Shown here in pieces: positions 1-49,374 of a stretch of DNA of 49,374 bases. Position numbers and translations under genes: made by a program. Source of the DNA: Oscillospiraceae bacterium (lineage in GTDB: Bacteria > Bacillota > Clostridia > Oscillospirales > Ruminococcaceae); the NCBI GenBank assembly GCA_024404815.1, contig JAKSPL010000014.1, positions 1 to 49,374 on the forward strand, written 5' to 3'. How positions within the stretch are numbered: position 1 is the stretch's first letter; each line of letters begins with the position of its first letter. The notes beneath the pieces were generated by a model. It saw only the letters and a list, made by a program, of their open reading frames with translations, was not told where the DNA came from and did not search any database.

Positions 1-256
1 GCTGTGGTATCTCAGTTATACATTTTGCTCTGTATAATAATGCCCACTGATGCCAAGTTATCATTTTTTTAGCGCCATGATAACAAAAACCAGCGACTTA
101 TAGGAGAATATGTGCCCGGTGGTTTGCTCCTTATTTGGTATTATAGCGCAGATTGGGGCGGTTGTCAAGTTTTTTGGCAACATATATTGAAAAACTTTTT
201 ATCTTATGATATAATGAAAACAGGCTGTACCGAACTGATACAGCCTGTCATTTATA
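1..256. other. Left edge of window, intergenic
   Basis: No gene is supported here. The stretch is AT-rich and contains the terminator of the AIPR gene at its right end. I looked for a copy of the guaA 3' end that would mark the left end of the mobile element and saw only a weak CCCACT match near 47, which is not enough to call an attachment site. The element therefore probably continues beyond the window. Confidence 0.5.
220..248 (-). terminator. Rho-independent terminator of the AIPR gene
   Basis: A perfect 10-bp stem (ACAGGCTGTA / TACAGCCTGT) with a 9-nt loop lies just past the stop codon of the minus-strand AIPR gene and is followed, on the minus strand, by a short T-rich run. Confidence 0.8.
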
Positions 257-1447
257 TTACCTATTGTTCTGGAGCTGTTTTCTAAGGCTCTGTGTTTCAA
301 CAATACGATATGATGAAAGCCATAACTGCTTGTCCTTTCCAGCAAGCTGAGGATTTCGTGATGATTCAAATACATTCTGAGCTAAACTTGCTCCTACTTC
401 TTCCCAAATTTCAATGGGATCGAAGTCCCAGAAAACAGATCCGCTCTCTTCGTTAAAATGAATCAAGCTGCGGAATGCTCCAAAGATCGGGAATATGTAA
501 CCAGCAGAGATCTTATGGAACATATTGCTCTCAAGGAAGAATGTTTTTGAATTATCATCAGCTTCTATACCAGTTACGCTGCCAAATCGAGGATTGGCTG
601 TTCCTAACTGATTTTTATATTCATTATATTTTGAAGGAAGTTCTCTTTCAATGGTATCATACAGATCAACAAGTTTCGGCAACTGTATAGTAAGTGATCT
701 GTAAAAGGGCGTATCAAATGCTTCTTTATAACGCTTAAATACCTGAGCCTTTCCGGAATAGCTCTGGATCGGAGCAGTATTATCGTCAGGATACTTATCA
801 ACATCAAATGCAAACATAAGTCTAATAAGTTCAGAAACGTGAATAGGCTTATTATCGTTATCTTTATATGCTATCTTATTTTCATAAGGTTGACCTGAAA
901 TTGCTTCCTGAACAAACAGAAAATTATCATCAAGATTAAACAGAGCAATGTCCGATACCTGTGCTGATGTGTTTCTTGCATCAGAAAGACGAGTAATGTT
1001 CTGAACATTTGTTATTACTTCTACTCTGACATATTTGGTAAGATCAGCAGGGATTTTATCACGATTATTCATGATAGCGGTATATGTATGTCCACCATCA
1101 AGAATACCATAAGAATACTTATCGTTGTCGTTTTCCTGATCACCAAGATCAATAGTAACTTCGGATTTCGCACTATCAAACACTGCTTTTTTGGCTGCAA
1201 TTACAATACCCCTGTTGTTGATGTAAAAATCTGTTTCAGGCTCTACGACTGCATTTGCAATACGTCTTGCAACATTTGTTGTCATCTTAGGTTCACGAGG
1301 ATTAACATCCAACGGCATTCCTTCGGGCAAATCTCTCATGTCAACTAAAAGATAGTAAATGCTTTCAGTGTCCTTTTCTCCGGCTTTCTTATACGGAGAA
1401 GTCAATGTTCTGAGGGAATTGACCTTAAATGTGTACTTAGTATTCAT
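257..1447 (-). CDS. AIPR-family protein (abortive phage infection type)
   Basis: The 396-residue product resembles the AIPR family, named after an abortive-phage-resistance protein. Visible hallmarks are the central NNRGIVIAA stretch, the glycine-rich LDGGHTYTAI segment, and the TNVQNITRLSDARNTSAQVS region that matches the family's conserved Asn/Ser/Asp block. The biochemical activity of the family is not settled. The start at 1447 is chosen because TAAGGAGGTATTC precedes that ATG; an upstream in-frame ATG at 1543 lies inside the promoter and operator. The gene is divergent from an XRE regulator, with a shared palindrome between them, and sits at the outer end of a mobilizable element, so it is probably defence-type cargo. 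The defence role is inference. Confidence 0.75.
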   Translation of the reverse strand: MNTKYTFKVNSLRTLTSPYKKAGEKDTESIYYLLVDMRDLPEGMPLDVNPREPKMTTNVARRIANAVVEPETDFYINNRGIVIAAKKAVFDSAKSEVTIDLGDQENDNDKYSYGILDGGHTYTAIMNNRDKIPADLTKYVRVEVITNVQNITRLSDARNTSAQVSDIALFNLDDNFLFVQEAISGQPYENKIAYKDNDNKPIHVSELIRLMFAFDVDKYPDDNTAPIQSYSGKAQVFKRYKEAFDTPFYRSLTIQLPKLVDLYDTIERELPSKYNEYKNQLGTANPRFGSVTGIEADDNSKTFFLESNMFHKISAGYIFPIFGAFRSLIHFNEESGSVFWDFDPIEIWEEVGASLAQNVFESSRNPQLAGKDKQLWLSSYRIVETQSLRKQLQNNR

Positions 1448-1506
1448 AATGAATACCTCCTTAAAAAGTATTTTTCCTCGAGAGCTTTTGCTCTGAGTAC
1501 AACTAT

Positions 1507-1549
1507 ATAATAGCACATTACTATCAAATTCACAATGAACCATGGTTCA
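1507..1549 (-). promoter_or_regulatory. Promoter of the AIPR gene with abutting palindromic operator
   Basis: On the minus strand TTGTGA (1535-1530) and TATTAT (1512-1507) are 17 bp apart. Directly upstream of the -35 box is a perfect 14-bp palindrome, TGAACCATGGTTCA (1536-1549). It also lies ahead of the divergent XRE gene, so a dimeric repressor bound there could control both genes. Confidence 0.65.
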
Positions 1550-1571
1550 CTATGTTGCTGAGGTGATTGAA

Positions 1572-1880
1572 ATGCCCAAGAGAATTGAACGAGATAAAGA
1601 GTATAATGATAAATTACGAAAAATCGGAATGCTTTTCCAAAAGAAACGTTGGAGTATATCAAACGGATCAAGAGAATCCTTTATAGAGGATCGAAACGAA
1701 TTGATCTTTAATACTGATGATGAAAACGCAGATTGGATATCTTTGCGTTACTTGATAAACATAGAAACAGGTAAAAATCTTCCCAGTATTGAAATGCTTA
1801 TAAAGCTTTCTATTGCGTTAGAAGTTGATCCGGTTGAGTTGTTTAATGACATTTACAAAATATTGTATGACAAAGAATAA
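1572..1880 (+). CDS. XRE-family HTH transcriptional regulator
   Basis: This 102-residue basic protein has a Cro/C1-type helix-turn-helix with an unusual insertion between the first helices. The C-terminal half (YLINIETGKNLPSIEMLIKL then ALEVDPVELF) is the typical recognition helix and trailing segment of XRE domains. The ATG at 1572 is preceded by GAGGTGATTGAA; an in-frame ATG at 1542 lies inside the operator palindrome and is less likely. It is divergent from the AIPR gene and probably represses it and itself through the 1536-1549 palindrome. The target is inferred from position only. Confidence 0.7.
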   Translation: MPKRIERDKEYNDKLRKIGMLFQKKRWSISNGSRESFIEDRNELIFNTDDENADWISLRYLINIETGKNLPSIEMLIKLSIALEVDPVELFNDIYKILYDKE

Positions 1881-1883
1881 TTC

Positions 1884-2288
1884 TCACACATACACCATAG
1901 CCGCATACACAGGCTCTTTGGCGATCAGGCGATCCATGTTCTCCAGACCTCTTGCTTTTGCAAGATCACCGACCACCACAGCTCTGAGATACTCTGTATC
2001 ATTTTTGAGCATCATTCCGACCTGGCGTTCAATGGCTTCAGCTACGGAACGGTCAAGCTCGGTCAGGTTGCTGAGAATCATGCCGTCATTGACGAGCTTT
2101 TTCAGCCTTGCAGGGCGGTACTCTGCTGAGTAGTGCAGGTGATACTTGATGTGATCGGAGCTGAATGTTGTCGCGCTCGGCTCGGCATCGGGTGTGTTGT
2201 GGGTGACGGTCAGGGCATCGGTGTCGAGAACCCATACGGGCTTGTTTTTGCCGTTCACCTGAACCTTGTCTTTGCTTCTGATGATCAT
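1884..2288 (-). CDS. TnpV-like mobile-element protein
   Basis: The 134-residue protein has no assigned enzymatic role. Its C-terminal half (YRPARLKKLVNDG, then LTELDRSVAEAIERQV and a VYAAMVYV end) has the spacing of the TnpV family, small proteins of unknown function carried by Firmicutes transposons and IMEs. The start is the ATG at 2288, preceded by AGGAGGAATTATT. It lies 14 nt downstream of the relaxase gene on the same strand and is probably co-transcribed with it. The family call is tentative; that it belongs to the mobile element is more secure. Confidence 0.5.
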   Translation of the reverse strand: MIIRSKDKVQVNGKNKPVWVLDTDALTVTHNTPDAEPSATTFSSDHIKYHLHYSAEYRPARLKKLVNDGMILSNLTELDRSVAEAIERQVGMMLKNDTEYLRAVVVGDLAKARGLENMDRLIAKEPVYAAMVYV

Positions 2289-2302
2289 AATAATTCCTCC
2301 TG

Positions 2303-3592
2303 TTATTCCAGTCCCCACGATTTCTTTTTTCTGGTGGCGGACTGCTGTACTTCCTGTTCACGCTGATTGTGGATATGCTCCTGTGCCTGTCTAACCTCAG
2401 CGTATTTCTGCGGCTCAGAGCGTTTCAGCAGGCTCACGAACTCCGTCAGCTCATCGACCTCAGCTTGCAGAGAAGAAACATTACGGCGCAGCTCCGAGCA
2501 TTCTCCCGAAGTCTGTTTCAGGCGCTGACGCACGTCTTCCGTTTCTTTCAGGCTCCTGTCAAGACGTTCACGCAGAGCATATACAGTATCGCCGGACTTG
2601 TGAGTGCTGTCACTGTGCTTCTTCATGATCTTGCTCAGGCGCTGTGCCTTGGAGATGATCTCGTCCGAATGCTTCATAATGGACAGTTTACCGCTAAGCA
2701 GGTTGTTCAGTTCTCTGCAAAGCTGCTCACACTCGTCCTCGACCTGAAATTCCTTTTCATAGTCAGGAATGTAATTGAGTATTGCCTTGACCTGAGCCGA
2801 CTTTTCTTCTATCTGCTGATCGAGCTTTTCACTCTCCGAGCGTTTTTCAGAAAGCTCCGCTGCAGCCTGAGCATTCTGCACCGCCAGCTCGTCCGCCTGC
2901 CTGCGTTTTTCCTTGTATTCCGGTATCTCTAATGTCCCTCTCGCCTTTTCGGGAACGAGGGGCTTGATACCATGATCAAGGCAGATTTTATTCAGTACTT
3001 CCACCTCAGCAGCTCTCCAACGGGCAATAGCCTGCTTGCCTTCACCGTAGCCCATCTCTTTGAGAGCCTGGGCGATACCATTCTGTGTGTCCTGTCCACG
3101 CTTGTAGTGACCAACAGGAATGTAGTCGATGTGCAAATGGGGAGTTGCCTCGTCCATGTGCAGGACGGCATTAAAAACGTAGAAGTTCGGATTGCGATCC
3201 TGGAATCCTTCCATGTACTCTTTCAGGCAGTCAGCCACAAGCTGAAAGTCCTCAGTGCCGTATCCCGAATCTTCCATCTTGCCGATCTGAACAACGTCCT
3301 CATAAAAGCTCTTGCGTTTGTCGGCGGCAGTGCGGACAGTGTTGCAGGGTTTTACCCCAAAGAGATGCTCATAGTAGCTGCCGTGGATCATACGATCATT
3401 TCTTTTCTGCCGAGCATTATATCGCTCGGTGGATTCCTTGAAAAGCTGGTCGTATGCTTCACCAATCGGCTGACGCACGAAGGTGATGTTCTGCGGAGTG
3501 CGGAGCGGATCAACATTGTCCGCCATGAACTCCCTGTTATTGTGAGTCAGAGAACCCTTTCCCTGACCGAATGAAATACGTTTCTCTTTCAT
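2303..3592 (-). CDS. MobV/Pre-type relaxase (plasmid recombination/mobilization enzyme)
   Basis: The 429-residue protein starts with a Mob/Pre relaxase domain. The metal-binding motif HMDEATPHLHIDYIP near residues 145-160 is the diagnostic His-x-Asp-Glu...His-x-His signature that positions the nicking site at oriT. Residues from about 225 to the end are rich in Glu, Gln, Arg and Leu heptads and should form a long coiled coil, as in other MobV proteins. The ATG at 3592 is preceded by GAGAGGTC. It would nick oriT and lead single-stranded DNA transfer using a conjugation channel supplied by another element. The 470 bp upstream is the natural oriT location. Confidence 0.9.
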   Translation of the reverse strand: MKEKRISFGQGKGSLTHNNREFMADNVDPLRTPQNITFVRQPIGEAYDQLFKESTERYNARQKRNDRMIHGSYYEHLFGVKPCNTVRTAADKRKSFYEDVVQIGKMEDSGYGTEDFQLVADCLKEYMEGFQDRNPNFYVFNAVLHMDEATPHLHIDYIPVGHYKRGQDTQNGIAQALKEMGYGEGKQAIARWRAAEVEVLNKICLDHGIKPLVPEKARGTLEIPEYKEKRRQADELAVQNAQAAAELSEKRSESEKLDQQIEEKSAQVKAILNYIPDYEKEFQVEDECEQLCRELNNLLSGKLSIMKHSDEIISKAQRLSKIMKKHSDSTHKSGDTVYALRERLDRSLKETEDVRQRLKQTSGECSELRRNVSSLQAEVDELTEFVSLLKRSEPQKYAEVRQAQEHIHNQREQEVQQSATRKKKSWGLE

Positions 3593-4062
3593 TTTATTGA
3601 CCTCTCTTTTTCATTGGATTTACTTCTCTCTTTCTACGAAATCCAATCTGAAAATCATAGGCATCAACTCCTTTCTTGACCGCTGAGGCGGAAGGGCTAT
3701 CGCCAGCCCTGACGGGCAATTTCCCCTGAACGACACAAGGTATGGTCGCAGGGAAAAAGCTGCGGAGCAGCGGTTACAACGGTGCAGAGCGCCGCTTGTA
3801 ACTCCGTAGTACTTGCGGCAGCGTCAGACCGCCACAAGAACTACTCCGCCCTGCGGGGCTATCCCTTACGGGAGAAGAACGGCTGTCGGAGCAGCCGAAA
3901 ATGTGGGCGCATTTATTCAAAAATCCGCATTACATTTTTTCAAAATCAGCATTTCAAAAATGATGATTCTGCTCATGGACTTTCGCTCAATAGTGAGCTA
4001 AAGTCTATGCGATTATCTTCAACTTTAACTCGGACAAAAATGTCCAAGTTCGCTATCCTGAA
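3593..4062. other. Non-coding region upstream of relaxase; candidate oriT
   Basis: No convincing gene is present. The relaxase-proximal part is GC-rich with several short inverted repeats, including GGTTACAA / TTGTAACT arms around 3772-3803. The distal part is AT-rich and holds two clear hairpins, at 3974-4009 (10+5-bp interrupted stem around GCTCA-ATAG-TGAGC) and at 4027-4050 (AACTCGGACA / TGTCCAAGTT). MobV origins usually lie just upstream of mob and contain inverted repeats next to the nick site. The exact nic site cannot be assigned by eye. Confidence 0.45.
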
Positions 4063-4245
4063 TCAGAACGGCAGTTCGATCTCAACACCGAGCGTGTCAA
4101 GCAGATAGTCTGTCTCTTTATCGAAAATTCTGGTCTCCTCGATTGACAGATAATTGTAAAAACGAACCAGTACTTCACGCACATCAAGACCGCTTCTTTC
4201 TTCAAGAATAGAAGTCAGTGCTTTTACCTTTTCCATATCGACCAT
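4063..4245 (-). CDS. Small hypothetical acidic protein
   Basis: The 60-residue protein has no family I recognise. A strong ribosome binding site (AAGGGGGGG, 6-7 nt before the ATG at 4245) supports expression. It is all-helical in appearance, with EKVKALTSILEERSGLDVRE followed by a segment rich in Tyr, Glu and Asp. It lies between the oriT candidate and the remnant at 4357-4719 on the strand used by the mobilization genes, and may be an accessory of the mobile element. Confidence 0.5.
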   Translation of the reverse strand: MVDMEKVKALTSILEERSGLDVREVLVRFYNYLSIEETRIFDKETDYLLDTLGVEIELPF

Positions 4246-4356
4246 ATTTTACCCCCCCTTCCCTACATTTTTCTCTACCCGTGACGATGCGTGTCGATGG
4301 TGACGGTCTTTTTGAGACCTCACAAACATCGTCACGACCGTCACACATCGTCACGC

Positions 4357-4719
4357 TCAATAACTTGTAGCGAGAAAGTTTTCCTTTTCTGCATCAGTCA
4401 TATCGTGAAAAGACTTGTTTCCGCTATCACCTCTGACATAGCACACCGTTGCTTTCGGATTGCCATTAACAGGCTGATACTGAAACTCGTCCTCGGCAGT
4501 ATCATCGGTATCCGATTCAGGCTCAACTATGATAGGGTGATCCTCGTCATAGCGGAGCGTGATCTTTCTGCCCTTGTGACTTCTGGAATTGCTGTACTGC
4601 ACAAAGTACAGATTATACAGCTTTCCTGCGTTGACATTCAGTTTCAGCGACAGGGCATTCGGCTTGATGTCAAGCTCCAGCTTTTCGATAAAACCACTTG
4701 AATTATCGTCTGAATTATG
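4357..4719 (-). pseudogene. C-terminal remnant of a decapitated mobile-element gene
   Basis: An open frame of about 120 codons runs from 4719 to the stop at 4357, but no ATG or ribosome binding site opens it; only an internal GTG at 4602 could start an 81-residue product. The translated text (EKLELDIKPNALSLKLNVNA and on to KFxxMTDAEKE-like acidic tail) reads as the end of a larger protein. Its 5' part stops exactly where the promoter of the oppositely oriented GIY-YIG gene begins. Insertion of that gene probably removed the beginning. The original function is not recognisable. Confidence 0.5.
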
Positions 4720-4726
4720 TTATACT
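4698..4726 (+). promoter_or_regulatory. Promoter of the GIY-YIG gene
   Basis: TTGAAT (4698-4703) and TATACT (4721-4726) are separated by 17 bp, immediately upstream of the TAGAGGTGAT ribosome binding site of the GIY-YIG gene. Confidence 0.7.
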
Positions 4727-4745
4727 TAAATAGAGGTGATGCCCA

Positions 4746-5594
4746 GTGTTCAATAAAACAATACAGATGTTTATTTTTGATGGCAATCCTAATGGCAGAA
4801 TTATGTGTGAATTATCTAATTGGAATGGTCGAGTATATAAAATCGCCAGAAGTGAATTGAGCCTTTTTGCTAATAGAAAGGATGCAAACAATACGGGGAT
4901 CTACTTCTTGTTTGGCAAGGACGAATCAAATAAAGACACGGTATATATTGGTGAAGCCGAGAAAGTTTCAGACCGCCTGAAACAGCATTTAAATGATGTT
5001 AATTACTGGAACGATTGTATCGCAGTTATAAGTAAAGACGATCTTCTGAATAAAGCTCACGTAAAATTCCTTGAAAACAAGTTCTATAATCTTGCTATTA
5101 GCTCAGGTAGATTTGTGATAATCAATTCGACAGTCCCTACACTTTCATCCGTATCTGAATACGATGAAGCAATGCTTGAAGAGTTTATTGATAATGCTAA
5201 ACTCCTTGTGAACACTTTAGGTTATAAGGCTTTTGAACCTATTTCACAACCATGCAATAACACTAATAGTGATGTTCCGCTCTTGTATATAAAGGCAGCA
5301 AGAGGGGCTGATGCTATCGGCTACACTGTATCAGATGGATTTGTTGTGAGAAATGGTTCTGTTATTGCATCATCCACTACTCCAAGTATGTCAGATAGTT
5401 TGAAACGATTGAGAAATAGTATGCTTAGTGATGGTACAATCAATTCCGAGTTTACATTCACAAAAGATTATATTTTTACAAGCCCTTCACTGGCTGCTGC
5501 TATTGTTATGGGGAGAAATGCGAATGGCAGAATAGAATGGAAAACTGCCGAAGGAACAACAATAAAACAAATAGAAGAAAGTCAAAGCGAATGA
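4746..5594 (+). CDS. GIY-YIG nuclease-family protein with C-terminal DUF4357
   Basis: The 282-residue protein has a GIY-YIG domain at about residues 50-140: TGIYFLFG provides the GIY strand, TVYIGEAEKVSDRLKQH the YIG strand and the catalytic-type Arg, and the conserved Glu is in KFLENKFYNLA. The C-terminal 100 residues (YIKAARGADAIGYTVSDGFV onward) match DUF4357, often fused to GIY-YIG domains. The GTG start at 4746 follows AGAGGTGAT. It is AT-rich, runs against its neighbours, has its own promoter and terminator, and abuts a truncated gene, so it looks like a late cargo insertion. A role in defence or DNA processing is inference. Confidence 0.8.
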   Translation: MFNKTIQMFIFDGNPNGRIMCELSNWNGRVYKIARSELSLFANRKDANNTGIYFLFGKDESNKDTVYIGEAEKVSDRLKQHLNDVNYWNDCIAVISKDDLLNKAHVKFLENKFYNLAISSGRFVIINSTVPTLSSVSEYDEAMLEEFIDNAKLLVNTLGYKAFEPISQPCNNTNSDVPLLYIKAARGADAIGYTVSDGFVVRNGSVIASSTTPSMSDSLKRLRNSMLSDGTINSEFTFTKDYIFTSPSLAAAIVMGRNANGRIEWKTAEGTTIKQIEESQSE

Positions 5595-5597
5595 TAG

Positions 5598-5647
5598 AAA
5601 TGACTGCCCGACCTCTGCTCCTACAGAGGTCATAAGGGCGGTCATTT
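5598..5647. terminator. Bidirectional nested-hairpin terminator
   Basis: Two nested stems, an outer ATGACTGCCC / GGGCGGTCAT and an inner GACCTCTG / CAGAGGTC, lie between the convergent GIY-YIG and mobC-like genes. A T-rich run follows on the plus strand. Confidence 0.8.
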
Positions 5648-5659
5648 CTTTTTCTTCGG

Positions 5660-5986
5660 TCATTCTCTATCTCCTTTCAGACCATTCAGAGTTGTTGTGA
5701 TAAGCTGTATTGTAGACAGCAGCTCATCGTCCACAGCAGAGCCATTCTTGATTCTTTTCAGCTCGTCAAGGACTTCGGCAAGCTGATTTTTCAGAGCCTT
5801 GTACACTCTCGGATTGCCCTGCACCACCACATCACGGCACAGCAGCCGCTTCACGATGTAGTCCTGCTTGGTCAGCCCCGACAGTGCGACTGCCGAGTTG
5901 ATGAGCCGATCTTCTTCTGGCGATACACGAAAACCGATGGTTCTCGCCCTGAATCTGCCCTTACTGTCAAGATTCTTTGCTGACAT
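5660..5986 (-). CDS. MobC-like relaxosome accessory protein
   Basis: The 108-residue protein has the layout of MobC-type mobilization proteins: a basic N-terminus, then a ribbon-helix-helix-like segment (ARTIGFRVSPEEDRLINSAV, then SGLTKQDYIVKRLL), then a helical C-terminus. Such proteins bind oriT and help the relaxase melt the nick region. The start is the ATG at 5986 behind GGGAGGTG; the upstream GTG at 5995 overlaps that ribosome binding site. It overlaps the 3' end of the integrase gene by 20 nt and is probably co-transcribed with it. Confidence 0.75.
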   Translation of the reverse strand: MSAKNLDSKGRFRARTIGFRVSPEEDRLINSAVALSGLTKQDYIVKRLLCRDVVVQGNPRVYKALKNQLAEVLDELKRIKNGSAVDDELLSTIQLITTTLNGLKGDRE

Positions 5987-7064
5987 TAAAATCACCTCCC
6001 TTCTTCAGCTCACCGAGCCTATTCGCCATCTCTTTCTGCTTGGACGGGAACAGATGTGCATAGCGATAGGTGATCTCGATGCTCTCATGTCCCACACGGT
6101 CAGCGATAGCAACAGCAGAGAAGCCCAGCTCGATCAGAAGCGAAACGTGGCTGTGACGCAGGTCGTGGATACGGATACGCTTCAAGCCTGTTGCTTTCAC
6201 GCCCCTGTCCATTTCGTGATGCAGATAGCTCTTGGATATGGGGAAGATACGCTCGTCGGGCTTCTGGTCGTACAGCATACTGAAATACTCCTGCATCTCC
6301 TCACAAAGAAAATCGGGCATTTCAATGGTGCGGTTGCTTTTCTTGGTCTTGGGCTCTGTGATGACGTCCTGCCCCTTGAGACGCTGATAGGACTTGTTGA
6401 TGCGGAGCTTTCTGTTCTTGAAATCGAAGTCCGCTGTCGTGAGAGCCAGCAACTCACCGAGTCGGATACCGCACCAGTAGAGCATCTCAAAGGCATAGAA
6501 CGAGATTGGCTTATCCATCATGACCTCGGAGAACTGCATATACTCGTCCTTCGTCCAGAAGTTCATCTCCTTGGCATTCTTCACGCCGATACTCCCTGCC
6601 TTGGCTGCGGGATTGGTACTCAGGTCATAGTAGCGGACAGCGTGATTGAAGATACAAGAGAGCTGATTGTGCAGTTTTTTCAGGTAGGTCTCCGAATAGG
6701 GCTTGCCGTTCTTGTCACGGTGACGGAGCAGTTCATTCTGCCACGTCAGCACGTCCCTTGCCTGAATGTCCTTCATGGACTTCTCCCCGAAATAGGGCAG
6801 TATCTTCGACTTGATGACACAAGCCTTATGCTCCCAGGTATTCTGCTTCAAACGGGCTTTCATGTCCTGCTCATACAGCTTGTAGAAGTCCTTGAACAGC
6901 ATATCGAGGTCGCCGCCCTGCTGGAGAAGAAATCTGCGCTCCCAATCCTGAGCCTCACGCTTTGTCTTGAAGCCCCGCTTGCACTTCTGCTTGCGCTGCC
7001 CCTGCCAGTCATCGCAGCGTGTCATAACATACCAAGTGCCGTTTTTGTCCTTGTATACGGGCAT
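5967..7064 (-). CDS. Tyrosine recombinase / integrase
   Basis: The 365-residue protein is a phage-type integrase. An N-terminal AP2-like arm-binding domain (residues 1-45) is followed by a SAM-like core-binding domain and a catalytic domain with the full set of residues: Arg in CGIRLGELLAL, Lys in the beta-hairpin region (TEPKTKKSNR), His-x-x-Arg in HDLRHSHVSLL, and GHESIEITYRYAH with the second His and the Tyr nucleophile. It should integrate and excise the element. The ATG overlaps the stop of the excisionase-like gene by one base (TGATG), which implies translational coupling. Confidence 0.93.
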   Translation of the reverse strand: MPVYKDKNGTWYVMTRCDDWQGQRKQKCKRGFKTKREAQDWERRFLLQQGGDLDMLFKDFYKLYEQDMKARLKQNTWEHKACVIKSKILPYFGEKSMKDIQARDVLTWQNELLRHRDKNGKPYSETYLKKLHNQLSCIFNHAVRYYDLSTNPAAKAGSIGVKNAKEMNFWTKDEYMQFSEVMMDKPISFYAFEMLYWCGIRLGELLALTTADFDFKNRKLRINKSYQRLKGQDVITEPKTKKSNRTIEMPDFLCEEMQEYFSMLYDQKPDERIFPISKSYLHHEMDRGVKATGLKRIRIHDLRHSHVSLLIELGFSAVAIADRVGHESIEITYRYAHLFPSKQKEMANRLGELKKGGDFNVSKES

Positions 7065-7279
7065 CAGTTCTCACCCTCTTTCTTTTCAGGTGCTTTCACC
7101 GGGCGTTCCGCCGAGTACACTCTCTCGTTGAAATATTCACGGTTCACTCTGCCTGTGATGGTGATGTAGCCCTTTGCGTCAAGCTCCTCATTGAGCTGCT
7201 TGATGATCTTGTATGCATACGGAACGGAGATCTCCATGATCTCTGCGAGTTCCTCTGCACGGATAAATTTTTCTGACAT
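7064..7279 (-). CDS. Excisionase-like small HTH protein
   Basis: The 71-residue protein has a winged-helix-like DNA-binding motif (IRAEELAEIMEISVPYAYKI) like those of MerR/AlpA-type excisionases and a basic C-terminus. It directly precedes and is translationally coupled to the integrase, the usual place for xis. The ATG at 7279 is nine nt after AAAGGG. It would bend the attachment site to favour excision and may also regulate the integrase operon; this role is inferred from domain and position. Confidence 0.7.
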   Translation of the reverse strand: MSEKFIRAEELAEIMEISVPYAYKIIKQLNEELDAKGYITITGRVNREYFNERVYSAERPVKAPEKKEGEN

Positions 7280-7357
7280 AGTAGTCAACCCTTTCCTAAA
7301 ATATTGTTCTGTGTGGTATCGGGCACATTTGCGTATCCGATAAGCAAAATCCTCTAT

Positions 7358-7408
7358 CTAAACATTTTTGCTTAGTCTTATTATACTAAACATATTTGCT
7401 TTTGTCAA
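7358..7408 (-). promoter_or_regulatory. Promoter of the xis-int-mobC operon with operators O1 and O2
   Basis: On the minus strand a consensus TTGACA (7408-7403) and TATAAT (7385-7380) are separated by 17 bp. The spacer (7386-7402) is itself an operator-like site starting CTAAACATATTTGCTT. A related near-palindrome, CTAAACATTTTTGCTTAG (7358-7375), lies just downstream of the -10. Both share CTAAACA with the site in the opposing promoter. Confidence 0.8.
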
Positions 7409-7450
7409 CCCCTAAATCGAAATTTTTCTAAATTTTTTGTTTAGTATCTA

Positions 7451-7479
7451 TTGACTATCCTAAACAAATATGTTATAAT
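7451..7479 (+). promoter_or_regulatory. Promoter of the 7515-8420 operon with operator O3
   Basis: TTGACT (7451-7456) and TATAAT (7474-7479) are 17 bp apart. The spacer contains a third operator-like copy, CTAAACAAATATGTT (7460-7474). A repressor bound there would block its own promoter. Confidence 0.8.
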
Positions 7480-7514
7480 GCAGTAAAGTCACTATTCTCA
7501 GGCAGGTGGTGTGT

Positions 7515-7922
7515 ATGAAGAAACGCAAGCGACAATCCGATGATTTCCATATCGAAACGATATATGATCCTTATCGTCGCTCAGATGATGATACGTTTAA
7601 TGAGATATATCAGCGTTATCTTGAGGATAACGATAGAATTATCGAACTGAACGGCTTGACATACTACAAAGCAACAGTTATCCATAAGGTAACTCTACAC
7701 GAGGTAGGAATTATTGTAGCATTACCGTGGAAGATCGAGCCTGAGAAAGACTGCATTATCGTTGATGAAAACGGCAACCAGTATGAATATAAGGGTTGTG
7801 AAATGATGAGTTTCAGGGGCGAAATACCCGAATGGTACTTCAAAATGGTATTTGCCATTCTTTCTTTTCCAGAAGGCAACATCGGAGAGTATTTTGCCAA
7901 ACAGAACATAAATAAGGAGTGA
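7515..7922 (+). CDS. Hypothetical protein of the element's regulatory operon
   Basis: I do not recognise the 135-residue product. It begins with a basic stretch (KKRKRQ), followed by an acidic segment and a beta-rich C-terminal half with aromatic residues (GEIPEWYFKMVFAILSF). The ATG at 7515 is chosen because a GTG at 7506 lies inside the ribosome binding region (GCAGGTGGTG). It is the first gene after the autoregulated promoter and sits 6 nt ahead of the repressor gene. Confidence 0.6.
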   Translation: MKKRKRQSDDFHIETIYDPYRRSDDDTFNEIYQRYLEDNDRIIELNGLTYYKATVIHKVTLHEVGIIVALPWKIEPEKDCIIVDENGNQYEYKGCEMMSFRGEIPEWYFKMVFAILSFPEGNIGEYFAKQNINKE

Positions 7923-7928
7923 ACCACC

Positions 7929-8420
7929 ATGAGCATTATAGGAGATAAGATACACCGCATTCGTGATTTCAGAGGAATGACGCAGAAACAGCTCGGTATG
8001 GCTGTCGGCTTTGACGAGAAGTCCGCCGATGTCCGTATCGCACAGTATGAATCAGGCACACGCACACCCAAGCAGGCACTTGTCGAATTGCTTGCCGAAG
8101 CTCTTGACGTGAACCCCCGTTTCCTCGCAGATGATGAGATACTCGGAGCTGAGGGCGTTATGATGATGCTCTTTGAGCTTGACGAGCATTACCCGATCAG
8201 CATTGAGGACTGTGAGGACGAGGACGGCAACAGAAGAAAGGGCATTGTTTTCGGCTCTATCTTGATGACTGACCTCCTTTCTGAGTGGCAGAGACGAAAA
8301 AAAGACCTTGCTGACGGTAAGATCAGCAAGGCCGAATATACAGAATGGAAGCTTAACTGGCCGAAAACGACCGATGACTGCGGAAAGCATGAACCTGCGA
8401 AAGAGTGGCGTAACCTGTAA
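7929..8420 (+). CDS. XRE-family repressor of the mobile element
   Basis: The 163-residue protein has an N-terminal Cro/C1-type HTH (residues 4-62: IHRIRDFRGMTQKQLGMAVG, then RIAQYESGTRTPK and ALDVNPRFL) and a longer acidic C-terminal region that probably dimerises or senses a signal. AAGGAG precedes the ATG. Together with the CTAAACA operators embedded in the two divergent promoters at 7358-7479, the arrangement resembles a phage- or ICE-like switch that keeps the xis-int operon silent. The target is inferred from the layout. Confidence 0.8.
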   Translation: MSIIGDKIHRIRDFRGMTQKQLGMAVGFDEKSADVRIAQYESGTRTPKQALVELLAEALDVNPRFLADDEILGAEGVMMMLFELDEHYPISIEDCEDEDGNRRKGIVFGSILMTDLLSEWQRRKKDLADGKISKAEYTEWKLNWPKTTDDCGKHEPAKEWRNL

Positions 8421-8485
8421 GCCACTTGAAACGCAGAATAATTCCGCTCAGCTCCCTGTTATCAAATTGTTATCACTGAGATTTT

Positions 8486-8527
8486 AAGGCTTCGGAAATG
8501 GCGTATCTACGCCGTTTCCGAAGCCTT
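8486..8527. terminator. Long perfect hairpin between element and guaA
   Basis: AAGGCTTCGGAAA-TGGCGTA and its near-perfect complement form a stem of about 19 bp with a 2-4 nt loop. The plus-strand side is followed by GTTTATTATT, so it best terminates the XRE operon, but it can fold on both strands between the convergent genes. Confidence 0.75.
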
Positions 8528-8532
8528 GTTTA

Positions 8533-9780
8533 TTATTCCCACTCAATCGTACCTGTCGGCTTCGGAGTGATGTCATACAGCACACGGTTGACACCCTTAA
8601 CCTCATGCACGATGCGGTCGGTGATCTTGTTCAGCAGTGCCCAGTCAAGCGGCTCGATGGTTGCAGTCATTGCATCCACGGTATTGACCGCACGGATGAC
8701 CACAGGCCATTCCTCGCAGCGGTTGTTGTCGCGGACACCAACGGTCTTGAAATCAGGGATAAGGGTGAAATACTGCCAGACCTTGCCGCGCAGACCTGCA
8801 TTGTCAAACTCCTCGCGGAGAATCGCATCAGACTCGCGGACAGCTTCCAGACGGTCGCGGGTAATTGCACCAACGCAGCGAACGCCCAGACCGGGGCCAG
8901 GGAACGGCTGGCGATAAACCATGTTGTCGGGCAGACCAAGCGCCTTTCCACAAGCACGGACCTCGTCCTTGAACAGATATTTCAGCGGCTCGACCAGTTC
9001 AAACTGGACATCCTCGGGCAGACCGCCGACGTTGTGGTGTGCCTTGACAGCCTTACCGGACTGCATACCGGACTCCACGATGTCAGGATAGATCGTGCCT
9101 TGTGCAAGGAACTTGATGTCGGAGAGCTTTGCAGCCTCGTCGTCGAACACGCGGATGAATTCTTCGCCAATGATCTTGCGCTTCTTTTCGGGATCGCTGA
9201 CACCTGCCAGCTTGTCGAGGAAGCGGTCAGTTGCATCAATATAAATCAGGTCAGCATCCAGCTCATCGCGGAATACCTTGCAGACCTGTTCGGGTTCGCC
9301 CTTACGGAGCAGACCGTGGTTGACATGGATACAGGTGAGCTGCTTGCCGATCGCACGAATCAAAAGTGCAGCAACAACAGAAGAATCAACGCCGCCGGAA
9401 AGTGCAAGGATCACGCGGGAATCGCCGATCTGTTTGCGGAGCAGTTCGATCTGGTCTGCGATGAAGTTGTCCATGTTCCAGTTTTTCTCGCACTTACAGG
9501 TATCAAACAGGAAGCTGCTGAGTACATCGGGAGTAAAGGTATCGCCGTCAAAAGCCTGCGGTGCAGCCATGATCGTCGGAACAGAAACGTTCTCGGCATA
9601 TTCAGTCTTTCCGTCCGTACAGAAAATAACACCTTTCAGATTCGGTTTTGCATTCAGTTCTGCGGAACTGATATTTCCGGGATAGACCTCGCTGTAAACG
9701 CCCTCGGCGCGGATTTGGCGAGCCAGCGCAGCGTTCTTGTCGCTGCCCAAGTCCAGAATTGCAATAAGATCCTGTTTCAT
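8533..9780 (-). CDS. guaA: GMP synthetase with truncated, non-catalytic glutaminase domain
   Basis: The enzyme converts XMP to GMP. The ATP-pyrophosphatase domain is intact (P-loop LALSGGVDSSVVAALL, HVNHGLLRKGE) and so is the C-terminal dimerisation domain with RQPFPGPGLGVRC and the TGTIEWE end. The N-terminal glutamine amidotransferase domain is only about 110 residues instead of about 190: the first strand (IAILDLGS) and last part (SSFLFDTCKC) remain, but the Cys nucleophile loop (GICYGMQ in other GuaA) and the His/Glu region are absent. The protein is 415 residues against the usual 510-525. It should use free ammonia unless a separate glutaminase subunit exists. The ATG at 9780 follows AAGGTG. 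Confidence 0.9.
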   Translation of the reverse strand: MKQDLIAILDLGSDKNAALARQIRAEGVYSEVYPGNISSAELNAKPNLKGVIFCTDGKTEYAENVSVPTIMAAPQAFDGDTFTPDVLSSFLFDTCKCEKNWNMDNFIADQIELLRKQIGDSRVILALSGGVDSSVVAALLIRAIGKQLTCIHVNHGLLRKGEPEQVCKVFRDELDADLIYIDATDRFLDKLAGVSDPEKKRKIIGEEFIRVFDDEAAKLSDIKFLAQGTIYPDIVESGMQSGKAVKAHHNVGGLPEDVQFELVEPLKYLFKDEVRACGKALGLPDNMVYRQPFPGPGLGVRCVGAITRDRLEAVRESDAILREEFDNAGLRGKVWQYFTLIPDFKTVGVRDNNRCEEWPVVIRAVNTVDAMTATIEPLDWALLNKITDRIVHEVKGVNRVLYDITPKPTGTIEWE

Positions 9781-9828
9781 GGTAAACACCTTAGCCTTTC
9801 TGATGATATTCATTTTTGGGGATGATTT

Positions 9829-9858
9829 ATTATACCACGCAAAACAAAATACTGTCAA
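9829..9858 (-). promoter_or_regulatory. guaA promoter
   Basis: On the minus strand TTGACA (9858-9853) and TATAAT (9834-9829) are 18 bp apart, about 50 bp ahead of the guaA ATG. Confidence 0.75.
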
Positions 9859-9976
9859 GAAAAATCAGAAAAATTCCACGCAGTTTCCGCAGGATCGTCC
9901 CATAGCGCGGCAATGTCGAAAATTTTTGTGATTTCTGCCAAAAATCGACGGTAAGATTCGCCAAACCGCCCAAAGT

Positions 9977-10423
9977 TCAGTACACCGCACGGATCACGCG
10001 GAGGTCGCAGTTCAGAAGAAATCGCAGGGTATTGAGGGTTTCGGAGTCGGGACAGTTCTGTGCGCCATGCACCTCGAAAACAACGCGCGAAACGCCGCAG
10101 GGATCCACGTAGTCTATCTCTTCCAGCAAGCCGTCTTTCTTACAGCAAGGGAAAAACACATTCCGCTCGGCAAAATCCGAATCGGAACAGCGTCCCATCT
10201 GCTCCACCCACCAATGAAACGGCAGCGGTTTATGGCAATGCGGACATTGAATACTGCGCAGCGCGGTGCCGCAGTCCACAAACATCGGCGCATCGGCAAT
10301 GACATAGACAGATTTCTCGGCATGCAGCTGTTCCTTCAGGAAATCGGCAGCAGATGCGGCAATTTCTCTTGGTATTATCATATCCGGATCGGTGGTGATC
10401 AGGCGGTAAACGATTTCAGACAT
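9977..10423 (-). CDS. Hypothetical cysteine-rich protein
   Basis: The 148-residue protein is unassigned. It contains CPHCHKPLPFHWW (Cys60, Cys63) and a second CC pair near residues 93-94 followed by CG, which looks like a zinc-ribbon-type site. The C-terminal third has an alternating beta pattern ending in LNCDLRVIRAVY. The ATG at 10423 follows AAAGGAGCC. The frame stays open further upstream, but that extension runs through the tRNA-Ala gene and its terminators and is not real. It is transcribed in the same direction as the tRNA. Confidence 0.6.
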   Translation of the reverse strand: MSEIVYRLITTDPDMIIPREIAASAADFLKEQLHAEKSVYVIADAPMFVDCGTALRSIQCPHCHKPLPFHWWVEQMGRCSDSDFAERNVFFPCCKKDGLLEEIDYVDPCGVSRVVFEVHGAQNCPDSETLNTLRFLLNCDLRVIRAVY

Positions 10424-10456
10424 CCTGTTCGGCTCCTTTCGTTCAGAGGATAAAAA

Positions 10457-10487
10457 ACACCCTTTCGCGCACGGACGCTCAGGGTGT
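10457..10487 (-). terminator. Terminator downstream of tRNA-Ala
   Basis: A 7-bp stem (ACACCCT / AGGGTGT) is followed on the minus strand by six T residues. A further hairpin (TTCGCCTCA / TGAGGCGAA, about 10520-10552) lies between it and the tRNA. Confidence 0.7.
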
Positions 10488-10559
10488 GGAAAATTAGCAA
10501 AACGGCGAAAATATGGGATTCGCCTCACCATTGCTGCATGATGAGGCGAACAGAAGAAG

Positions 10560-10632
<73 letters not shown>

Positions 10633-10759
10633 ATATATCCCTTGAATACCTAAATAGTATAGCATAACCGCCCATAATTGTCAAGGGATTTTCGGAAATT
10701 ATTTTGATTTTGCGAGATGCCGTTTCCCATGCGGAACATTTCGGCATCATTTCTGCGGT

Positions 10760-11368
10760 TTACTCCGCGATCCACGTAATATCAATGGATTTCGAGATGT
10801 TCACAACAGGCGTTTGCAGTTTGCTCGCAAGAGAATCACAGCCCGCACAGCAAGCCTTTGCGCACCGCAGCATTCCATTTGACTGGTCGGTAAATTCAAA
10901 ATTCACCTCGTCCATACCGACAATTTTCTGTCCCAGCGCACTTGCGATCAGCTCTGCTTTCTGTCTGGAATCCGCAACTGCCGCCTGCATGACTTCATGT
11001 TCCTTTTCGCCGCGGTTTGCAAGCTCCGTACTGATATTGTACTCCACATCCTGCAATTCCGCAAGCAGACTTTTCACACGTTCCGCCGCACCCAGCTCTG
11101 CGCCGATTTCCAGCGCGATGTGCTTGGAAAAACGATACTCCGCACGATCGCCATACTGCCGCTGCGTATTGTCCGCTTCCCATATCAGGTCCTGCGGTGA
11201 AATATCCAGTTCTTCCTGCATTTTTCGCAGAAGCTGTTCCGTCCTGTCTTTTCCCTCGTTCATCGCCTCGCCCGACGATGCGCTGCTGCTCCGCAAAATC
11301 ATGGTAATGCGGAAAATGTCCGCCGTGTAATCAATGCTTGCCGTGCCTTTGACCATCAGCCTGCTCAT
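10760..11368 (-). CDS. SIMPL (DUF541) domain protein
   Basis: The 202-residue protein matches the SIMPL/DUF541 family: an N-terminal beta strand region (MVKGTASIDYTADIFRITM), a central RFSKHIALEI segment and the family's C-terminal helix-strand AAVADSRQKAELIASALG. Many relatives are periplasmic, but this one has no signal peptide and is probably cytoplasmic. Function is unknown. Its ATG overlaps the stop of the GNAT gene (ATGA), making it the last gene of a three-gene operon. Confidence 0.8.
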   Translation of the reverse strand: MSRLMVKGTASIDYTADIFRITMILRSSSASSGEAMNEGKDRTEQLLRKMQEELDISPQDLIWEADNTQRQYGDRAEYRFSKHIALEIGAELGAAERVKSLLAELQDVEYNISTELANRGEKEHEVMQAAVADSRQKAELIASALGQKIVGMDEVNFEFTDQSNGMLRCAKACCAGCDSLASKLQTPVVNISKSIDITWIAE

Positions 11369-11847
11369 AATGTACCTCCTGATTTCGTCTTTTCCATCGT
11401 ATCAAAGCAGAGAAAATCGCCGTTTTCCGTCGGTATCTTTCCGAAGTCCACCGCCTGATAGCCGCGTTTCAGATAGATCGGCTTTGCGGAGAATGACGCA
11501 GAAAGTGTGATCTTCTCATATTCCCGAAAAATTTCCTGTTCTGAAAAATCAAGCAGACGCTTGCCATATCCACATCCCTGTGCAGTCGGCAGAACAAACA
11601 GACGGTTGATCTCATTGTCATTCAGCGTGACTGTTCCGACTGCCTTGCCGTCCGCATCATTCAGCAGATACACACAGCCTGCCGCAATGTCCTCCGCGAT
11701 CGCGTCCGTGTTGTGGTGAGAAAGAAAAAATGCCACCGCGCCGCTCGGATAATAATGCGGATAGATTTCCGAGATCGTCTGCGTCACAATGTCATGTACC
11801 GTTTGCAGATCGGACGCAGATGCGTGAAAAATCGTTGCATTATCCAT
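11365..11847 (-). CDS. GNAT-family N-acetyltransferase
   Basis: The 160-residue product is a single GNAT domain. The acetyl-CoA-binding motif A is visible as NRLFVLPTAQGCGYGKRLLD (Gln-x-x-Gly-x-Gly/Ala type), after the strand AVGTVTLNDNEI. The acceptor substrate cannot be read from sequence. It lies 4 nt downstream of a CAT-like gene and overlaps the SIMPL gene by 4 nt, so the three are one translation-coupled operon. Confidence 0.85.
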   Translation of the reverse strand: MDNATIFHASASDLQTVHDIVTQTISEIYPHYYPSGAVAFFLSHHNTDAIAEDIAAGCVYLLNDADGKAVGTVTLNDNEINRLFVLPTAQGCGYGKRLLDFSEQEIFREYEKITLSASFSAKPIYLKRGYQAVDFGKIPTENGDFLCFDTMEKTKSGGTL

Positions 11848-11851
11848 TTGA

Positions 11852-12502
11852 TTACTCCCTTGTCAGTTCGGCAATGTTGTCTGAGATCAGCGCAAAAACC
11901 TTTGCCGCGAGATACCCGTCCGCCGCCGCATGATTCAGCCGCACGGTCACAGGCATCATCAGCCGACCGTTCTCCTCCGCATATTTGCCCCAGTTGACAA
12001 TCGGGGAGAAGTACAGGTAGCCGTCAGGCAGTTCAACATGGAGCGCATCATAGGACAGCCACGGCAGGAACGATGCGTCAAACCAGTTCGGATGTCCTGC
12101 CGAATCCAAGCCGTATTCGCGTGTCTGCTTGGCTTTCTCCGCATCCGCCAGCGCATTGCGGTAGAACGTCGGATAGTCCGCATCGTACTCTGTGTAAACG
12201 ACCGTGAATGTTTCGGTGTCGTCATGGAAAATATACTGTGTCGGATTGATCTTATCGTAGGCGATGAGTTCCTCCGTCTGCCAGAGCCACGCCAGACGAT
12301 AGTCTTCTCTTGCATTGAGCGCTTTGCTCAGCACATAGAGGAAATTGATGTAAAACTTCGTATTTGTGCGTTTTGAATACTGTACGAGAGCCGTAACGTC
12401 TACACGGTTGGTAATAGACAGCGAACACTTGCAATCCTCAGAGAAGTGCCGAAATACGCCCTTTCTGTAATAGTCATCTATGTTAATTTTGTGATACTGC
12501 AT
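11852..12502 (-). CDS. Chloramphenicol acetyltransferase-like acyltransferase
   Basis: The 216-residue protein has the CAT fold, and the active-site region reads NHAAADGYLAAKVF near the C-terminus. The catalytic His and the structural Asp of the HxxxDG motif are kept, while the first His of the canonical HH pair is Asn. Other CAT signatures present are NFLYVLSKALN and LPWLSYDALHVEL. It may acetylate something other than chloramphenicol; resistance cannot be assumed. The ATG at 12502 is chosen over 12526 because only it has AAGGAAAG upstream. It heads the operon with the GNAT and SIMPL genes. Confidence 0.8.
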   Translation of the reverse strand: MQYHKINIDDYYRKGVFRHFSEDCKCSLSITNRVDVTALVQYSKRTNTKFYINFLYVLSKALNAREDYRLAWLWQTEELIAYDKINPTQYIFHDDTETFTVVYTEYDADYPTFYRNALADAEKAKQTREYGLDSAGHPNWFDASFLPWLSYDALHVELPDGYLYFSPIVNWGKYAEENGRLMMPVTVRLNHAAADGYLAAKVFALISDNIAELTRE

Positions 12503-12546
12503 CAGATACACTTTCCTTCTTGGCATGATGATATTTGATTACCCAT

Positions 12547-12575
12547 ATTATAGCATACCGCCGAAATTTCGTCAA
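12547..12575 (-). promoter_or_regulatory. Promoter of the CAT-like/GNAT/SIMPL operon
   Basis: On the minus strand TTGACG (12575-12570) and TATAAT (12552-12547) are 17 bp apart. Confidence 0.8.
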
Positions 12576-12600
12576 CTCTTTCCCATTTTTCGAAAATCAC

Positions 12601-12629
12601 TTGCATTCTTCTCTGAAATCTGCTATAAT
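12601..12629 (+). promoter_or_regulatory. Promoter of pssA-psd
   Basis: TTGCAT (12601-12606) and TATAAT (12624-12629) are 17 bp apart, 35 bp ahead of the pssA ATG. Confidence 0.75.
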
Positions 12630-12663
12630 AAGATGATAACCATTGAAATGAGGGACATCTCGG

Positions 12664-13299
12664 ATGATTGGATTCTACAATTATACCGTTCTTTTAACAT
12701 ATATCGGATTCGCCTGCGGTTCGTGCGGTATCTATTTTGCCGCAACAGGACGCACACACGCCGCGATCGTTGCGCTTTTGCTTGCAGGTTTCTGCGATAT
12801 GTTCGACGGAAAAATTGCCAAGACAAAAAAAGACCGCACCGATCAGGAAAAACGCTTCGGCATTCAGATCGACTCGCTGTCAGATATGGTCTGTTTCGGC
12901 ATCCTGCCGCCGATGATCGCATTCAGCGCAGGACTTCATTCCGCGCTTCATGTCGCCGTGTTCACCTGTTTCAGCCTTGCCGCGCTGATTCGCCTCGCGT
13001 ACTTCAATGTCACCGAGGAGGAACGCCAGCAGGTCACCACCGAACGCCGCAAGGTCTATGAAGGACTGCCCGTGACCTCCACCGCGCTCATCATTCCCCT
13101 GCTGTTCTGCTTCCACGCCGAGTTGGGAGATGCGTTCCCGATCGTTGCGGCTGTTGTCTACGGACTGATCGCTGTTGCGTTCATCACCAGATTTACGCTG
13201 AAAAAGCCGCAGATGCGTGCAATGCTGCTGTTCATTCTTGTTGGCGCATTGGAACTGATCTTACTGCTTGTGAAACTTCGCGCACAGAAAAACGGATAA
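12664..13299 (+). CDS. pssA: CDP-diacylglycerol--serine O-phosphatidyltransferase
   Basis: This 211-residue integral membrane enzyme makes phosphatidylserine from CDP-diacylglycerol and serine. The CDP-alcohol phosphatidyltransferase motif is visible at residues 44-75: CDMFDGKIAKTKK followed by FGIQIDSLSDMVCFG, supplying the four metal-binding Asp residues. Several hydrophobic helices follow. The gene is 22 nt ahead of psd, so the two steps of phosphatidylethanolamine synthesis are encoded together. Confidence 0.92.
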   Translation: MIGFYNYTVLLTYIGFACGSCGIYFAATGRTHAAIVALLLAGFCDMFDGKIAKTKKDRTDQEKRFGIQIDSLSDMVCFGILPPMIAFSAGLHSALHVAVFTCFSLAALIRLAYFNVTEEERQQVTTERRKVYEGLPVTSTALIIPLLFCFHAELGDAFPIVAAVVYGLIAVAFITRFTLKKPQMRAMLLFILVGALELILLLVKLRAQKNG

Positions 13300-13321
13300 A
13301 TCACGAAAGGAGCTGCCGCAT

Positions 13322-14224
13322 ATGTCTGAACCGAATACCTTGCAGATACGTGATAAAAGCGGCAGACCTGTCGCAGATTCCTGTGCATCGCAGGGCAAAC
13401 TGCTGCAAAAGCTCTACGGTACCGCCATCGGACGCAGCGCACTCAAAATCCTCACAAAACCGCTGATTTCCGATATTGTCGGCGAAGCGATGGAGCATCC
13501 GCTTTCCACGGCGGCGATCCCATTCTTTGTGAAGAAAAAGCAGATCCCGATGCAGGATTATGAACCAGAAAAATATCGCAGCTTCAACGCTTTCTTTACA
13601 CGCACCGCAAAACCGTCTGCGCGTCCCGTCAACCAGTCCCCTGATGTGCTGATCAGCCCGTGCGACGCAAAACTCACCGTTCTGCCGATCACAGACGATC
13701 TGCGGTTCACCGTCAAGGGCGCGGAGTACAGTCTGCCGCGGTTTCTCGGCTGCAAAAAGCTCGCGGAACAGTTTCGCGGCGGCTGGTGCATGATTTTCCG
13801 CCTGACGCCCGACGACTACCACCGCTACTGCTACCCCGATGATGCGGAAGTCGGAAAAACGCGCTATATCGAAGGAATTCTTCATACCGTCAATCCCGTT
13901 TCGGCGGAACACGTCAAGGTCTACCACGAAAACACCCGTACCGTCACGATGCTTCGTACCGCGCATTTCGGCAAGCTGCTGCAAATCGAAGTCGGTGCGA
14001 TGCTTGTCGGAAAAATCGTCAACCATCCGCACGCACCGTCTGTCAAACGCGGCGATGAAAAAGGATATTTTGCATTCGGCGGTTCCACGATCGTTCTCAT
14101 CGCAGAAAAAGATGCCGTCACGCCTGATGCACAAATTCTGCGCAATTCCGAAGAAAATGCAGAAACCGTTGTTCGCTGCGGCTCCGCGATTGCAACCGCC
14201 GCCGACAAAAATTCCCAGACATAA
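13322..14224 (+). CDS. psd: Phosphatidylserine decarboxylase proenzyme
   Basis: The 300-residue protein decarboxylates phosphatidylserine to phosphatidylethanolamine at the membrane. The self-cleavage site that generates the pyruvoyl group is GGST within FAFGGSTIVLI near residue 248. The conserved SPCDAKLTV, DYHRYCYP and VGKIVNHPH blocks are present. AAGGAGCTGCC precedes the ATG. It forms an operon with pssA; a DMT-type gene follows 23 nt later. Confidence 0.93.
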   Translation: MSEPNTLQIRDKSGRPVADSCASQGKLLQKLYGTAIGRSALKILTKPLISDIVGEAMEHPLSTAAIPFFVKKKQIPMQDYEPEKYRSFNAFFTRTAKPSARPVNQSPDVLISPCDAKLTVLPITDDLRFTVKGAEYSLPRFLGCKKLAEQFRGGWCMIFRLTPDDYHRYCYPDDAEVGKTRYIEGILHTVNPVSAEHVKVYHENTRTVTMLRTAHFGKLLQIEVGAMLVGKIVNHPHAPSVKRGDEKGYFAFGGSTIVLIAEKDAVTPDAQILRNSEENAETVVRCGSAIATAADKNSQT

Positions 14225-14247
14225 AACACGCTCCCCATGCGCAGACT

Positions 14248-14709
14248 ATGCGAAAAGGGAGCGTGATTTTTTTGCTGATTGTCGGGATTCTCATTGCCGC
14301 GCTGTCGGGGATGCTGATGAGCGTGCAGGGCGTCTGCAACACAGGCGTATCGCAAAACGCAGGGCTCTGGGTGACGGGAACATTTGTGTCCGCAACGGCG
14401 GCGGCGGTTTGCCTGCTTGCATGGCTGTTCACGGGCAGAGAGGGCAGTTTTGCAGCGCTTTGGACGATTCAGCCGCGCTATTTGCTGCTGGGCGGTGTGT
14501 TCGGTGCAGCGATTACAGGCACGGTCGTCCTCGCCATTTCGCGGCTCGGTACGGCAAAGGCGGAGCTTGTCATCGTCCTCGCACAACTCGTCACCGCATA
14601 CCTGCTGGCTGTCACAGGCTGGCTGCAATCCGAACGGGAGCCGTTTGTCTGGCATAAACTGCTCGCACTCGTCCTCTCCCTTGGCGGCGTCATCTGGTAC
14701 AGCCTATAA
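14248..14709 (+). CDS. DMT-superfamily (DUF606/YdcZ-type) membrane protein
   Basis: The 153-residue protein has five predicted hydrophobic helices and starts with the pattern of DUF606 transporters (LIAALSGMLMSVQGVCNTGV). This family has half-size members that act as dimers; substrates are mostly unknown. It follows psd closely with no terminator between, so it may belong to the phospholipid operon. A strong terminator ends the transcript. Confidence 0.75.
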   Translation: MRKGSVIFLLIVGILIAALSGMLMSVQGVCNTGVSQNAGLWVTGTFVSATAAAVCLLAWLFTGREGSFAALWTIQPRYLLLGGVFGAAITGTVVLAISRLGTAKAELVIVLAQLVTAYLLAVTGWLQSEREPFVWHKLLALVLSLGGVIWYSL

Positions 14710-14710
14710 A

Positions 14711-14746
14711 AAACCGCGCATCCGATTTTTCTCGGGTGCGCGGTTT
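14711..14746. terminator. Terminator after the pssA-psd-DMT operon
   Basis: The hairpin AAACCGCGCATCCGA / TCGGGTGCGCGGTTT is followed by GTTTTAT. It lies between convergent genes and may act on both strands. Confidence 0.8.
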
Positions 14747-14749
14747 GTT

Positions 14750-15175
14750 TTATACTTCAACGTGGATCGGAGAAGGCTCGAGCTGAAGCGCATTGTCGAT
14801 TTCTGCGTAAACGCTGTACAAATCATAGACACAGGTTTCGAGTGCGCTGCAAATATGTGCATCCAGTCCCAGAGCATCACGAAGCGCGTTCATCGTCATG
14901 CGCTCGGATACATCTTCAAAATGGTCGCAAATCGCAATCGAATACAGTTCCATATAGATCTTGCGCTTTGTCACATCGTCCAGATGGCTCAGCGTGTTGC
15001 GTGCCGCATTGCAGGCAGCCGCATCGTAGGAGAAATCAGGCACATTCAGTTCCTCCTGATACTGCTCCATCAGCTGATCTTCCTCTACGGTCACAATGCC
15101 GTCATCTTCAATCATCTCGGAAGCAAGTGTCAGGAATGCCTCCGCTTCAATTTTACCAAGTTCCTGTAAAAACAT
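14750..15175 (-). CDS. Hypothetical acidic helical protein (TerB-like?)
   Basis: The 141-residue, very acidic, all-helical protein is not assigned with confidence. The pattern LASEMIEDDGIVTVEEDQL followed later by ICDHFEDVSERMTMNALRDA loosely recalls TerB-like domains, which have paired acidic metal-binding helices. The ATG at 15175 follows GAAGGGAG; an upstream extension of the frame lacks a ribosome binding site. It appears monocistronic. Confidence 0.5.
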   Translation of the reverse strand: MFLQELGKIEAEAFLTLASEMIEDDGIVTVEEDQLMEQYQEELNVPDFSYDAAACNAARNTLSHLDDVTKRKIYMELYSIAICDHFEDVSERMTMNALRDALGLDAHICSALETCVYDLYSVYAEIDNALQLEPSPIHVEV

Positions 15176-15289
15176 TTCGAAACTCCCTTCGTACAGATTC
15201 GTGCAGCCTCGCACTCTCTGTAACAGTATACCACAATTCGGCACAAAAAGCAAGCGTTTTCACAAATAATTCTGAGAATCCGAAGAAAG

Positions 15290-17311
15290 TCACTCGAACA
15301 TCGGTATCAGTTTTGCAATCATTTTGAGAATGTACTGGCAGTCTGCGGCATTGAGTTTTCCATCGTGGTTGCAGTCAGAATTCGCCTTTCCCTGCGCGGT
15401 AACCTCCGCTTCTCTGTCCTCCGCCGCATAGCGCGAAAGCAGGATCACATCGGAAATATCCACTTCGCTGTCACAATTCACATCACCCATTTTCGTGCTT
15501 GACGGTGCGGCTGTGGTTTCTGTGGAAGTGATCGTTTCCGTGGTGGTGGTTGTAGTGGTAGTTGTCGTTGTTGTTGTGGTGGTTGTTTCTGTCGGCAGTT
15601 CATCGACCCAAATAATCTCGCAGTCGTCCATCGAGCCGTAGCCGCCTGCTTCTGTGGATACCTGCATCGAAAGCGCGATCTGTTCGCCCTGTTTCGCGCT
15701 GACAAGGATGGAAACCTGTTCCCAGTTCGACCAGCCCGTACAGTTTCCGCTGATCTTGGTTGGCTCTTGGTTTTTCATCCCACTAGAAATCACATAACGG
15801 CTGCCGGTGTCGCCCTGCACCCAGACCGACACGCGATAAATCCCGTCTTTCGGAGCTGTGACATCGGACAGACTGATACCGCAGCCTTCAAATCCGCGCT
15901 CGGTATACCAATGCAGCGCACAGCTTCCTGTTCTGGGATCTTCTTCGCGCACATCAAAATGACCGTCAGATAACTGTGGCTTGATCGTCCAGCCGTTCGG
16001 CGAATTCGTCCAGCCGAAGTCCGCTTCAAATGACGGATTCGAAACGAGGTTTTTTTCTTTCCCCGTGTCCGCAGAACCTGTGATGTTTCGGAACACGTAC
16101 AGCGAGTCGAGCGGCTTGCCGTCATGGTCGAACAGCGCCTGATTATCGACAGAAGTGCCGCCGTAGTCTTTCGCATCTTTGTCGTATTCCATCGCGGCTT
16201 TTGTTGCCCAGCCCGAACCGTCGCGTTCCCAGATCGGGAGATTGCTGTAATAATTATTGCCGACGCCCAGCCATGCAGGCTCCCAGTAGAACACGCCGAT
16301 GCCTTTCCCGTTCGCAACATTCGCAACCGCCATGAACAAATCATTCAAAAACTGCGCCTGACCTGCAACGCTGATCGGATAATTCACGTAATTGCCCAAT
16401 CCGCCGCGGTCAGGAACGGTGTTTGCGTAGTTGTCCATGTCCTCTTTTGTGTAGAGCCATGAGGTTTCCGCGACCATAACCTCTTTTCCGTATTTCGATG
16501 CAATACTGCTGAGGGTTTTGGTGAGATTGGAAAGCGTGCCATGCCAGTATGGATAGTAAGATGTCGCAAATACGTCATAATCGACATTGTTGTTTTTCAG
16601 GTTTTCTGCGATGTACAGATAGTTGTCGGACTTTTCGGGGTTCGTAAAATGGAGGACGACCTTTGTGCTTTGGCGATAATCACGAACCGCCTTCGCGCCT
16701 GCATTGAACAGCGTACAGAGATTTGACCATCCAGCCGCACTCCAGCCGCTGTCGGCCAGATAGACGCCGCACATACCCGTTGTCGTTTCGTTTCCGACCT
16801 GCACCATCGGGATATCCACGCCTGTTGCATCAATCTTTTTCAGCGTATCTGCTGTGAAACTGTAAATTGCATCTGCCTTTTGCTGAATGCTGTAATTCGT
16901 CCATGCTTTCGGCGCATTCTGCTTTCCGGGGTCCGCCCAGAAGTCCGAATAATGGAAATCCACAAGCATGGAAAGTCCTGCTGCCTTGCACCTCTTCGCA
17001 ATCTCGACCGCACAGTTGACATCGCAGCCACCGCCGCCGTAGGTCACGCCGCTATTTGTTGCAGGCTGATTCCAGATCCGCACGCGAATCGTATTGACAC
17101 CTGCATCCGCAAGCGTTGCGAAAATATCCGCAGGGCTGCCGTTTTTGTCGCGGTAAACCACACCGCTTTTTTCGAGCGAAAGTACCGATGAGATGTCAAC
17201 GCCTGCATATGTCAAATCTGACGCATCTGCTGCATTTGCAGGTGGCAGATATGTTCCGCAGAGGAGTACGGCCGCCGTGAGCGCAGCAGCAATTCGTTTC
17301 AGCATTTTCAT
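15290..17311 (-). CDS. GH53 endo-beta-1,4-galactanase with CBM and type I dockerin
   Basis: The 673-residue secreted enzyme should cleave the beta-1,4-galactan side chains of pectin. Residues 1-28 are a signal peptide (cut near ANA-AD). The GH53 domain spans about 30-390 with acid/base Glu175 (QVGNET) and nucleophile Glu282 (MVAETSW). Residues 420-580 form a jelly-roll carbohydrate-binding module starting NLVSNPSFEADFGWTN. A short poly-Thr linker leads to a C-terminal dockerin with two Ca-binding repeats (GDVNCDSEVDISDVI and NSDCNHDGKLNAADC). The dockerin should plug the enzyme into a cellulosome scaffoldin. GGGGAAATACA precedes the ATG. Confidence 0.93.
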   Translation of the reverse strand: MKMLKRIAAALTAAVLLCGTYLPPANAADASDLTYAGVDISSVLSLEKSGVVYRDKNGSPADIFATLADAGVNTIRVRIWNQPATNSGVTYGGGGCDVNCAVEIAKRCKAAGLSMLVDFHYSDFWADPGKQNAPKAWTNYSIQQKADAIYSFTADTLKKIDATGVDIPMVQVGNETTTGMCGVYLADSGWSAAGWSNLCTLFNAGAKAVRDYRQSTKVVLHFTNPEKSDNYLYIAENLKNNNVDYDVFATSYYPYWHGTLSNLTKTLSSIASKYGKEVMVAETSWLYTKEDMDNYANTVPDRGGLGNYVNYPISVAGQAQFLNDLFMAVANVANGKGIGVFYWEPAWLGVGNNYYSNLPIWERDGSGWATKAAMEYDKDAKDYGGTSVDNQALFDHDGKPLDSLYVFRNITGSADTGKEKNLVSNPSFEADFGWTNSPNGWTIKPQLSDGHFDVREEDPRTGSCALHWYTERGFEGCGISLSDVTAPKDGIYRVSVWVQGDTGSRYVISSGMKNQEPTKISGNCTGWSNWEQVSILVSAKQGEQIALSMQVSTEAGGYGSMDDCEIIWVDELPTETTTTTTTTTTTTTTTTETITSTETTAAPSSTKMGDVNCDSEVDISDVILLSRYAAEDREAEVTAQGKANSDCNHDGKLNAADCQYILKMIAKLIPMFE

Positions 17312-17346
17312 TGTATTTCCCCATTCCGACCGAAGTCATTTTTCTC

Positions 17347-17375
17347 ATCATACCACAAAAACGCCGCATTTGCAA
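17347..17375 (-). promoter_or_regulatory. Promoter of the GH53 gene
   Basis: On the minus strand TTGCAA (17375-17370) and TATGAT (17352-17347) are 17 bp apart. Confidence 0.7.
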
Positions 17376-17414
17376 TACTCTTTTGTCACTTTGATGTGTT
17401 TTATGTCCGCTTGT

Positions 17415-17759
17415 TCAGCAGCTCGGCATTCTGTAATAGTACATGAGGTAGTGGCGGAGGGTGCGGCGTGCGCGAGTCAGAGTACGTGAAACCGTGCTTT
17501 CTGATACGTTGCAGCGAGTGCCAACCTCACGCATATTCAGGCCATCGCGGTAGTAGAGCAGAAAATATTTCCGCTGACACGCCGACAATTCGTTGTTCCA
17601 CGCATACCCGATCGCATTTTTCAGGCGTTTCATTTCAGGTGTCGGCTCGATGTCCCCGTCCTGCTCCTCGCAGAGTTTAGCGATCCAGACGGGGTCGAAC
17701 GCCAGACTCGCCTCCGATACGCGCCGTATTTTTTGATACTGATGCCGCCGCTTCGTCAT
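17415..17759 (-). CDS. Small sigma-70 region 4-like regulator
   Basis: The 114-residue protein ends in a sigma region 4-type helix-turn-helix (GLNMREVGTRCNVSESTVSR followed by TLTRARRTLRHYL), preceded by LSACQRKYFLLYY as in sigma-like factors. It lacks room for a full region 2, so it resembles phage-type late activators or truncated sigma proteins rather than a complete sigma factor. The ATG overlaps the stop of the upstream DUF1492-like gene by 4 nt. Location between galactanase and xylanase genes suggests, but does not prove, control of that cluster. Confidence 0.7.
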   Translation of the reverse strand: MTKRRHQYQKIRRVSEASLAFDPVWIAKLCEEQDGDIEPTPEMKRLKNAIGYAWNNELSACQRKYFLLYYRDGLNMREVGTRCNVSESTVSRTLTRARRTLRHYLMYYYRMPSC

Positions 17760-17998
17760 GCCTGCACCTCCCGAAGTACATATGGTTCGATGGTACGGAG
17801 TGCTGCGCGAAGTTCGCTGTACTCCGCCGTCAACAGGTCAATACGGCGGCGCAGAGTTTCTTTCCGCATCGACAGCGCAGAGTACGCAGAATCTCCGCTG
17901 TCGCGCCGAAGGATCTCGTTCAGGAACTCTTTTCGTATCAGCAGTGAATTCGCTGCTGCTTCGTAGTTTTCTTTCATTCTTGTGTATGGCTTATCCAT
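17756..17998 (-). CDS. Small coiled-coil protein (DUF1492-like)
   Basis: The 80-residue protein is helical, with MDKPYTRMKENYEAAANSLL followed by heptad-rich ETLRRRIDLLTAEYSELRAAL. Small proteins of this type often precede sigma-like region 4 genes in Firmicutes phages and islands. Start at 17998 is set by AAGGAGG eight nt upstream. It is translationally coupled (ATGA) to the sigma-like gene and probably its partner. Confidence 0.55.
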   Translation of the reverse strand: MDKPYTRMKENYEAAANSLLIRKEFLNEILRRDSGDSAYSALSMRKETLRRRIDLLTAEYSELRAALRTIEPYVLREVQA

Positions 17999-18070
17999 TT
18001 TTGAATCCTCCTTATTTGACAGACTGACACTTACTGATTCCTTGTCAAAGAACATTCGTTCTATATTTAT

Positions 18071-18099
18071 ATTCTAGCAGAAATCGTGCAGAATGTCAA
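18071..18099 (-). promoter_or_regulatory. Extended -10 promoter of the DUF1492-like/sigma-like pair
   Basis: On the minus strand TTGACA (18099-18094) and TAGAAT (18076-18071) are 17 bp apart with a TGC extension before the -10. The flanks (CCTATTGAC and TCTGCTAGAATA) recur in the distal promoter of the GH11/GH10 gene at 21357-21385. Confidence 0.75.
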
Positions 18100-18156
18100 T
18101 AGGAGGAAACGGGGATGTGCAATATTCTGCACATCTTTTGAAAAATAATAAAAGAA

Positions 18157-18187
18157 CACCACCCCGACCGAAGTGGTCGGGGTGGTG
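18157..18187. terminator. Terminator of the GH11/GH10 gene
   Basis: A 13-bp GC-rich stem (CACCACCCCGACC / GGTCGGGGTGGTG) is followed on the minus strand by a T-rich run. It is nearly identical to the terminator at 21435-21461 after the paralogous xylanase gene. Confidence 0.85.
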
Positions 18188-18210
18188 CCCAAAAGGAAAG
18201 AGATATGAAG

Positions 18211-20985
18211 TTAAAGCGTAATCAGTCTAGCAATACTCTTCAAAATCATAGAAGCATCATTTGCAGTAGTCTTTCCGTCTTTGTTGACATCAGCGTTGAG
18301 CTTACCGGTAGAGGTCAGGGTTGCGCCGTCCTCAGCTGCAAAGCGGCAAACGAGGATAACGTCAGAGATGTCAACTTCACCATCGCAGTTCGCGTCGCCA
18401 AGCTTGGTAGCCTTCGGCTCCGGAGTGGTGCTGGTGGTTGTAGTAGTGGTGGTTGTGGTCGTGGTGGTAGTAGTGGTGGTGGTAGTTGTAGTAGTAGTGG
18501 TGGTGGTAGTGGTTGTAGTGGTAGTAGTAGTGGTTGTTGTGGTGGTAGTAGAAGTAGTGGTCGGAGCGGTTGCAGTCGATGCATAGCCATCAATTACCTT
18601 GATAACATTGTTGTAGGACTGCTTCGGGTTGTAGTTGCTGAACATCAGCGGAGTGCCGCTGCTTCTCCAGCTTCTTTCATCCGTAGTACCCCAAACGGTA
18701 ACAGAAGAAACGTTCTTGTAGTACTTGCAAGCGAGATCGTAAATATCGGACCACAGAGCGGTCTGAGCAGATTCGCCGCCGTCCTTGGTGATATCGAGCT
18801 CGGTGATCTGAACATCGAGGCCGAGGTTCATGAACGCCTTCATTGCGGTTTCGTAGGTGTTCTTGTCAGGATATCTGGAGTCAAGGTGAGACTGCATACC
18901 GATACCATCGATGTAGTTGCCGGCAGCCATAACCTTCTTTGCCATGTTGCAGAGGTCGTTGGTCTTTGCGGTCATATACTCGTTGTAATCGTTCAGATAC
19001 AGCTTGCAGGTAGAAGGAGCATACTGTCTAGCAAACTTGAATGCGTTGATTACGAAGTCGCCGCTGTTGCCGTAAACTTTAACCCACTTGGAGTTGTTGC
19101 CGTCACGCATTCCGCCGCCGTCGTTGACGAACAGCTCGTTACATACGTCGTATGCATAAACCTGGAGGTTCGGATACTGGGACTTGAGAGCTGCGAAGGT
19201 GTTCTTGATCATGCTTTCCAGACGCTTGTTCATACGATCAGCAGATACATAAGAACCGGAGTTGGACTGCATATTTTCTTTGAACATCCATTCAGGAGTC
19301 TGAGAATACCAAACAAAGGTATGGCCACGAACGCCGATGCCGTTGTCCTGAGCAAACTTCAGGATAGAAGATGCACTGTTGAGGCTGACAGCGATGTTAT
19401 CGCCGGAAGAAGCCTGCTGGTTGCAGAGGGAGTCAGGCTTCATTTCGTTTTCACAAGTGATGGAGTTGAAGTTCTTCTTGATGAAGGACTGTGCCTGGGA
19501 GTTGCCGATTTCGAAGTTGGAAACGGAAGTACCAACACGCCATAACGGACCTGCGTGGTCTTTGTAGCCGTCGCCGCCGGGAGTATACTTATAATCTCTG
19601 TTCTGGTGGCTTGCGAGAGAACCGTCGCCCGGATCTACCCAACCAGTACCAGTACCGGGATCGTCGGAGCCTGTGCCGGTGCCTGTGCCGGCTTCAGGAG
19701 CCTTTGTACCGCTGCCGGTCTTTGCTTTGTTCGCAGTGCCAGCCTTTGCACAGAAGAAATCATCAACATAGAAATCATCGGTGCTGCCCGGAGTTTCGAT
19801 GTATACAGTTGCATCGGAAGCGCCGGAAGGCGCAGTAAAGGAAGTGTTGCCGAGTGCTGTCCATTCGCCAGCCTTTGCAGATGCGGTAGCAATTTCGATG
19901 TACTCGCCATTGCATTCCATGGTCATCTTAAAGTCGTTTGCGTTCTTGGAAGCAACTGCTGCGCCGAAGCTGTAAGATTCGCCGCCTGTCAGAGAAACAG
20001 GAATGCACAGACCGTTCCAGTCCTCGGTTCTGCCGGAGCAGACGCCAGCTTTGCTGCCGCTGTATGCGCAGTCAGAAGTAGTGGAAACAGTTTCGGAAGC
20101 TCTGCCCTTGGCATTGCCAGCGCCGCTTTCGAAGCCTTCGTTGAAGTAGTAGCCGTTTCCATCAGCTGTCATAGAGCCGGTGGAACCGGTGTTGCCGGTA
20201 TCATCATCGCCGCCGGTAGGAGGATTGGTGCTGTCGCCTTCGTAAACATCAAGTTCAGTAACGTCAGCAACACCGCTGGACTGCCAGCCTTCTGCGTTCA
20301 GAGCAACTTCGTAGAGGTTACCGATGCCCCAGCCCTGATCTGCCCATGCCTTGAAGTGCTGGGAGACGCTGATGTGACCGGAAGTTCTCTTGGACTGACG
20401 AACGCTGAAGTACTGCTTAAATGTTTCGTAACCGCTGTTGATAGACGGGCCGGAGTGATCCATCTGGAAAATCTTGTACTGTGCGCCATCGATCGTGACC
20501 ATCTTGCCGTTGCCGTCCGGGCACCAGTCAACCCAGTCTTCGATGATGTAGTACTCAACCAGCGGAACGCCGCCGCCTACGCCCTGGTTCTGGAACCAGC
20601 CGTAAACGCAAAGACGGGAGTTGCCGCTTGCGCTGCCGGTCTGCTGATAGCTTGCCTTGTAGTCCATGCCGATGTTGTTGTAAGAGGTTGCCTTCTGCTT
20701 GGAACCATAGTCCTTACCACGGCGAGCGAGGAAGTTACCTGCATTGACAGAAGCACTCCACTCTGCCTTAAAGGTTGCACCCTTACCGAGTGTCATCGTG
20801 CCGCTGCCACCTGTGGTATCCAGCCAGATCTCGTAGCTGTAGCCATCGCAGTTGCCCTTGTGCTGGTTCTGACCGTTACCAACGGACAGTCTATCACCAA
20901 CACTTGCTGCAGAAGCCGACATTGCGGGCAATGCGGAGACGCACATGACTGCAGCCGTTAATGCGCCAATTACTTTTCTTTTCAT
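18211..20985 (-). CDS. Bifunctional GH11-CBM-GH10 xylanase with type I dockerin
   Basis: The 924-residue secreted xylanase carries two unrelated catalytic domains. After a signal peptide (residues 1-27) comes GH11 (28-250) with nucleophile Glu144 in PLVEYYIIEDW and acid/base Glu232 in NAEGWQSSG. A Gly/Thr linker leads to a CBM22/CBM4_9-type jelly roll (about 270-410, YYFNEGFESG to DDFFCAKAG). GH10 (about 465-800) has acid/base Glu in DVCNELF and nucleophile Glu in VQITELDIT. A nearly pure Thr linker of about 45 residues joins a dockerin (GDANCDGEVDISDVIL and NADVNKDGKTTANDAS). It should attack xylan as a cellulosome component. GGGAGG precedes the ATG. Confidence 0.95.
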   Translation of the reverse strand: MKRKVIGALTAAVMCVSALPAMSASAASVGDRLSVGNGQNQHKGNCDGYSYEIWLDTTGGSGTMTLGKGATFKAEWSASVNAGNFLARRGKDYGSKQKATSYNNIGMDYKASYQQTGSASGNSRLCVYGWFQNQGVGGGVPLVEYYIIEDWVDWCPDGNGKMVTIDGAQYKIFQMDHSGPSINSGYETFKQYFSVRQSKRTSGHISVSQHFKAWADQGWGIGNLYEVALNAEGWQSSGVADVTELDVYEGDSTNPPTGGDDDTGNTGSTGSMTADGNGYYFNEGFESGAGNAKGRASETVSTTSDCAYSGSKAGVCSGRTEDWNGLCIPVSLTGGESYSFGAAVASKNANDFKMTMECNGEYIEIATASAKAGEWTALGNTSFTAPSGASDATVYIETPGSTDDFYVDDFFCAKAGTANKAKTGSGTKAPEAGTGTGTGSDDPGTGTGWVDPGDGSLASHQNRDYKYTPGGDGYKDHAGPLWRVGTSVSNFEIGNSQAQSFIKKNFNSITCENEMKPDSLCNQQASSGDNIAVSLNSASSILKFAQDNGIGVRGHTFVWYSQTPEWMFKENMQSNSGSYVSADRMNKRLESMIKNTFAALKSQYPNLQVYAYDVCNELFVNDGGGMRDGNNSKWVKVYGNSGDFVINAFKFARQYAPSTCKLYLNDYNEYMTAKTNDLCNMAKKVMAAGNYIDGIGMQSHLDSRYPDKNTYETAMKAFMNLGLDVQITELDITKDGGESAQTALWSDIYDLACKYYKNVSSVTVWGTTDERSWRSSGTPLMFSNYNPKQSYNNVIKVIDGYASTATAPTTTSTTTTTTTTTTTTTTTTTTTTTTTTTTTTTTTTTTTTTTTSTTPEPKATKLGDANCDGEVDISDVILVCRFAAEDGATLTSTGKLNADVNKDGKTTANDASMILKSIARLITL

Positions 20986-21074
20986 AAAAATCCTCCCTTT
21001 TAAATAATAGTAGTATAAACCATACTCTCTTGCCGATTGGGTGTAGAAAATTCTTCACGCCTTTCAACAATTTT

Positions 21075-21103
21075 AGTATACTACCCCGAAATGGTTTTGA
21101 CAA
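21075..21103 (-). promoter_or_regulatory. Proximal promoter of the GH11/GH10 gene
   Basis: On the minus strand TTGTCA (21103-21098) and TATACT (21080-21075) are 17 bp apart. The -10 region and following AAAATTGTTGAAAGG leader match those of the paralogous gene at 23176-23204. Confidence 0.75.
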
Positions 21104-21434
21104 GTTGGATATTGCGAAAAAAGCCAGTAAATCACCATTTGTTGCGGAAAATAAATGATTTGTTCACAATCCGTTCATACTTCGTTGGGAACCAGTTCAT
21201 ATATTCCAGCGAAATTAAGGCGAAATTGTCGTAAATTGCGCACTTTAACAGCATACATTCATGTCAATCGCTGTCAAAGGCGCATCCATTTCCGAAGCAT
21301 CGGTTTTGACTGACCATTTCGATCCACTTGCCTAGAATAAATATTCTATAATCTGTATTCTAGCAGATTACTTTCGAAAAGTCAATAGGCAAAATCAAGA
21401 TTAAACTGTATTTTTTGCTTCTAAAAAAAGAACA
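21104..21434. other. Regulatory region between the two xylanase genes
   Basis: No gene is seen. The region holds the distal promoter of the GH11/GH10 gene and ends at the terminator of the upstream paralogue. The stretch 21105-21350 is AT-rich and otherwise featureless to me; with the distal promoter active it would form a 5' leader of about 365 nt. Confidence 0.5.
21357..21385 (-). promoter_or_regulatory. Distal promoter of the GH11/GH10 gene
   Basis: On the minus strand TTGACT (21385-21380) and TAGAAT (21362-21357) are 17 bp apart, with flanks shared with the promoter of the sigma-like pair at 18071-18099 (CCTATTGAC, TCTGCTAGAATA). Confidence 0.65.
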
Positions 21435-21461
21435 CCACCCCGACCGAGATGGTCGGGGTGG
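21435..21461. terminator. Terminator of the GH11-CBM-dockerin gene
   Basis: The hairpin CCACCCCGACC / GGTCGGGGTGG precedes, on the minus strand, a T-rich run ending in seven T residues. It is the duplicate of the 18157-18187 terminator. Confidence 0.85.
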
Positions 21462-21486
21462 CACCCAAAAGGAAAGAGATATGAAG

Positions 21487-23088
21487 TTAAAGCGTAATCA
21501 GTTTAGCAATGGACTTCAAAATCATAGTTGCATCGCTTGCGGTAGGCTTGCCGTCTTTGTTCACATCGGCGTTGAGCTTACCGGTTGCAGTCAGGTTTGC
21601 ACCATCTTCAGCAGCATAGCGGCAAACGAGGATAACGTCAGAGATATCAACTTCGCCATCGCAGTTAGCGTCGCCGAGCTTGGTAGCCTTCGGCTCAGGT
21701 GTGGTGCTGGTGGTTGTAGTCGTGGTCGTGGTGGTGGTAGTTGTTGTTGTGGTGGTGGTAGTAGTGGTAGTGGTCGTAGTTGTAGTAGTGGTAGTGGTCG
21801 TTACGAGAGACTTCGAACCGCCGCCGGTAACAGCATTGTTCTTCGTACCAGCCTTTGCACAGAAGAAATCATCAACATAGAAGTCATCGGTGCTGCCCGG
21901 AGTTTCGATGTAAACCGTTGCGCTGGATGCGCCGGAAGGAGCGGTGAAGGAAGTGTTGCCGAGTGCAGTCCATTCGCCTGCTTTTCCGGATGCAGTAGCG
22001 ATTTCGATGTACTCGCCGTTGCATTCCATGGTCATCTTAAAGTCGTTTGCATTCTTGGAAGAAACTGCTGCGCCGAAGCTGTAAGATTCGCCGCCTGTCA
22101 GGCTGACGGGGATCTGAACGCCGTTCCAGTCTTCGGATCTGTTGGAGCAGACTGCAGCCTTGCTGCCGCTGTATGCGCAGTCGGAAGTAGCGGTAACGGT
22201 TTCGGAAGCTCTGCCGCCAGCTTTGCCGACGCCGCTTTCGAAGCCTTCGTTGAAGTAGTAGCCGTTTGCATCAGCAGTCATAGAACCGGTGTCGCCGGTA
22301 TCATCATCGCCGCCGCCGATGTCAGTTGTTTTCTTGCTCGGATCGGTGTAAACATCCAGAGTGCCGACGTTTGCACGGCCGCTGGACTGCCAGCCTTCTG
22401 CATTCAGAGCAACTTCATAGAGGTTGCCGATGCCCCAGCCCTGATCTGCCCATGCCTTGAAGTGGTCAGATACGGTGATGTGACCGGAAGTTCTCTTGGA
22501 CTGACGAACACTGAAGTACTGCTTGAAGGTTTCGTTGCCGCTGTTGATAGACGGGCCGGTGTGGTCCATCTGGAAGATCTTGTACTGTGCATTATCGATC
22601 GTGACCATCTTGCCGTTGCCGTCCGGGCACCAGTCAACCCAGTCTTCAATGATGTAGTACTCAACCAGCGGAACATTGCCTGCGCCCTGGTTCTGGAACC
22701 AGCCGTAAACGCAAAGACGGGAGTTGCCGCTTGCGCTGCCGGTCTGCTGATAGCTTGCATTGTAATCCATACCGATGTAGTCGTAAGAGGTTGCTTTCTG
22801 TCTGGAACCGAAGTCCAGGCCACGGCGAGCAAGGAAGTTGCCGCGGTTTACGGAAGCACTCCACTGAGCATCGAAGGTTGCACCCTTACCGAGCTTCATA
22901 GAGCCGCTGCCGCCTGTGGTATCCAGCCAGATTTCGTAGCTGTAGCCGTCACAATTACCCTTGTGCTGATTCTGACCGTTTCCAACGGAAAGCGTGTCAC
23001 CAACACTTGCTGCAGAAGCCGACATTGTCGGCAGAGCCGAAACGCACATAGCTGCAGCTGTCAATACGCCAAGTAATTTTCTTTTCAT
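21487..23088 (-). CDS. GH11 xylanase with CBM22-type module and type I dockerin
   Basis: The 533-residue secreted enzyme is a close paralogue of the downstream GH11/GH10 gene without the GH10 domain. It has signal peptide (1-27), GH11 (28-250) with catalytic Glu in PLVEYYIIEDW and NAEGWQSSG, a CBM22/CBM4_9-like module (YYFNEGFESGVG to DDFFCAKAG), a Thr-only linker of about 35 residues and a dockerin almost identical to that of its neighbour. It should be an endo-xylanase delivered to the same scaffoldin. GGGAGG precedes the ATG. The pair reflects tandem duplication followed by gain or loss of GH10. Confidence 0.95.
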   Translation of the reverse strand: MKRKLLGVLTAAAMCVSALPTMSASAASVGDTLSVGNGQNQHKGNCDGYSYEIWLDTTGGSGSMKLGKGATFDAQWSASVNRGNFLARRGLDFGSRQKATSYDYIGMDYNASYQQTGSASGNSRLCVYGWFQNQGAGNVPLVEYYIIEDWVDWCPDGNGKMVTIDNAQYKIFQMDHTGPSINSGNETFKQYFSVRQSKRTSGHITVSDHFKAWADQGWGIGNLYEVALNAEGWQSSGRANVGTLDVYTDPSKKTTDIGGGDDDTGDTGSMTADANGYYFNEGFESGVGKAGGRASETVTATSDCAYSGSKAAVCSNRSEDWNGVQIPVSLTGGESYSFGAAVSSKNANDFKMTMECNGEYIEIATASGKAGEWTALGNTSFTAPSGASSATVYIETPGSTDDFYVDDFFCAKAGTKNNAVTGGGSKSLVTTTTTTTTTTTTTTTTTTTTTTTTTTTTTTTSTTPEPKATKLGDANCDGEVDISDVILVCRYAAEDGANLTATGKLNADVNKDGKPTASDATMILKSIAKLITL

Positions 23089-23175
23089 GATAATCCTCCC
23101 TTAAAAAAACAGTAATATAAATCATACTCTCTTGCCGAATGGTGTCGATATTTCATCATTCCTTTCGACAATTTT

Positions 23176-23204
23176 AGTATACTACTCCAAAACTTAGTTT
23201 ACAA
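23176..23204 (-). promoter_or_regulatory. Promoter of the GH11-CBM-dockerin gene
   Basis: On the minus strand TTGTAA (23204-23199) and TATACT (23181-23176) are 17 bp apart. About 90 nt of leader (AAAATTGTCGAAAGG, then CGGCAAGAGAGTATG) is conserved with the paralogous gene. Confidence 0.75.
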
Positions 23205-23274
23205 GTATGATATTGCGATATATTTTCTATTCTTCACCATTTTTTGCGGAAAACTTTAATTTTTCTATAATAAA

Positions 23275-23997
23275 TCAATTCATATTTCCTGTATGGTACA
23301 TAAGGATAGAAAGTGCTGCCAAAGGCGCAGTTTCGCATCGCAATATCCGTTTTCCGAGCCATACGGACTTCACGCCGTTCTCGGAAAGCAGTGCGATCTC
23401 GTCGGGTTCGAAGCCGCCCTCTGCACCGACCATCACACCGTAGCTTGACAAATTCTGCGGCACATCGCGGAAAGAGATGCCGCCCTCTTCTTCATATAGT
23501 ACAATTCCGCAGTCCATTTGTTTCATGCGTTCCGCCGCTTCCCGAACGGTTTGCAGCGGCGCGATCTCCGGGATTCGTCCGCGGCCTGACTGCTGTGCTG
23601 CTTCCTTTGCGATTTTTTGCAGGCGGACACGTTTCTTTTCGAACTCCGCCGCCGTCATTCTGGAAATACAGCGTTTTGTCAGCACAGGCACAATTTCCGC
23701 TGCGCCGAGTTCCACCGCTTTCTGAACGATCTGTTCGAGTTTGTCCGATTTGGGCAATGCCTGAAACAGCGTCACAGAAATGGTCGGTTCTGCACAGCAG
23801 CGTTCTGACGAAAGAATGTTCAGATATACTGTATCCGATGTGATTTCGTCAATCTCACAAAAATAGTCGATCCCGCAGGCGTTGACGGTCAGTTTCTCCC
23901 CCGTTCGCATCCGCAGCGCGTAGCCGATATGTCTGGCGTGTTCGCCCTGTAAGTACGGTGCGTCGGGGGAAAACCCGTCCTCGAAGAACTTCGGCAT
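23275..23997 (-). CDS. rsmE: 16S rRNA (uracil-1498-N3)-methyltransferase
   Basis: The 240-residue protein is an RsmE-type SPOUT methyltransferase that modifies U1498 of 16S rRNA. An N-terminal PUA-like domain (HARHIGYALRMRTGEKL) is followed by the knotted SAM-binding domain: QALPKSDKLEQIVQKAVELG, the Ser/Arg block CISRM...QQSGRGRIPEI, the GAEGGFEPDEI loop and LGKRILRCETAPLAALS. The ATG at 23997 follows GGGAGGAG. It stands alone between the xylanase and transporter genes. Confidence 0.95.
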   Translation of the reverse strand: MPKFFEDGFSPDAPYLQGEHARHIGYALRMRTGEKLTVNACGIDYFCEIDEITSDTVYLNILSSERCCAEPTISVTLFQALPKSDKLEQIVQKAVELGAAEIVPVLTKRCISRMTAAEFEKKRVRLQKIAKEAAQQSGRGRIPEIAPLQTVREAAERMKQMDCGIVLYEEEGGISFRDVPQNLSSYGVMVGAEGGFEPDEIALLSENGVKSVWLGKRILRCETAPLAALSILMYHTGNMN

Positions 23998-24151
23998 CGG
24001 AATCTCCTCCCTTCCTTTTGGTAGGCTTATTATAGCATATTTTTCACGTTTTTGCAAGTGAATTCGCCGATTTGTCACTATTTCCGCCGCTTTTTGTCCA
24101 TTTGCACGAAAACGGCATGGAATCTTCTACACATAAAGCAGCATTTCCGCA

Positions 24152-24180
24152 TTGACACCGCTCAGTTTCTCTGTTATAAT
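24152..24180 (+). promoter_or_regulatory. Promoter of the solute-binding lipoprotein
   Basis: TTGACA (24152-24157) and TATAAT (24175-24180) are 17 bp apart, giving a leader of about 75 nt. Confidence 0.85.
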
Positions 24181-24263
24181 AGTAGTAGGTGTATTTGCAC
24201 CATCCACAAAAATCAAATGTTTTACCTCATTATTTCAGCCAGAATTTCAGAGGAGGACTGTAT

Positions 24264-25646
24264 ATGAAGAAGATAAAAGCCGCACTTGCTGCAATTTTGA
24301 TCGCTGCCATGTCCGCTGCGGCGACAGGCTGCGACAACGGCAAGGAAACCTATAAGGAACTCGACGAGGCTACCGCCCAGAAAATTGCAGATATCGCAGC
24401 AAAAGACGAACGCCTGACGGGCGAACTCGAAAACAAGACCATCAAATGGATGGCAACATGGGACATCAACCCCGACAACACAGGCAAAAACGTACCCATC
24501 GAGCTTGCAATTTTCCAGGCACGTTACGGCGGCAAGGTCGAATTCCACAGCGTTGATTTCAATACGCGCTACGACTCTCTCGCCAATGCCATCAACGGCG
24601 GCGAGGGCATCGACTTCTTCCCTGCCAACGACCTTGACGCATTCCCGAAGGGTGCCATCAAGGAGATGTTCGCCCCGATTGACGACTATATCGACTTCTC
24701 CGACCCGCTCTTTGCGGATGTCAAGGAAACCTGCGATATGTTCCAATGGAACGGCAAGCACTATGTCATCGTCAACGATATTTCGGGCGATAACTGCGTG
24801 GTCATCTACAACCGTGACACGATGGAGGAAAACGGTCTGGACGATCCTGCCGAGCTGTTCGCAAAGGGCGAATGGACTTGGGATACCTTCCAGAAGCAGC
24901 TCCAGCAGTTCGTGGATCCTGAAAGCGGTCAGGAGGGCATTGACGGCTGGTGGTATGAAGCAGGACTTTCCGCAACCTGCGGCGTGCCGTATATCAGCAT
25001 CGAGGACGGCAAGCTGGTCAGCAACCTGAAAGACCCTGCCATCGAACGCCTCCAGAACTGGATGTGGGAACTGGGTACCGCAAACTATGTCTGTGTCGAT
25101 GAGCACGGCTGGAAAGAAATGCCGACCAACATCGGCGAGGGCAAGGAACTTTACTACCCCTGCGGTGTCTGGGCACTCTATAAGGAAAAACCGCAATGGT
25201 CTGCCGAATTTGGCGAGAACGTCATGTTCGTGCCGATGCCGAAAGACCCGAATGCTGACAAATACTATATCCCCTGCGGTCTGGACGGCTACATGATGGT
25301 CAAGTGTGGTCAGAACCCCGAGGGTGTTGCAAAATTTGCCGCCTGCAAGCGCATGGCGATCACCAACGAAAGCGCCGCTGAGATTGGCACACAGGGACTC
25401 TATGACGATTACGGCTGGACTGAAGAAATGGTCGAGATGCTCCACAAGTGCCACGAAATGGCGAAAGAAAATCCGCGCTACGATTTCTTTAACGCCATTT
25501 CGAAAGACGTTTCCGATCTGCTCGACAGCAACGAACTGGGCGGCATCCGTTCCGCTTCGAAGGGTTCGTATCAGTGGAGCGAATCCGTCAGTGCGGTCGC
25601 GCCTGCCATCGACGCTTATCTCGATGAGTACAACAACGCCGATTAA
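24264..25646 (+). CDS. ABC-transporter solute-binding lipoprotein (family 1 type)
   Basis: The 460-residue protein begins with a lipoprotein signal whose lipobox Cys follows AAATG at about residue 23. The mature part has the layout of carbohydrate-type extracellular solute-binding proteins: the strand TIKWMATWDINP, VVIYNRDTMEENGLDDPAEL as hinge segment, and WTWDTFQKQLQQF. Ligand is unknown; sugars or oligosaccharides are likely for the family. No permease or ATPase genes are adjacent, so it must use components encoded elsewhere. AGAGGAGGACTGTAT precedes the ATG. Confidence 0.85.
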   Translation: MKKIKAALAAILIAAMSAAATGCDNGKETYKELDEATAQKIADIAAKDERLTGELENKTIKWMATWDINPDNTGKNVPIELAIFQARYGGKVEFHSVDFNTRYDSLANAINGGEGIDFFPANDLDAFPKGAIKEMFAPIDDYIDFSDPLFADVKETCDMFQWNGKHYVIVNDISGDNCVVIYNRDTMEENGLDDPAELFAKGEWTWDTFQKQLQQFVDPESGQEGIDGWWYEAGLSATCGVPYISIEDGKLVSNLKDPAIERLQNWMWELGTANYVCVDEHGWKEMPTNIGEGKELYYPCGVWALYKEKPQWSAEFGENVMFVPMPKDPNADKYYIPCGLDGYMMVKCGQNPEGVAKFAACKRMAITNESAAEIGTQGLYDDYGWTEEMVEMLHKCHEMAKENPRYDFFNAISKDVSDLLDSNELGGIRSASKGSYQWSESVSAVAPAIDAYLDEYNNAD

Positions 25647-25660
25647 CATAATACACAGAA

Positions 25661-25695
25661 TTGCCGTTTCTCCGCATTTGTCGGGGAAACGGCAA
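25661..25695 (+). terminator. Terminator of the solute-binding protein gene
   Basis: A 14-bp stem with one mismatch (TTGCCGTTTCTCCG / CGGGGAAACGGCAA) is followed by TATTTATTTT. Confidence 0.85.
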
Positions 25696-25823
25696 TATTT
25701 ATTTTACCTGTTTTTGTAATTATTCAAACATTTTATATATCTCTCGTTTCCGTTTTACTTCCATTCTGTGCAAATCCAACAAACAAAACGGGAATAATTC
25801 TACACGCATCCATAAAAATGCGC

Positions 25824-25852
25824 TTGAATTTCACGGCATAGTATGTTATAAT
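25824..25852 (+). promoter_or_regulatory. Promoter of the LRR protein gene
   Basis: TTGAAT (25824-25829) and TATAAT (25847-25852) are 17 bp apart. Confidence 0.75.
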
Positions 25853-25909
25853 ATGTAATATGCAGAAATAGTCATTTCTGTAAAACCACATTTTCAGGAG
25901 GCGCACTAC

Positions 25910-28900
25910 ATGGGATTCAAAACAAAAAACGGCGTTTTGCTGAAATATGAGGAAGCAGGAACACTCGAACGCCTCGGCATCCGCAAAAAAGGCGAAGCAC
26001 TCTCTGTTCCCAAGAGCGTCACCGAAATCGCAGATGAAGCTTTTACCATGACCTCCGTCAGCGGTGTTAGTATTCCGTCCAGCGTGACCAAAATCGGTGA
26101 AAAGGCCTTTGCACTCTGTGCAGACCTCGAAAGCGTTGAGCTGAACGATGGTCTGAAAGAAATCGGTTCCAACGCCTTTGACGGCTGCCATGTACTGCAC
26201 GATATTCAGATCCCCGATACCTGCCGTGCGGTCGGTATGTCGGCGTTCTGCAACTGCAGCGCACTCCGTACTGTACGGCTTTCCGAAACGATCGCCAACA
26301 TCGACCGCGGAATGTTCTACGGCTGCCTTTCTCTCACAAGTATCAACATTCCTGCATCAGCACAGCATATTGATGCAAGGGCTTTCTATGCCTGCACGTC
26401 CCTCGAAACCGTTACGCTCAATAAGGGACTCCGCTCCATCGGCCGCGAAGCATTCGCAGGCTGCACCGAGCTGAAAATGATCTCGATTCCCGAAACCGTC
26501 ACGGAAATCTGCGAGGATGCTTTTGCAGGCTGTACGGATCTCAAAACCGTTATCATTCCGCCCTCTGTCACCAAACTGCACCCCTATGCATTCGGGACAG
26601 AGAACAATATCCGTATCATTACCACCACCGTTGGCAGTGCCGCATACCTCTTTGCACAGGAACACGGTATCCTCTGCTATACAGAAAAAGAGGCGGCGCT
26701 CCTCCGCGGTATCAACCCCGCGTTCTATATCGAATACGGTATTCTCAGAAAGTATACGCAGGAATATAATGTCCGCGACATCATGGTACCTGAGGGCATC
26801 ATCCGCATCGGCAACCATGCGTTCGAACAGAACAGACAGATCGCATCCGTTGTGATTCCTGAGGGCGTTGTCGAGATCGGTAACTATGCATTCAACGGCT
26901 GCCGCAATCTCCAGCGCGTCTATTTCCCCTCGACACTCAAACGCATCGGAAAATATGCGTTCCGTGACTGCCCCATCAGCGAGGCGATTCTGCCGCAGGG
27001 GCTGGAAACGGTCGAAAAAGGTGCGTTCCACGGCTGTTCCGTTATGCGGCGGTTCTATATGCCCGACAGCGTCAAACGGTTCGATGCCGAAGCACTCCGC
27101 GAATGTATGGCTCTGGCGGAACTGCGCTTTTCCGCGAATGTCGAATTCATCGGGGAAGCAGTCTGCTACGGCTGTTCCTCGCTGCGCCTGCTGGTCATTC
27201 CCGAAGGTCCGAAATATATCCAGCAGAACGCATTTCTCGGATGCACCAGCCTGCGCGAAGCCTATATTCCGGACAGTATTCTCGATATTTCAGGCAATGC
27301 CTTTGCCGATACTCCGCTGTTCCGCATGACCGCAGGACACTATATTATCGGCAGATTCCTGATTCGTTCGGACGGATACAGTCCGATTCCCAAGGGTGTC
27401 CACCGCATCGGTCCGCGTGCATTTGAACGCGGCGGTCTGCGTGCGGCAGTCATTCCCGACGGTGTGATTTCCATTGGTGACAACGCTTTCGCAAACTGCG
27501 GCATTCTCACCGATGTGACCATTCCGAAAAGTGTCACAGAGATCGGTGTCGATGCATTTGCATATACGCCGTGGCTCTCGCGCCGACAGGAACCCTATAC
27601 CATCGCAGGCGCGAATATTCTGATCCACGCGAATCTCCAGCAGCCCGACGCAGATGTTCCGATGGGTGTCCGTATGATCGGTCCCGCTGCATTTGCACAG
27701 CTTCCCGTCCGCAGAGTGCATCTTCCTGAGGGCATTACCCGTATTCAGCACGGTGCATTCTCCTTCTGCGAGGACTTGGAACAAATTGATCTGCCCTCCA
27801 CACTCCGCGAGGTGGACGGCTATATCTTCCACAACTGCATCCGCCTCAAGAGTGTCATCTTCCGCGATGGTGTGAAGAAAATCGGACACGCAATGTTCAG
27901 CAGCTGCAACAGTCTGAAAACCGTCCGACTCCCCTCCACCCTCACCGAGATCGACAACGAAGCGTTCTATCATGCAGGCATTGAAAAGATCATCATTCCT
28001 GACGGCGTGACAAAAATCGGTCAGTCTGCGTTCAGCCATTGCGAACACCTCACCGATATCGTGATTCCGCCGACCGTCACCGAAATCGCAGAAAATGCGT
28101 TTACAGAATGCCCGAAATTCCGCATTCACGGCGAAGAAGGCTCTCTTGCAGAACGCTTTGCAAGACAGCACGCCGGACTGATCCAGTTTGTACAGCTTTC
28201 TCCTGAGGATATGTTCCAGATCGACGAACCGGCTGTACCTTTGGAACACGTACAACCTGTTCCGCAGCGCAAAGTACAGCAGCAGACGGCACTTCCGCAG
28301 AGCAGCGACCCCGCGTTTCTGTTCCAGCCGAATCCGATTCAGACAGAACCGCCTGCACCGCCTGCCGCACCGAATTTTCCTGTCGAACGCCCGAAACCGC
28401 GGCCGCAGGAGATCACATTCATCGACAGCGAATCGACCGTACAGACGCAGACTGTCACAGAAAAGCGTCCTTCTGTACGCCCGACACCTTCGATTTTACA
28501 GGAGGCACAGCGCAGACAGCTCCCGAACAATGCAGGCTCAGCCGCAGCACCGTGGCAGCCGCATATTCCGCAGCAGTCCGTTGCACAGCCGCCGCAGCAG
28601 GCAAAACCTGTTCCGCAGACACCTGCTATCCCCGAACCCGTTCAGCAGGTGAAGCCTGTTCCGCAGGCAACTGCCATTCCCGAACCCGTCCAGCAGGTGA
28701 AGCCTGTTCCGCAGGCACCTGCTATCCCCGAACCCGTTCAGCAAAAGGTACAGCCCGTTCAGCCTGCACCTGTCATTCCCGAAGAGGTGCAGCCTGAACC
28801 AACGGTTTCCGCACCTATCCTCGAAGAAATTCAACCTGCACAGCCGCAGGATCCGATGCTCTCACGCACTGCAAAACCGCAGCAGCAGGAACAGGCAATG

Positions 28901-30367
28901 CCTGAATTGGAAATGCCCTCGCTGATACCGCCGGAGCGCGATGAAAATGCCCCGATATCGGAGCCGCCTCTTGCAATACAGGCAGAACCACAGCCTGAAC
29001 CAATGCCGGAATCGACAGAAGAACCTGCGTTCAGCGAGTCCGATATTTCCGTGCCCATAAGCATGGGACAGAACGAGGAACCGTTTTTCCAGATGCCAGA
29101 ATCGACAGAAGAACCTGCGTTCAGCGAGTCCGATATTTCCGTTCCCGTCAGCATGGGACAGGACGAAGAATCGTTTTTCCAGATGCCTGAATCGGCGGAA
29201 GAACCTGCGTTCAGCGAGTCCGATATTTCCGTTCCCGTCAGCATGGGACAGGACGAGGAACCGTTTTTCCAGATGCCCGAATCGGCGGAAGAACCTGCGT
29301 TCAGCGAGTCCGATATTTCTGTTCCCGTCAGCATGGGACAGAACGAAGAACCGTTTTTCCAGATGCCCGAATCGGCGGAAGAACCCGTGTTCAGCGAGTC
29401 CGATATTTCCGTGCCCGTCAGCATGGGACAGGACGAAGAACCGTTTTTCCAGATGCCCGAATCGGCGGAAGAATCTGCGTTCAGCGAGTCCGATATTTCC
29501 GTGCCCGTCAGCATGGGACAGGACGAAGAACCGTTTTTCCAGATGCCTGAATCGGCAGAAGAACCTGCGTTCAGCGAGTCCGATATTTCCGTTCCTGTCA
29601 GCATGAGACAGGACGAAGAAACGTTTTTCCAGATGCCCGAATCGACAGGAGAACCTGCGTCTCCGATGCCCGAAGAACTGATTCAGCCGACCGAAGATAC
29701 TCCCTCGGAATCTGCCGAAGAAGCGGAACATTCCGCTCCTGTCACGGCAGCCGACCTCGGCATCAGCGAGATGACCGCACCTGTGAAACACTCGCATAGT
29801 ATGTCTTTCGATGAGGAAGAAATGAACTACGCGATGCGTGTCAAGGCACAGCTCGAAGCCGCTCGCAAAAAGTCCGTACCCGTAGACCCGAACGCAACAT
29901 TGCCCGTACTGCCGCTTGAGCCCGAACCGAAGCCCGAAAAGGTCAAAAAACAACGCAAAGAAAAGCCTCCGAAGGAAGATAGCAAACCGCACAAGTCCAA
30001 GAAAGCCGCGGAGGAACTTCCGGAGTCGGGCGAGGATTTTGAAGAACGCGAAATGCGGCGGCGTGCAAAGGAAACACCCGAAGAAACCAAGGCACGGCGG
30101 CGTGCAAGTCTGTTGGATGACCTCCCTGACCTGCCCGAAGACCGTGAACGCAAGCTCCGCGCAAAGGAAACGCCCGAAGAAACAAAAGCACGTAAGCGCA
30201 AGGAACTTCTGGACGACCTTCCCGATTTACCTGATGAACCCCGTTCGAAACAGGCACAGCCTGCTCAGAATAATGCCCAGCAAGACCCCGATGCTCCCCC
30301 TGATACAGACCCATTCGCAGACATTCATTGGAACGAAGACCAAAGCACATTCACGATTCGCTTCTAA
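25910..30367 (+). CDS. Giant BspA-type leucine-rich-repeat protein without signal peptide
   Basis: The 1485-residue protein has about two dozen LRR_5 (BspA-like) repeats at residues 25-745, of the form SVTEIADEAFTMTSVSGVSI. Residues 760-1030 are Pro/Gln-rich with a repeated IPEPVQQVKPVPQ unit. Residues 1032-1241 are seven 30-residue acidic repeats (MPESAEEPAFSESDISVPVS...). The C-terminus is charged and has two copies of RAKETPEETKAR...LLDDLPDLP. Most BspA proteins are secreted, but no signal peptide, membrane helix or anchor is visible here, so the location is unclear. AGGAGGCGCACTAC precedes the ATG. Role unknown; protein binding is likely. Confidence 0.85.
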   Translation: MGFKTKNGVLLKYEEAGTLERLGIRKKGEALSVPKSVTEIADEAFTMTSVSGVSIPSSVTKIGEKAFALCADLESVELNDGLKEIGSNAFDGCHVLHDIQIPDTCRAVGMSAFCNCSALRTVRLSETIANIDRGMFYGCLSLTSINIPASAQHIDARAFYACTSLETVTLNKGLRSIGREAFAGCTELKMISIPETVTEICEDAFAGCTDLKTVIIPPSVTKLHPYAFGTENNIRIITTTVGSAAYLFAQEHGILCYTEKEAALLRGINPAFYIEYGILRKYTQEYNVRDIMVPEGIIRIGNHAFEQNRQIASVVIPEGVVEIGNYAFNGCRNLQRVYFPSTLKRIGKYAFRDCPISEAILPQGLETVEKGAFHGCSVMRRFYMPDSVKRFDAEALRECMALAELRFSANVEFIGEAVCYGCSSLRLLVIPEGPKYIQQNAFLGCTSLREAYIPDSILDISGNAFADTPLFRMTAGHYIIGRFLIRSDGYSPIPKGVHRIGPRAFERGGLRAAVIPDGVISIGDNAFANCGILTDVTIPKSVTEIGVDAFAYTPWLSRRQEPYTIAGANILIHANLQQPDADVPMGVRMIGPAAFAQLPVRRVHLPEGITRIQHGAFSFCEDLEQIDLPSTLREVDGYIFHNCIRLKSVIFRDGVKKIGHAMFSSCNSLKTVRLPSTLTEIDNEAFYHAGIEKIIIPDGVTKIGQSAFSHCEHLTDIVIPPTVTEIAENAFTECPKFRIHGEEGSLAERFARQHAGLIQFVQLSPEDMFQIDEPAVPLEHVQPVPQRKVQQQTALPQSSDPAFLFQPNPIQTEPPAPPAAPNFPVERPKPRPQEITFIDSESTVQTQTVTEKRPSVRPTPSILQEAQRRQLPNNAGSAAAPWQPHIPQQSVAQPPQQAKPVPQTPAIPEPVQQVKPVPQATAIPEPVQQVKPVPQAPAIPEPVQQKVQPVQPAPVIPEEVQPEPTVSAPILEEIQPAQPQDPMLSRTAKPQQQEQAMPELEMPSLIPPERDENAPISEPPLAIQAEPQPEPMPESTEEPAFSESDISVPISMGQNEEPFFQMPESTEEPAFSESDISVPVSMGQDEESFFQMPESAEEPAFSESDISVPVSMGQDEEPFFQMPESAEEPAFSESDISVPVSMGQNEEPFFQMPESAEEPVFSESDISVPVSMGQDEEPFFQMPESAEESAFSESDISVPVSMGQDEEPFFQMPESAEEPAFSESDISVPVSMRQDEETFFQMPESTGEPASPMPEELIQPTEDTPSESAEEAEHSAPVTAADLGISEMTAPVKHSHSMSFDEEEMNYAMRVKAQLEAARKKSVPVDPNATLPVLPLEPEPKPEKVKKQRKEKPPKEDSKPHKSKKAAEELPESGEDFEEREMRRRAKETPEETKARRRASLLDDLPDLPEDRERKLRAKETPEETKARKRKELLDDLPDLPDEPRSKQAQPAQNNAQQDPDAPPDTDPFADIHWNEDQSTFTIRF
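29003..29632 (+). repeat. Seven tandem 90-bp repeats inside the LRR gene
   Basis: Seven in-frame 90-bp units encode 30 residues each, starting MPES and ending FFQ. They differ at only a few positions (Ser-Thr/Ala, Asn/Asp, Pro/Ser), and an eighth unit breaks off after MPESTGEPA. Near-identity at the DNA level indicates recent expansion and likely copy-number variation. Confidence 0.95.
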
Positions 30368-30393
30368 TAATTTATTTGTAAGGAGGATATCCC

Positions 30394-30771
30394 ATGGGAA
30401 AGTTCGTTATCCGTCAGGTCGCAACAGGCTTTACATTTCGTCTGAAAGCACGTAACGGCGAGGTTATCGCCACATCTGAGGTCTATACGGGTGAAGCTGC
30501 CTGCCGCAAAGGCATCGCAAGCGTTGAAAAGAATGCATCAGTCGCAAATCTGGTTGACCTGACCGTTGCAGAACCCGTCAGCGCATCCAATCCGAAATTC
30601 GAGGTTTATCTTGATAAAATCGGCGCATTCCGTTTCCGTCTGAAAGCCAAGAACGGTGAAACGATTGCCGTTTCCGAGGGCTACACCTCCAAACAGGCTT
30701 GCATGAACGGCATCGCAAGTGTACGGAAAAACTCCGTCGATGCAACGATTGTTGTTGACCCGATCCAATAA
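30394..30771 (+). CDS. YegP-like protein, two DUF1508 repeats
   Basis: The 125-residue protein is two tandem DUF1508 units, each a small beta-beta-beta-alpha unit: FVIRQVATGFTFRLKARNGE then GIASVEKNA, and FEVYLDKIGAFRFRLKAKNG then GIASVRKNS. The family is widespread and of unknown function. AAGGAGGATATCCC precedes the ATG. It is 26 nt behind the LRR gene, so the two are probably co-transcribed; a terminator follows. Confidence 0.9.
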   Translation: MGKFVIRQVATGFTFRLKARNGEVIATSEVYTGEAACRKGIASVEKNASVANLVDLTVAEPVSASNPKFEVYLDKIGAFRFRLKAKNGETIAVSEGYTSKQACMNGIASVRKNSVDATIVVDPIQ

Positions 30772-30788
30772 GCCATTCAATCAAAAAG

Positions 30789-30816
30789 ATGCTGCGGACG
30801 CACTGATCCGCAGCAT
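30789..30816 (+). terminator. Terminator of the LRR/YegP transcript
   Basis: A 10-bp stem (ATGCTGCGGA / TCCGCAGCAT) is followed by six T residues. Confidence 0.9.
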
Positions 30817-30834
30817 TTTTTATATCCATATAGA

Positions 30835-30864
30835 AAAAGGACACGACCGAAGCCGTGTCCTTTT
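30835..30864 (-). terminator. Terminator of the (STTET)n protein gene
   Basis: The hairpin AAAAGGACACG / CGTGTCCTTTT lies just past the stop of the minus-strand gene and has T runs on both strands. Confidence 0.85.
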
Positions 30865-30886
30865 ATCATTCATTTTGGAAGAAGAA

Positions 30887-33310
30887 TTATTTTGCCAGCT
30901 TGTAGAACGGGTTGGTGTGCATTTCTTCTTCGTGAGTGCTGGGTTCTGCGCCCATCATAGTGTCGATGACGTCGAAGGAAGTAGCTTCGCCCATAACATT
31001 GTTGTACAGGTTGTAGAGCAGGATGTTGTTTGCATCGTCAGCAGTGATCATGCCGTCAGCAGTAACATCACAGCCATAGAATACGCCGGGATAATCCGTA
31101 GCGGAGCCGGGCAGTTCAACCTGAACGAGTTCGTCCATGTAATCCAAGCCCATAACGGAGTGTTCAAGGTACCAGAGCAGTGCGCAGTTTGCATCGTCTG
31201 CATCGATCTTGGTTTCGTTGAGCTGAGAGTTACCTCTCTGAACGAGGGTTACCTTGAAGGTCTTAACAGCCTGAGTAGCATCGTACTGAACGGGCTTGCC
31301 GTCAACCTGAACATTCTTTTCAGTCAGAGCAGCATTTACCTTTTCAAGACCGGTCTCGTTGAGGAAGGTCTTGATTTCAGCAACCTGATAACCGGTTGCG
31401 CCGAAGGAAGCAGCGTTGGTGTTGGAGAATGTGAAGCAGGTCTGGTCGAGGTCAGCAACCTTTTCGCCAGCGATCTTCAGCTCAGCGTTGAAGCTTTCGA
31501 GGCAGGAGAAGTTTGCGGTTTCCTCGGTCCAGTAGTAACCGATGGAATCGGTCTCGGAATCAGCAACGAGGTCAAAGTCGAAGTTGACGAGGGAAGTAGT
31601 GGTCTCGGTAGTAGAGGTGGTCTCAGTGGTAGAGGTGCTGTCGGTGGTAGAAGTGGTCTCAGTAGTAGAAGTGGTCTCGGTAGTAGAGGTGGTTTCAGTG
31701 GTAGAAGTGGTTTCAGTGGTAGAAGTGGTCTCGGTAGTAGAGGTGGTTTCAGTAGTAGAAGTGGTCTCGGTAGTAGAGGTGGTTTCAGTAGTAGAAGTGG
31801 TCTCAGTAGTAGAGGTGGTTTCAGTAGTAGAAGTGGTCTCAGTAGTAGAGGTGGTTTCAGTAGTGGAAGTAGTCTCAGTAGTAGAGGTGGTTTCAGTAGT
31901 GGAAGTGGTCTCAGTAGTAGAGGTGGTTTCAGTAGTAGAAGTGGTCTCGGTGGTAGTGGTGGTTTCGGTAGTAGTGGTCTCCGGAATCTCCTCGAAGTAC
32001 AGCTTGTCAATGTAACGATATACATTGTAGTAAGCTACTTCTTCGCCTTCCAGCGAAACCTTGACTTCCTTGTGGGAATCAACGCCGGTCAGCTTCAGGT
32101 TCTTTGCAGCCAGTTCCTCAGCATAAGCTTCTTCGCAAGCAGCGAGAACAGCAGCATTCTGATCATCCGGAATGGAGAACTCAGCATTGCCGGAGAAGCC
32201 GTTCAGGGAAACGGTTACATCATAAGCCTGCTTGTAAACAGCGATTGCATCATCAAGGGTGATCTTGATGTCGGTGCCGAAATCAGCAGCGATGTCAACA
32301 GCAGCATCATAGCCCTTGTTTGCGAAATTGCTGGATACGCACGCAGACAGGGATGCGGGGATTCTGCCCAGAGCAGTATCGCGCATATTCTTTGCAGTCT
32401 GGAGAAGGTTGCTGTCATCGATCGCGTCGATTGCAGCAACAGCGGCATCAACATACTTATCGTAAGCGGTATCAAAAGCTGAGTTGTCTTCACTTGCAGC
32501 TTCACCGGAAATACCTTCCAGAGCCTTGTCAACAGCCTTCAGATATGCAACGGAGTTGTTGATCGCATCGGTACACTTCTGCTTGCCGGATTCGGTCAGA
32601 GGCGTCTGAGCGTCAACGGCAGCAACGAGTTCCTTATACTTTTCACCAACATAATCATACATATCATCGCGGTTGTCAGCGATGGTGTACTTCTTGCCGG
32701 TCTCATCGGTGAACTCAACAACAACGTCAACATTCTTGTCGTAATCGCCGAAGTCAACGGTAACCTTGACGGAGCCAGCGATCTGGAAGCCGGACCAGTC
32801 ATATGTGCCTTCAACAGCTGCGCCGGAGTTGTTCATCAGGGTAACCATGCGCTCAGCGATCTGCGGACCGATGTCAGAAAGGACTGCATCTACAACAAGT
32901 TTCGAACCGCTGGCAAAAGCATTGGCATTCGAAACGCCTGCGAGCAGGTCTTCCATTGTGCCGGCAGAGATCTTCTTGGTCTTTGCGACTGCGGAAGCGA
33001 TCAGAGCCTTGGCATCTTCCAGGTCGATATTCATGCAGCCCTTACCGGAAGCGGTGGTCAGGAAAGCATCAGCATAGTCAACCCAGTTGGATTCGCCGGC
33101 CAGAGCAGGCTCGGAGAATTCGTATTCCGGAGCTGCAACGGTTGCCGGAAGCTCGGGCAGAGCTGCGGTATCAACCGGAACGCTGAGGACCTTTTCCTTC
33201 GTGAGTGTCAGAACTGCTCCATCAGCAGCATTGACGGTAGCAACCTGACCGAAAACCATAATAGCGCCGGTCATTGTTGCCAGGGAACGCTTAAAAAGTG
33301 TTTTGTTCAT
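30887..33310 (-). CDS. Secreted surface protein with (STTET)n linker and dockerin-like tail
   Basis: The 807-residue protein starts with a signal peptide (cut near VNA-AD). Residues 30-440 form an alpha-helical, Asp/Ala-rich domain I do not recognise. Residues 443-573 are about 26 units of a 5-residue Thr/Ser/Glu repeat, likely glycosylated. Residues 575-670 are a beta-rich unknown domain, and the tail contains a dockerin-like pair: a degenerate first half (NETKIDADDANCALLWYLEH) and a better second half (CDVTADGMITADDANNILLY). It could be a cellulosome or cell-surface component binding an unusual cohesin. No sortase motif is visible. AGGAGAGG precedes the ATG. Confidence 0.75.
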   Translation of the reverse strand: MNKTLFKRSLATMTGAIMVFGQVATVNAADGAVLTLTKEKVLSVPVDTAALPELPATVAAPEYEFSEPALAGESNWVDYADAFLTTASGKGCMNIDLEDAKALIASAVAKTKKISAGTMEDLLAGVSNANAFASGSKLVVDAVLSDIGPQIAERMVTLMNNSGAAVEGTYDWSGFQIAGSVKVTVDFGDYDKNVDVVVEFTDETGKKYTIADNRDDMYDYVGEKYKELVAAVDAQTPLTESGKQKCTDAINNSVAYLKAVDKALEGISGEAASEDNSAFDTAYDKYVDAAVAAIDAIDDSNLLQTAKNMRDTALGRIPASLSACVSSNFANKGYDAAVDIAADFGTDIKITLDDAIAVYKQAYDVTVSLNGFSGNAEFSIPDDQNAAVLAACEEAYAEELAAKNLKLTGVDSHKEVKVSLEGEEVAYYNVYRYIDKLYFEEIPETTTTETTTTTETTSTTETTSTTETTSTTETTSTTETTSTTETTSTTETTSTTETTSTTETTSTTETTSTTETTSTTETTSTTETTSTTETTSTTETTSTTETTSTTETTSTTDSTSTTETTSTTETTTSLVNFDFDLVADSETDSIGYYWTEETANFSCLESFNAELKIAGEKVADLDQTCFTFSNTNAASFGATGYQVAEIKTFLNETGLEKVNAALTEKNVQVDGKPVQYDATQAVKTFKVTLVQRGNSQLNETKIDADDANCALLWYLEHSVMGLDYMDELVQVELPGSATDYPGVFYGCDVTADGMITADDANNILLYNLYNNVMGEATSFDVIDTMMGAEPSTHEEEMHTNPFYKLAK
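31592..31984 (-). repeat. Minisatellite of about 26 15-bp units
   Basis: The region coding for the Thr/Ser/Glu linker is a 15-bp tandem repeat with only synonymous and Ser/Thr differences. The antisense frames therefore look like long valine-rich reading frames, which are artefacts. Copy number is probably variable. Confidence 0.9.
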
Positions 33311-33449
33311 TCAAACCTCTCCTTGAATAGTATTTTATGTACCAGATGTAGAAGCACGCGCCGTTCCAGACCGTCCGTATGGGCTTAGGAGTCATAGAGG
33401 AACGCAAGCGAATACTGACAAAGGCGCTGCGACACTTATACATATTGAT

Positions 33450-33478
33450 ATTATAACAGCAAACGGTTAAAAATGCAA
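33450..33478 (-). promoter_or_regulatory. Promoter of the (STTET)n protein gene
   Basis: On the minus strand TTGCAT (33478-33473) and TATAAT (33455-33450) are 17 bp apart. The resulting leader is about 135 nt, long enough for a structured element (GCGTTCC can pair with GGAACGGC), but no known riboswitch is recognised. Confidence 0.75.
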
Positions 33479-33698
33479 GTGTTTTTTTTCGAATTGGCTA
33501 TTTGCAACAATCATCTTGTATAGCCTTCTGCCCGTTTAGTCATTTCTCCAGTTTTTCTGCTAATTTTTGGCGGTTTCTAATGTCAGTTTTGCGTGCTTTT
33601 TCGTATATTTGTGCAACATTGCCCATTTTTCCATTCTTGTGCAAGTTTTACAAGTATTGGTCAAAATATAAAAATATATAAATTTTCTATAAAAGCTA

Positions 33699-33727
33699 TT
33701 GACATTTATTGAAATGTATGGTATATT
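33699..33727 (+). promoter_or_regulatory. Promoter of the mini-cistron array transcript
   Basis: A consensus TTGACA (33699-33704) and TATATT (33722-33727) are 17 bp apart, pointing into a stretch with no ordinary gene. Confidence 0.8.
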
Positions 33728-33782
33728 ATATACAGAGATAAGACATGAACAGTACCAGATGTTCAAACCTCTGAATACCTTG

Positions 33783-34055
33783 AAAGGATGTGTGACCAAT
33801 GTAATACCCGAAGAACACCACCGCATACCGCGGAATCGAAACATACATTTTAACAAAGGATGTGCTTCCAATGGGTACGATGTTCTCCTGAACGGTTTCC
33901 GTTCAATTACGATCAATTTGAAAAAAGGACGTGTTTCCAATGGGTCATATGGAACAATCAATGAAATTTTAATCTCACGAAAAGGACGTGTTTCCAATGG
34001 GTAGCTTAGGCTCCATCATCAAATGATACTTCAAGGAAAGGGCGTGCTTCCAATG
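33783..34055 (+). repeat. Five dispersed copies of an SD-ATG repeat module
   Basis: The consensus is AAAGGAYGTGYTTCCAATG, usually followed by GGT. Copies lie at about 33783-33801, 33855-33876, 33924-33945, 33981-34002 and 34037-34055; the ATG positions are 33799, 33871, 33940, 33997 and 34053. AAAGGNYGTG differs by one base from the ideal ribosome binding site AAAGGAGGTG. Intervening sequences are unrelated. Confidence 0.85.
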
Positions 34056-34143
34056 TACGATTCTGACAACTGCCCGACGCAACTCGCGGGCATTCATACA
34101 GCCGCCCAGCCCGTGTACGGCGGCTGATATTTCTTGATGTGTC

Positions 34144-34168
34144 TGCCGGTATGAACTGCATACCGGCA
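34144..34168 (+). terminator. Terminator of the mini-cistron array transcript
   Basis: A perfect 10-bp stem (TGCCGGTATG / CATACCGGCA) with a 5-nt loop is followed by CTTATTTTTATA. Confidence 0.85.
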
Positions 34169-34189
34169 CTTATTTTTATATAAAACAAG

Positions 34190-34218
34190 AACGCCCCGTC
34201 CATCATGGACGAGGCGTT
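34190..34218. terminator. Terminator of tRNA-Val, possibly bidirectional
   Basis: AACGCCCCGTCCAT / ATGGACGAGGCGTT forms a strong hairpin with T-rich flanks on both strands, just downstream of the minus-strand tRNA. Confidence 0.8.
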
Positions 34219-34226
34219 TTTTCTGG

Positions 34227-34300
34227 TGAGGACAAGTGGACTTGAACCACCGACCCCCTGCATGTCAAGCAGGTACTCTAACCAACTGAGCTATGCCCTC
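34227..34300 (-). tRNA. tRNA-Val (anticodon GAC)
   Basis: The minus strand folds as a cloverleaf: acceptor GAGGGCA pairs with TGTCCTC, D arm GCTCAGTTGGTTAGAGT, anticodon stem CCTGC/GCAGG with loop TTGACAT and anticodon GAC, and T arm GGTTCAAGTCC. CCA is not encoded. Confidence 0.95.
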
Positions 34301-34441
34301 ACAACGATAAACATTATACCACGAATTTCGCCGAATGTCAAGCCGTATTTTCAAAATTTTCTAAAAGGCGCATTCCGCATAAAATTCATCTTGCTGTGCA
34401 TTCTAATTCCAGCAAATTGTGCAAAGAAAGGATGCTGGAAA

Positions 34442-35398
34442 ATGCAGAATCTGACAGTCATGGGAGAAATATATGTGCGGTTCACCGCGGAAGCAAACGG
34501 GTGTGAGCTGTCGCAGGTACAGCGTTTTTCCCGTAGTGTCGGTGGAAGTGCCGCACTTGTTTCCGCCGCCGCCGCCAAACTCGGACTGTCCGCACGGTTG
34601 ATCGCGGCAACGGGTGCAGACGCGTTCGGCAATTATCTCTGCCGCACGCTCGCCGCCGCAGGCGTCCGAACCGATACTGTGCTGCAAGTCAAAAACGCAG
34701 CAACACCGAAATTATTCGTTGCATTTCCCTGCGATTCCGTTCCCGAACTGCTCTTTGACCGTTCCGCGGCGGCAGAACTGCAAGCGTTCGGACAGCAACC
34801 CGATGCAGACCGGTTTTCTAGCACAGATGCGTTGTTTTTCAGCAGTGACGGTCTGCGTTCCGCGTCTGCGCGTGCCGCACAGCTCGCCGCAATTCGCTAT
34901 GCAAGTGCCCAAAACGCGATCATCTGCTACGATTATGCACTTCCTGCTGACGTTTTGGAGGATGATGCCGCAGTGCAGGGCATGGACACCTTTCTCTCGC
35001 AGGCGCAGATCGTTGCGTGCGGAACAGACGCCCTGCCGCATCTGCTGGGTGAGCAAATGCCCGTAGAACTGTTGAAACAGCGGATGCACGGGCGGCGGAA
35101 GCTTTGGATCGTATTCACAGAAAGCGGCGTGGAGATCCTCACAAAATCGCAGCAGCTCCGTGTCAATACAGCATCGGAACTGCGGCACGGCGGCGCACGG
35201 GAAGCGTTTCTGACAGGCTTTCTCTACTGTGCCATGCAGGAATCCGCAGATCCGCGAATGCTCGCGGGAATGCCGCCCGAACATCTCACGCGCTGGGCGG
35301 CGGTGGCGGCAGTCTGTGCATCGCTCTGCATAAACGGCGGATTTCCGACAAAATCACAGCTTCGCATGGCACTCAGGCAACAGGCAACACGCAAATAG
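34442..35398 (+). CDS. PfkB-fold sugar kinase-like protein with altered active site
   Basis: The 318-residue protein has the ribokinase/PfkB fold: the N-terminal strand MGEIYVRF, the substrate motif SVGGSAALVSAAAAKLG, and the C-terminal helix EAFLTGFLY. The diagnostic GAGDxF motif, which supplies the anion hole and catalytic Asp, reads GGAREAF here: Gly-Asp is replaced by Arg-Glu. Catalysis may be lost or altered. The ATG at 34442 follows AAAGGATGCTGGAAA; the frame upstream runs through the tRNA and is not coding. It is monocistronic and no substrate can be deduced. Confidence 0.75.
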   Translation: MQNLTVMGEIYVRFTAEANGCELSQVQRFSRSVGGSAALVSAAAAKLGLSARLIAATGADAFGNYLCRTLAAAGVRTDTVLQVKNAATPKLFVAFPCDSVPELLFDRSAAAELQAFGQQPDADRFSSTDALFFSSDGLRSASARAAQLAAIRYASAQNAIICYDYALPADVLEDDAAVQGMDTFLSQAQIVACGTDALPHLLGEQMPVELLKQRMHGRRKLWIVFTESGVEILTKSQQLRVNTASELRHGGAREAFLTGFLYCAMQESADPRMLAGMPPEHLTRWAAVAAVCASLCINGGFPTKSQLRMALRQQATRK

Positions 35399-35414
35399 CC
35401 GTCAGCGCGGCACG

Positions 35415-35687
35415 TTATGTTTCTGTCGGCTTATCATATTCAGCCTGCAAAAAGTCCAGCATCTGCTGGAATCCCTCCTCGGTCTGCGGAAATGTTTCCG
35501 TGGCTTCGATGGCATCCTGTACCAACTCATAGCACAGATCCTTGCGCCAGACCTCCACTTTCAGCTGATTCTCCGCAGGGTCCACGCGGTACCGCAGATG
35601 TTTGCGGCTGCCCGTATGGACATTTCCTGCCTCAAAGTAAAATATTTTCGGAATATCAAACGCATTTCGCGGCATATGTTCTTCCAT
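35415..35687 (-). CDS. Small conserved-looking hypothetical protein
   Basis: The 90-residue protein has a beta-rich N-terminal half (FYFEAGNVHTGSRKHLRYRV then NQLKVEVWRKDLCYE) and a helical acidic C-terminus. Its ribosome binding site GAGGTG lies within the end of tatD, and the ATG is 4 nt after the tatD stop, so translation is coupled to it. I do not recognise a family. Confidence 0.6.
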   Translation of the reverse strand: MEEHMPRNAFDIPKIFYFEAGNVHTGSRKHLRYRVDPAENQLKVEVWRKDLCYELVQDAIEATETFPQTEEGFQQMLDFLQAEYDKPTET

Positions 35688-35690
35688 TTT

Positions 35691-36461
35691 TCACACCTCA
35701 CATCCGAATAGTCTTGCAGCGTTTTCCGCCGTTTGCTGGCAGATTTCTTCCAGAGATACGCCTTTTTCGCGTGCCATGACCGCCGCCGTTTCCGTGAGCA
35801 TCGTACTGTCACAGCGTTCACCGCGATGCGGTACGGGTGCCATGTATGGACAATCCGTTTCCAGAAGCAGTCTGTCCAGCGGCACCTCGCGCAGGGCGGC
35901 AAGCGGTTTTTTCGCGTTTTTGAACGTGATAACGCCCGTAAACCCGATGTACAATCCCATCGCCAGCACCTCACGCGCTGTTTCGGGCGAACCCGGGAAA
36001 CAATGCATGACACCGTGCAAATTCTCGTAGGTATGCAGAATTTCAAGCATATCCCCCATCGCATCCCTGCAATGCAGGATCACAGGGAGAGACAGTTTCT
36101 GCGCCAAGTCGAGCTGTTCTCTGAAAATACGTATCTGCGCATCTTTGTCATATCCCTCGTAATGGTAATCCAGTCCGATCTCGCCGATTGCTTTCACACT
36201 CTCGTGCTTTGCAAGCGTCCGCAGGGTATCGAGGTAGTCCGCAGGCGGATTGGGACACTCGGGATGCACCCCCACCGCCGTGATGATCAGGTTCGGGAAT
36301 TGCTCTGCAAGGTCGATTCCCTGCTTCGCGGACGGCAGGTCCGATGCGGCGACCATGCACCGCCCCACACACCGTTCCGGAAAGCTTGTCAGCAGTTCGG
36401 TGCGGTCTGTATCGAATGCCTCGTCGGTATAATGCGAGTGACTGTCAAAAAATCTAAGCAT
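35691..36461 (-). CDS. tatD: TatD-family metal-dependent hydrolase / DNase
   Basis: The 256-residue protein is a TIM-barrel amidohydrolase of the TatD group, with 3'-5' exonuclease activity described for relatives. Metal ligands are visible in order: DSHSHYTD (His-x-His), GVHPE, IGEIGLDYHY (Glu), ILHCRDA (His), MHCFPG (His) and LLLETDCPYMAP (Asp). The ATG at 36461 follows GGATGGGCG. The next gene is coupled to its stop codon. Confidence 0.93.
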   Translation of the reverse strand: MLRFFDSHSHYTDEAFDTDRTELLTSFPERCVGRCMVAASDLPSAKQGIDLAEQFPNLIITAVGVHPECPNPPADYLDTLRTLAKHESVKAIGEIGLDYHYEGYDKDAQIRIFREQLDLAQKLSLPVILHCRDAMGDMLEILHTYENLHGVMHCFPGSPETAREVLAMGLYIGFTGVITFKNAKKPLAALREVPLDRLLLETDCPYMAPVPHRGERCDSTMLTETAAVMAREKGVSLEEICQQTAENAARLFGCEV

Positions 36462-36577
36462 TTACGCGCCCATCCTTTACAATTTATTCACAGAATATTG
36501 AAAAAATAAGCAATCAGTTTTCTGAAATCTGTTGTATAATAAAACCATGATAATAAACCTACTCCTCTTCCACATTC

Positions 36578-36601
36578 ACACGGCGAATCGTTTCGCCGTG
36601 T
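36578..36601 (+). terminator. Rho-independent terminator
   Basis: ACACGGCGAA / TTCGCCGTGT forms a perfect 10-bp stem with a 4-nt loop followed by seven T residues. Confidence 0.85.
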
Positions 36602-36630
36602 TTTTTTCTGTATTTGATATTTTGAAAGAA

Positions 36631-36656
36631 ACCGAAACCGTTTTCTGCGGTTTCGG
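36631..36656. terminator. Second terminator hairpin
   Basis: ACCGAAACCG / CGGTTTCGGT with T-rich or A-rich flanks can terminate in either direction. Confidence 0.7.
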
Positions 36657-36789
36657 TTTTTGTGTTATGTAGGGGAACATACTTTTGATATGAGATCTCG
36701 CTGCGTTTATCAAATTCTCGAAATGGGATTCCAAAGGGATAGTATCCCTTTGGCAGGGGGCTTGGGGACAGCGTCCCCCAAAAGCACTC

Positions 36790-38025
36790 TCACAGATCCC
36801 CGGGTTTTCTCGCATTTGCAAGCATCAGCTTGACGCGGTTCTCCTGATTGACACGCGTTGCACCGGGGTCGTAGTCGATCGCAACGATATTTGCATTCGG
36901 GTAGGCATCCTTGATGACGCGCATCATGCCCTTTGCCACGATATGATTCGGCAGGCAGCCAAACGGCTGGGTGCAGATGATATTTTCCGTGCCCGACTCT
37001 GCAAGTGCCGCCATTTCTGCGGTAATCAGCCAACCCTCGCCCATGCTGACGCCCTGATTGATATACTTGTCGGCTCTTGCGCGCAGAACCTCAAAATCAT
37101 GCGGCGGATCGAATACACCATGCTTTTTTACAACTTCGATCTGTGTTTTCTGCATCTTGTAGATCAGCTCATAGCCCAGTCCGTTTTTCAGCACACTGCT
37201 GTCAAAGAAATGGTACAGCTTGCCGTCCACAGCCGTGCTGACCGCACAGTACATGACAAATTCCAACAGCGACGGAATCACAGGCTCACAGCCCTCCGAC
37301 AGCAGATAATCCTCCAGATGGTTGTTTGCCAACGGCGAATATTTCACGTAGATCTCTCCGACGATACCGACACGGATCTTGTTGCGCTTTGTACGCGGAA
37401 TCGCCGCAAAATCGTCCAGAATCTGACGATAGAGTTTCTTTGTGTGCATATATTCGCTCGTTTTGAACGCCTGATCGAGTTTTCTCTGCCAATGCTGCAA
37501 AACCTTTTCGGTCGCGCCCTTTTGCAGTTCATACGGACGGCATTGGTTTGCAATCATCATCAGCAGATCGCCGTACAGCACCGCATACAGGAATTTCAGC
37601 AAGATCGGTGCTGTCAGCTGGAAACCGCAGGTCGGGTCTTTTTCCAGTCCCGAAACATTCATCGAGATCACAGGCACCTGCGGGAACTGCGATTCCAACG
37701 CTTTTCTGAGCAGATGAATGTAATTCGATGCACGGCAGCCGCCGCCTGTCTGGGTGATCAGCAGCGCGGTGGTGTCCGGATTATACCGTCCCGATTTGAG
37801 CGCTTCCATAAACTGCCCGATGACAAGCAGCGCAGGATAGCAGGTATCATTATGCACATTTTTGAGACCCTCGTCCACGACTGCACGGCTCGCCGTCCGC
37901 AAAAGCTCACAACGATAGCCGTAGGGTGCCATAATGTTGATGAGCAGCTGGAAATGCACGGGGAGCATATCGGGGACAAGAATCGTGTGCGTTTTTTTCA
38001 TTTCGGGGGTAAATTTCGCTGACAT
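36790..38025 (-). CDS. 2-hydroxyacyl-CoA dehydratase-like protein (HgdB-related)
   Basis: The 411-residue cytoplasmic protein resembles the HgdB-type half of large activase-dehydratase fusion proteins. Visible signatures are DTCYPALLVIGQFMEAL, a Cys-containing GGGCRASNYIHLLRKAL, RVGIVGEIYVKYSPLANNHL and IICTQPFGCLPNHIVAKG. These conserved Cys residues suggest an Fe-S cluster reduced by the activase at 39301-42231. The physiological substrate of this subfamily is unknown. The ATG at 38025 is assumed because it follows a GGCGG-rich stretch, a weak ribosome binding site. It is the last gene of a four-gene set on the minus strand. Confidence 0.75.
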   Translation of the reverse strand: MSAKFTPEMKKTHTILVPDMLPVHFQLLINIMAPYGYRCELLRTASRAVVDEGLKNVHNDTCYPALLVIGQFMEALKSGRYNPDTTALLITQTGGGCRASNYIHLLRKALESQFPQVPVISMNVSGLEKDPTCGFQLTAPILLKFLYAVLYGDLLMMIANQCRPYELQKGATEKVLQHWQRKLDQAFKTSEYMHTKKLYRQILDDFAAIPRTKRNKIRVGIVGEIYVKYSPLANNHLEDYLLSEGCEPVIPSLLEFVMYCAVSTAVDGKLYHFFDSSVLKNGLGYELIYKMQKTQIEVVKKHGVFDPPHDFEVLRARADKYINQGVSMGEGWLITAEMAALAESGTENIICTQPFGCLPNHIVAKGMMRVIKDAYPNANIVAIDYDPGATRVNQENRVKLMLANARKPGDL

Positions 38026-38050
38026 ATGGGAAACGCCGCCTTTCTGTGGG

Positions 38051-38545
38051 TTAGAATTCAATTTGATACGGGAAGCCGAATGCCTGTACTTTTTCCTTTT
38101 TCGGATTCAGAAGCGTAAACGGCAGGGTATGATAGAGCATCTGTCCGTCCTTGCCGATGATCTGCGCCTGAAACGGGAAATAGACAATATCTTCCTCAAT
38201 ACAAAGCTGTCGGAATGCAGAAAGAAAGACCTCAAACAGCTCGTTGTCCGCATCGAGCGCATAGGTCAGACGCTTTTTGCGGGAGAGGGCTTTCTTTTTG
38301 GTTTCTGTCTGGATAAACGGTTTTTCGAAATCTTTTTCATTCAGGATACAGAAGCCGCGAATCACAGAATGTCCTTCCAGACGTTCATAGTCGCCGTTTC
38401 GTGCAGCGATCCGCGCCGCTTCTTCGATTTCGTCAATATATTTCTGTGCGATCGCATGGGCGTGCTGATAGCGGCGGCTGCGGAAATCCGTTTCCATGTC
38501 GCCGTGAATCTTCACTTCCGCTTTGAGCTGGTCGATAAATCTCAT
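38051..38545 (-). CDS. Hypothetical protein, paralogue of the neighbouring gene
   Basis: The 164-residue protein is homologous along its length to the next upstream gene (38586-39074): both start with MxFxxQLKxEV, continue with DFRSRRxQHxxxxAxxYID, and end with a FGFPxxI motif. No domain is recognised; it looks like a soluble alpha/beta protein. AAAGGATGATTGCTT precedes the ATG. It sits between the two parts of the dehydratase/activase system, which suggests a linked role. Confidence 0.65.
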   Translation of the reverse strand: MRFIDQLKAEVKIHGDMETDFRSRRYQHAHAIAQKYIDEIEEAARIAARNGDYERLEGHSVIRGFCILNEKDFEKPFIQTETKKKALSRKKRLTYALDADNELFEVFLSAFRQLCIEEDIVYFPFQAQIIGKDGQMLYHTLPFTLLNPKKEKVQAFGFPYQIEF

Positions 38546-38585
38546 AAGCAATCATCCTTTTTTCTGTTGTCATCTTTCTGTATGT

Positions 38586-39074
38586 TCAAAGGGTTATTTC
38601 AAACGGGAATCCGAAGCCTTCCAACACCTCGGGTGCGGTCACGTTCACGGGCAGCGGACGGTATACGATTTTTCCGTCTTTTTTTCGTATCTTCGCCTGA
38701 AACTGCTCCACGGCGATATGCTCCTCCGCACAGAACTCCGCAAAGCTCGTCTGAAATGCCTCAAACAGATCGTTGCCCTGCGTGAGGGTATATTCCTCCG
38801 ACCATTTGCCTGTCCAGAAGCTCTGTCTTTTCTGCATCTGCACGGGCGGCAAATCAAAATCGCGGTCGGTCAGCCGACAGAATCCGCTGATAATCACCTG
38901 ATTGCCGACATTCTGATACTGACCGCTGCGTGCGGAAAGTCTGGCTTCGTCTTTGATGATGTCAATATAGGTACGCGCCAGATCTCTGCCGTGCTGGAAG
39001 CGGCGGCTGCGGAAATCAATTTCCTGCTCGCCGTGTGTCTGCACTTCCTGCTTGAGCTGCTCCAGAAAATCCAT
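38586..39074 (-). CDS. Hypothetical protein, paralogue of the neighbouring gene
   Basis: The 162-residue protein shares DFRSRRFQHGRDLARTYIDI and VIISGFCRLTDRDFDLP with its downstream paralogue (RSRRYQHAHAIAQKYID, VIRGFCILNEKDFEKP), so the pair arose by tandem duplication. GAAGGGAAGC precedes the ATG. No family is recognised. The upstream 226 nt to the activase gene contain a palindromic repeat (39236-39285). Confidence 0.65.
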   Translation of the reverse strand: MDFLEQLKQEVQTHGEQEIDFRSRRFQHGRDLARTYIDIIKDEARLSARSGQYQNVGNQVIISGFCRLTDRDFDLPPVQMQKRQSFWTGKWSEEYTLTQGNDLFEAFQTSFAEFCAEEHIAVEQFQAKIRKKDGKIVYRPLPVNVTAPEVLEGFGFPFEITL

Positions 39075-39300
39075 GATAATGCTTCCCTTCTTTTGGAATG
39101 ATGTATCTATGGGTGTTTCGCTGTCTGCGGACAGCGGCCAGAGGCTCTGCCTCTGGACTCCGCAAGCCTTTGAAGAAAGCTAACATGAATACTGCGTATT
39201 CATGCACCGAAACTTTCATTGCGCTTCGCGTGTATGCTCTTTCATAATGGGATTCCAAAGGGACAGAGTCCCCATTACAAATCCATCGGAGATACCTCTA
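39075..39300. repeat. Intergenic palindromic repeat region
   Basis: Contains the hairpin ATGAATAC-TGC-GTATTCAT (about 39184-39203) and, at about 39247-39275, the element AATGGGATTCCAAAGGGACAG, which matches the one at 36724-36745. Both copies lie immediately past the 3' ends of the two dehydratase/activase genes. Confidence 0.55.
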
Positions 39301-42231
39301 TCATTCCTCCATCGCCGCGACCAGACTGCGGAGGCGAATCTTTGCGGCACCGAGGTTGTTGATCTCGTCGATTTTGAGCTGGGTGTAGAGTTTGCCGTTT
39401 CGTTCCAGAATCGTGCGCACCTCATCTGTCGTGACGGCATCAATGCCGCAGCCGAACGACACAAGCTGTACAAGCTGCATATCGGGCTGTGTGGTGACAT
39501 ACTGTGCGGCGCGGTAGAGTCTTGCGTGGTAAGTCCACTGGTTCAGAACACCCAGCTTATCCGTCAGGTGTCCGAGTGCCGCAACGCTGTCCTCGCTGAC
39601 GACCGCCATGCCCAGCGATGTGATGAGTTTATGCAGGCCGTGGTTGATCTCCTTGTCGATGTGGTACGGTCTGCCGGCAAGGACGATAATTTTCTTACCC
39701 TGTTCGCGTGCCTGTGCGATGATCTCCTGTGCCTTTGCCGCAACATCTTTCCGATACTGTTCCTGTGCGACATACGCCGCCGCGACCGCATCGGACGGGG
39801 AACATTGCAGTGAATACCCTTTCAGGCAGGCTTTGAGTGCCGCCGTGACACTCTTCGGACGGTTCAGATCCATATACGGCAGACGGAAATTCTCCTCTGT
39901 CAGCCTCGGATTGTTCGCTTTCAGCAGTTCGGGATAGTATGCAACAACAGGACAGTTATAGTGGTTATCATTCTCGCCCTCGTCCACATTATAACTCATG
40001 CACGGCCAGAAAATGAAGTCCACGCCCTTTTCGAGCAGGTCTTCCACATGACCATGTGCCAGCTTTGCAGGGTAGCAGACGGTGTCCGACGGGATCGTAT
40101 GCTGTCCCTGATAGTACACATCGCGGTCGCTCTCACGGGAAATTTCAACCTCGAAGCCGAGTTTCGTAAATACCGTTGTCCAGAACGGCATCTGCTCATA
40201 GAAGCTGAGTGCCAGCGGCAGACCGACCTTGCCGATCGGCGTGCCCTGCGGTTTTTTCTCACATTCGAGGATCCGCTGATATTTATAATCGTAGATGGAC
40301 GGCATGGTGTGTTCAGTGGATTTTCCTGCGCCGCGTTCACAGCGGTTGCCCGACACGAATTTTCCGCCGTCAGGGAAATGGACAATGTTCAGCGCACAGT
40401 GCGCGGTACAGCCGCCGCACTTCGCATTCGTGGATTTGTATGTAAATTCTGCCAGTTTTTCGGGGGTGATGAGTTTTGTCTGTTCGGGACGATGCTCTTT
40501 TGCGTAGAGTGCCGCACCGAATGCGCCCATCAGTCCCGAAATGGACGGACGAATGACAGGTCTGCCCAGTTCCATCTCAAACGAACGCAAGACCGCGTCA
40601 TTCAAGAACGTGCCGCCCTGTACGACAATATTCTCGCCGAGTTCCTCCATCGACTTTGCGCGGATGACCTTGTATACCGCGTTCTTGATAATCGAGGAGG
40701 ACAAGCCTGCGGAAATGTCCTCGACCGTTGCGCCGTCTTTCTGTGCCTGCTTGACCGAGCTGTTCATAAAGACCGTACAGCGCGAGCCCAGATCGACAGG
40801 ATGCTCTGCAAACAGACCAAGCTGCGAGAATTCTGCGATCTCATAGCCGAGTGCCTGTGCAAAGCTCTGGATAAACGAACCGCATCCCGACGAGCAAGCC
40901 TCATTCAGCATAATGCTGTCGATACTGTGGTTTCGTATCTTAAAGCACTTGATGTCCTGACCGCCGATGTCCATGATGAAATCGACATCAGGGCAGAAAT
41001 AGGATGCCGCCTTGAAGTGTGCGACCGTTTCGACAATACCGTAGTCGATGCCCAGACCTGCGCGGATAAAGTCCTCGCCGTAGCCTGTGACCGCCGCACC
41101 GCGAATATGCAGGTCAGGGGACATCTGGTTGTAAATGGAAGTCAGGTGCTTGACGATTCTGTCGAGCGGCTGACCGCGGTTTGCAGCGTAATACTGATAG
41201 AGCAGTTCACCGTTTTCTGTGATGAGCACGAGTTTTGTCGTGGTCGAACCTGCGTCAATGCCGAGATAGGCGTCACCTTTTGCGGTATGCAGGTCGGCAA
41301 AAGGAAGGTCGTGGGATTTGTGGCGTGCAACAAATTCCTCATACGCCTTGCGTGACGCAAACAGCGGTTCACTTGTCACGGTATTGCCGCCCGTTTTTGC
41401 ACTTGCAAGCTTCGCCAGCACTTCTGCAAGCGGCTGTGCCTCCTCGGACTGCTTTGCGAACATCGCACAGCCGTATGCAACGAAAACAGGTGCTTTTTCA
41501 GGGAAAATCGCGTGTTCATCGTCCAGTTTCAGCGTGCGGACAAAAGCCTCGCGGAGTCCCTGCAAAAAGGACAGCGGGCCGCCCAGAAACAATACCGTTC
41601 CCTCGATCTGTCTGCCCTGTGCAAGTCCTGAAACCGTCTGGTCCACGACTGCCTGAAAAATACTTGCGGCAATGTCCTCTCTGCGTGCGCCCTGATTGAG
41701 GAGCGGCTGAATGTCCGACTTTGCAAATACGCCGCAGCGCGATGCGATCGGGTAGCGTTTTTCTGCTTTCAGAGAAAGCGCGTCCAGTTCGTCTGCGGTG
41801 ATGCCGAGCAAAGTTGCCATCTGGTCGATAAATGCACCTGTACCGCCTGCGCAGGAACCGTTCATACGCTGTTCCACGCCGCCCGTCAGGAATATAATTT
41901 TCGCATCCTCGCCGCCCAGTTCAATGACGACATCCGCGTTTTCATAATCGTGTTTGACCGCCAGAAATGCGGCGTGTACCTCCTGTACAAAGGGGATACC
42001 TGCGCTCTGTGCCAGTCCCAGACCTGCCGAACCCGTCATGCAGACGGAAAATTCCGCATCGGGGAACTGCTTTTGCAGAGCCTCTACCTGTTCCGTAACA
42101 GTTTCACGCACTCTGGAAAGATGCCGCTGGTAGCAATGGGAAAGCATCGTTCCCTGTTCATCAAGAACGACGGTTTTGACCGTAGTCGAGCCGACATCAA
42201 TGCCGAGCGCGTATTTCTGTGTATTTGACAT
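39301..42231 (-). CDS. Large acyl-CoA dehydratase activase (two BadF/HgdC ATPase domains plus DUF2229)
   Basis: The 976-residue protein contains two tandem BadF/BadG/BcrA/HgdC-type ATPase domains. The first starts YALGIDVGSTTVKTVVLDEQ and has GSCAGGTGAFIDQMATLLGI; the second starts YLGIDAGSTTTKLVLI and has NEACSSGCGSFIQSFAQAL. The C-terminal third is DUF2229-like with the Cys motif CGGCTAHCALN and VIILAGRPYHID-type segments. Such activases bind a 4Fe-4S cluster and, using ATP, pass an electron to a dehydratase partner. Related proteins are about 1400 residues and include the HgdB-like part; here that part is a separate gene. CAGGAGGTCAGT precedes the ATG. Confidence 0.9.
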   Translation of the reverse strand: MSNTQKYALGIDVGSTTVKTVVLDEQGTMLSHCYQRHLSRVRETVTEQVEALQKQFPDAEFSVCMTGSAGLGLAQSAGIPFVQEVHAAFLAVKHDYENADVVIELGGEDAKIIFLTGGVEQRMNGSCAGGTGAFIDQMATLLGITADELDALSLKAEKRYPIASRCGVFAKSDIQPLLNQGARREDIAASIFQAVVDQTVSGLAQGRQIEGTVLFLGGPLSFLQGLREAFVRTLKLDDEHAIFPEKAPVFVAYGCAMFAKQSEEAQPLAEVLAKLASAKTGGNTVTSEPLFASRKAYEEFVARHKSHDLPFADLHTAKGDAYLGIDAGSTTTKLVLITENGELLYQYYAANRGQPLDRIVKHLTSIYNQMSPDLHIRGAAVTGYGEDFIRAGLGIDYGIVETVAHFKAASYFCPDVDFIMDIGGQDIKCFKIRNHSIDSIMLNEACSSGCGSFIQSFAQALGYEIAEFSQLGLFAEHPVDLGSRCTVFMNSSVKQAQKDGATVEDISAGLSSSIIKNAVYKVIRAKSMEELGENIVVQGGTFLNDAVLRSFEMELGRPVIRPSISGLMGAFGAALYAKEHRPEQTKLITPEKLAEFTYKSTNAKCGGCTAHCALNIVHFPDGGKFVSGNRCERGAGKSTEHTMPSIYDYKYQRILECEKKPQGTPIGKVGLPLALSFYEQMPFWTTVFTKLGFEVEISRESDRDVYYQGQHTIPSDTVCYPAKLAHGHVEDLLEKGVDFIFWPCMSYNVDEGENDNHYNCPVVAYYPELLKANNPRLTEENFRLPYMDLNRPKSVTAALKACLKGYSLQCSPSDAVAAAYVAQEQYRKDVAAKAQEIIAQAREQGKKIIVLAGRPYHIDKEINHGLHKLITSLGMAVVSEDSVAALGHLTDKLGVLNQWTYHARLYRAAQYVTTQPDMQLVQLVSFGCGIDAVTTDEVRTILERNGKLYTQLKIDEINNLGAAKIRLRSLVAAMEE

Positions 42232-42405
42232 ACTGACCTCCTGCTGTCGAGGGTATTTCACATGGATCCATGTGAGGATATATAAGATAAGTATATCACA
42301 TTTTGGCGAAAAAGAAAACCCCCATTTTGCATTTTTTCGAAATTCTTAATAATCATACGCAGAAGCGCAAAAAAGGAATCCCCTGTACGGAGATTCCTTT
42401 TCCAT

Positions 42406-43308
42406 TTACTGTTCCGTCTGTCGGATCTCTTCAACGATTTCCGCCATATCGCGCGGCATATCAGCCGTATCTTCTGTGGTCGTCGTTTCCGTTGTCATTT
42501 CTGCACCGCCATTCGGATCTCTGTCGCCGGTGGGGCTTTCGGGAGGACTATCTTCTCCGTCCACGCACGCGCTCTCCGTAAAAGATGTGACGATTTGTGC
42601 CCCTGTGGTGGTGGTTGGAGTCGTGCGTTTTGTTGTCGTGGTCGTAGTTGTCGCGGTTGTACGTTTCGTGGTCGTTGAAGTGGAAACGGAAAGCTTGGTC
42701 GCAGTGGATGTTGTTGTCGTTCTGCCCGTGGTGGTGGTCAGTGTTGTCACCGTTGTCTGTGTGCTGCCCGGCACCGTCTGCGTGGTGGCGGATACCTGCT
42801 CCGTTCCATCGGGAATATCCGATTCTGCTGTGTTTTCAACAGATTCCGTACTGCCTGTTACAACTTCCGAAGTCTGTGATACTGTTGCGTCAGACACATC
42901 TCCCGACAGATCATCCGTTTCTTTTTCGTCTGTCGTTTTCAGCGAAGATGCGATGCTTTCAACCGTTTTCTCCGTGGAGCCCGATGTCGTAGATGCAGAG
43001 GGTTCTGTGCTGGTGACAACAACGTCGATCGGCGGCGTCTGATTGCGGTTCCAGACATATGCCGAGGTCAGCACCACCGCAAGACAAGCGGCGATCGCAG
43101 CAGCAGGCATGACAATACGGCGGATCTTCCGCTTTCGCAGGATGGCATTTTCCGCAGATACGCGGTCCTGAACCGCCGAACGAATCCGAAGAACGGCGAT
43201 CTTATCCTGTTCGCTGTCTTCGCCGACTTCCAGATTTGCAAGAAGCTGCGCGGTTTCTTCCTCTGAGAATTCCGCAAACAGCTTTTCCATATCTTCCTCA
43301 TAACGCAT
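42406..43308 (-). CDS. Putative membrane anti-sigma factor with Thr/Ser-rich ectodomain
   Basis: The 300-residue protein has a cytoplasmic acidic N-terminal 55 residues (EEDMEKLFAEFSEEETAQLL), a basic KRKIRR stop, one membrane helix (about 66-86) and a long extracellular part dominated by Thr/Ser with TTTT runs. It overlaps the ECF sigma gene by 11 nt, the usual arrangement for a cognate anti-sigma factor. ATG 43308 is preferred because GGGAGGTG lies seven nt upstream; in-frame starts at 43314 and 43317 overlap that site. The ectodomain may span or sense the cell wall. No carbohydrate-binding domain is visible, unlike RsgI proteins. Confidence 0.65.
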   Translation of the reverse strand: MRYEEDMEKLFAEFSEEETAQLLANLEVGEDSEQDKIAVLRIRSAVQDRVSAENAILRKRKIRRIVMPAAAIAACLAVVLTSAYVWNRNQTPPIDVVVTSTEPSASTTSGSTEKTVESIASSLKTTDEKETDDLSGDVSDATVSQTSEVVTGSTESVENTAESDIPDGTEQVSATTQTVPGSTQTTVTTLTTTTGRTTTTSTATKLSVSTSTTTKRTTATTTTTTTKRTTPTTTTGAQIVTSFTESACVDGEDSPPESPTGDRDPNGGAEMTTETTTTEDTADMPRDMAEIVEEIRQTEQ

Positions 43309-43867
43309 CTGCATCACCTCCCAACCGTATCCGCAGCTTTTCCAGCGCGCGCCGCAGACGCATCTCCACGGTACCTGTCCGCATACTCAGCCGATGCGCA
43401 ATTTCCGAAGCTGTTTCCCCAAAATAATACCGCCAGATCACAATACTGCTGTCGGGTTCTCCGAGCGAACGTACCGCATCCAGCAGCGTGTGTTTTCTCT
43501 CTGTCAGTTCCGCCTGTTCAGCAGGCGATTTCTTTCTGTCTACAATTACTTCCGTCAGTTCTGTTTGTTCGGACTCTGCCCTGCCCTTGACCGTTTCCGT
43601 TTTGCGGTAGCGGTCAATGCACATATTTACAGTCATTTTCGACAACAGCGACGCGATCGTTCCGCGTGACAGATCAATCTTTTCACGCTGCTGATAAAAT
43701 GAAAACAGTATGTCTTCGCAAAGTTCTTCCAGTTCTTCCCTGCTGCAAATGCCGCCTAGCCGCCGCTTGGCAAGCGCATACACCAGTCCTGTGTACTGCG
43801 TCAGCAACGCACTGCATCCCTCATCGGGTTTTTCCAGTAACATCCGATAAAGCAGTTCGTCTGACAT
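43298..43867 (-). CDS. ECF-type sigma-70 factor
   Basis: The 189-residue protein has region 2 (YTGLVYALAKRRLGGICSRE, with LCEDILFSFYQQ and SKMTVNMCIDRYRK matching the -10 recognition helices) and region 4 (SSIVIWRYYFGETASEIAHR followed by TGTVEMRLRRALEKLR). It lacks regions 1 and 3, as expected for ECF factors. It is co-transcribed with a membrane protein that should be its anti-sigma factor. Target genes cannot be read from the window. Confidence 0.85.
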   Translation of the reverse strand: MSDELLYRMLLEKPDEGCSALLTQYTGLVYALAKRRLGGICSREELEELCEDILFSFYQQREKIDLSRGTIASLLSKMTVNMCIDRYRKTETVKGRAESEQTELTEVIVDRKKSPAEQAELTERKHTLLDAVRSLGEPDSSIVIWRYYFGETASEIAHRLSMRTGTVEMRLRRALEKLRIRLGGDADAL

Positions 43868-43954
43868 ATGCAGTCACCTCGCATTCTATCCCTAATTTTG
43901 TATTCGTAATTCCGCCGTGAAACCTCACAGCTTTTTGCTGTCCCTGAGAAAAAT

Positions 43955-45193
43955 TTATCTTTGAACGATTTTTTGCGGATCCGATGCCGCGTGCATTCCT
44001 GCCCACGCGCCCGATGCCCATGCCCAGTCGAGATTGTAGCCGCCGCAGTCGCCGTCCACATCGAGCAATTCGCCGCAAAAATACAGATTCTTCTGCACTT
44101 TCGAGCAGAGTGTCTGTGTGACGCTCTGTCCCGACACGCCGCCTGCCGTAACCTGTGCCTGCGCGAATTTCCCCATTCCCGTCACAGGGAACCGCCAATC
44201 GTGCAAAAGCCGCAAAAGCGTATTTTTCGTCTCATCGTCCTTGAAAACGTCAGCGGTGCTTGCGGTAATCGTCCCGACCGCCTGTTTCATGCAAACCTCC
44301 GCAACACGTTTCGGGAGCAGTCCCGTCAGCAGGTCGCCGCACGGCATTTCTCCGCGTATCTGCGTGAGTTCTGTCAGCTCCGCAAGTCCTTTGTCCTCCG
44401 TCTGCCACAAGTCGGGCAGCAGATCCAGCGACAATTCCATCCGTTTCCCGTGGATCGCCGCAAGTCTTGACAGATTGAACAGGCAGATGCCCGACAGCGC
44501 ATTTTCCGTGAACTGCACTTCACCCGTTTCCTCGCCGCGTACTGCGCCGTCCACAAGTGCGGAAACCCTCGCACGTACACGCATTCCTTTCAGAGAGCGC
44601 AGTCTTGCCGTGTCGCTCGGAATCGGACAGAGTGCAGGCAGCGGCTCCACGATTCGATGTCCCAGTTTTTTCAGCAGCGGCAGAAGATTGCCGTCCGTAC
44701 CGCAGGAGGGTGCTGCACTTCCCCCTGCCGCAAGAATCACAGCATCCGCGCGAATACACGCATCTGCTGTGATAACTTTCCATGTTCCGTCTTTCTGCGG
44801 CTGTAAGTCCGTCACCATGCAATCGGTACGCTCGGTAACGTGCAGGCGGTTTGTTTCCATCCGCAAAGCGTCCAGAACGGATGCCGCGGCATTGCTGCAA
44901 GGGTACATTCTCCCCTCGCTGTCCGTCCGCACATACAATCCCAGCTGACGGAAAAACTGTTCGGTATCAAACCGCTGCAAGATCTGCCGCATCTGCGGAA
45001 ATGTACCGTGATAGCGAGAAAAATCGCGTCCTTCGTGTCCAAGATTGCACCTGCCGTTCCCTGTCAGCAGGATTTTCTTTCCGACACGCGGCTGCCGTTC
45101 GAGAATCGTGACCTCCGCGCCCATACGTGCGCTGGCGATCGCCGCGGAAAGTCCCGATGCGCCGCCGCCCACAATGCAAATCGTTCGTTTCAT
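43955..45193 (-). CDS. HI0933/BaiN-type FAD-dependent oxidoreductase
   Basis: The 412-residue flavoprotein starts with the dinucleotide-binding motif IVGGGASGLSAAIASARMGA and has the family signatures GKKILLTGNGRCNLG, ADAVILAAGGSAAPSCGTDG and the C-terminal FCGELLDVDGDCGGYNLDWA. The group includes BaiN, linked to bile acid reduction, but most members have no known substrate and this should not be read as a bile-acid enzyme. It ends 13 nt upstream of nothing on the same strand except the distant sigma gene; the gene before it is 12 nt away. Confidence 0.9.
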   Translation of the reverse strand: MKRTICIVGGGASGLSAAIASARMGAEVTILERQPRVGKKILLTGNGRCNLGHEGRDFSRYHGTFPQMRQILQRFDTEQFFRQLGLYVRTDSEGRMYPCSNAAASVLDALRMETNRLHVTERTDCMVTDLQPQKDGTWKVITADACIRADAVILAAGGSAAPSCGTDGNLLPLLKKLGHRIVEPLPALCPIPSDTARLRSLKGMRVRARVSALVDGAVRGEETGEVQFTENALSGICLFNLSRLAAIHGKRMELSLDLLPDLWQTEDKGLAELTELTQIRGEMPCGDLLTGLLPKRVAEVCMKQAVGTITASTADVFKDDETKNTLLRLLHDWRFPVTGMGKFAQAQVTAGGVSGQSVTQTLCSKVQKNLYFCGELLDVDGDCGGYNLDWAWASGAWAGMHAASDPQKIVQR

Positions 45194-45205
45194 CAGCCGC
45201 TCCGT

Positions 45206-46309
45206 TTATCCCAGCCAGACCATCTTGTAGTGACCGTTCGTTTCCGAATAGAGTGCGATCATCATGCATGTCGAAATCAGCATACCGATCAGCAGCAGGT
45301 AAATGAGTCCTTTATAATAGTTCTTTTTCCAGTCTTTCAGGAGTTCCATATCCAGCAGTTCCGACAAGTCCTTATAGCATTCCATCGTGGTTTCATGTCC
45401 CTCGGTCAGCGACAGAGTTTCCTCGCTGACCCGAATGTTTTCCATGATCTCGCTGCGTGTCCGGCCTTCTGTCAGCTCGTAGATCTCTTCGTCCGTACAT
45501 TCCGCCAACACTGCCTTGGCATCATCCAGTTCCTCTTGTGTCACATCCAGCGTGGCCGCGGCTTCCTGAATCGTTCCGCGCAGTTGAAATGCCACCGCAT
45601 ACCGCAGCGAAAAGATCGTAGAACCGAGCATCACGGCAAGGCAAAGCACCACGCCCCAGATCGGCAGTCTTCCGCCCCACTTCTTCACGCAGGCATACAT
45701 AACGAGCGCAGCAGCAAGACCTGAGGCAGCGGCAATGAAATCCATCTGCCAGAGAATAAACGTCAGCAATGCCATCGTCAGACCGCCTGCCAGCGCACCT
45801 GCCAGAATACCGATCGGATTGGCACGCATCGCGGCTTTTTCCTGTTTTTGTTCTTCCAGCATGGATTCTGCCGCCGAAGCGCAGCTGCTGCAATAGTAAG
45901 CACCGAGGTTCTCGATCAGATAGTATCCGCCGTACACATCTGCGCCGCAGCCGTTACAGCAGGTCGTAAAATCATTGTTTTTCAGCATTTCCGTGAGGGA
46001 ACGCAGCAGTCCTTCAATATGCTCCTCACAGTTCGGGCGGGCAGTCGAAAATTTCAGGGTAATGCGGCGGTTTTCATATTCCGCCGAAGAAATGCCGCTC
46101 TGCTGCTGTGCCCATTGCTGAATTCCCGTTTCAGCAAATTGACCGAGTCGTTCGGGCGCATTTGCAAAAATGCAAACGGCCAGCAGCTTGTTGCCGGGCT
46201 CTTGTACAGCGGTCATCGGATAGCCGCCGTATTCCCCGTAAAGTGCCTTTGTTTTATCGTGACAGTTCAAAAATGTCAGCGCCGAAAATTGTTTCACAGA
46301 AAATCCCAT
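45206..46309 (-). CDS. Zinc-ribbon membrane protein, function unknown
   Basis: The 367-residue protein begins with a beta-rich cytosolic domain, then a four-Cys zinc-ribbon-like site (CCNGCG ... YYCSSCA, about residues 135-160), then four hydrophobic segments: three at about 180-260 and one near the C-terminus (YLLLIGMLISTCMMIAL). An acidic helical region of about 80 residues lies between the third and fourth. No family is recognised. The ATG at 46309 is used because the frame upstream lacks a ribosome binding site. It lies 12 nt upstream of the flavoprotein gene and probably forms an operon with it. Confidence 0.65.
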   Translation of the reverse strand: MGFSVKQFSALTFLNCHDKTKALYGEYGGYPMTAVQEPGNKLLAVCIFANAPERLGQFAETGIQQWAQQQSGISSAEYENRRITLKFSTARPNCEEHIEGLLRSLTEMLKNNDFTTCCNGCGADVYGGYYLIENLGAYYCSSCASAAESMLEEQKQEKAAMRANPIGILAGALAGGLTMALLTFILWQMDFIAAASGLAAALVMYACVKKWGGRLPIWGVVLCLAVMLGSTIFSLRYAVAFQLRGTIQEAAATLDVTQEELDDAKAVLAECTDEEIYELTEGRTRSEIMENIRVSEETLSLTEGHETTMECYKDLSELLDMELLKDWKKNYYKGLIYLLLIGMLISTCMMIALYSETNGHYKMVWLG

Positions 46310-46358
46310 TTCTATTCCCTCCTTGTATGGATCCGCACAAAAGCGAATACTCTGTTTT

Positions 46359-46387
46359 ATTATACACCTTTCTGTCAAAAAATGCAA
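46359..46387 (-). promoter_or_regulatory. Promoter of the zinc-ribbon membrane protein gene
   Basis: On the minus strand TTGCAT (46387-46382) and TATAAT (46364-46359) are 17 bp apart. Confidence 0.75.
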
Positions 46388-46430
46388 GTATCAGGCGAAA
46401 ACTTCGCGTTTGTGGGGAATCCGCCCTGCC

Positions 46431-46459
46431 TTGACTTTATCAGGAAAATGTGGTATAAT
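46431..46459 (+). promoter_or_regulatory. Promoter of the 46500-48993 gene run
   Basis: TTGACT (46431-46436) and TATAAT (46454-46459) are 17 bp apart, 40 nt ahead of the GTG start of the phosphatase. Confidence 0.85.
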
Positions 46460-46499
46460 AACGGATGAATTGTGCATTTTCAGGAAAGGAGGCGGAAGC

Positions 46500-47210
46500 G
46501 TGACCTATGTGATGAGCGACCTGCACGGCTGTTACGACAAGTTTCTGCAAATGCTGGAAGTCATTCATTTCACAGAGGAAGACGACCTCTATCTGCTCGG
46601 CGATTTTGTAGACCGCGGCGAAGCACCGATCCCGCTTCTGCTGGACTGCATGGAGCGCGTCAATGTCTACCCGCTGCTCGGAAACCATGAGGCGATGTTC
46701 CGCGGCGCAGTCATGGACCTGCCTGCCGAAGCAACGCTCGAAACCCTGATAGATTACCTGTCCGAACCGCAGCGTGAGCTGTTCGGACAATGGATGCAGA
46801 ACGGCGGTGAACCGACGCTGCTGCAATATATGGCACTCTCCCCCGAACAGCGCAGGGATATCCTCGCTTATCTAGCGGAATTTCAGCTCTATGAAACCTG
46901 CGAGGTGCGCGGTGTCCCGTTCCTGCTGACACACAGCGGTCTGGAAGATTTCTCTCCCGACCGTCCGCTGGAAGATTACCCTGCCGACGCATTTCTGAAC
47001 GCCAGACCTGCCCCCTCTGCGGAGTTCTATGACGACAGGTTCATGGTGTTCGGACATACCCCGACGCTGACCTACCCCGAACTCCACGGCAGAGCAGAAG
47101 TCATCTTCAAAAAAACATACATCAACATCGACTGCGGTGCAGTCTTTACGGAGTCGGGCGGAAAACTGGCGTGCCTCTGCCTCGACAATATGAACGTCAC
47201 CTATGTTTAA
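46500..47210 (+). CDS. PPP-type metallophosphatase (serine/threonine phosphatase-like)
   Basis: The 236-residue protein carries the ordered metal motifs of the calcineurin-like PPP family: MSDLHGCYDKF (Asp, His), LLGDFVDRGEAPIPLL (Asp-Arg), and YPLLGNHEAMF (Asn-His-Glu), with LLTHSGLE and MVFGHTPTL supplying later His ligands. Bacterial relatives dephosphorylate proteins or dinucleoside polyphosphates. The start is the GTG at 46500 behind AAAGGAGGCGGAAGC. It is the first gene of a closely spaced run. Confidence 0.88.
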   Translation: MTYVMSDLHGCYDKFLQMLEVIHFTEEDDLYLLGDFVDRGEAPIPLLLDCMERVNVYPLLGNHEAMFRGAVMDLPAEATLETLIDYLSEPQRELFGQWMQNGGEPTLLQYMALSPEQRRDILAYLAEFQLYETCEVRGVPFLLTHSGLEDFSPDRPLEDYPADAFLNARPAPSAEFYDDRFMVFGHTPTLTYPELHGRAEVIFKKTYINIDCGAVFTESGGKLACLCLDNMNVTYV

Positions 47211-47228
47211 CGAAAGGAAGTCTTTGTC

Positions 47229-47843
47229 ATGCCTAGCAAACAGCCCCAGCGTCAGCTGAGTGTTCTGAACCTCGCGCACAGTTTTCTTCGCAGCCATGTG
47301 CATACGGGTGACCTCTGCATCGACGCGACCGCAGGCAGAGGCTTCGATACCGCGGTGCTCTGTGAACTGGTCGGCGACGAGGGCAAAGTGCTGGCGTTTG
47401 ACATTCAGCAGGATGCTGTGGACAGTACCAAACAGCTTCTTGCCGAAAAAGGCTTCTCGAATGCGGAAGTTCACCTCGACAGCCATGCGCATCTTGCAGA
47501 ATATGCAGAAAACGGTTCTGTGTCCTGCATCGTGTTCAATTTCGGATGGCTCCCACGCGGCAGTCATGAAATCTATACCCACGCAGATTCGAGCATTGCC
47601 GCACTCAACGCAGGACTGAAGCTGCTGAAAGTCGGCGGTGCAATGTCGCTGTGCATCTACTACGGCGGCGCAAACGGTTTCTCAGAACGTGATGCGCTGC
47701 TCGACTATTTCAAAACGCTCGACAGCACCTATTATACTGTTTTGCAATGTCAGTTCCCGAACCGCACAGGCTGTCCGCCGTTTGTGGTGTTCATCACCAA
47801 AGACGCACAGCCGCCTGAATCACAGACGGAGGCAGAATCATGA
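47229..47843 (+). CDS. mnmM: MnmM/YtqB-type SAM-dependent methyltransferase
   Basis: The 204-residue protein is a class I methyltransferase of the YtqB family. Motif I is LCIDATAGRGFDTAVLCELV, motif II LAFDIQQDAVD, and the family-specific FNFGWLPRGSHEIYTHADSS is clear. Gram-positive relatives have been linked to methylation of nm5(s2)U at the tRNA wobble position (MnmM). The stop codon overlaps the next gene's ATG (ATGA). The methyltransferase family is certain; the exact substrate is by family. Confidence 0.8.
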   Translation: MPSKQPQRQLSVLNLAHSFLRSHVHTGDLCIDATAGRGFDTAVLCELVGDEGKVLAFDIQQDAVDSTKQLLAEKGFSNAEVHLDSHAHLAEYAENGSVSCIVFNFGWLPRGSHEIYTHADSSIAALNAGLKLLKVGGAMSLCIYYGGANGFSERDALLDYFKTLDSTYYTVLQCQFPNRTGCPPFVVFITKDAQPPESQTEAES

Positions 47844-48124
47844 ATTTTTTGCTTCTGCTGCTGGATGCCCGGACAGAGGGCATGACTGATGTTACCCCCG
47901 ATGTACTCAAATTTCTTGGAAAATTCGTTGTCATTTTCGGACTCATCGCGCTGATGGCGGTGCTGACTCCGAAAATCGCCGCAAAGGTCGATGAAATCCG
48001 TGCAAAAACAAAAGAAGCGCACCCTGACGATGTGAATTGTCAGAAAGTGCGCGGGATTTATGACATGCCGTCCACACCGCAGGAAGCGGATGTGCAGACG
48101 GACGAAAAGGATGCGGAAGAATGA
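47840..48124 (+). CDS. Small single-pass membrane protein
   Basis: The 94-residue protein has one membrane helix (about 25-45, FLGKFVVIFGLIALMAVLTP) and a charged cytoplasmic tail. It superficially resembles OadG-type small subunits, but no decarboxylase genes are nearby. Its ATG overlaps the methyltransferase stop and its stop overlaps the expansin ATG (both ATGA), so translation of the three genes is coupled. Confidence 0.6.
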   Translation: MNFLLLLLDARTEGMTDVTPDVLKFLGKFVVIFGLIALMAVLTPKIAAKVDEIRAKTKEAHPDDVNCQKVRGIYDMPSTPQEADVQTDEKDAEE

Positions 48125-48993
48125 AACATCACCGAAAAGCGTTCCTCGCAGTACTCTGCTGCATGACAACTCTCTGCGCAATGACCGCAAGCGCCGTCAC
48201 CTATGATATGGACGGAGACGGCAATCTGACGGCATTCGACATCGTGCTGAAAAAGCGTGCCTATATGGACAACCCCAACAGCTCCGCGCTCTATGATATG
48301 TTAATGATAGACTCGCATCTGCTGGGTTTCCAGAGCATTCCGCTATTCGAGCAGGACGAAACGACCGCCCCGATCGTAGTCGAACCGCAATGGATCGTTG
48401 AGCCGAAACACGTTTCCCGTACAGGCAGTACGACATACTATAACCTCGGTACAAGCATAGGTTACTATGCCATCAACTCGTTTGTGAAATCGCGCGGATT
48501 ATACAGCTGTGCGCTCAACAAAAAAGATTTCGCAACGCCGATTCCGTCAGGCGCGTATCTGCGTGTTTTCTACACAGACAAGAAGAACGCGACGCATACC
48601 GTAGATGTGTGTGTGGTTGACGTATCAGGACAAGGCAGCGGCGGTGTTGACCTCGACAAGCCTGCATTCCAGCAGCTTGCCGCACTTTCGATGGGCAGGC
48701 TGAGTGTCCGCTGGGAGATCATCCCGTTCCCGACAAATGACGGGATCTTCTACCAGTTAAACGGTTCTTCGCTTCAGCTTCTCGGACACCGTTACCCTGT
48801 GTATTCCCTCGAAAAGCAGAAAGCAGACGGGAATTATACAGCCGTATCGCGCAATGCCTACGGGCAGTTCACAGGCTTATCGGCAGGCACATATACGTTC
48901 CGTGTGACCGATATTTACGGCAATATGGTTGTGGATACGGTGACATTGAAATCGGGACAGACGGTTGAGGGAAATTACAATTTCCCTGTGTGA
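48121..48993 (+). CDS. Secreted bacterial expansin (EXLX-like) with N-terminal half-dockerin
   Basis: The 290-residue secreted protein has a signal peptide (to about residue 25), one dockerin-like Ca-binding loop (YDMDGDGNLTAFDIVLKKRA) and then two domains that align with bacterial expansins such as EXLX1. Domain 1 (double-psi barrel): CVVDVSGQGSGGVDLDKPAF keeps the two conserved Asp residues, and LSMGRLSVRWEIIP the following strand. Domain 2 (CBM63-like): HRYPVYSLEK and YTFRVTDIYGNMVVDTVTL. Expansins loosen cellulose networks without hydrolysis. The paired Trp of the EXLX1 binding face is not seen at the equivalent SSLQLLGHRYPV. Confidence 0.75.
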   Translation: MKHHRKAFLAVLCCMTTLCAMTASAVTYDMDGDGNLTAFDIVLKKRAYMDNPNSSALYDMLMIDSHLLGFQSIPLFEQDETTAPIVVEPQWIVEPKHVSRTGSTTYYNLGTSIGYYAINSFVKSRGLYSCALNKKDFATPIPSGAYLRVFYTDKKNATHTVDVCVVDVSGQGSGGVDLDKPAFQQLAALSMGRLSVRWEIIPFPTNDGIFYQLNGSSLQLLGHRYPVYSLEKQKADGNYTAVSRNAYGQFTGLSAGTYTFRVTDIYGNMVVDTVTLKSGQTVEGNYNFPV

Positions 48994-49007
48994 TATTATA
49001 ATAGTAT

Positions 49008-49027
49008 GGGTGGCCGATCGGTCGCCC
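49008..49027 (+). terminator. Terminator of the 46500-48993 run
   Basis: GGGTGGCCGA / TCGGTCGCCC (with G-U pairs) is followed by six T residues. Confidence 0.75.
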
Positions 49028-49068
49028 TTTTTTGTATGTAAACGGTATTCATTTCAGAACACAAAAAA

Positions 49069-49092
49069 GGGCGGAGAACTATCTCTCCGCCC
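49069..49092. terminator. Second terminator hairpin
   Basis: GGGCGGAGA / TCTCCGCCC with an A run upstream, so on the minus strand it is followed by T residues. Confidence 0.65.
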
Positions 49093-49374
49093 ATACGAAT
49101 CGCGCGTTAAAGTTTCTCATATCAAAAGCTTTACTCGATTTTTCTCGAAAAATCGCAGGGGTTGAGGGGGTGAGTTTGCTTGCAAACTCATCGGCTTGCC
49201 GTACTGCTCCCCTCATCGCGCTCCGCAGAGCGCGAAATACCCCCTCCTTTCAAAAGATCAGGAGGGGGCATGGGGGAACCCTATCAAGGGGTTCCCCCAT
49301 ATTATTTCGGCGGATTGAAGGGAAACCCCTCGTTGGGGTTTCCCCTCTTTGATTGCTCCGCAATCAAATTCACC
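49093..49374. repeat. Hairpin-dense intergenic region
   Basis: No gene is seen. Six consecutive perfect or near-perfect hairpins are present: 49171-49190, 49217-49234, 49240-49268, 49271-49299, 49320-49344 and 49348-49368. They are unrelated to each other in sequence and together occupy most of the last 200 bases. Confidence 0.7.

What the first reader, a model, noticed from the sequence alone, without database searches (positions are those of the whole stretch)
33699..34175. Transcribed array of five repeated ribosome-binding-site/ATG mini-cistrons
A consensus promoter and a strong terminator bound 440 nt with no normal gene. Inside are five copies of AAAGGAYGTGYTTCCAATG, each one base off an ideal ribosome binding site and each opening a tiny frame: ATG-stop, MGTMFS, MGHMEQSMKF, MGSLGSIIK and a 24-codon peptide ending VYGG. 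Each frame closes before the next module starts, and the sequences between modules are unrelated. Only the translation-initiation signal is conserved, so the array could be a ribosome-titrating or leader-peptide regulator, a small-peptide operon, or a structured RNA with repeated binding sites. I know of no described system that looks like this.
Basis: partly seen in the sequence, partly recalled or inferred. Interest (0 to 1): 0.8.

Follow-up and report, generated by a model that had tools for sequence, protein, structure and literature searches.

The report
RNA made of tandem start-stop minigenes
A relative of rumen Ruminococcus bacteria carries a stand-alone RNA that is little more than a row of strong ribosome landing sites, each followed almost at once by a stop signal; relatives keep the same layout, so it looks like an undescribed kind of RNA that occupies ribosomes without making useful protein.

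Summary
I read tandem arrays in 26 of 30 genomes of the genus. Looser arrays (GGUGNNNCCRAUG, usually 0-4 more codons, stop) occur in ten further genera, four families of the order in all. No Rfam family covers those scanned. In the genus 75 of 75 modules followed by another stop in frame before it; the other frames give 34 and 39, shuffles at most 62. All three stop codons interchange; in 26 of 96 modules the stop lies in a hairpin loop (shuffles at most 14). The conserved CC is predicted to pair with the start of the 16S 3' tail, so modules can pair along nearly the whole tail, more strongly than 91% of 78 gene starts. CsrA was not found, a long frame is refuted, downstream genes vary. I conclude: a stand-alone RNA of ribosome-engaging start-stop minigenes, most likely a decoy occupying initiating ribosomes in futile cycles (0.45). 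Main rival: ribosome loading protects or senses for a structured RNA. Transcription, translation and function are inferred.

The parts
33699..33727 (+). Promoter TTGACA-17-TATATT with extended -10 TG
   Evidence: 11 of 12 matches; best upstream match (<=2 mismatches allowed, 400 nt searched) has TTGACA with a 17-nt spacer in 26 of 26 genus arrays, TATAAT in 24, TATATT in 2
33783..33804 (+). Module 1: AAAGGATGTGTGACCAATG, frame ATG-TAA (M*)
   Evidence: predicted duplex with 16S tail -17.0 kcal/mol
33855..33891 (+). Module 2: AAAGGATGTGCTTCCAATG, frame MGTMFS*
   Evidence: duplex -13.9
33889..33905 (+). Hairpin TGAACGG-TTT-CCGTTCA whose 5' arm begins with the stop codon of module 2
   Evidence: fold; in many other arrays the module-2 stop also lies in a hairpin, mostly in its loop
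33924..33972 (+). Module 3: AAAGGACGTGTTTCCAATG, frame MGHMEQSMKF*
   Evidence: duplex -14.0
33981..34026 (+). Module 4: AAAGGACGTGTTTCCAATG, frame MGSLGSIIK*
   Evidence: duplex -14.0
34037..34127 (+). Module 5: AAAGGGCGTGCTTCCAATG, 24-codon frame that runs over the conserved 3' hairpin
   Evidence: duplex -16.9
34100..34125 (+). 3' hairpin AGCCGCC-(CAGCCCGTGTAC)-GGCGGCT with CCCGTG in the loop
   Evidence: CCCGTG near the 3' end in 25 of 26 genus arrays (the 26th, L022, reads TTCGTG); pairing of the flanks judged by eye from the letters
34144..34168 (+). Terminator-like hairpin followed by CTTATTTTTA
34189..34224 (.). Second terminator-like hairpin, usable on both strands, between the array and the convergent tRNA-Val gene (34224-34300, -)
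30887..33310 (-). Divergent 807-aa secreted-type protein gene (TTSTTE repeats), the conserved neighbour of the array in the genus; not part of the RNA
   Evidence: no Pfam match

Best explanation
The element is a stand-alone RNA of about 0.3-0.6 kb made of tandem start-stop minigenes. Each module is a complete translation-initiation site. Its AAAGGRYGUG...CC can pair with nearly the whole single-stranded 3' tail of 16S rRNA (GGAUCACCUCCUUU), up to 1-2 nt before the AUG. The AUG is followed by 0-12 codons and a stop in internal modules (2-34 codons including AUG in the last module of an array), the stop often in a hairpin. Shown by sequence: the module, its conservation, the stop requirement, and predicted promoter and terminators. 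Inferred: ribosomes are recruited at each module, initiate, terminate at once and are recycled with no useful product, so the RNA works through the ribosomes it occupies. The most likely net effect is a multivalent decoy that ties up initiating 30S/70S ribosomes (or initiator tRNA and factors) in futile cycles, tuning translation or parking ribosomes when the RNA is made. It would be to initiating ribosomes roughly what 6S RNA is to RNA polymerase.
For: Genus-wide tandem arrays, read in 26 of 30 genomes; model R1 finds them at E <= 1.5e-7 in the same 26, of which 23 supplied its training sequences and so match by construction. Looser arrays exist in g130, g145, g150, g159, g10 (13 of 297 family genomes, reversed control 0), g97 and three other families (L127-L131). 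ATG at the expected place in 97 of 98 modules found without requiring it. In-frame closure 75 of 75 against 34 and 39 in the other frames, and 48.96 +/- 4.1 (max 62) in 2,000 shuffles. Outside the genus 44 of 47 closed (shuffles 35.4 +/- 2.9; 2 of 2,000 reach 44), median 2 codons against a shuffle median of 8.0 (min 4). Stops interchange: TGA 35, TAA 34, TAG 6. In L038, which lacks the stop in the hairpin loop, a TAA stands earlier. 16S tail read from three relatives of the family. Module-tail duplex median -15.7 kcal/mol against -9.5 at 78 gene starts, 9% of which are as strong. CC pairs with the tail in 92 of 101 modules; CC at -3,-2 occurs at 4 of 78 gene starts.
Against: No RNA-seq or ribosome profiling was available, so transcription and translation are predicted. 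A pure titrator needs no stop codons, conserved hairpins or conserved 3' element; those suggest an added cis or trans function. Immediate stops release ribosomes quickly, which works against long sequestration. 74 of 101 modules carry a pyrimidine mismatch in the core Shine-Dalgarno (GGAYG, not GGAGG), so binding is not maximised there. Module sites are hardly more accessible than the rest of the RNA in predicted folds (mean unpaired 0.457 against 0.437; higher in 16 of 26 arrays). Outside the genus three first ORFs (L129, L130, L131) run into the next module, and L130 and L131 show no promoter match upstream. Four of 30 genus genomes have no clear array, one of them 97% complete (G002). The genus arrays are related, so 75 of 75 is not 75 independent events.
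Confidence: 0.45

Rival explanations
1. Ribosome-occupancy-controlled RNA: the minigenes are translated so that ribosomes protect, unfold or sense for a structured RNA whose real function lies elsewhere, for example in the conserved 3' hairpin loop. Stop codons sit in hairpins so that a terminating ribosome and the folded hairpin exclude each other.
For: Stop in the loop of a >=4-bp hairpin in 26 of 96 modules against 6.9 +/- 2.3 (max 14) in 200 shuffles; in module 2 the upper pair occurs as A-U, U-A, C-G and G-C. CCCGTG in 25 of 26 genus arrays. A two-codon minigene in axe-txe is proposed to stabilise its mRNA in cis by ribosome protection (PMC8708949, abstract and part 1 of the discussion read).
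Against: No target or downstream effector was looked for genome-wide. CCCGTG[CT][AG] lies within 700 nt of the array in only 1 of 15 arrays outside the genus, and there upstream (L112). Post-AUG segments are on average only slightly more stable than shuffles (z -0.49).
Confidence: 0.28
2. RNA sponge for a translational repressor (CsrB/RsmZ-like): the modules mimic ribosome binding sites to bind an RNA-binding protein, not the ribosome.
For: Multivalent GGA-containing modules resemble CsrA targets; repetition is like CsrB (recalled).
Against: CsrA (PF02599) found in 0 of 30 genus genomes, control ringing in 3 of 14. Outside the genus only 7 of 62 modules have GGA upstream. A sponge does not need AUG in 97 of 98 modules or in-frame stops in 75 of 75. 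Other RNA-binding proteins were not searched for.
Confidence: 0.07
3. Operon of tiny functional peptides (signals or toxins).
For: MG*, MGR* and MYR* occur both in the genus and outside it; ME* and MD* repeat in g130.
Against: 36 of 75 internal frames have 1-3 codons including AUG. All 11 MQKY codings read CAG AAG TAC, which hints at RNA-level constraint, though the rows are related and one MQK elsewhere (L033) uses AAA. Length and sequence vary while the stop is kept.
Confidence: 0.07
4. Leader or attenuator of a neighbouring gene, or regulator of the divergent secreted-protein gene.
For: A homologue of the divergent secreted-type protein lies beside the array: tblastn with its first 330 aa finds it in 21 of 25 other loci, and the last 4 show a like N-terminus by eye.
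Against: It is transcribed away from the array; downstream genes differ (groES-like, cysS-like, transporter-like and others by eye; PfkB in the window by Pfam); terminators end the unit; arrays outside the genus sit next to other genes (DUF1292 and 6S; argG-like by eye).
Confidence: 0.08
5. Repeats inside an ordinary protein-coding gene, or chance repeats.
For: The first four window modules are spaced by multiples of 3 within a 101-aa TTG frame. In 12 of 26 arrays some one of the six frames is open across the modules.
Against: The open frame differs between arrays; all six have a stop in the window and in L020, whose neighbour gene is the most similar. Of 75 spacings 26/21/28 are 0/1/2 mod 3. 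In-frame stops are favoured.
Confidence: 0.02

Closest known systems
Translated two-codon minigenes in bacterial leaders (axe-txe mg2; EHEC ler and esp mini-ORFs; toxic minigenes; lambda bar recalled)
   Same: Strong SD, AUG, one or a few codons, stop; proposed effects are ribosome protection of mRNA, or toxicity through peptidyl-tRNA release (PMC8708949, abstract and discussion part 1 read).
   Different: Those act in cis on a downstream gene, one or two at a time. Here 2-9 modules form the body of a predicted stand-alone RNA found across genera.
AUG-stop upstream ORF of plant NIP5;1 (AUGUAA)
   Same: Minimal start-stop element that engages ribosomes (start of abstract of PMC11915504 in the listing); the window's module 1 is AUGUAA.
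   Different: Eukaryotic, single site, in cis, boron-dependent.
uORF motifs of the 50-genome ncRNA survey
   Same: Passages of PMC11109978 describe a uORF motif with an SD-like region and AUG between stems, whose stem P2 often carries the in-frame stop.
   Different: One uORF upstream of a fixed gene; no tandem array in the passages I saw.
CsrB/RsmZ sponge RNAs
   Same: Stand-alone RNA with many RBS-like modules (recalled).
   Different: CsrA found in 0 of 30 genus genomes; AUG and stop codons conserved here.
6S RNA
   Same: Works-like analogy only: an RNA that occupies a core gene-expression machine. In four other genera an array lies about 0.8-1.2 kb from the 6S gene.
   Different: 6S binds RNA polymerase (recalled); no 6S match on the arrays scanned, and none in the window.
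Extended SD-antiSD pairing in Staphylococcus aureus
   Same: Pairing beyond the core into the AU of the 16S tail, start-codon proximal (PMC13009471, abstract and section 9 part 1 read).
   Different: There it selects starts of ordinary mRNAs; pairing of CC with the tail's GG and tandem use are not in the part I read.

Membership tests
CsrB/RsmZ-type sponge | Cognate CsrA/RsmA in the genome | tested here: not met
   PF02599 in 0 of 30 genus genomes, 13 of them >=90% complete with <=5% contamination; control rings in 3 of 14
CsrB/RsmZ-type sponge | Repeated ANGGA in hairpin loops | tested here: inconclusive
   GGA in most genus modules but in 7 of 62 outside the genus; loop placement not tested
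Translated minigene | SD plus AUG plus a few codons plus in-frame stop | tested here: met
   97 of 98 AUG, 75 of 75 closed
Translated minigene | Shown to be translated | not testable with these tools
   no Ribo-seq
Leader/attenuator | Fixed regulated gene downstream in the same transcript | tested here: not met
   downstream ORFs differ among the 26 genus loci (by eye); terminator-like sites in the window
Known Rfam RNA family | Score above the gathering threshold | tested here: not met
   window and 27 locus records, some overlapping, 5 of them genus arrays: only tRNA and 6S, beside the arrays
6S RNA | RF00013 match over the array | tested here: not met
   6S found in 28 of 30 genus genomes, 22 over the cut-off; none in the window
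Protein-coding repeat | One conserved frame across modules | tested here: not met
   spacings 26/21/28 of 75 are 0/1/2 mod 3; some frame open in 12 of 26 arrays, but not the same one
Phage- or plasmid-borne repeat | Array found in phages or plasmids | tested here: not met
   no match in phages or plasmids. IMG/VR: genus tandem pattern 0 loci; single module 2 loci, one copy each; looser tandem pattern 11 loci, an open frame through 8 of them

The most novel reading that the evidence does not exclude
A dedicated ribosome-occupying RNA class of the order: tandem start-stop minigenes with near-full 16S-tail complementarity that sequester or park initiating ribosomes, the translational counterpart of 6S RNA. 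In four genera (g130, g145, g150, g10) such an array is encoded about 1 kb from 6S RNA itself.
Probability: 0.33. Interest if true: 0.92.

Novelty: categorically new. Interest (0 to 1): 0.8.

Why it matters
RNAs built from repeated start-stop minigenes were not found in Rfam or in nine searches of an open-access paper library. If ribosomes do cycle on them, bacteria would have an RNA-level means of setting free-ribosome supply. The layout makes a direct test possible (AUG, SD and stop mutants, Ribo-seq). It also points to functional RNAs that ORF finders (too short) and RNA-family builders (too little structure) could both miss.

Tried and rejected
Long coding frame: rejected. Csr sponge: CsrA not found. 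Known RNA family: none (the E-value scan of 33600-34250 gave 11 hits, all below the families' own gathering scores, the best on the terminator region). Phage or plasmid origin: no match. Two IMG/VR contigs carry one module each. The 11 IMG/VR loci for the looser tandem pattern look like repeats in coding sequence, but 3 of 11 (L169, L171, L173) showed no open 450-bp frame. Spread beyond the order: of 391 class genomes (18 of the own order) 4 matched; two are g145 arrays and two (G791, G808) look like coding repeats from the matched letters alone; the reversed control matched in G396. Order scan: 12 of 394 matched; three are g145 arrays, five are read as new arrays, and G406, G640, G429, G636 look like coding repeats from the matched letters alone; the reversed control matched in 3 genomes. 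RNAalifold pairing of module 1 with module 2 shows no compensatory change in 9 pairs, so I do not claim it. L013 (G011) matched the module but belongs to another RNA near 6S; it was dropped from the 26 arrays. G002 and G012 gave no R1 hit, G011 and G013 only E >= 8.8e-4. Targets for the CCCGTG loop were not pursued.

Rows dropped before counts. The 75 are modules matching GG[AG]N7-8CC[ACG]ATG (so CC and ATG are demanded there) that have a following module, out of 101. In the wider search the second C, not the first C or the ATG, was demanded: CC in 97 of 98. The 96 are the modules with a stop within 80 nt, and the 91 also meet its length limits. One search takes only the longest run of modules <=130 nt apart in each of 15 loci, which include near-identical pairs (L107/L116, L111/L115). 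The 78 gene starts are ORFs of >=200 aa in the window and nine loci, with the start picked as the best pairing of up to 8 candidates, which favours genes; an earlier looser set of 46 window ORFs gave mean -10.0.

Full report
WHAT IS THERE. Window 33699-34224 holds a predicted transcription unit: promoter TTGACA-17-TATATT with a TG before the -10 box, five modules AAAGGRYGUGNNNCC-R-AUG, a hairpin with CCCGUG in its loop (34100-34125), a terminator-like hairpin (34144-34168) and a second one usable on both strands (about 34189-34224) before the convergent tRNA-Val. Five module matches at <=3 mismatches arise in 0 of 100 shuffles. The stretch 33733-34224, terminators included, folds better than its 100 shuffles (z -4.96).

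HOW WIDE IT IS. The module (<=1 mismatch) occurs in 27 of 30 genus genomes including this one, and in 2 of the other 70 relatives with a single copy each. One of the 27 (G011) is a different RNA, so I read arrays in 26. A covariance model of modules 1-2 (R1) hits the same 26 at E <= 1.5e-7, 23 of which supplied its sequences. R1 also led to divergent arrays in other genera. The tandem pattern AGGTGNNNCCRATG occurs in 13 of 297 family genomes (g130, g145, g150, g159, g10; reversed control 0). A start-codon-stop pattern matched 13 of 297, among them 4 of 4 sampled g97 genomes (matched letters only). In the order scan, with coding-repeat-like matches set aside, L127 and L128 (f24), L129 (f13), L130 and L131 (f20) carry arrays. 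Outside the order 2 of 373 sampled class genomes matched, both coding-repeat-like. IMG/VR gave none for the genus tandem pattern.

ANATOMY IN THE GENUS (26 arrays). Upstream promoter TTGACA with a 17-nt spacer in 26 of 26, TATAAT in 24, TATATT in 2. With a search that did not demand ATG, 97 of 98 modules have ATG at the expected place; the other is shifted by one base. The first module is usually GGAGGCGUUNCC-R-AUG-GGC-stop: ATGGGCTGA 12, ATGGGCTAA 3, ATGGGCTAG 1, and five more with one extra codon; the other 5 of 26 differ. The second module is typically AUG CAG AAG UAC ... with the stop inside a hairpin. By the strict pattern there are 2-6 modules per array, median spacing 68 nt (51-143). 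CCCGTG lies near the 3' end in 25 of 26; L022 reads TTCGTG.

SELECTION FOR STOPS. Of 75 modules followed by another, 75 close in frame before it, against 34 and 39 for the other two frames; 2,000 shuffles give 48.96 +/- 4.1, maximum 62. Stops are TGA 35, TAA 34, TAG 6. Frames have 1-13 codons including AUG, 36 of 75 at most 3; last modules of arrays have 2-34. In L038, which lacks the loop stop, a TAA stands two codons after the AUG. Outside the genus 44 of 47 close (shuffles 35.4 +/- 2.9; 2 of 2,000 reach 44), median 2 codons; the three exceptions are first ORFs of L129, L130 and L131. The rows are related by descent, so these are not independent trials, but the pattern recurs in different families. 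MG*, MGR* and MYR* occur in the genus and outside it.

RIBOSOME PAIRING. The 16S 3' end read from three relatives of the family is GGCTGGATCACCTCCTTTCT; the own genome gave no 16S match. Module-tail duplexes have median -15.7 kcal/mol; 78 gene starts have -9.5, and 9% of them are as strong. The CC pairs with the first GG of the tail in 92 of 101 modules; replacing it costs 3.5 kcal/mol on average. CC at -3,-2 occurs at 4 of 78 gene starts. Extended pairing is known from S. aureus (PMC13009471, abstract and section 9 part 1 read). A duplex reaching to 1-2 nt before AUG should have to open partly for P-site placement; that is inference.

STOP HAIRPINS. The stop lies in the loop of a >=4-bp hairpin in 26 of 96 modules against 6.9 +/- 2.3 (max 14) in 200 shuffles; the upper pair of the module-2 hairpin occurs as A-U, U-A, C-G and G-C. 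Post-AUG segments as a whole are only weakly more stable than shuffles (mean z -0.49).

NEIGHBOURS. In the window the array is divergent from a secreted-type protein gene with TTSTTE repeats (no Pfam match). tblastn with its first 330 aa finds a homologue in 21 of 25 other array loci, and the last four (L011, L025, L030, L037) have a neighbour with a like N-terminus by eye. Downstream ORFs differ. In several other genera the array is part of a longer RNA-like stretch divergent from a DUF1292 gene (Pfam in 5 of 5 tested); 6S RNA lies about 0.8-1.2 kb from the nearest module in g130, g145, g150 and g10 loci and was not found in the g159 locus. The own genus has, beside 6S, another long RNA-like stretch with a single module in the loci read. 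Whether the two RNAs are homologous or convergent is open.

MECHANISM. Shown: the conserved initiation module, the favoured stop, the predicted stand-alone unit. Inferred: transcription, ribosome recruitment, futile initiation-termination cycles, and a net effect on free ribosomes. CsrA was found in 0 of 30 genomes, so a Csr sponge is unlikely; the shortness of the frames makes a peptide function unlikely. The main rival is ribosome-dependent stability or sensing of a structured RNA, as proposed for single cis-acting minigenes (PMC8708949, abstract and discussion part 1 read).

NOVELTY. No Rfam match over the arrays scanned and nothing like it in nine paper searches, of which I saw listings; three papers were opened (PMC11109978 by passages only, where a single uORF with its stop in a stem is mentioned). 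The library is open-access only, so absence there is not proof.

Noticed in passing
L117 7943 (+), L119 3942 (-), L122 3607 (-), L126 3304 (-); also L118, L120, L123: A second long RNA-like intergenic stretch beside 6S RNA in the genus, with a promoter-like TTGACA/TATAAT by eye and one module such as GGAAAGG..GTGTGAGTCCAATGGA; no Rfam match over it in L117-L120.
   Followed up: partly
L055, L058, L067, L088, L091, L110: In g130, g145, g150 and g10 a start-stop array lies about 0.8-1.2 kb from 6S RNA, with a DUF1292 gene between where I looked.
   Followed up: partly
3' parts of L009, L010, L014, L018, L019, L021, L022, L023, L033, L035, L038: GGTATAG, often inside a CCGG...CCGG-like hairpin, upstream of the terminator in 11 of 26 genus arrays; role unknown.
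   Followed up: no
L112, 272 nt before its first module: CCCGTGCA also occurs in the g159 RNA, upstream of its array.
   Followed up: no
window 31542-32015: Repetitive stretch coding TTSTTE-type repeats in the secreted-type neighbour, with open frames on both strands.
   Followed up: no
window 34341-34313 (-): Perfect 12 of 12 TTGACA-17-TATAAT promoter-like site with TG, upstream of tRNA-Val.
   Followed up: no
window 30887-31579 (-): The divergent 807-aa protein ends in two segments that look like dockerin repeats by eye, although Pfam gave no match.
   Followed up: no
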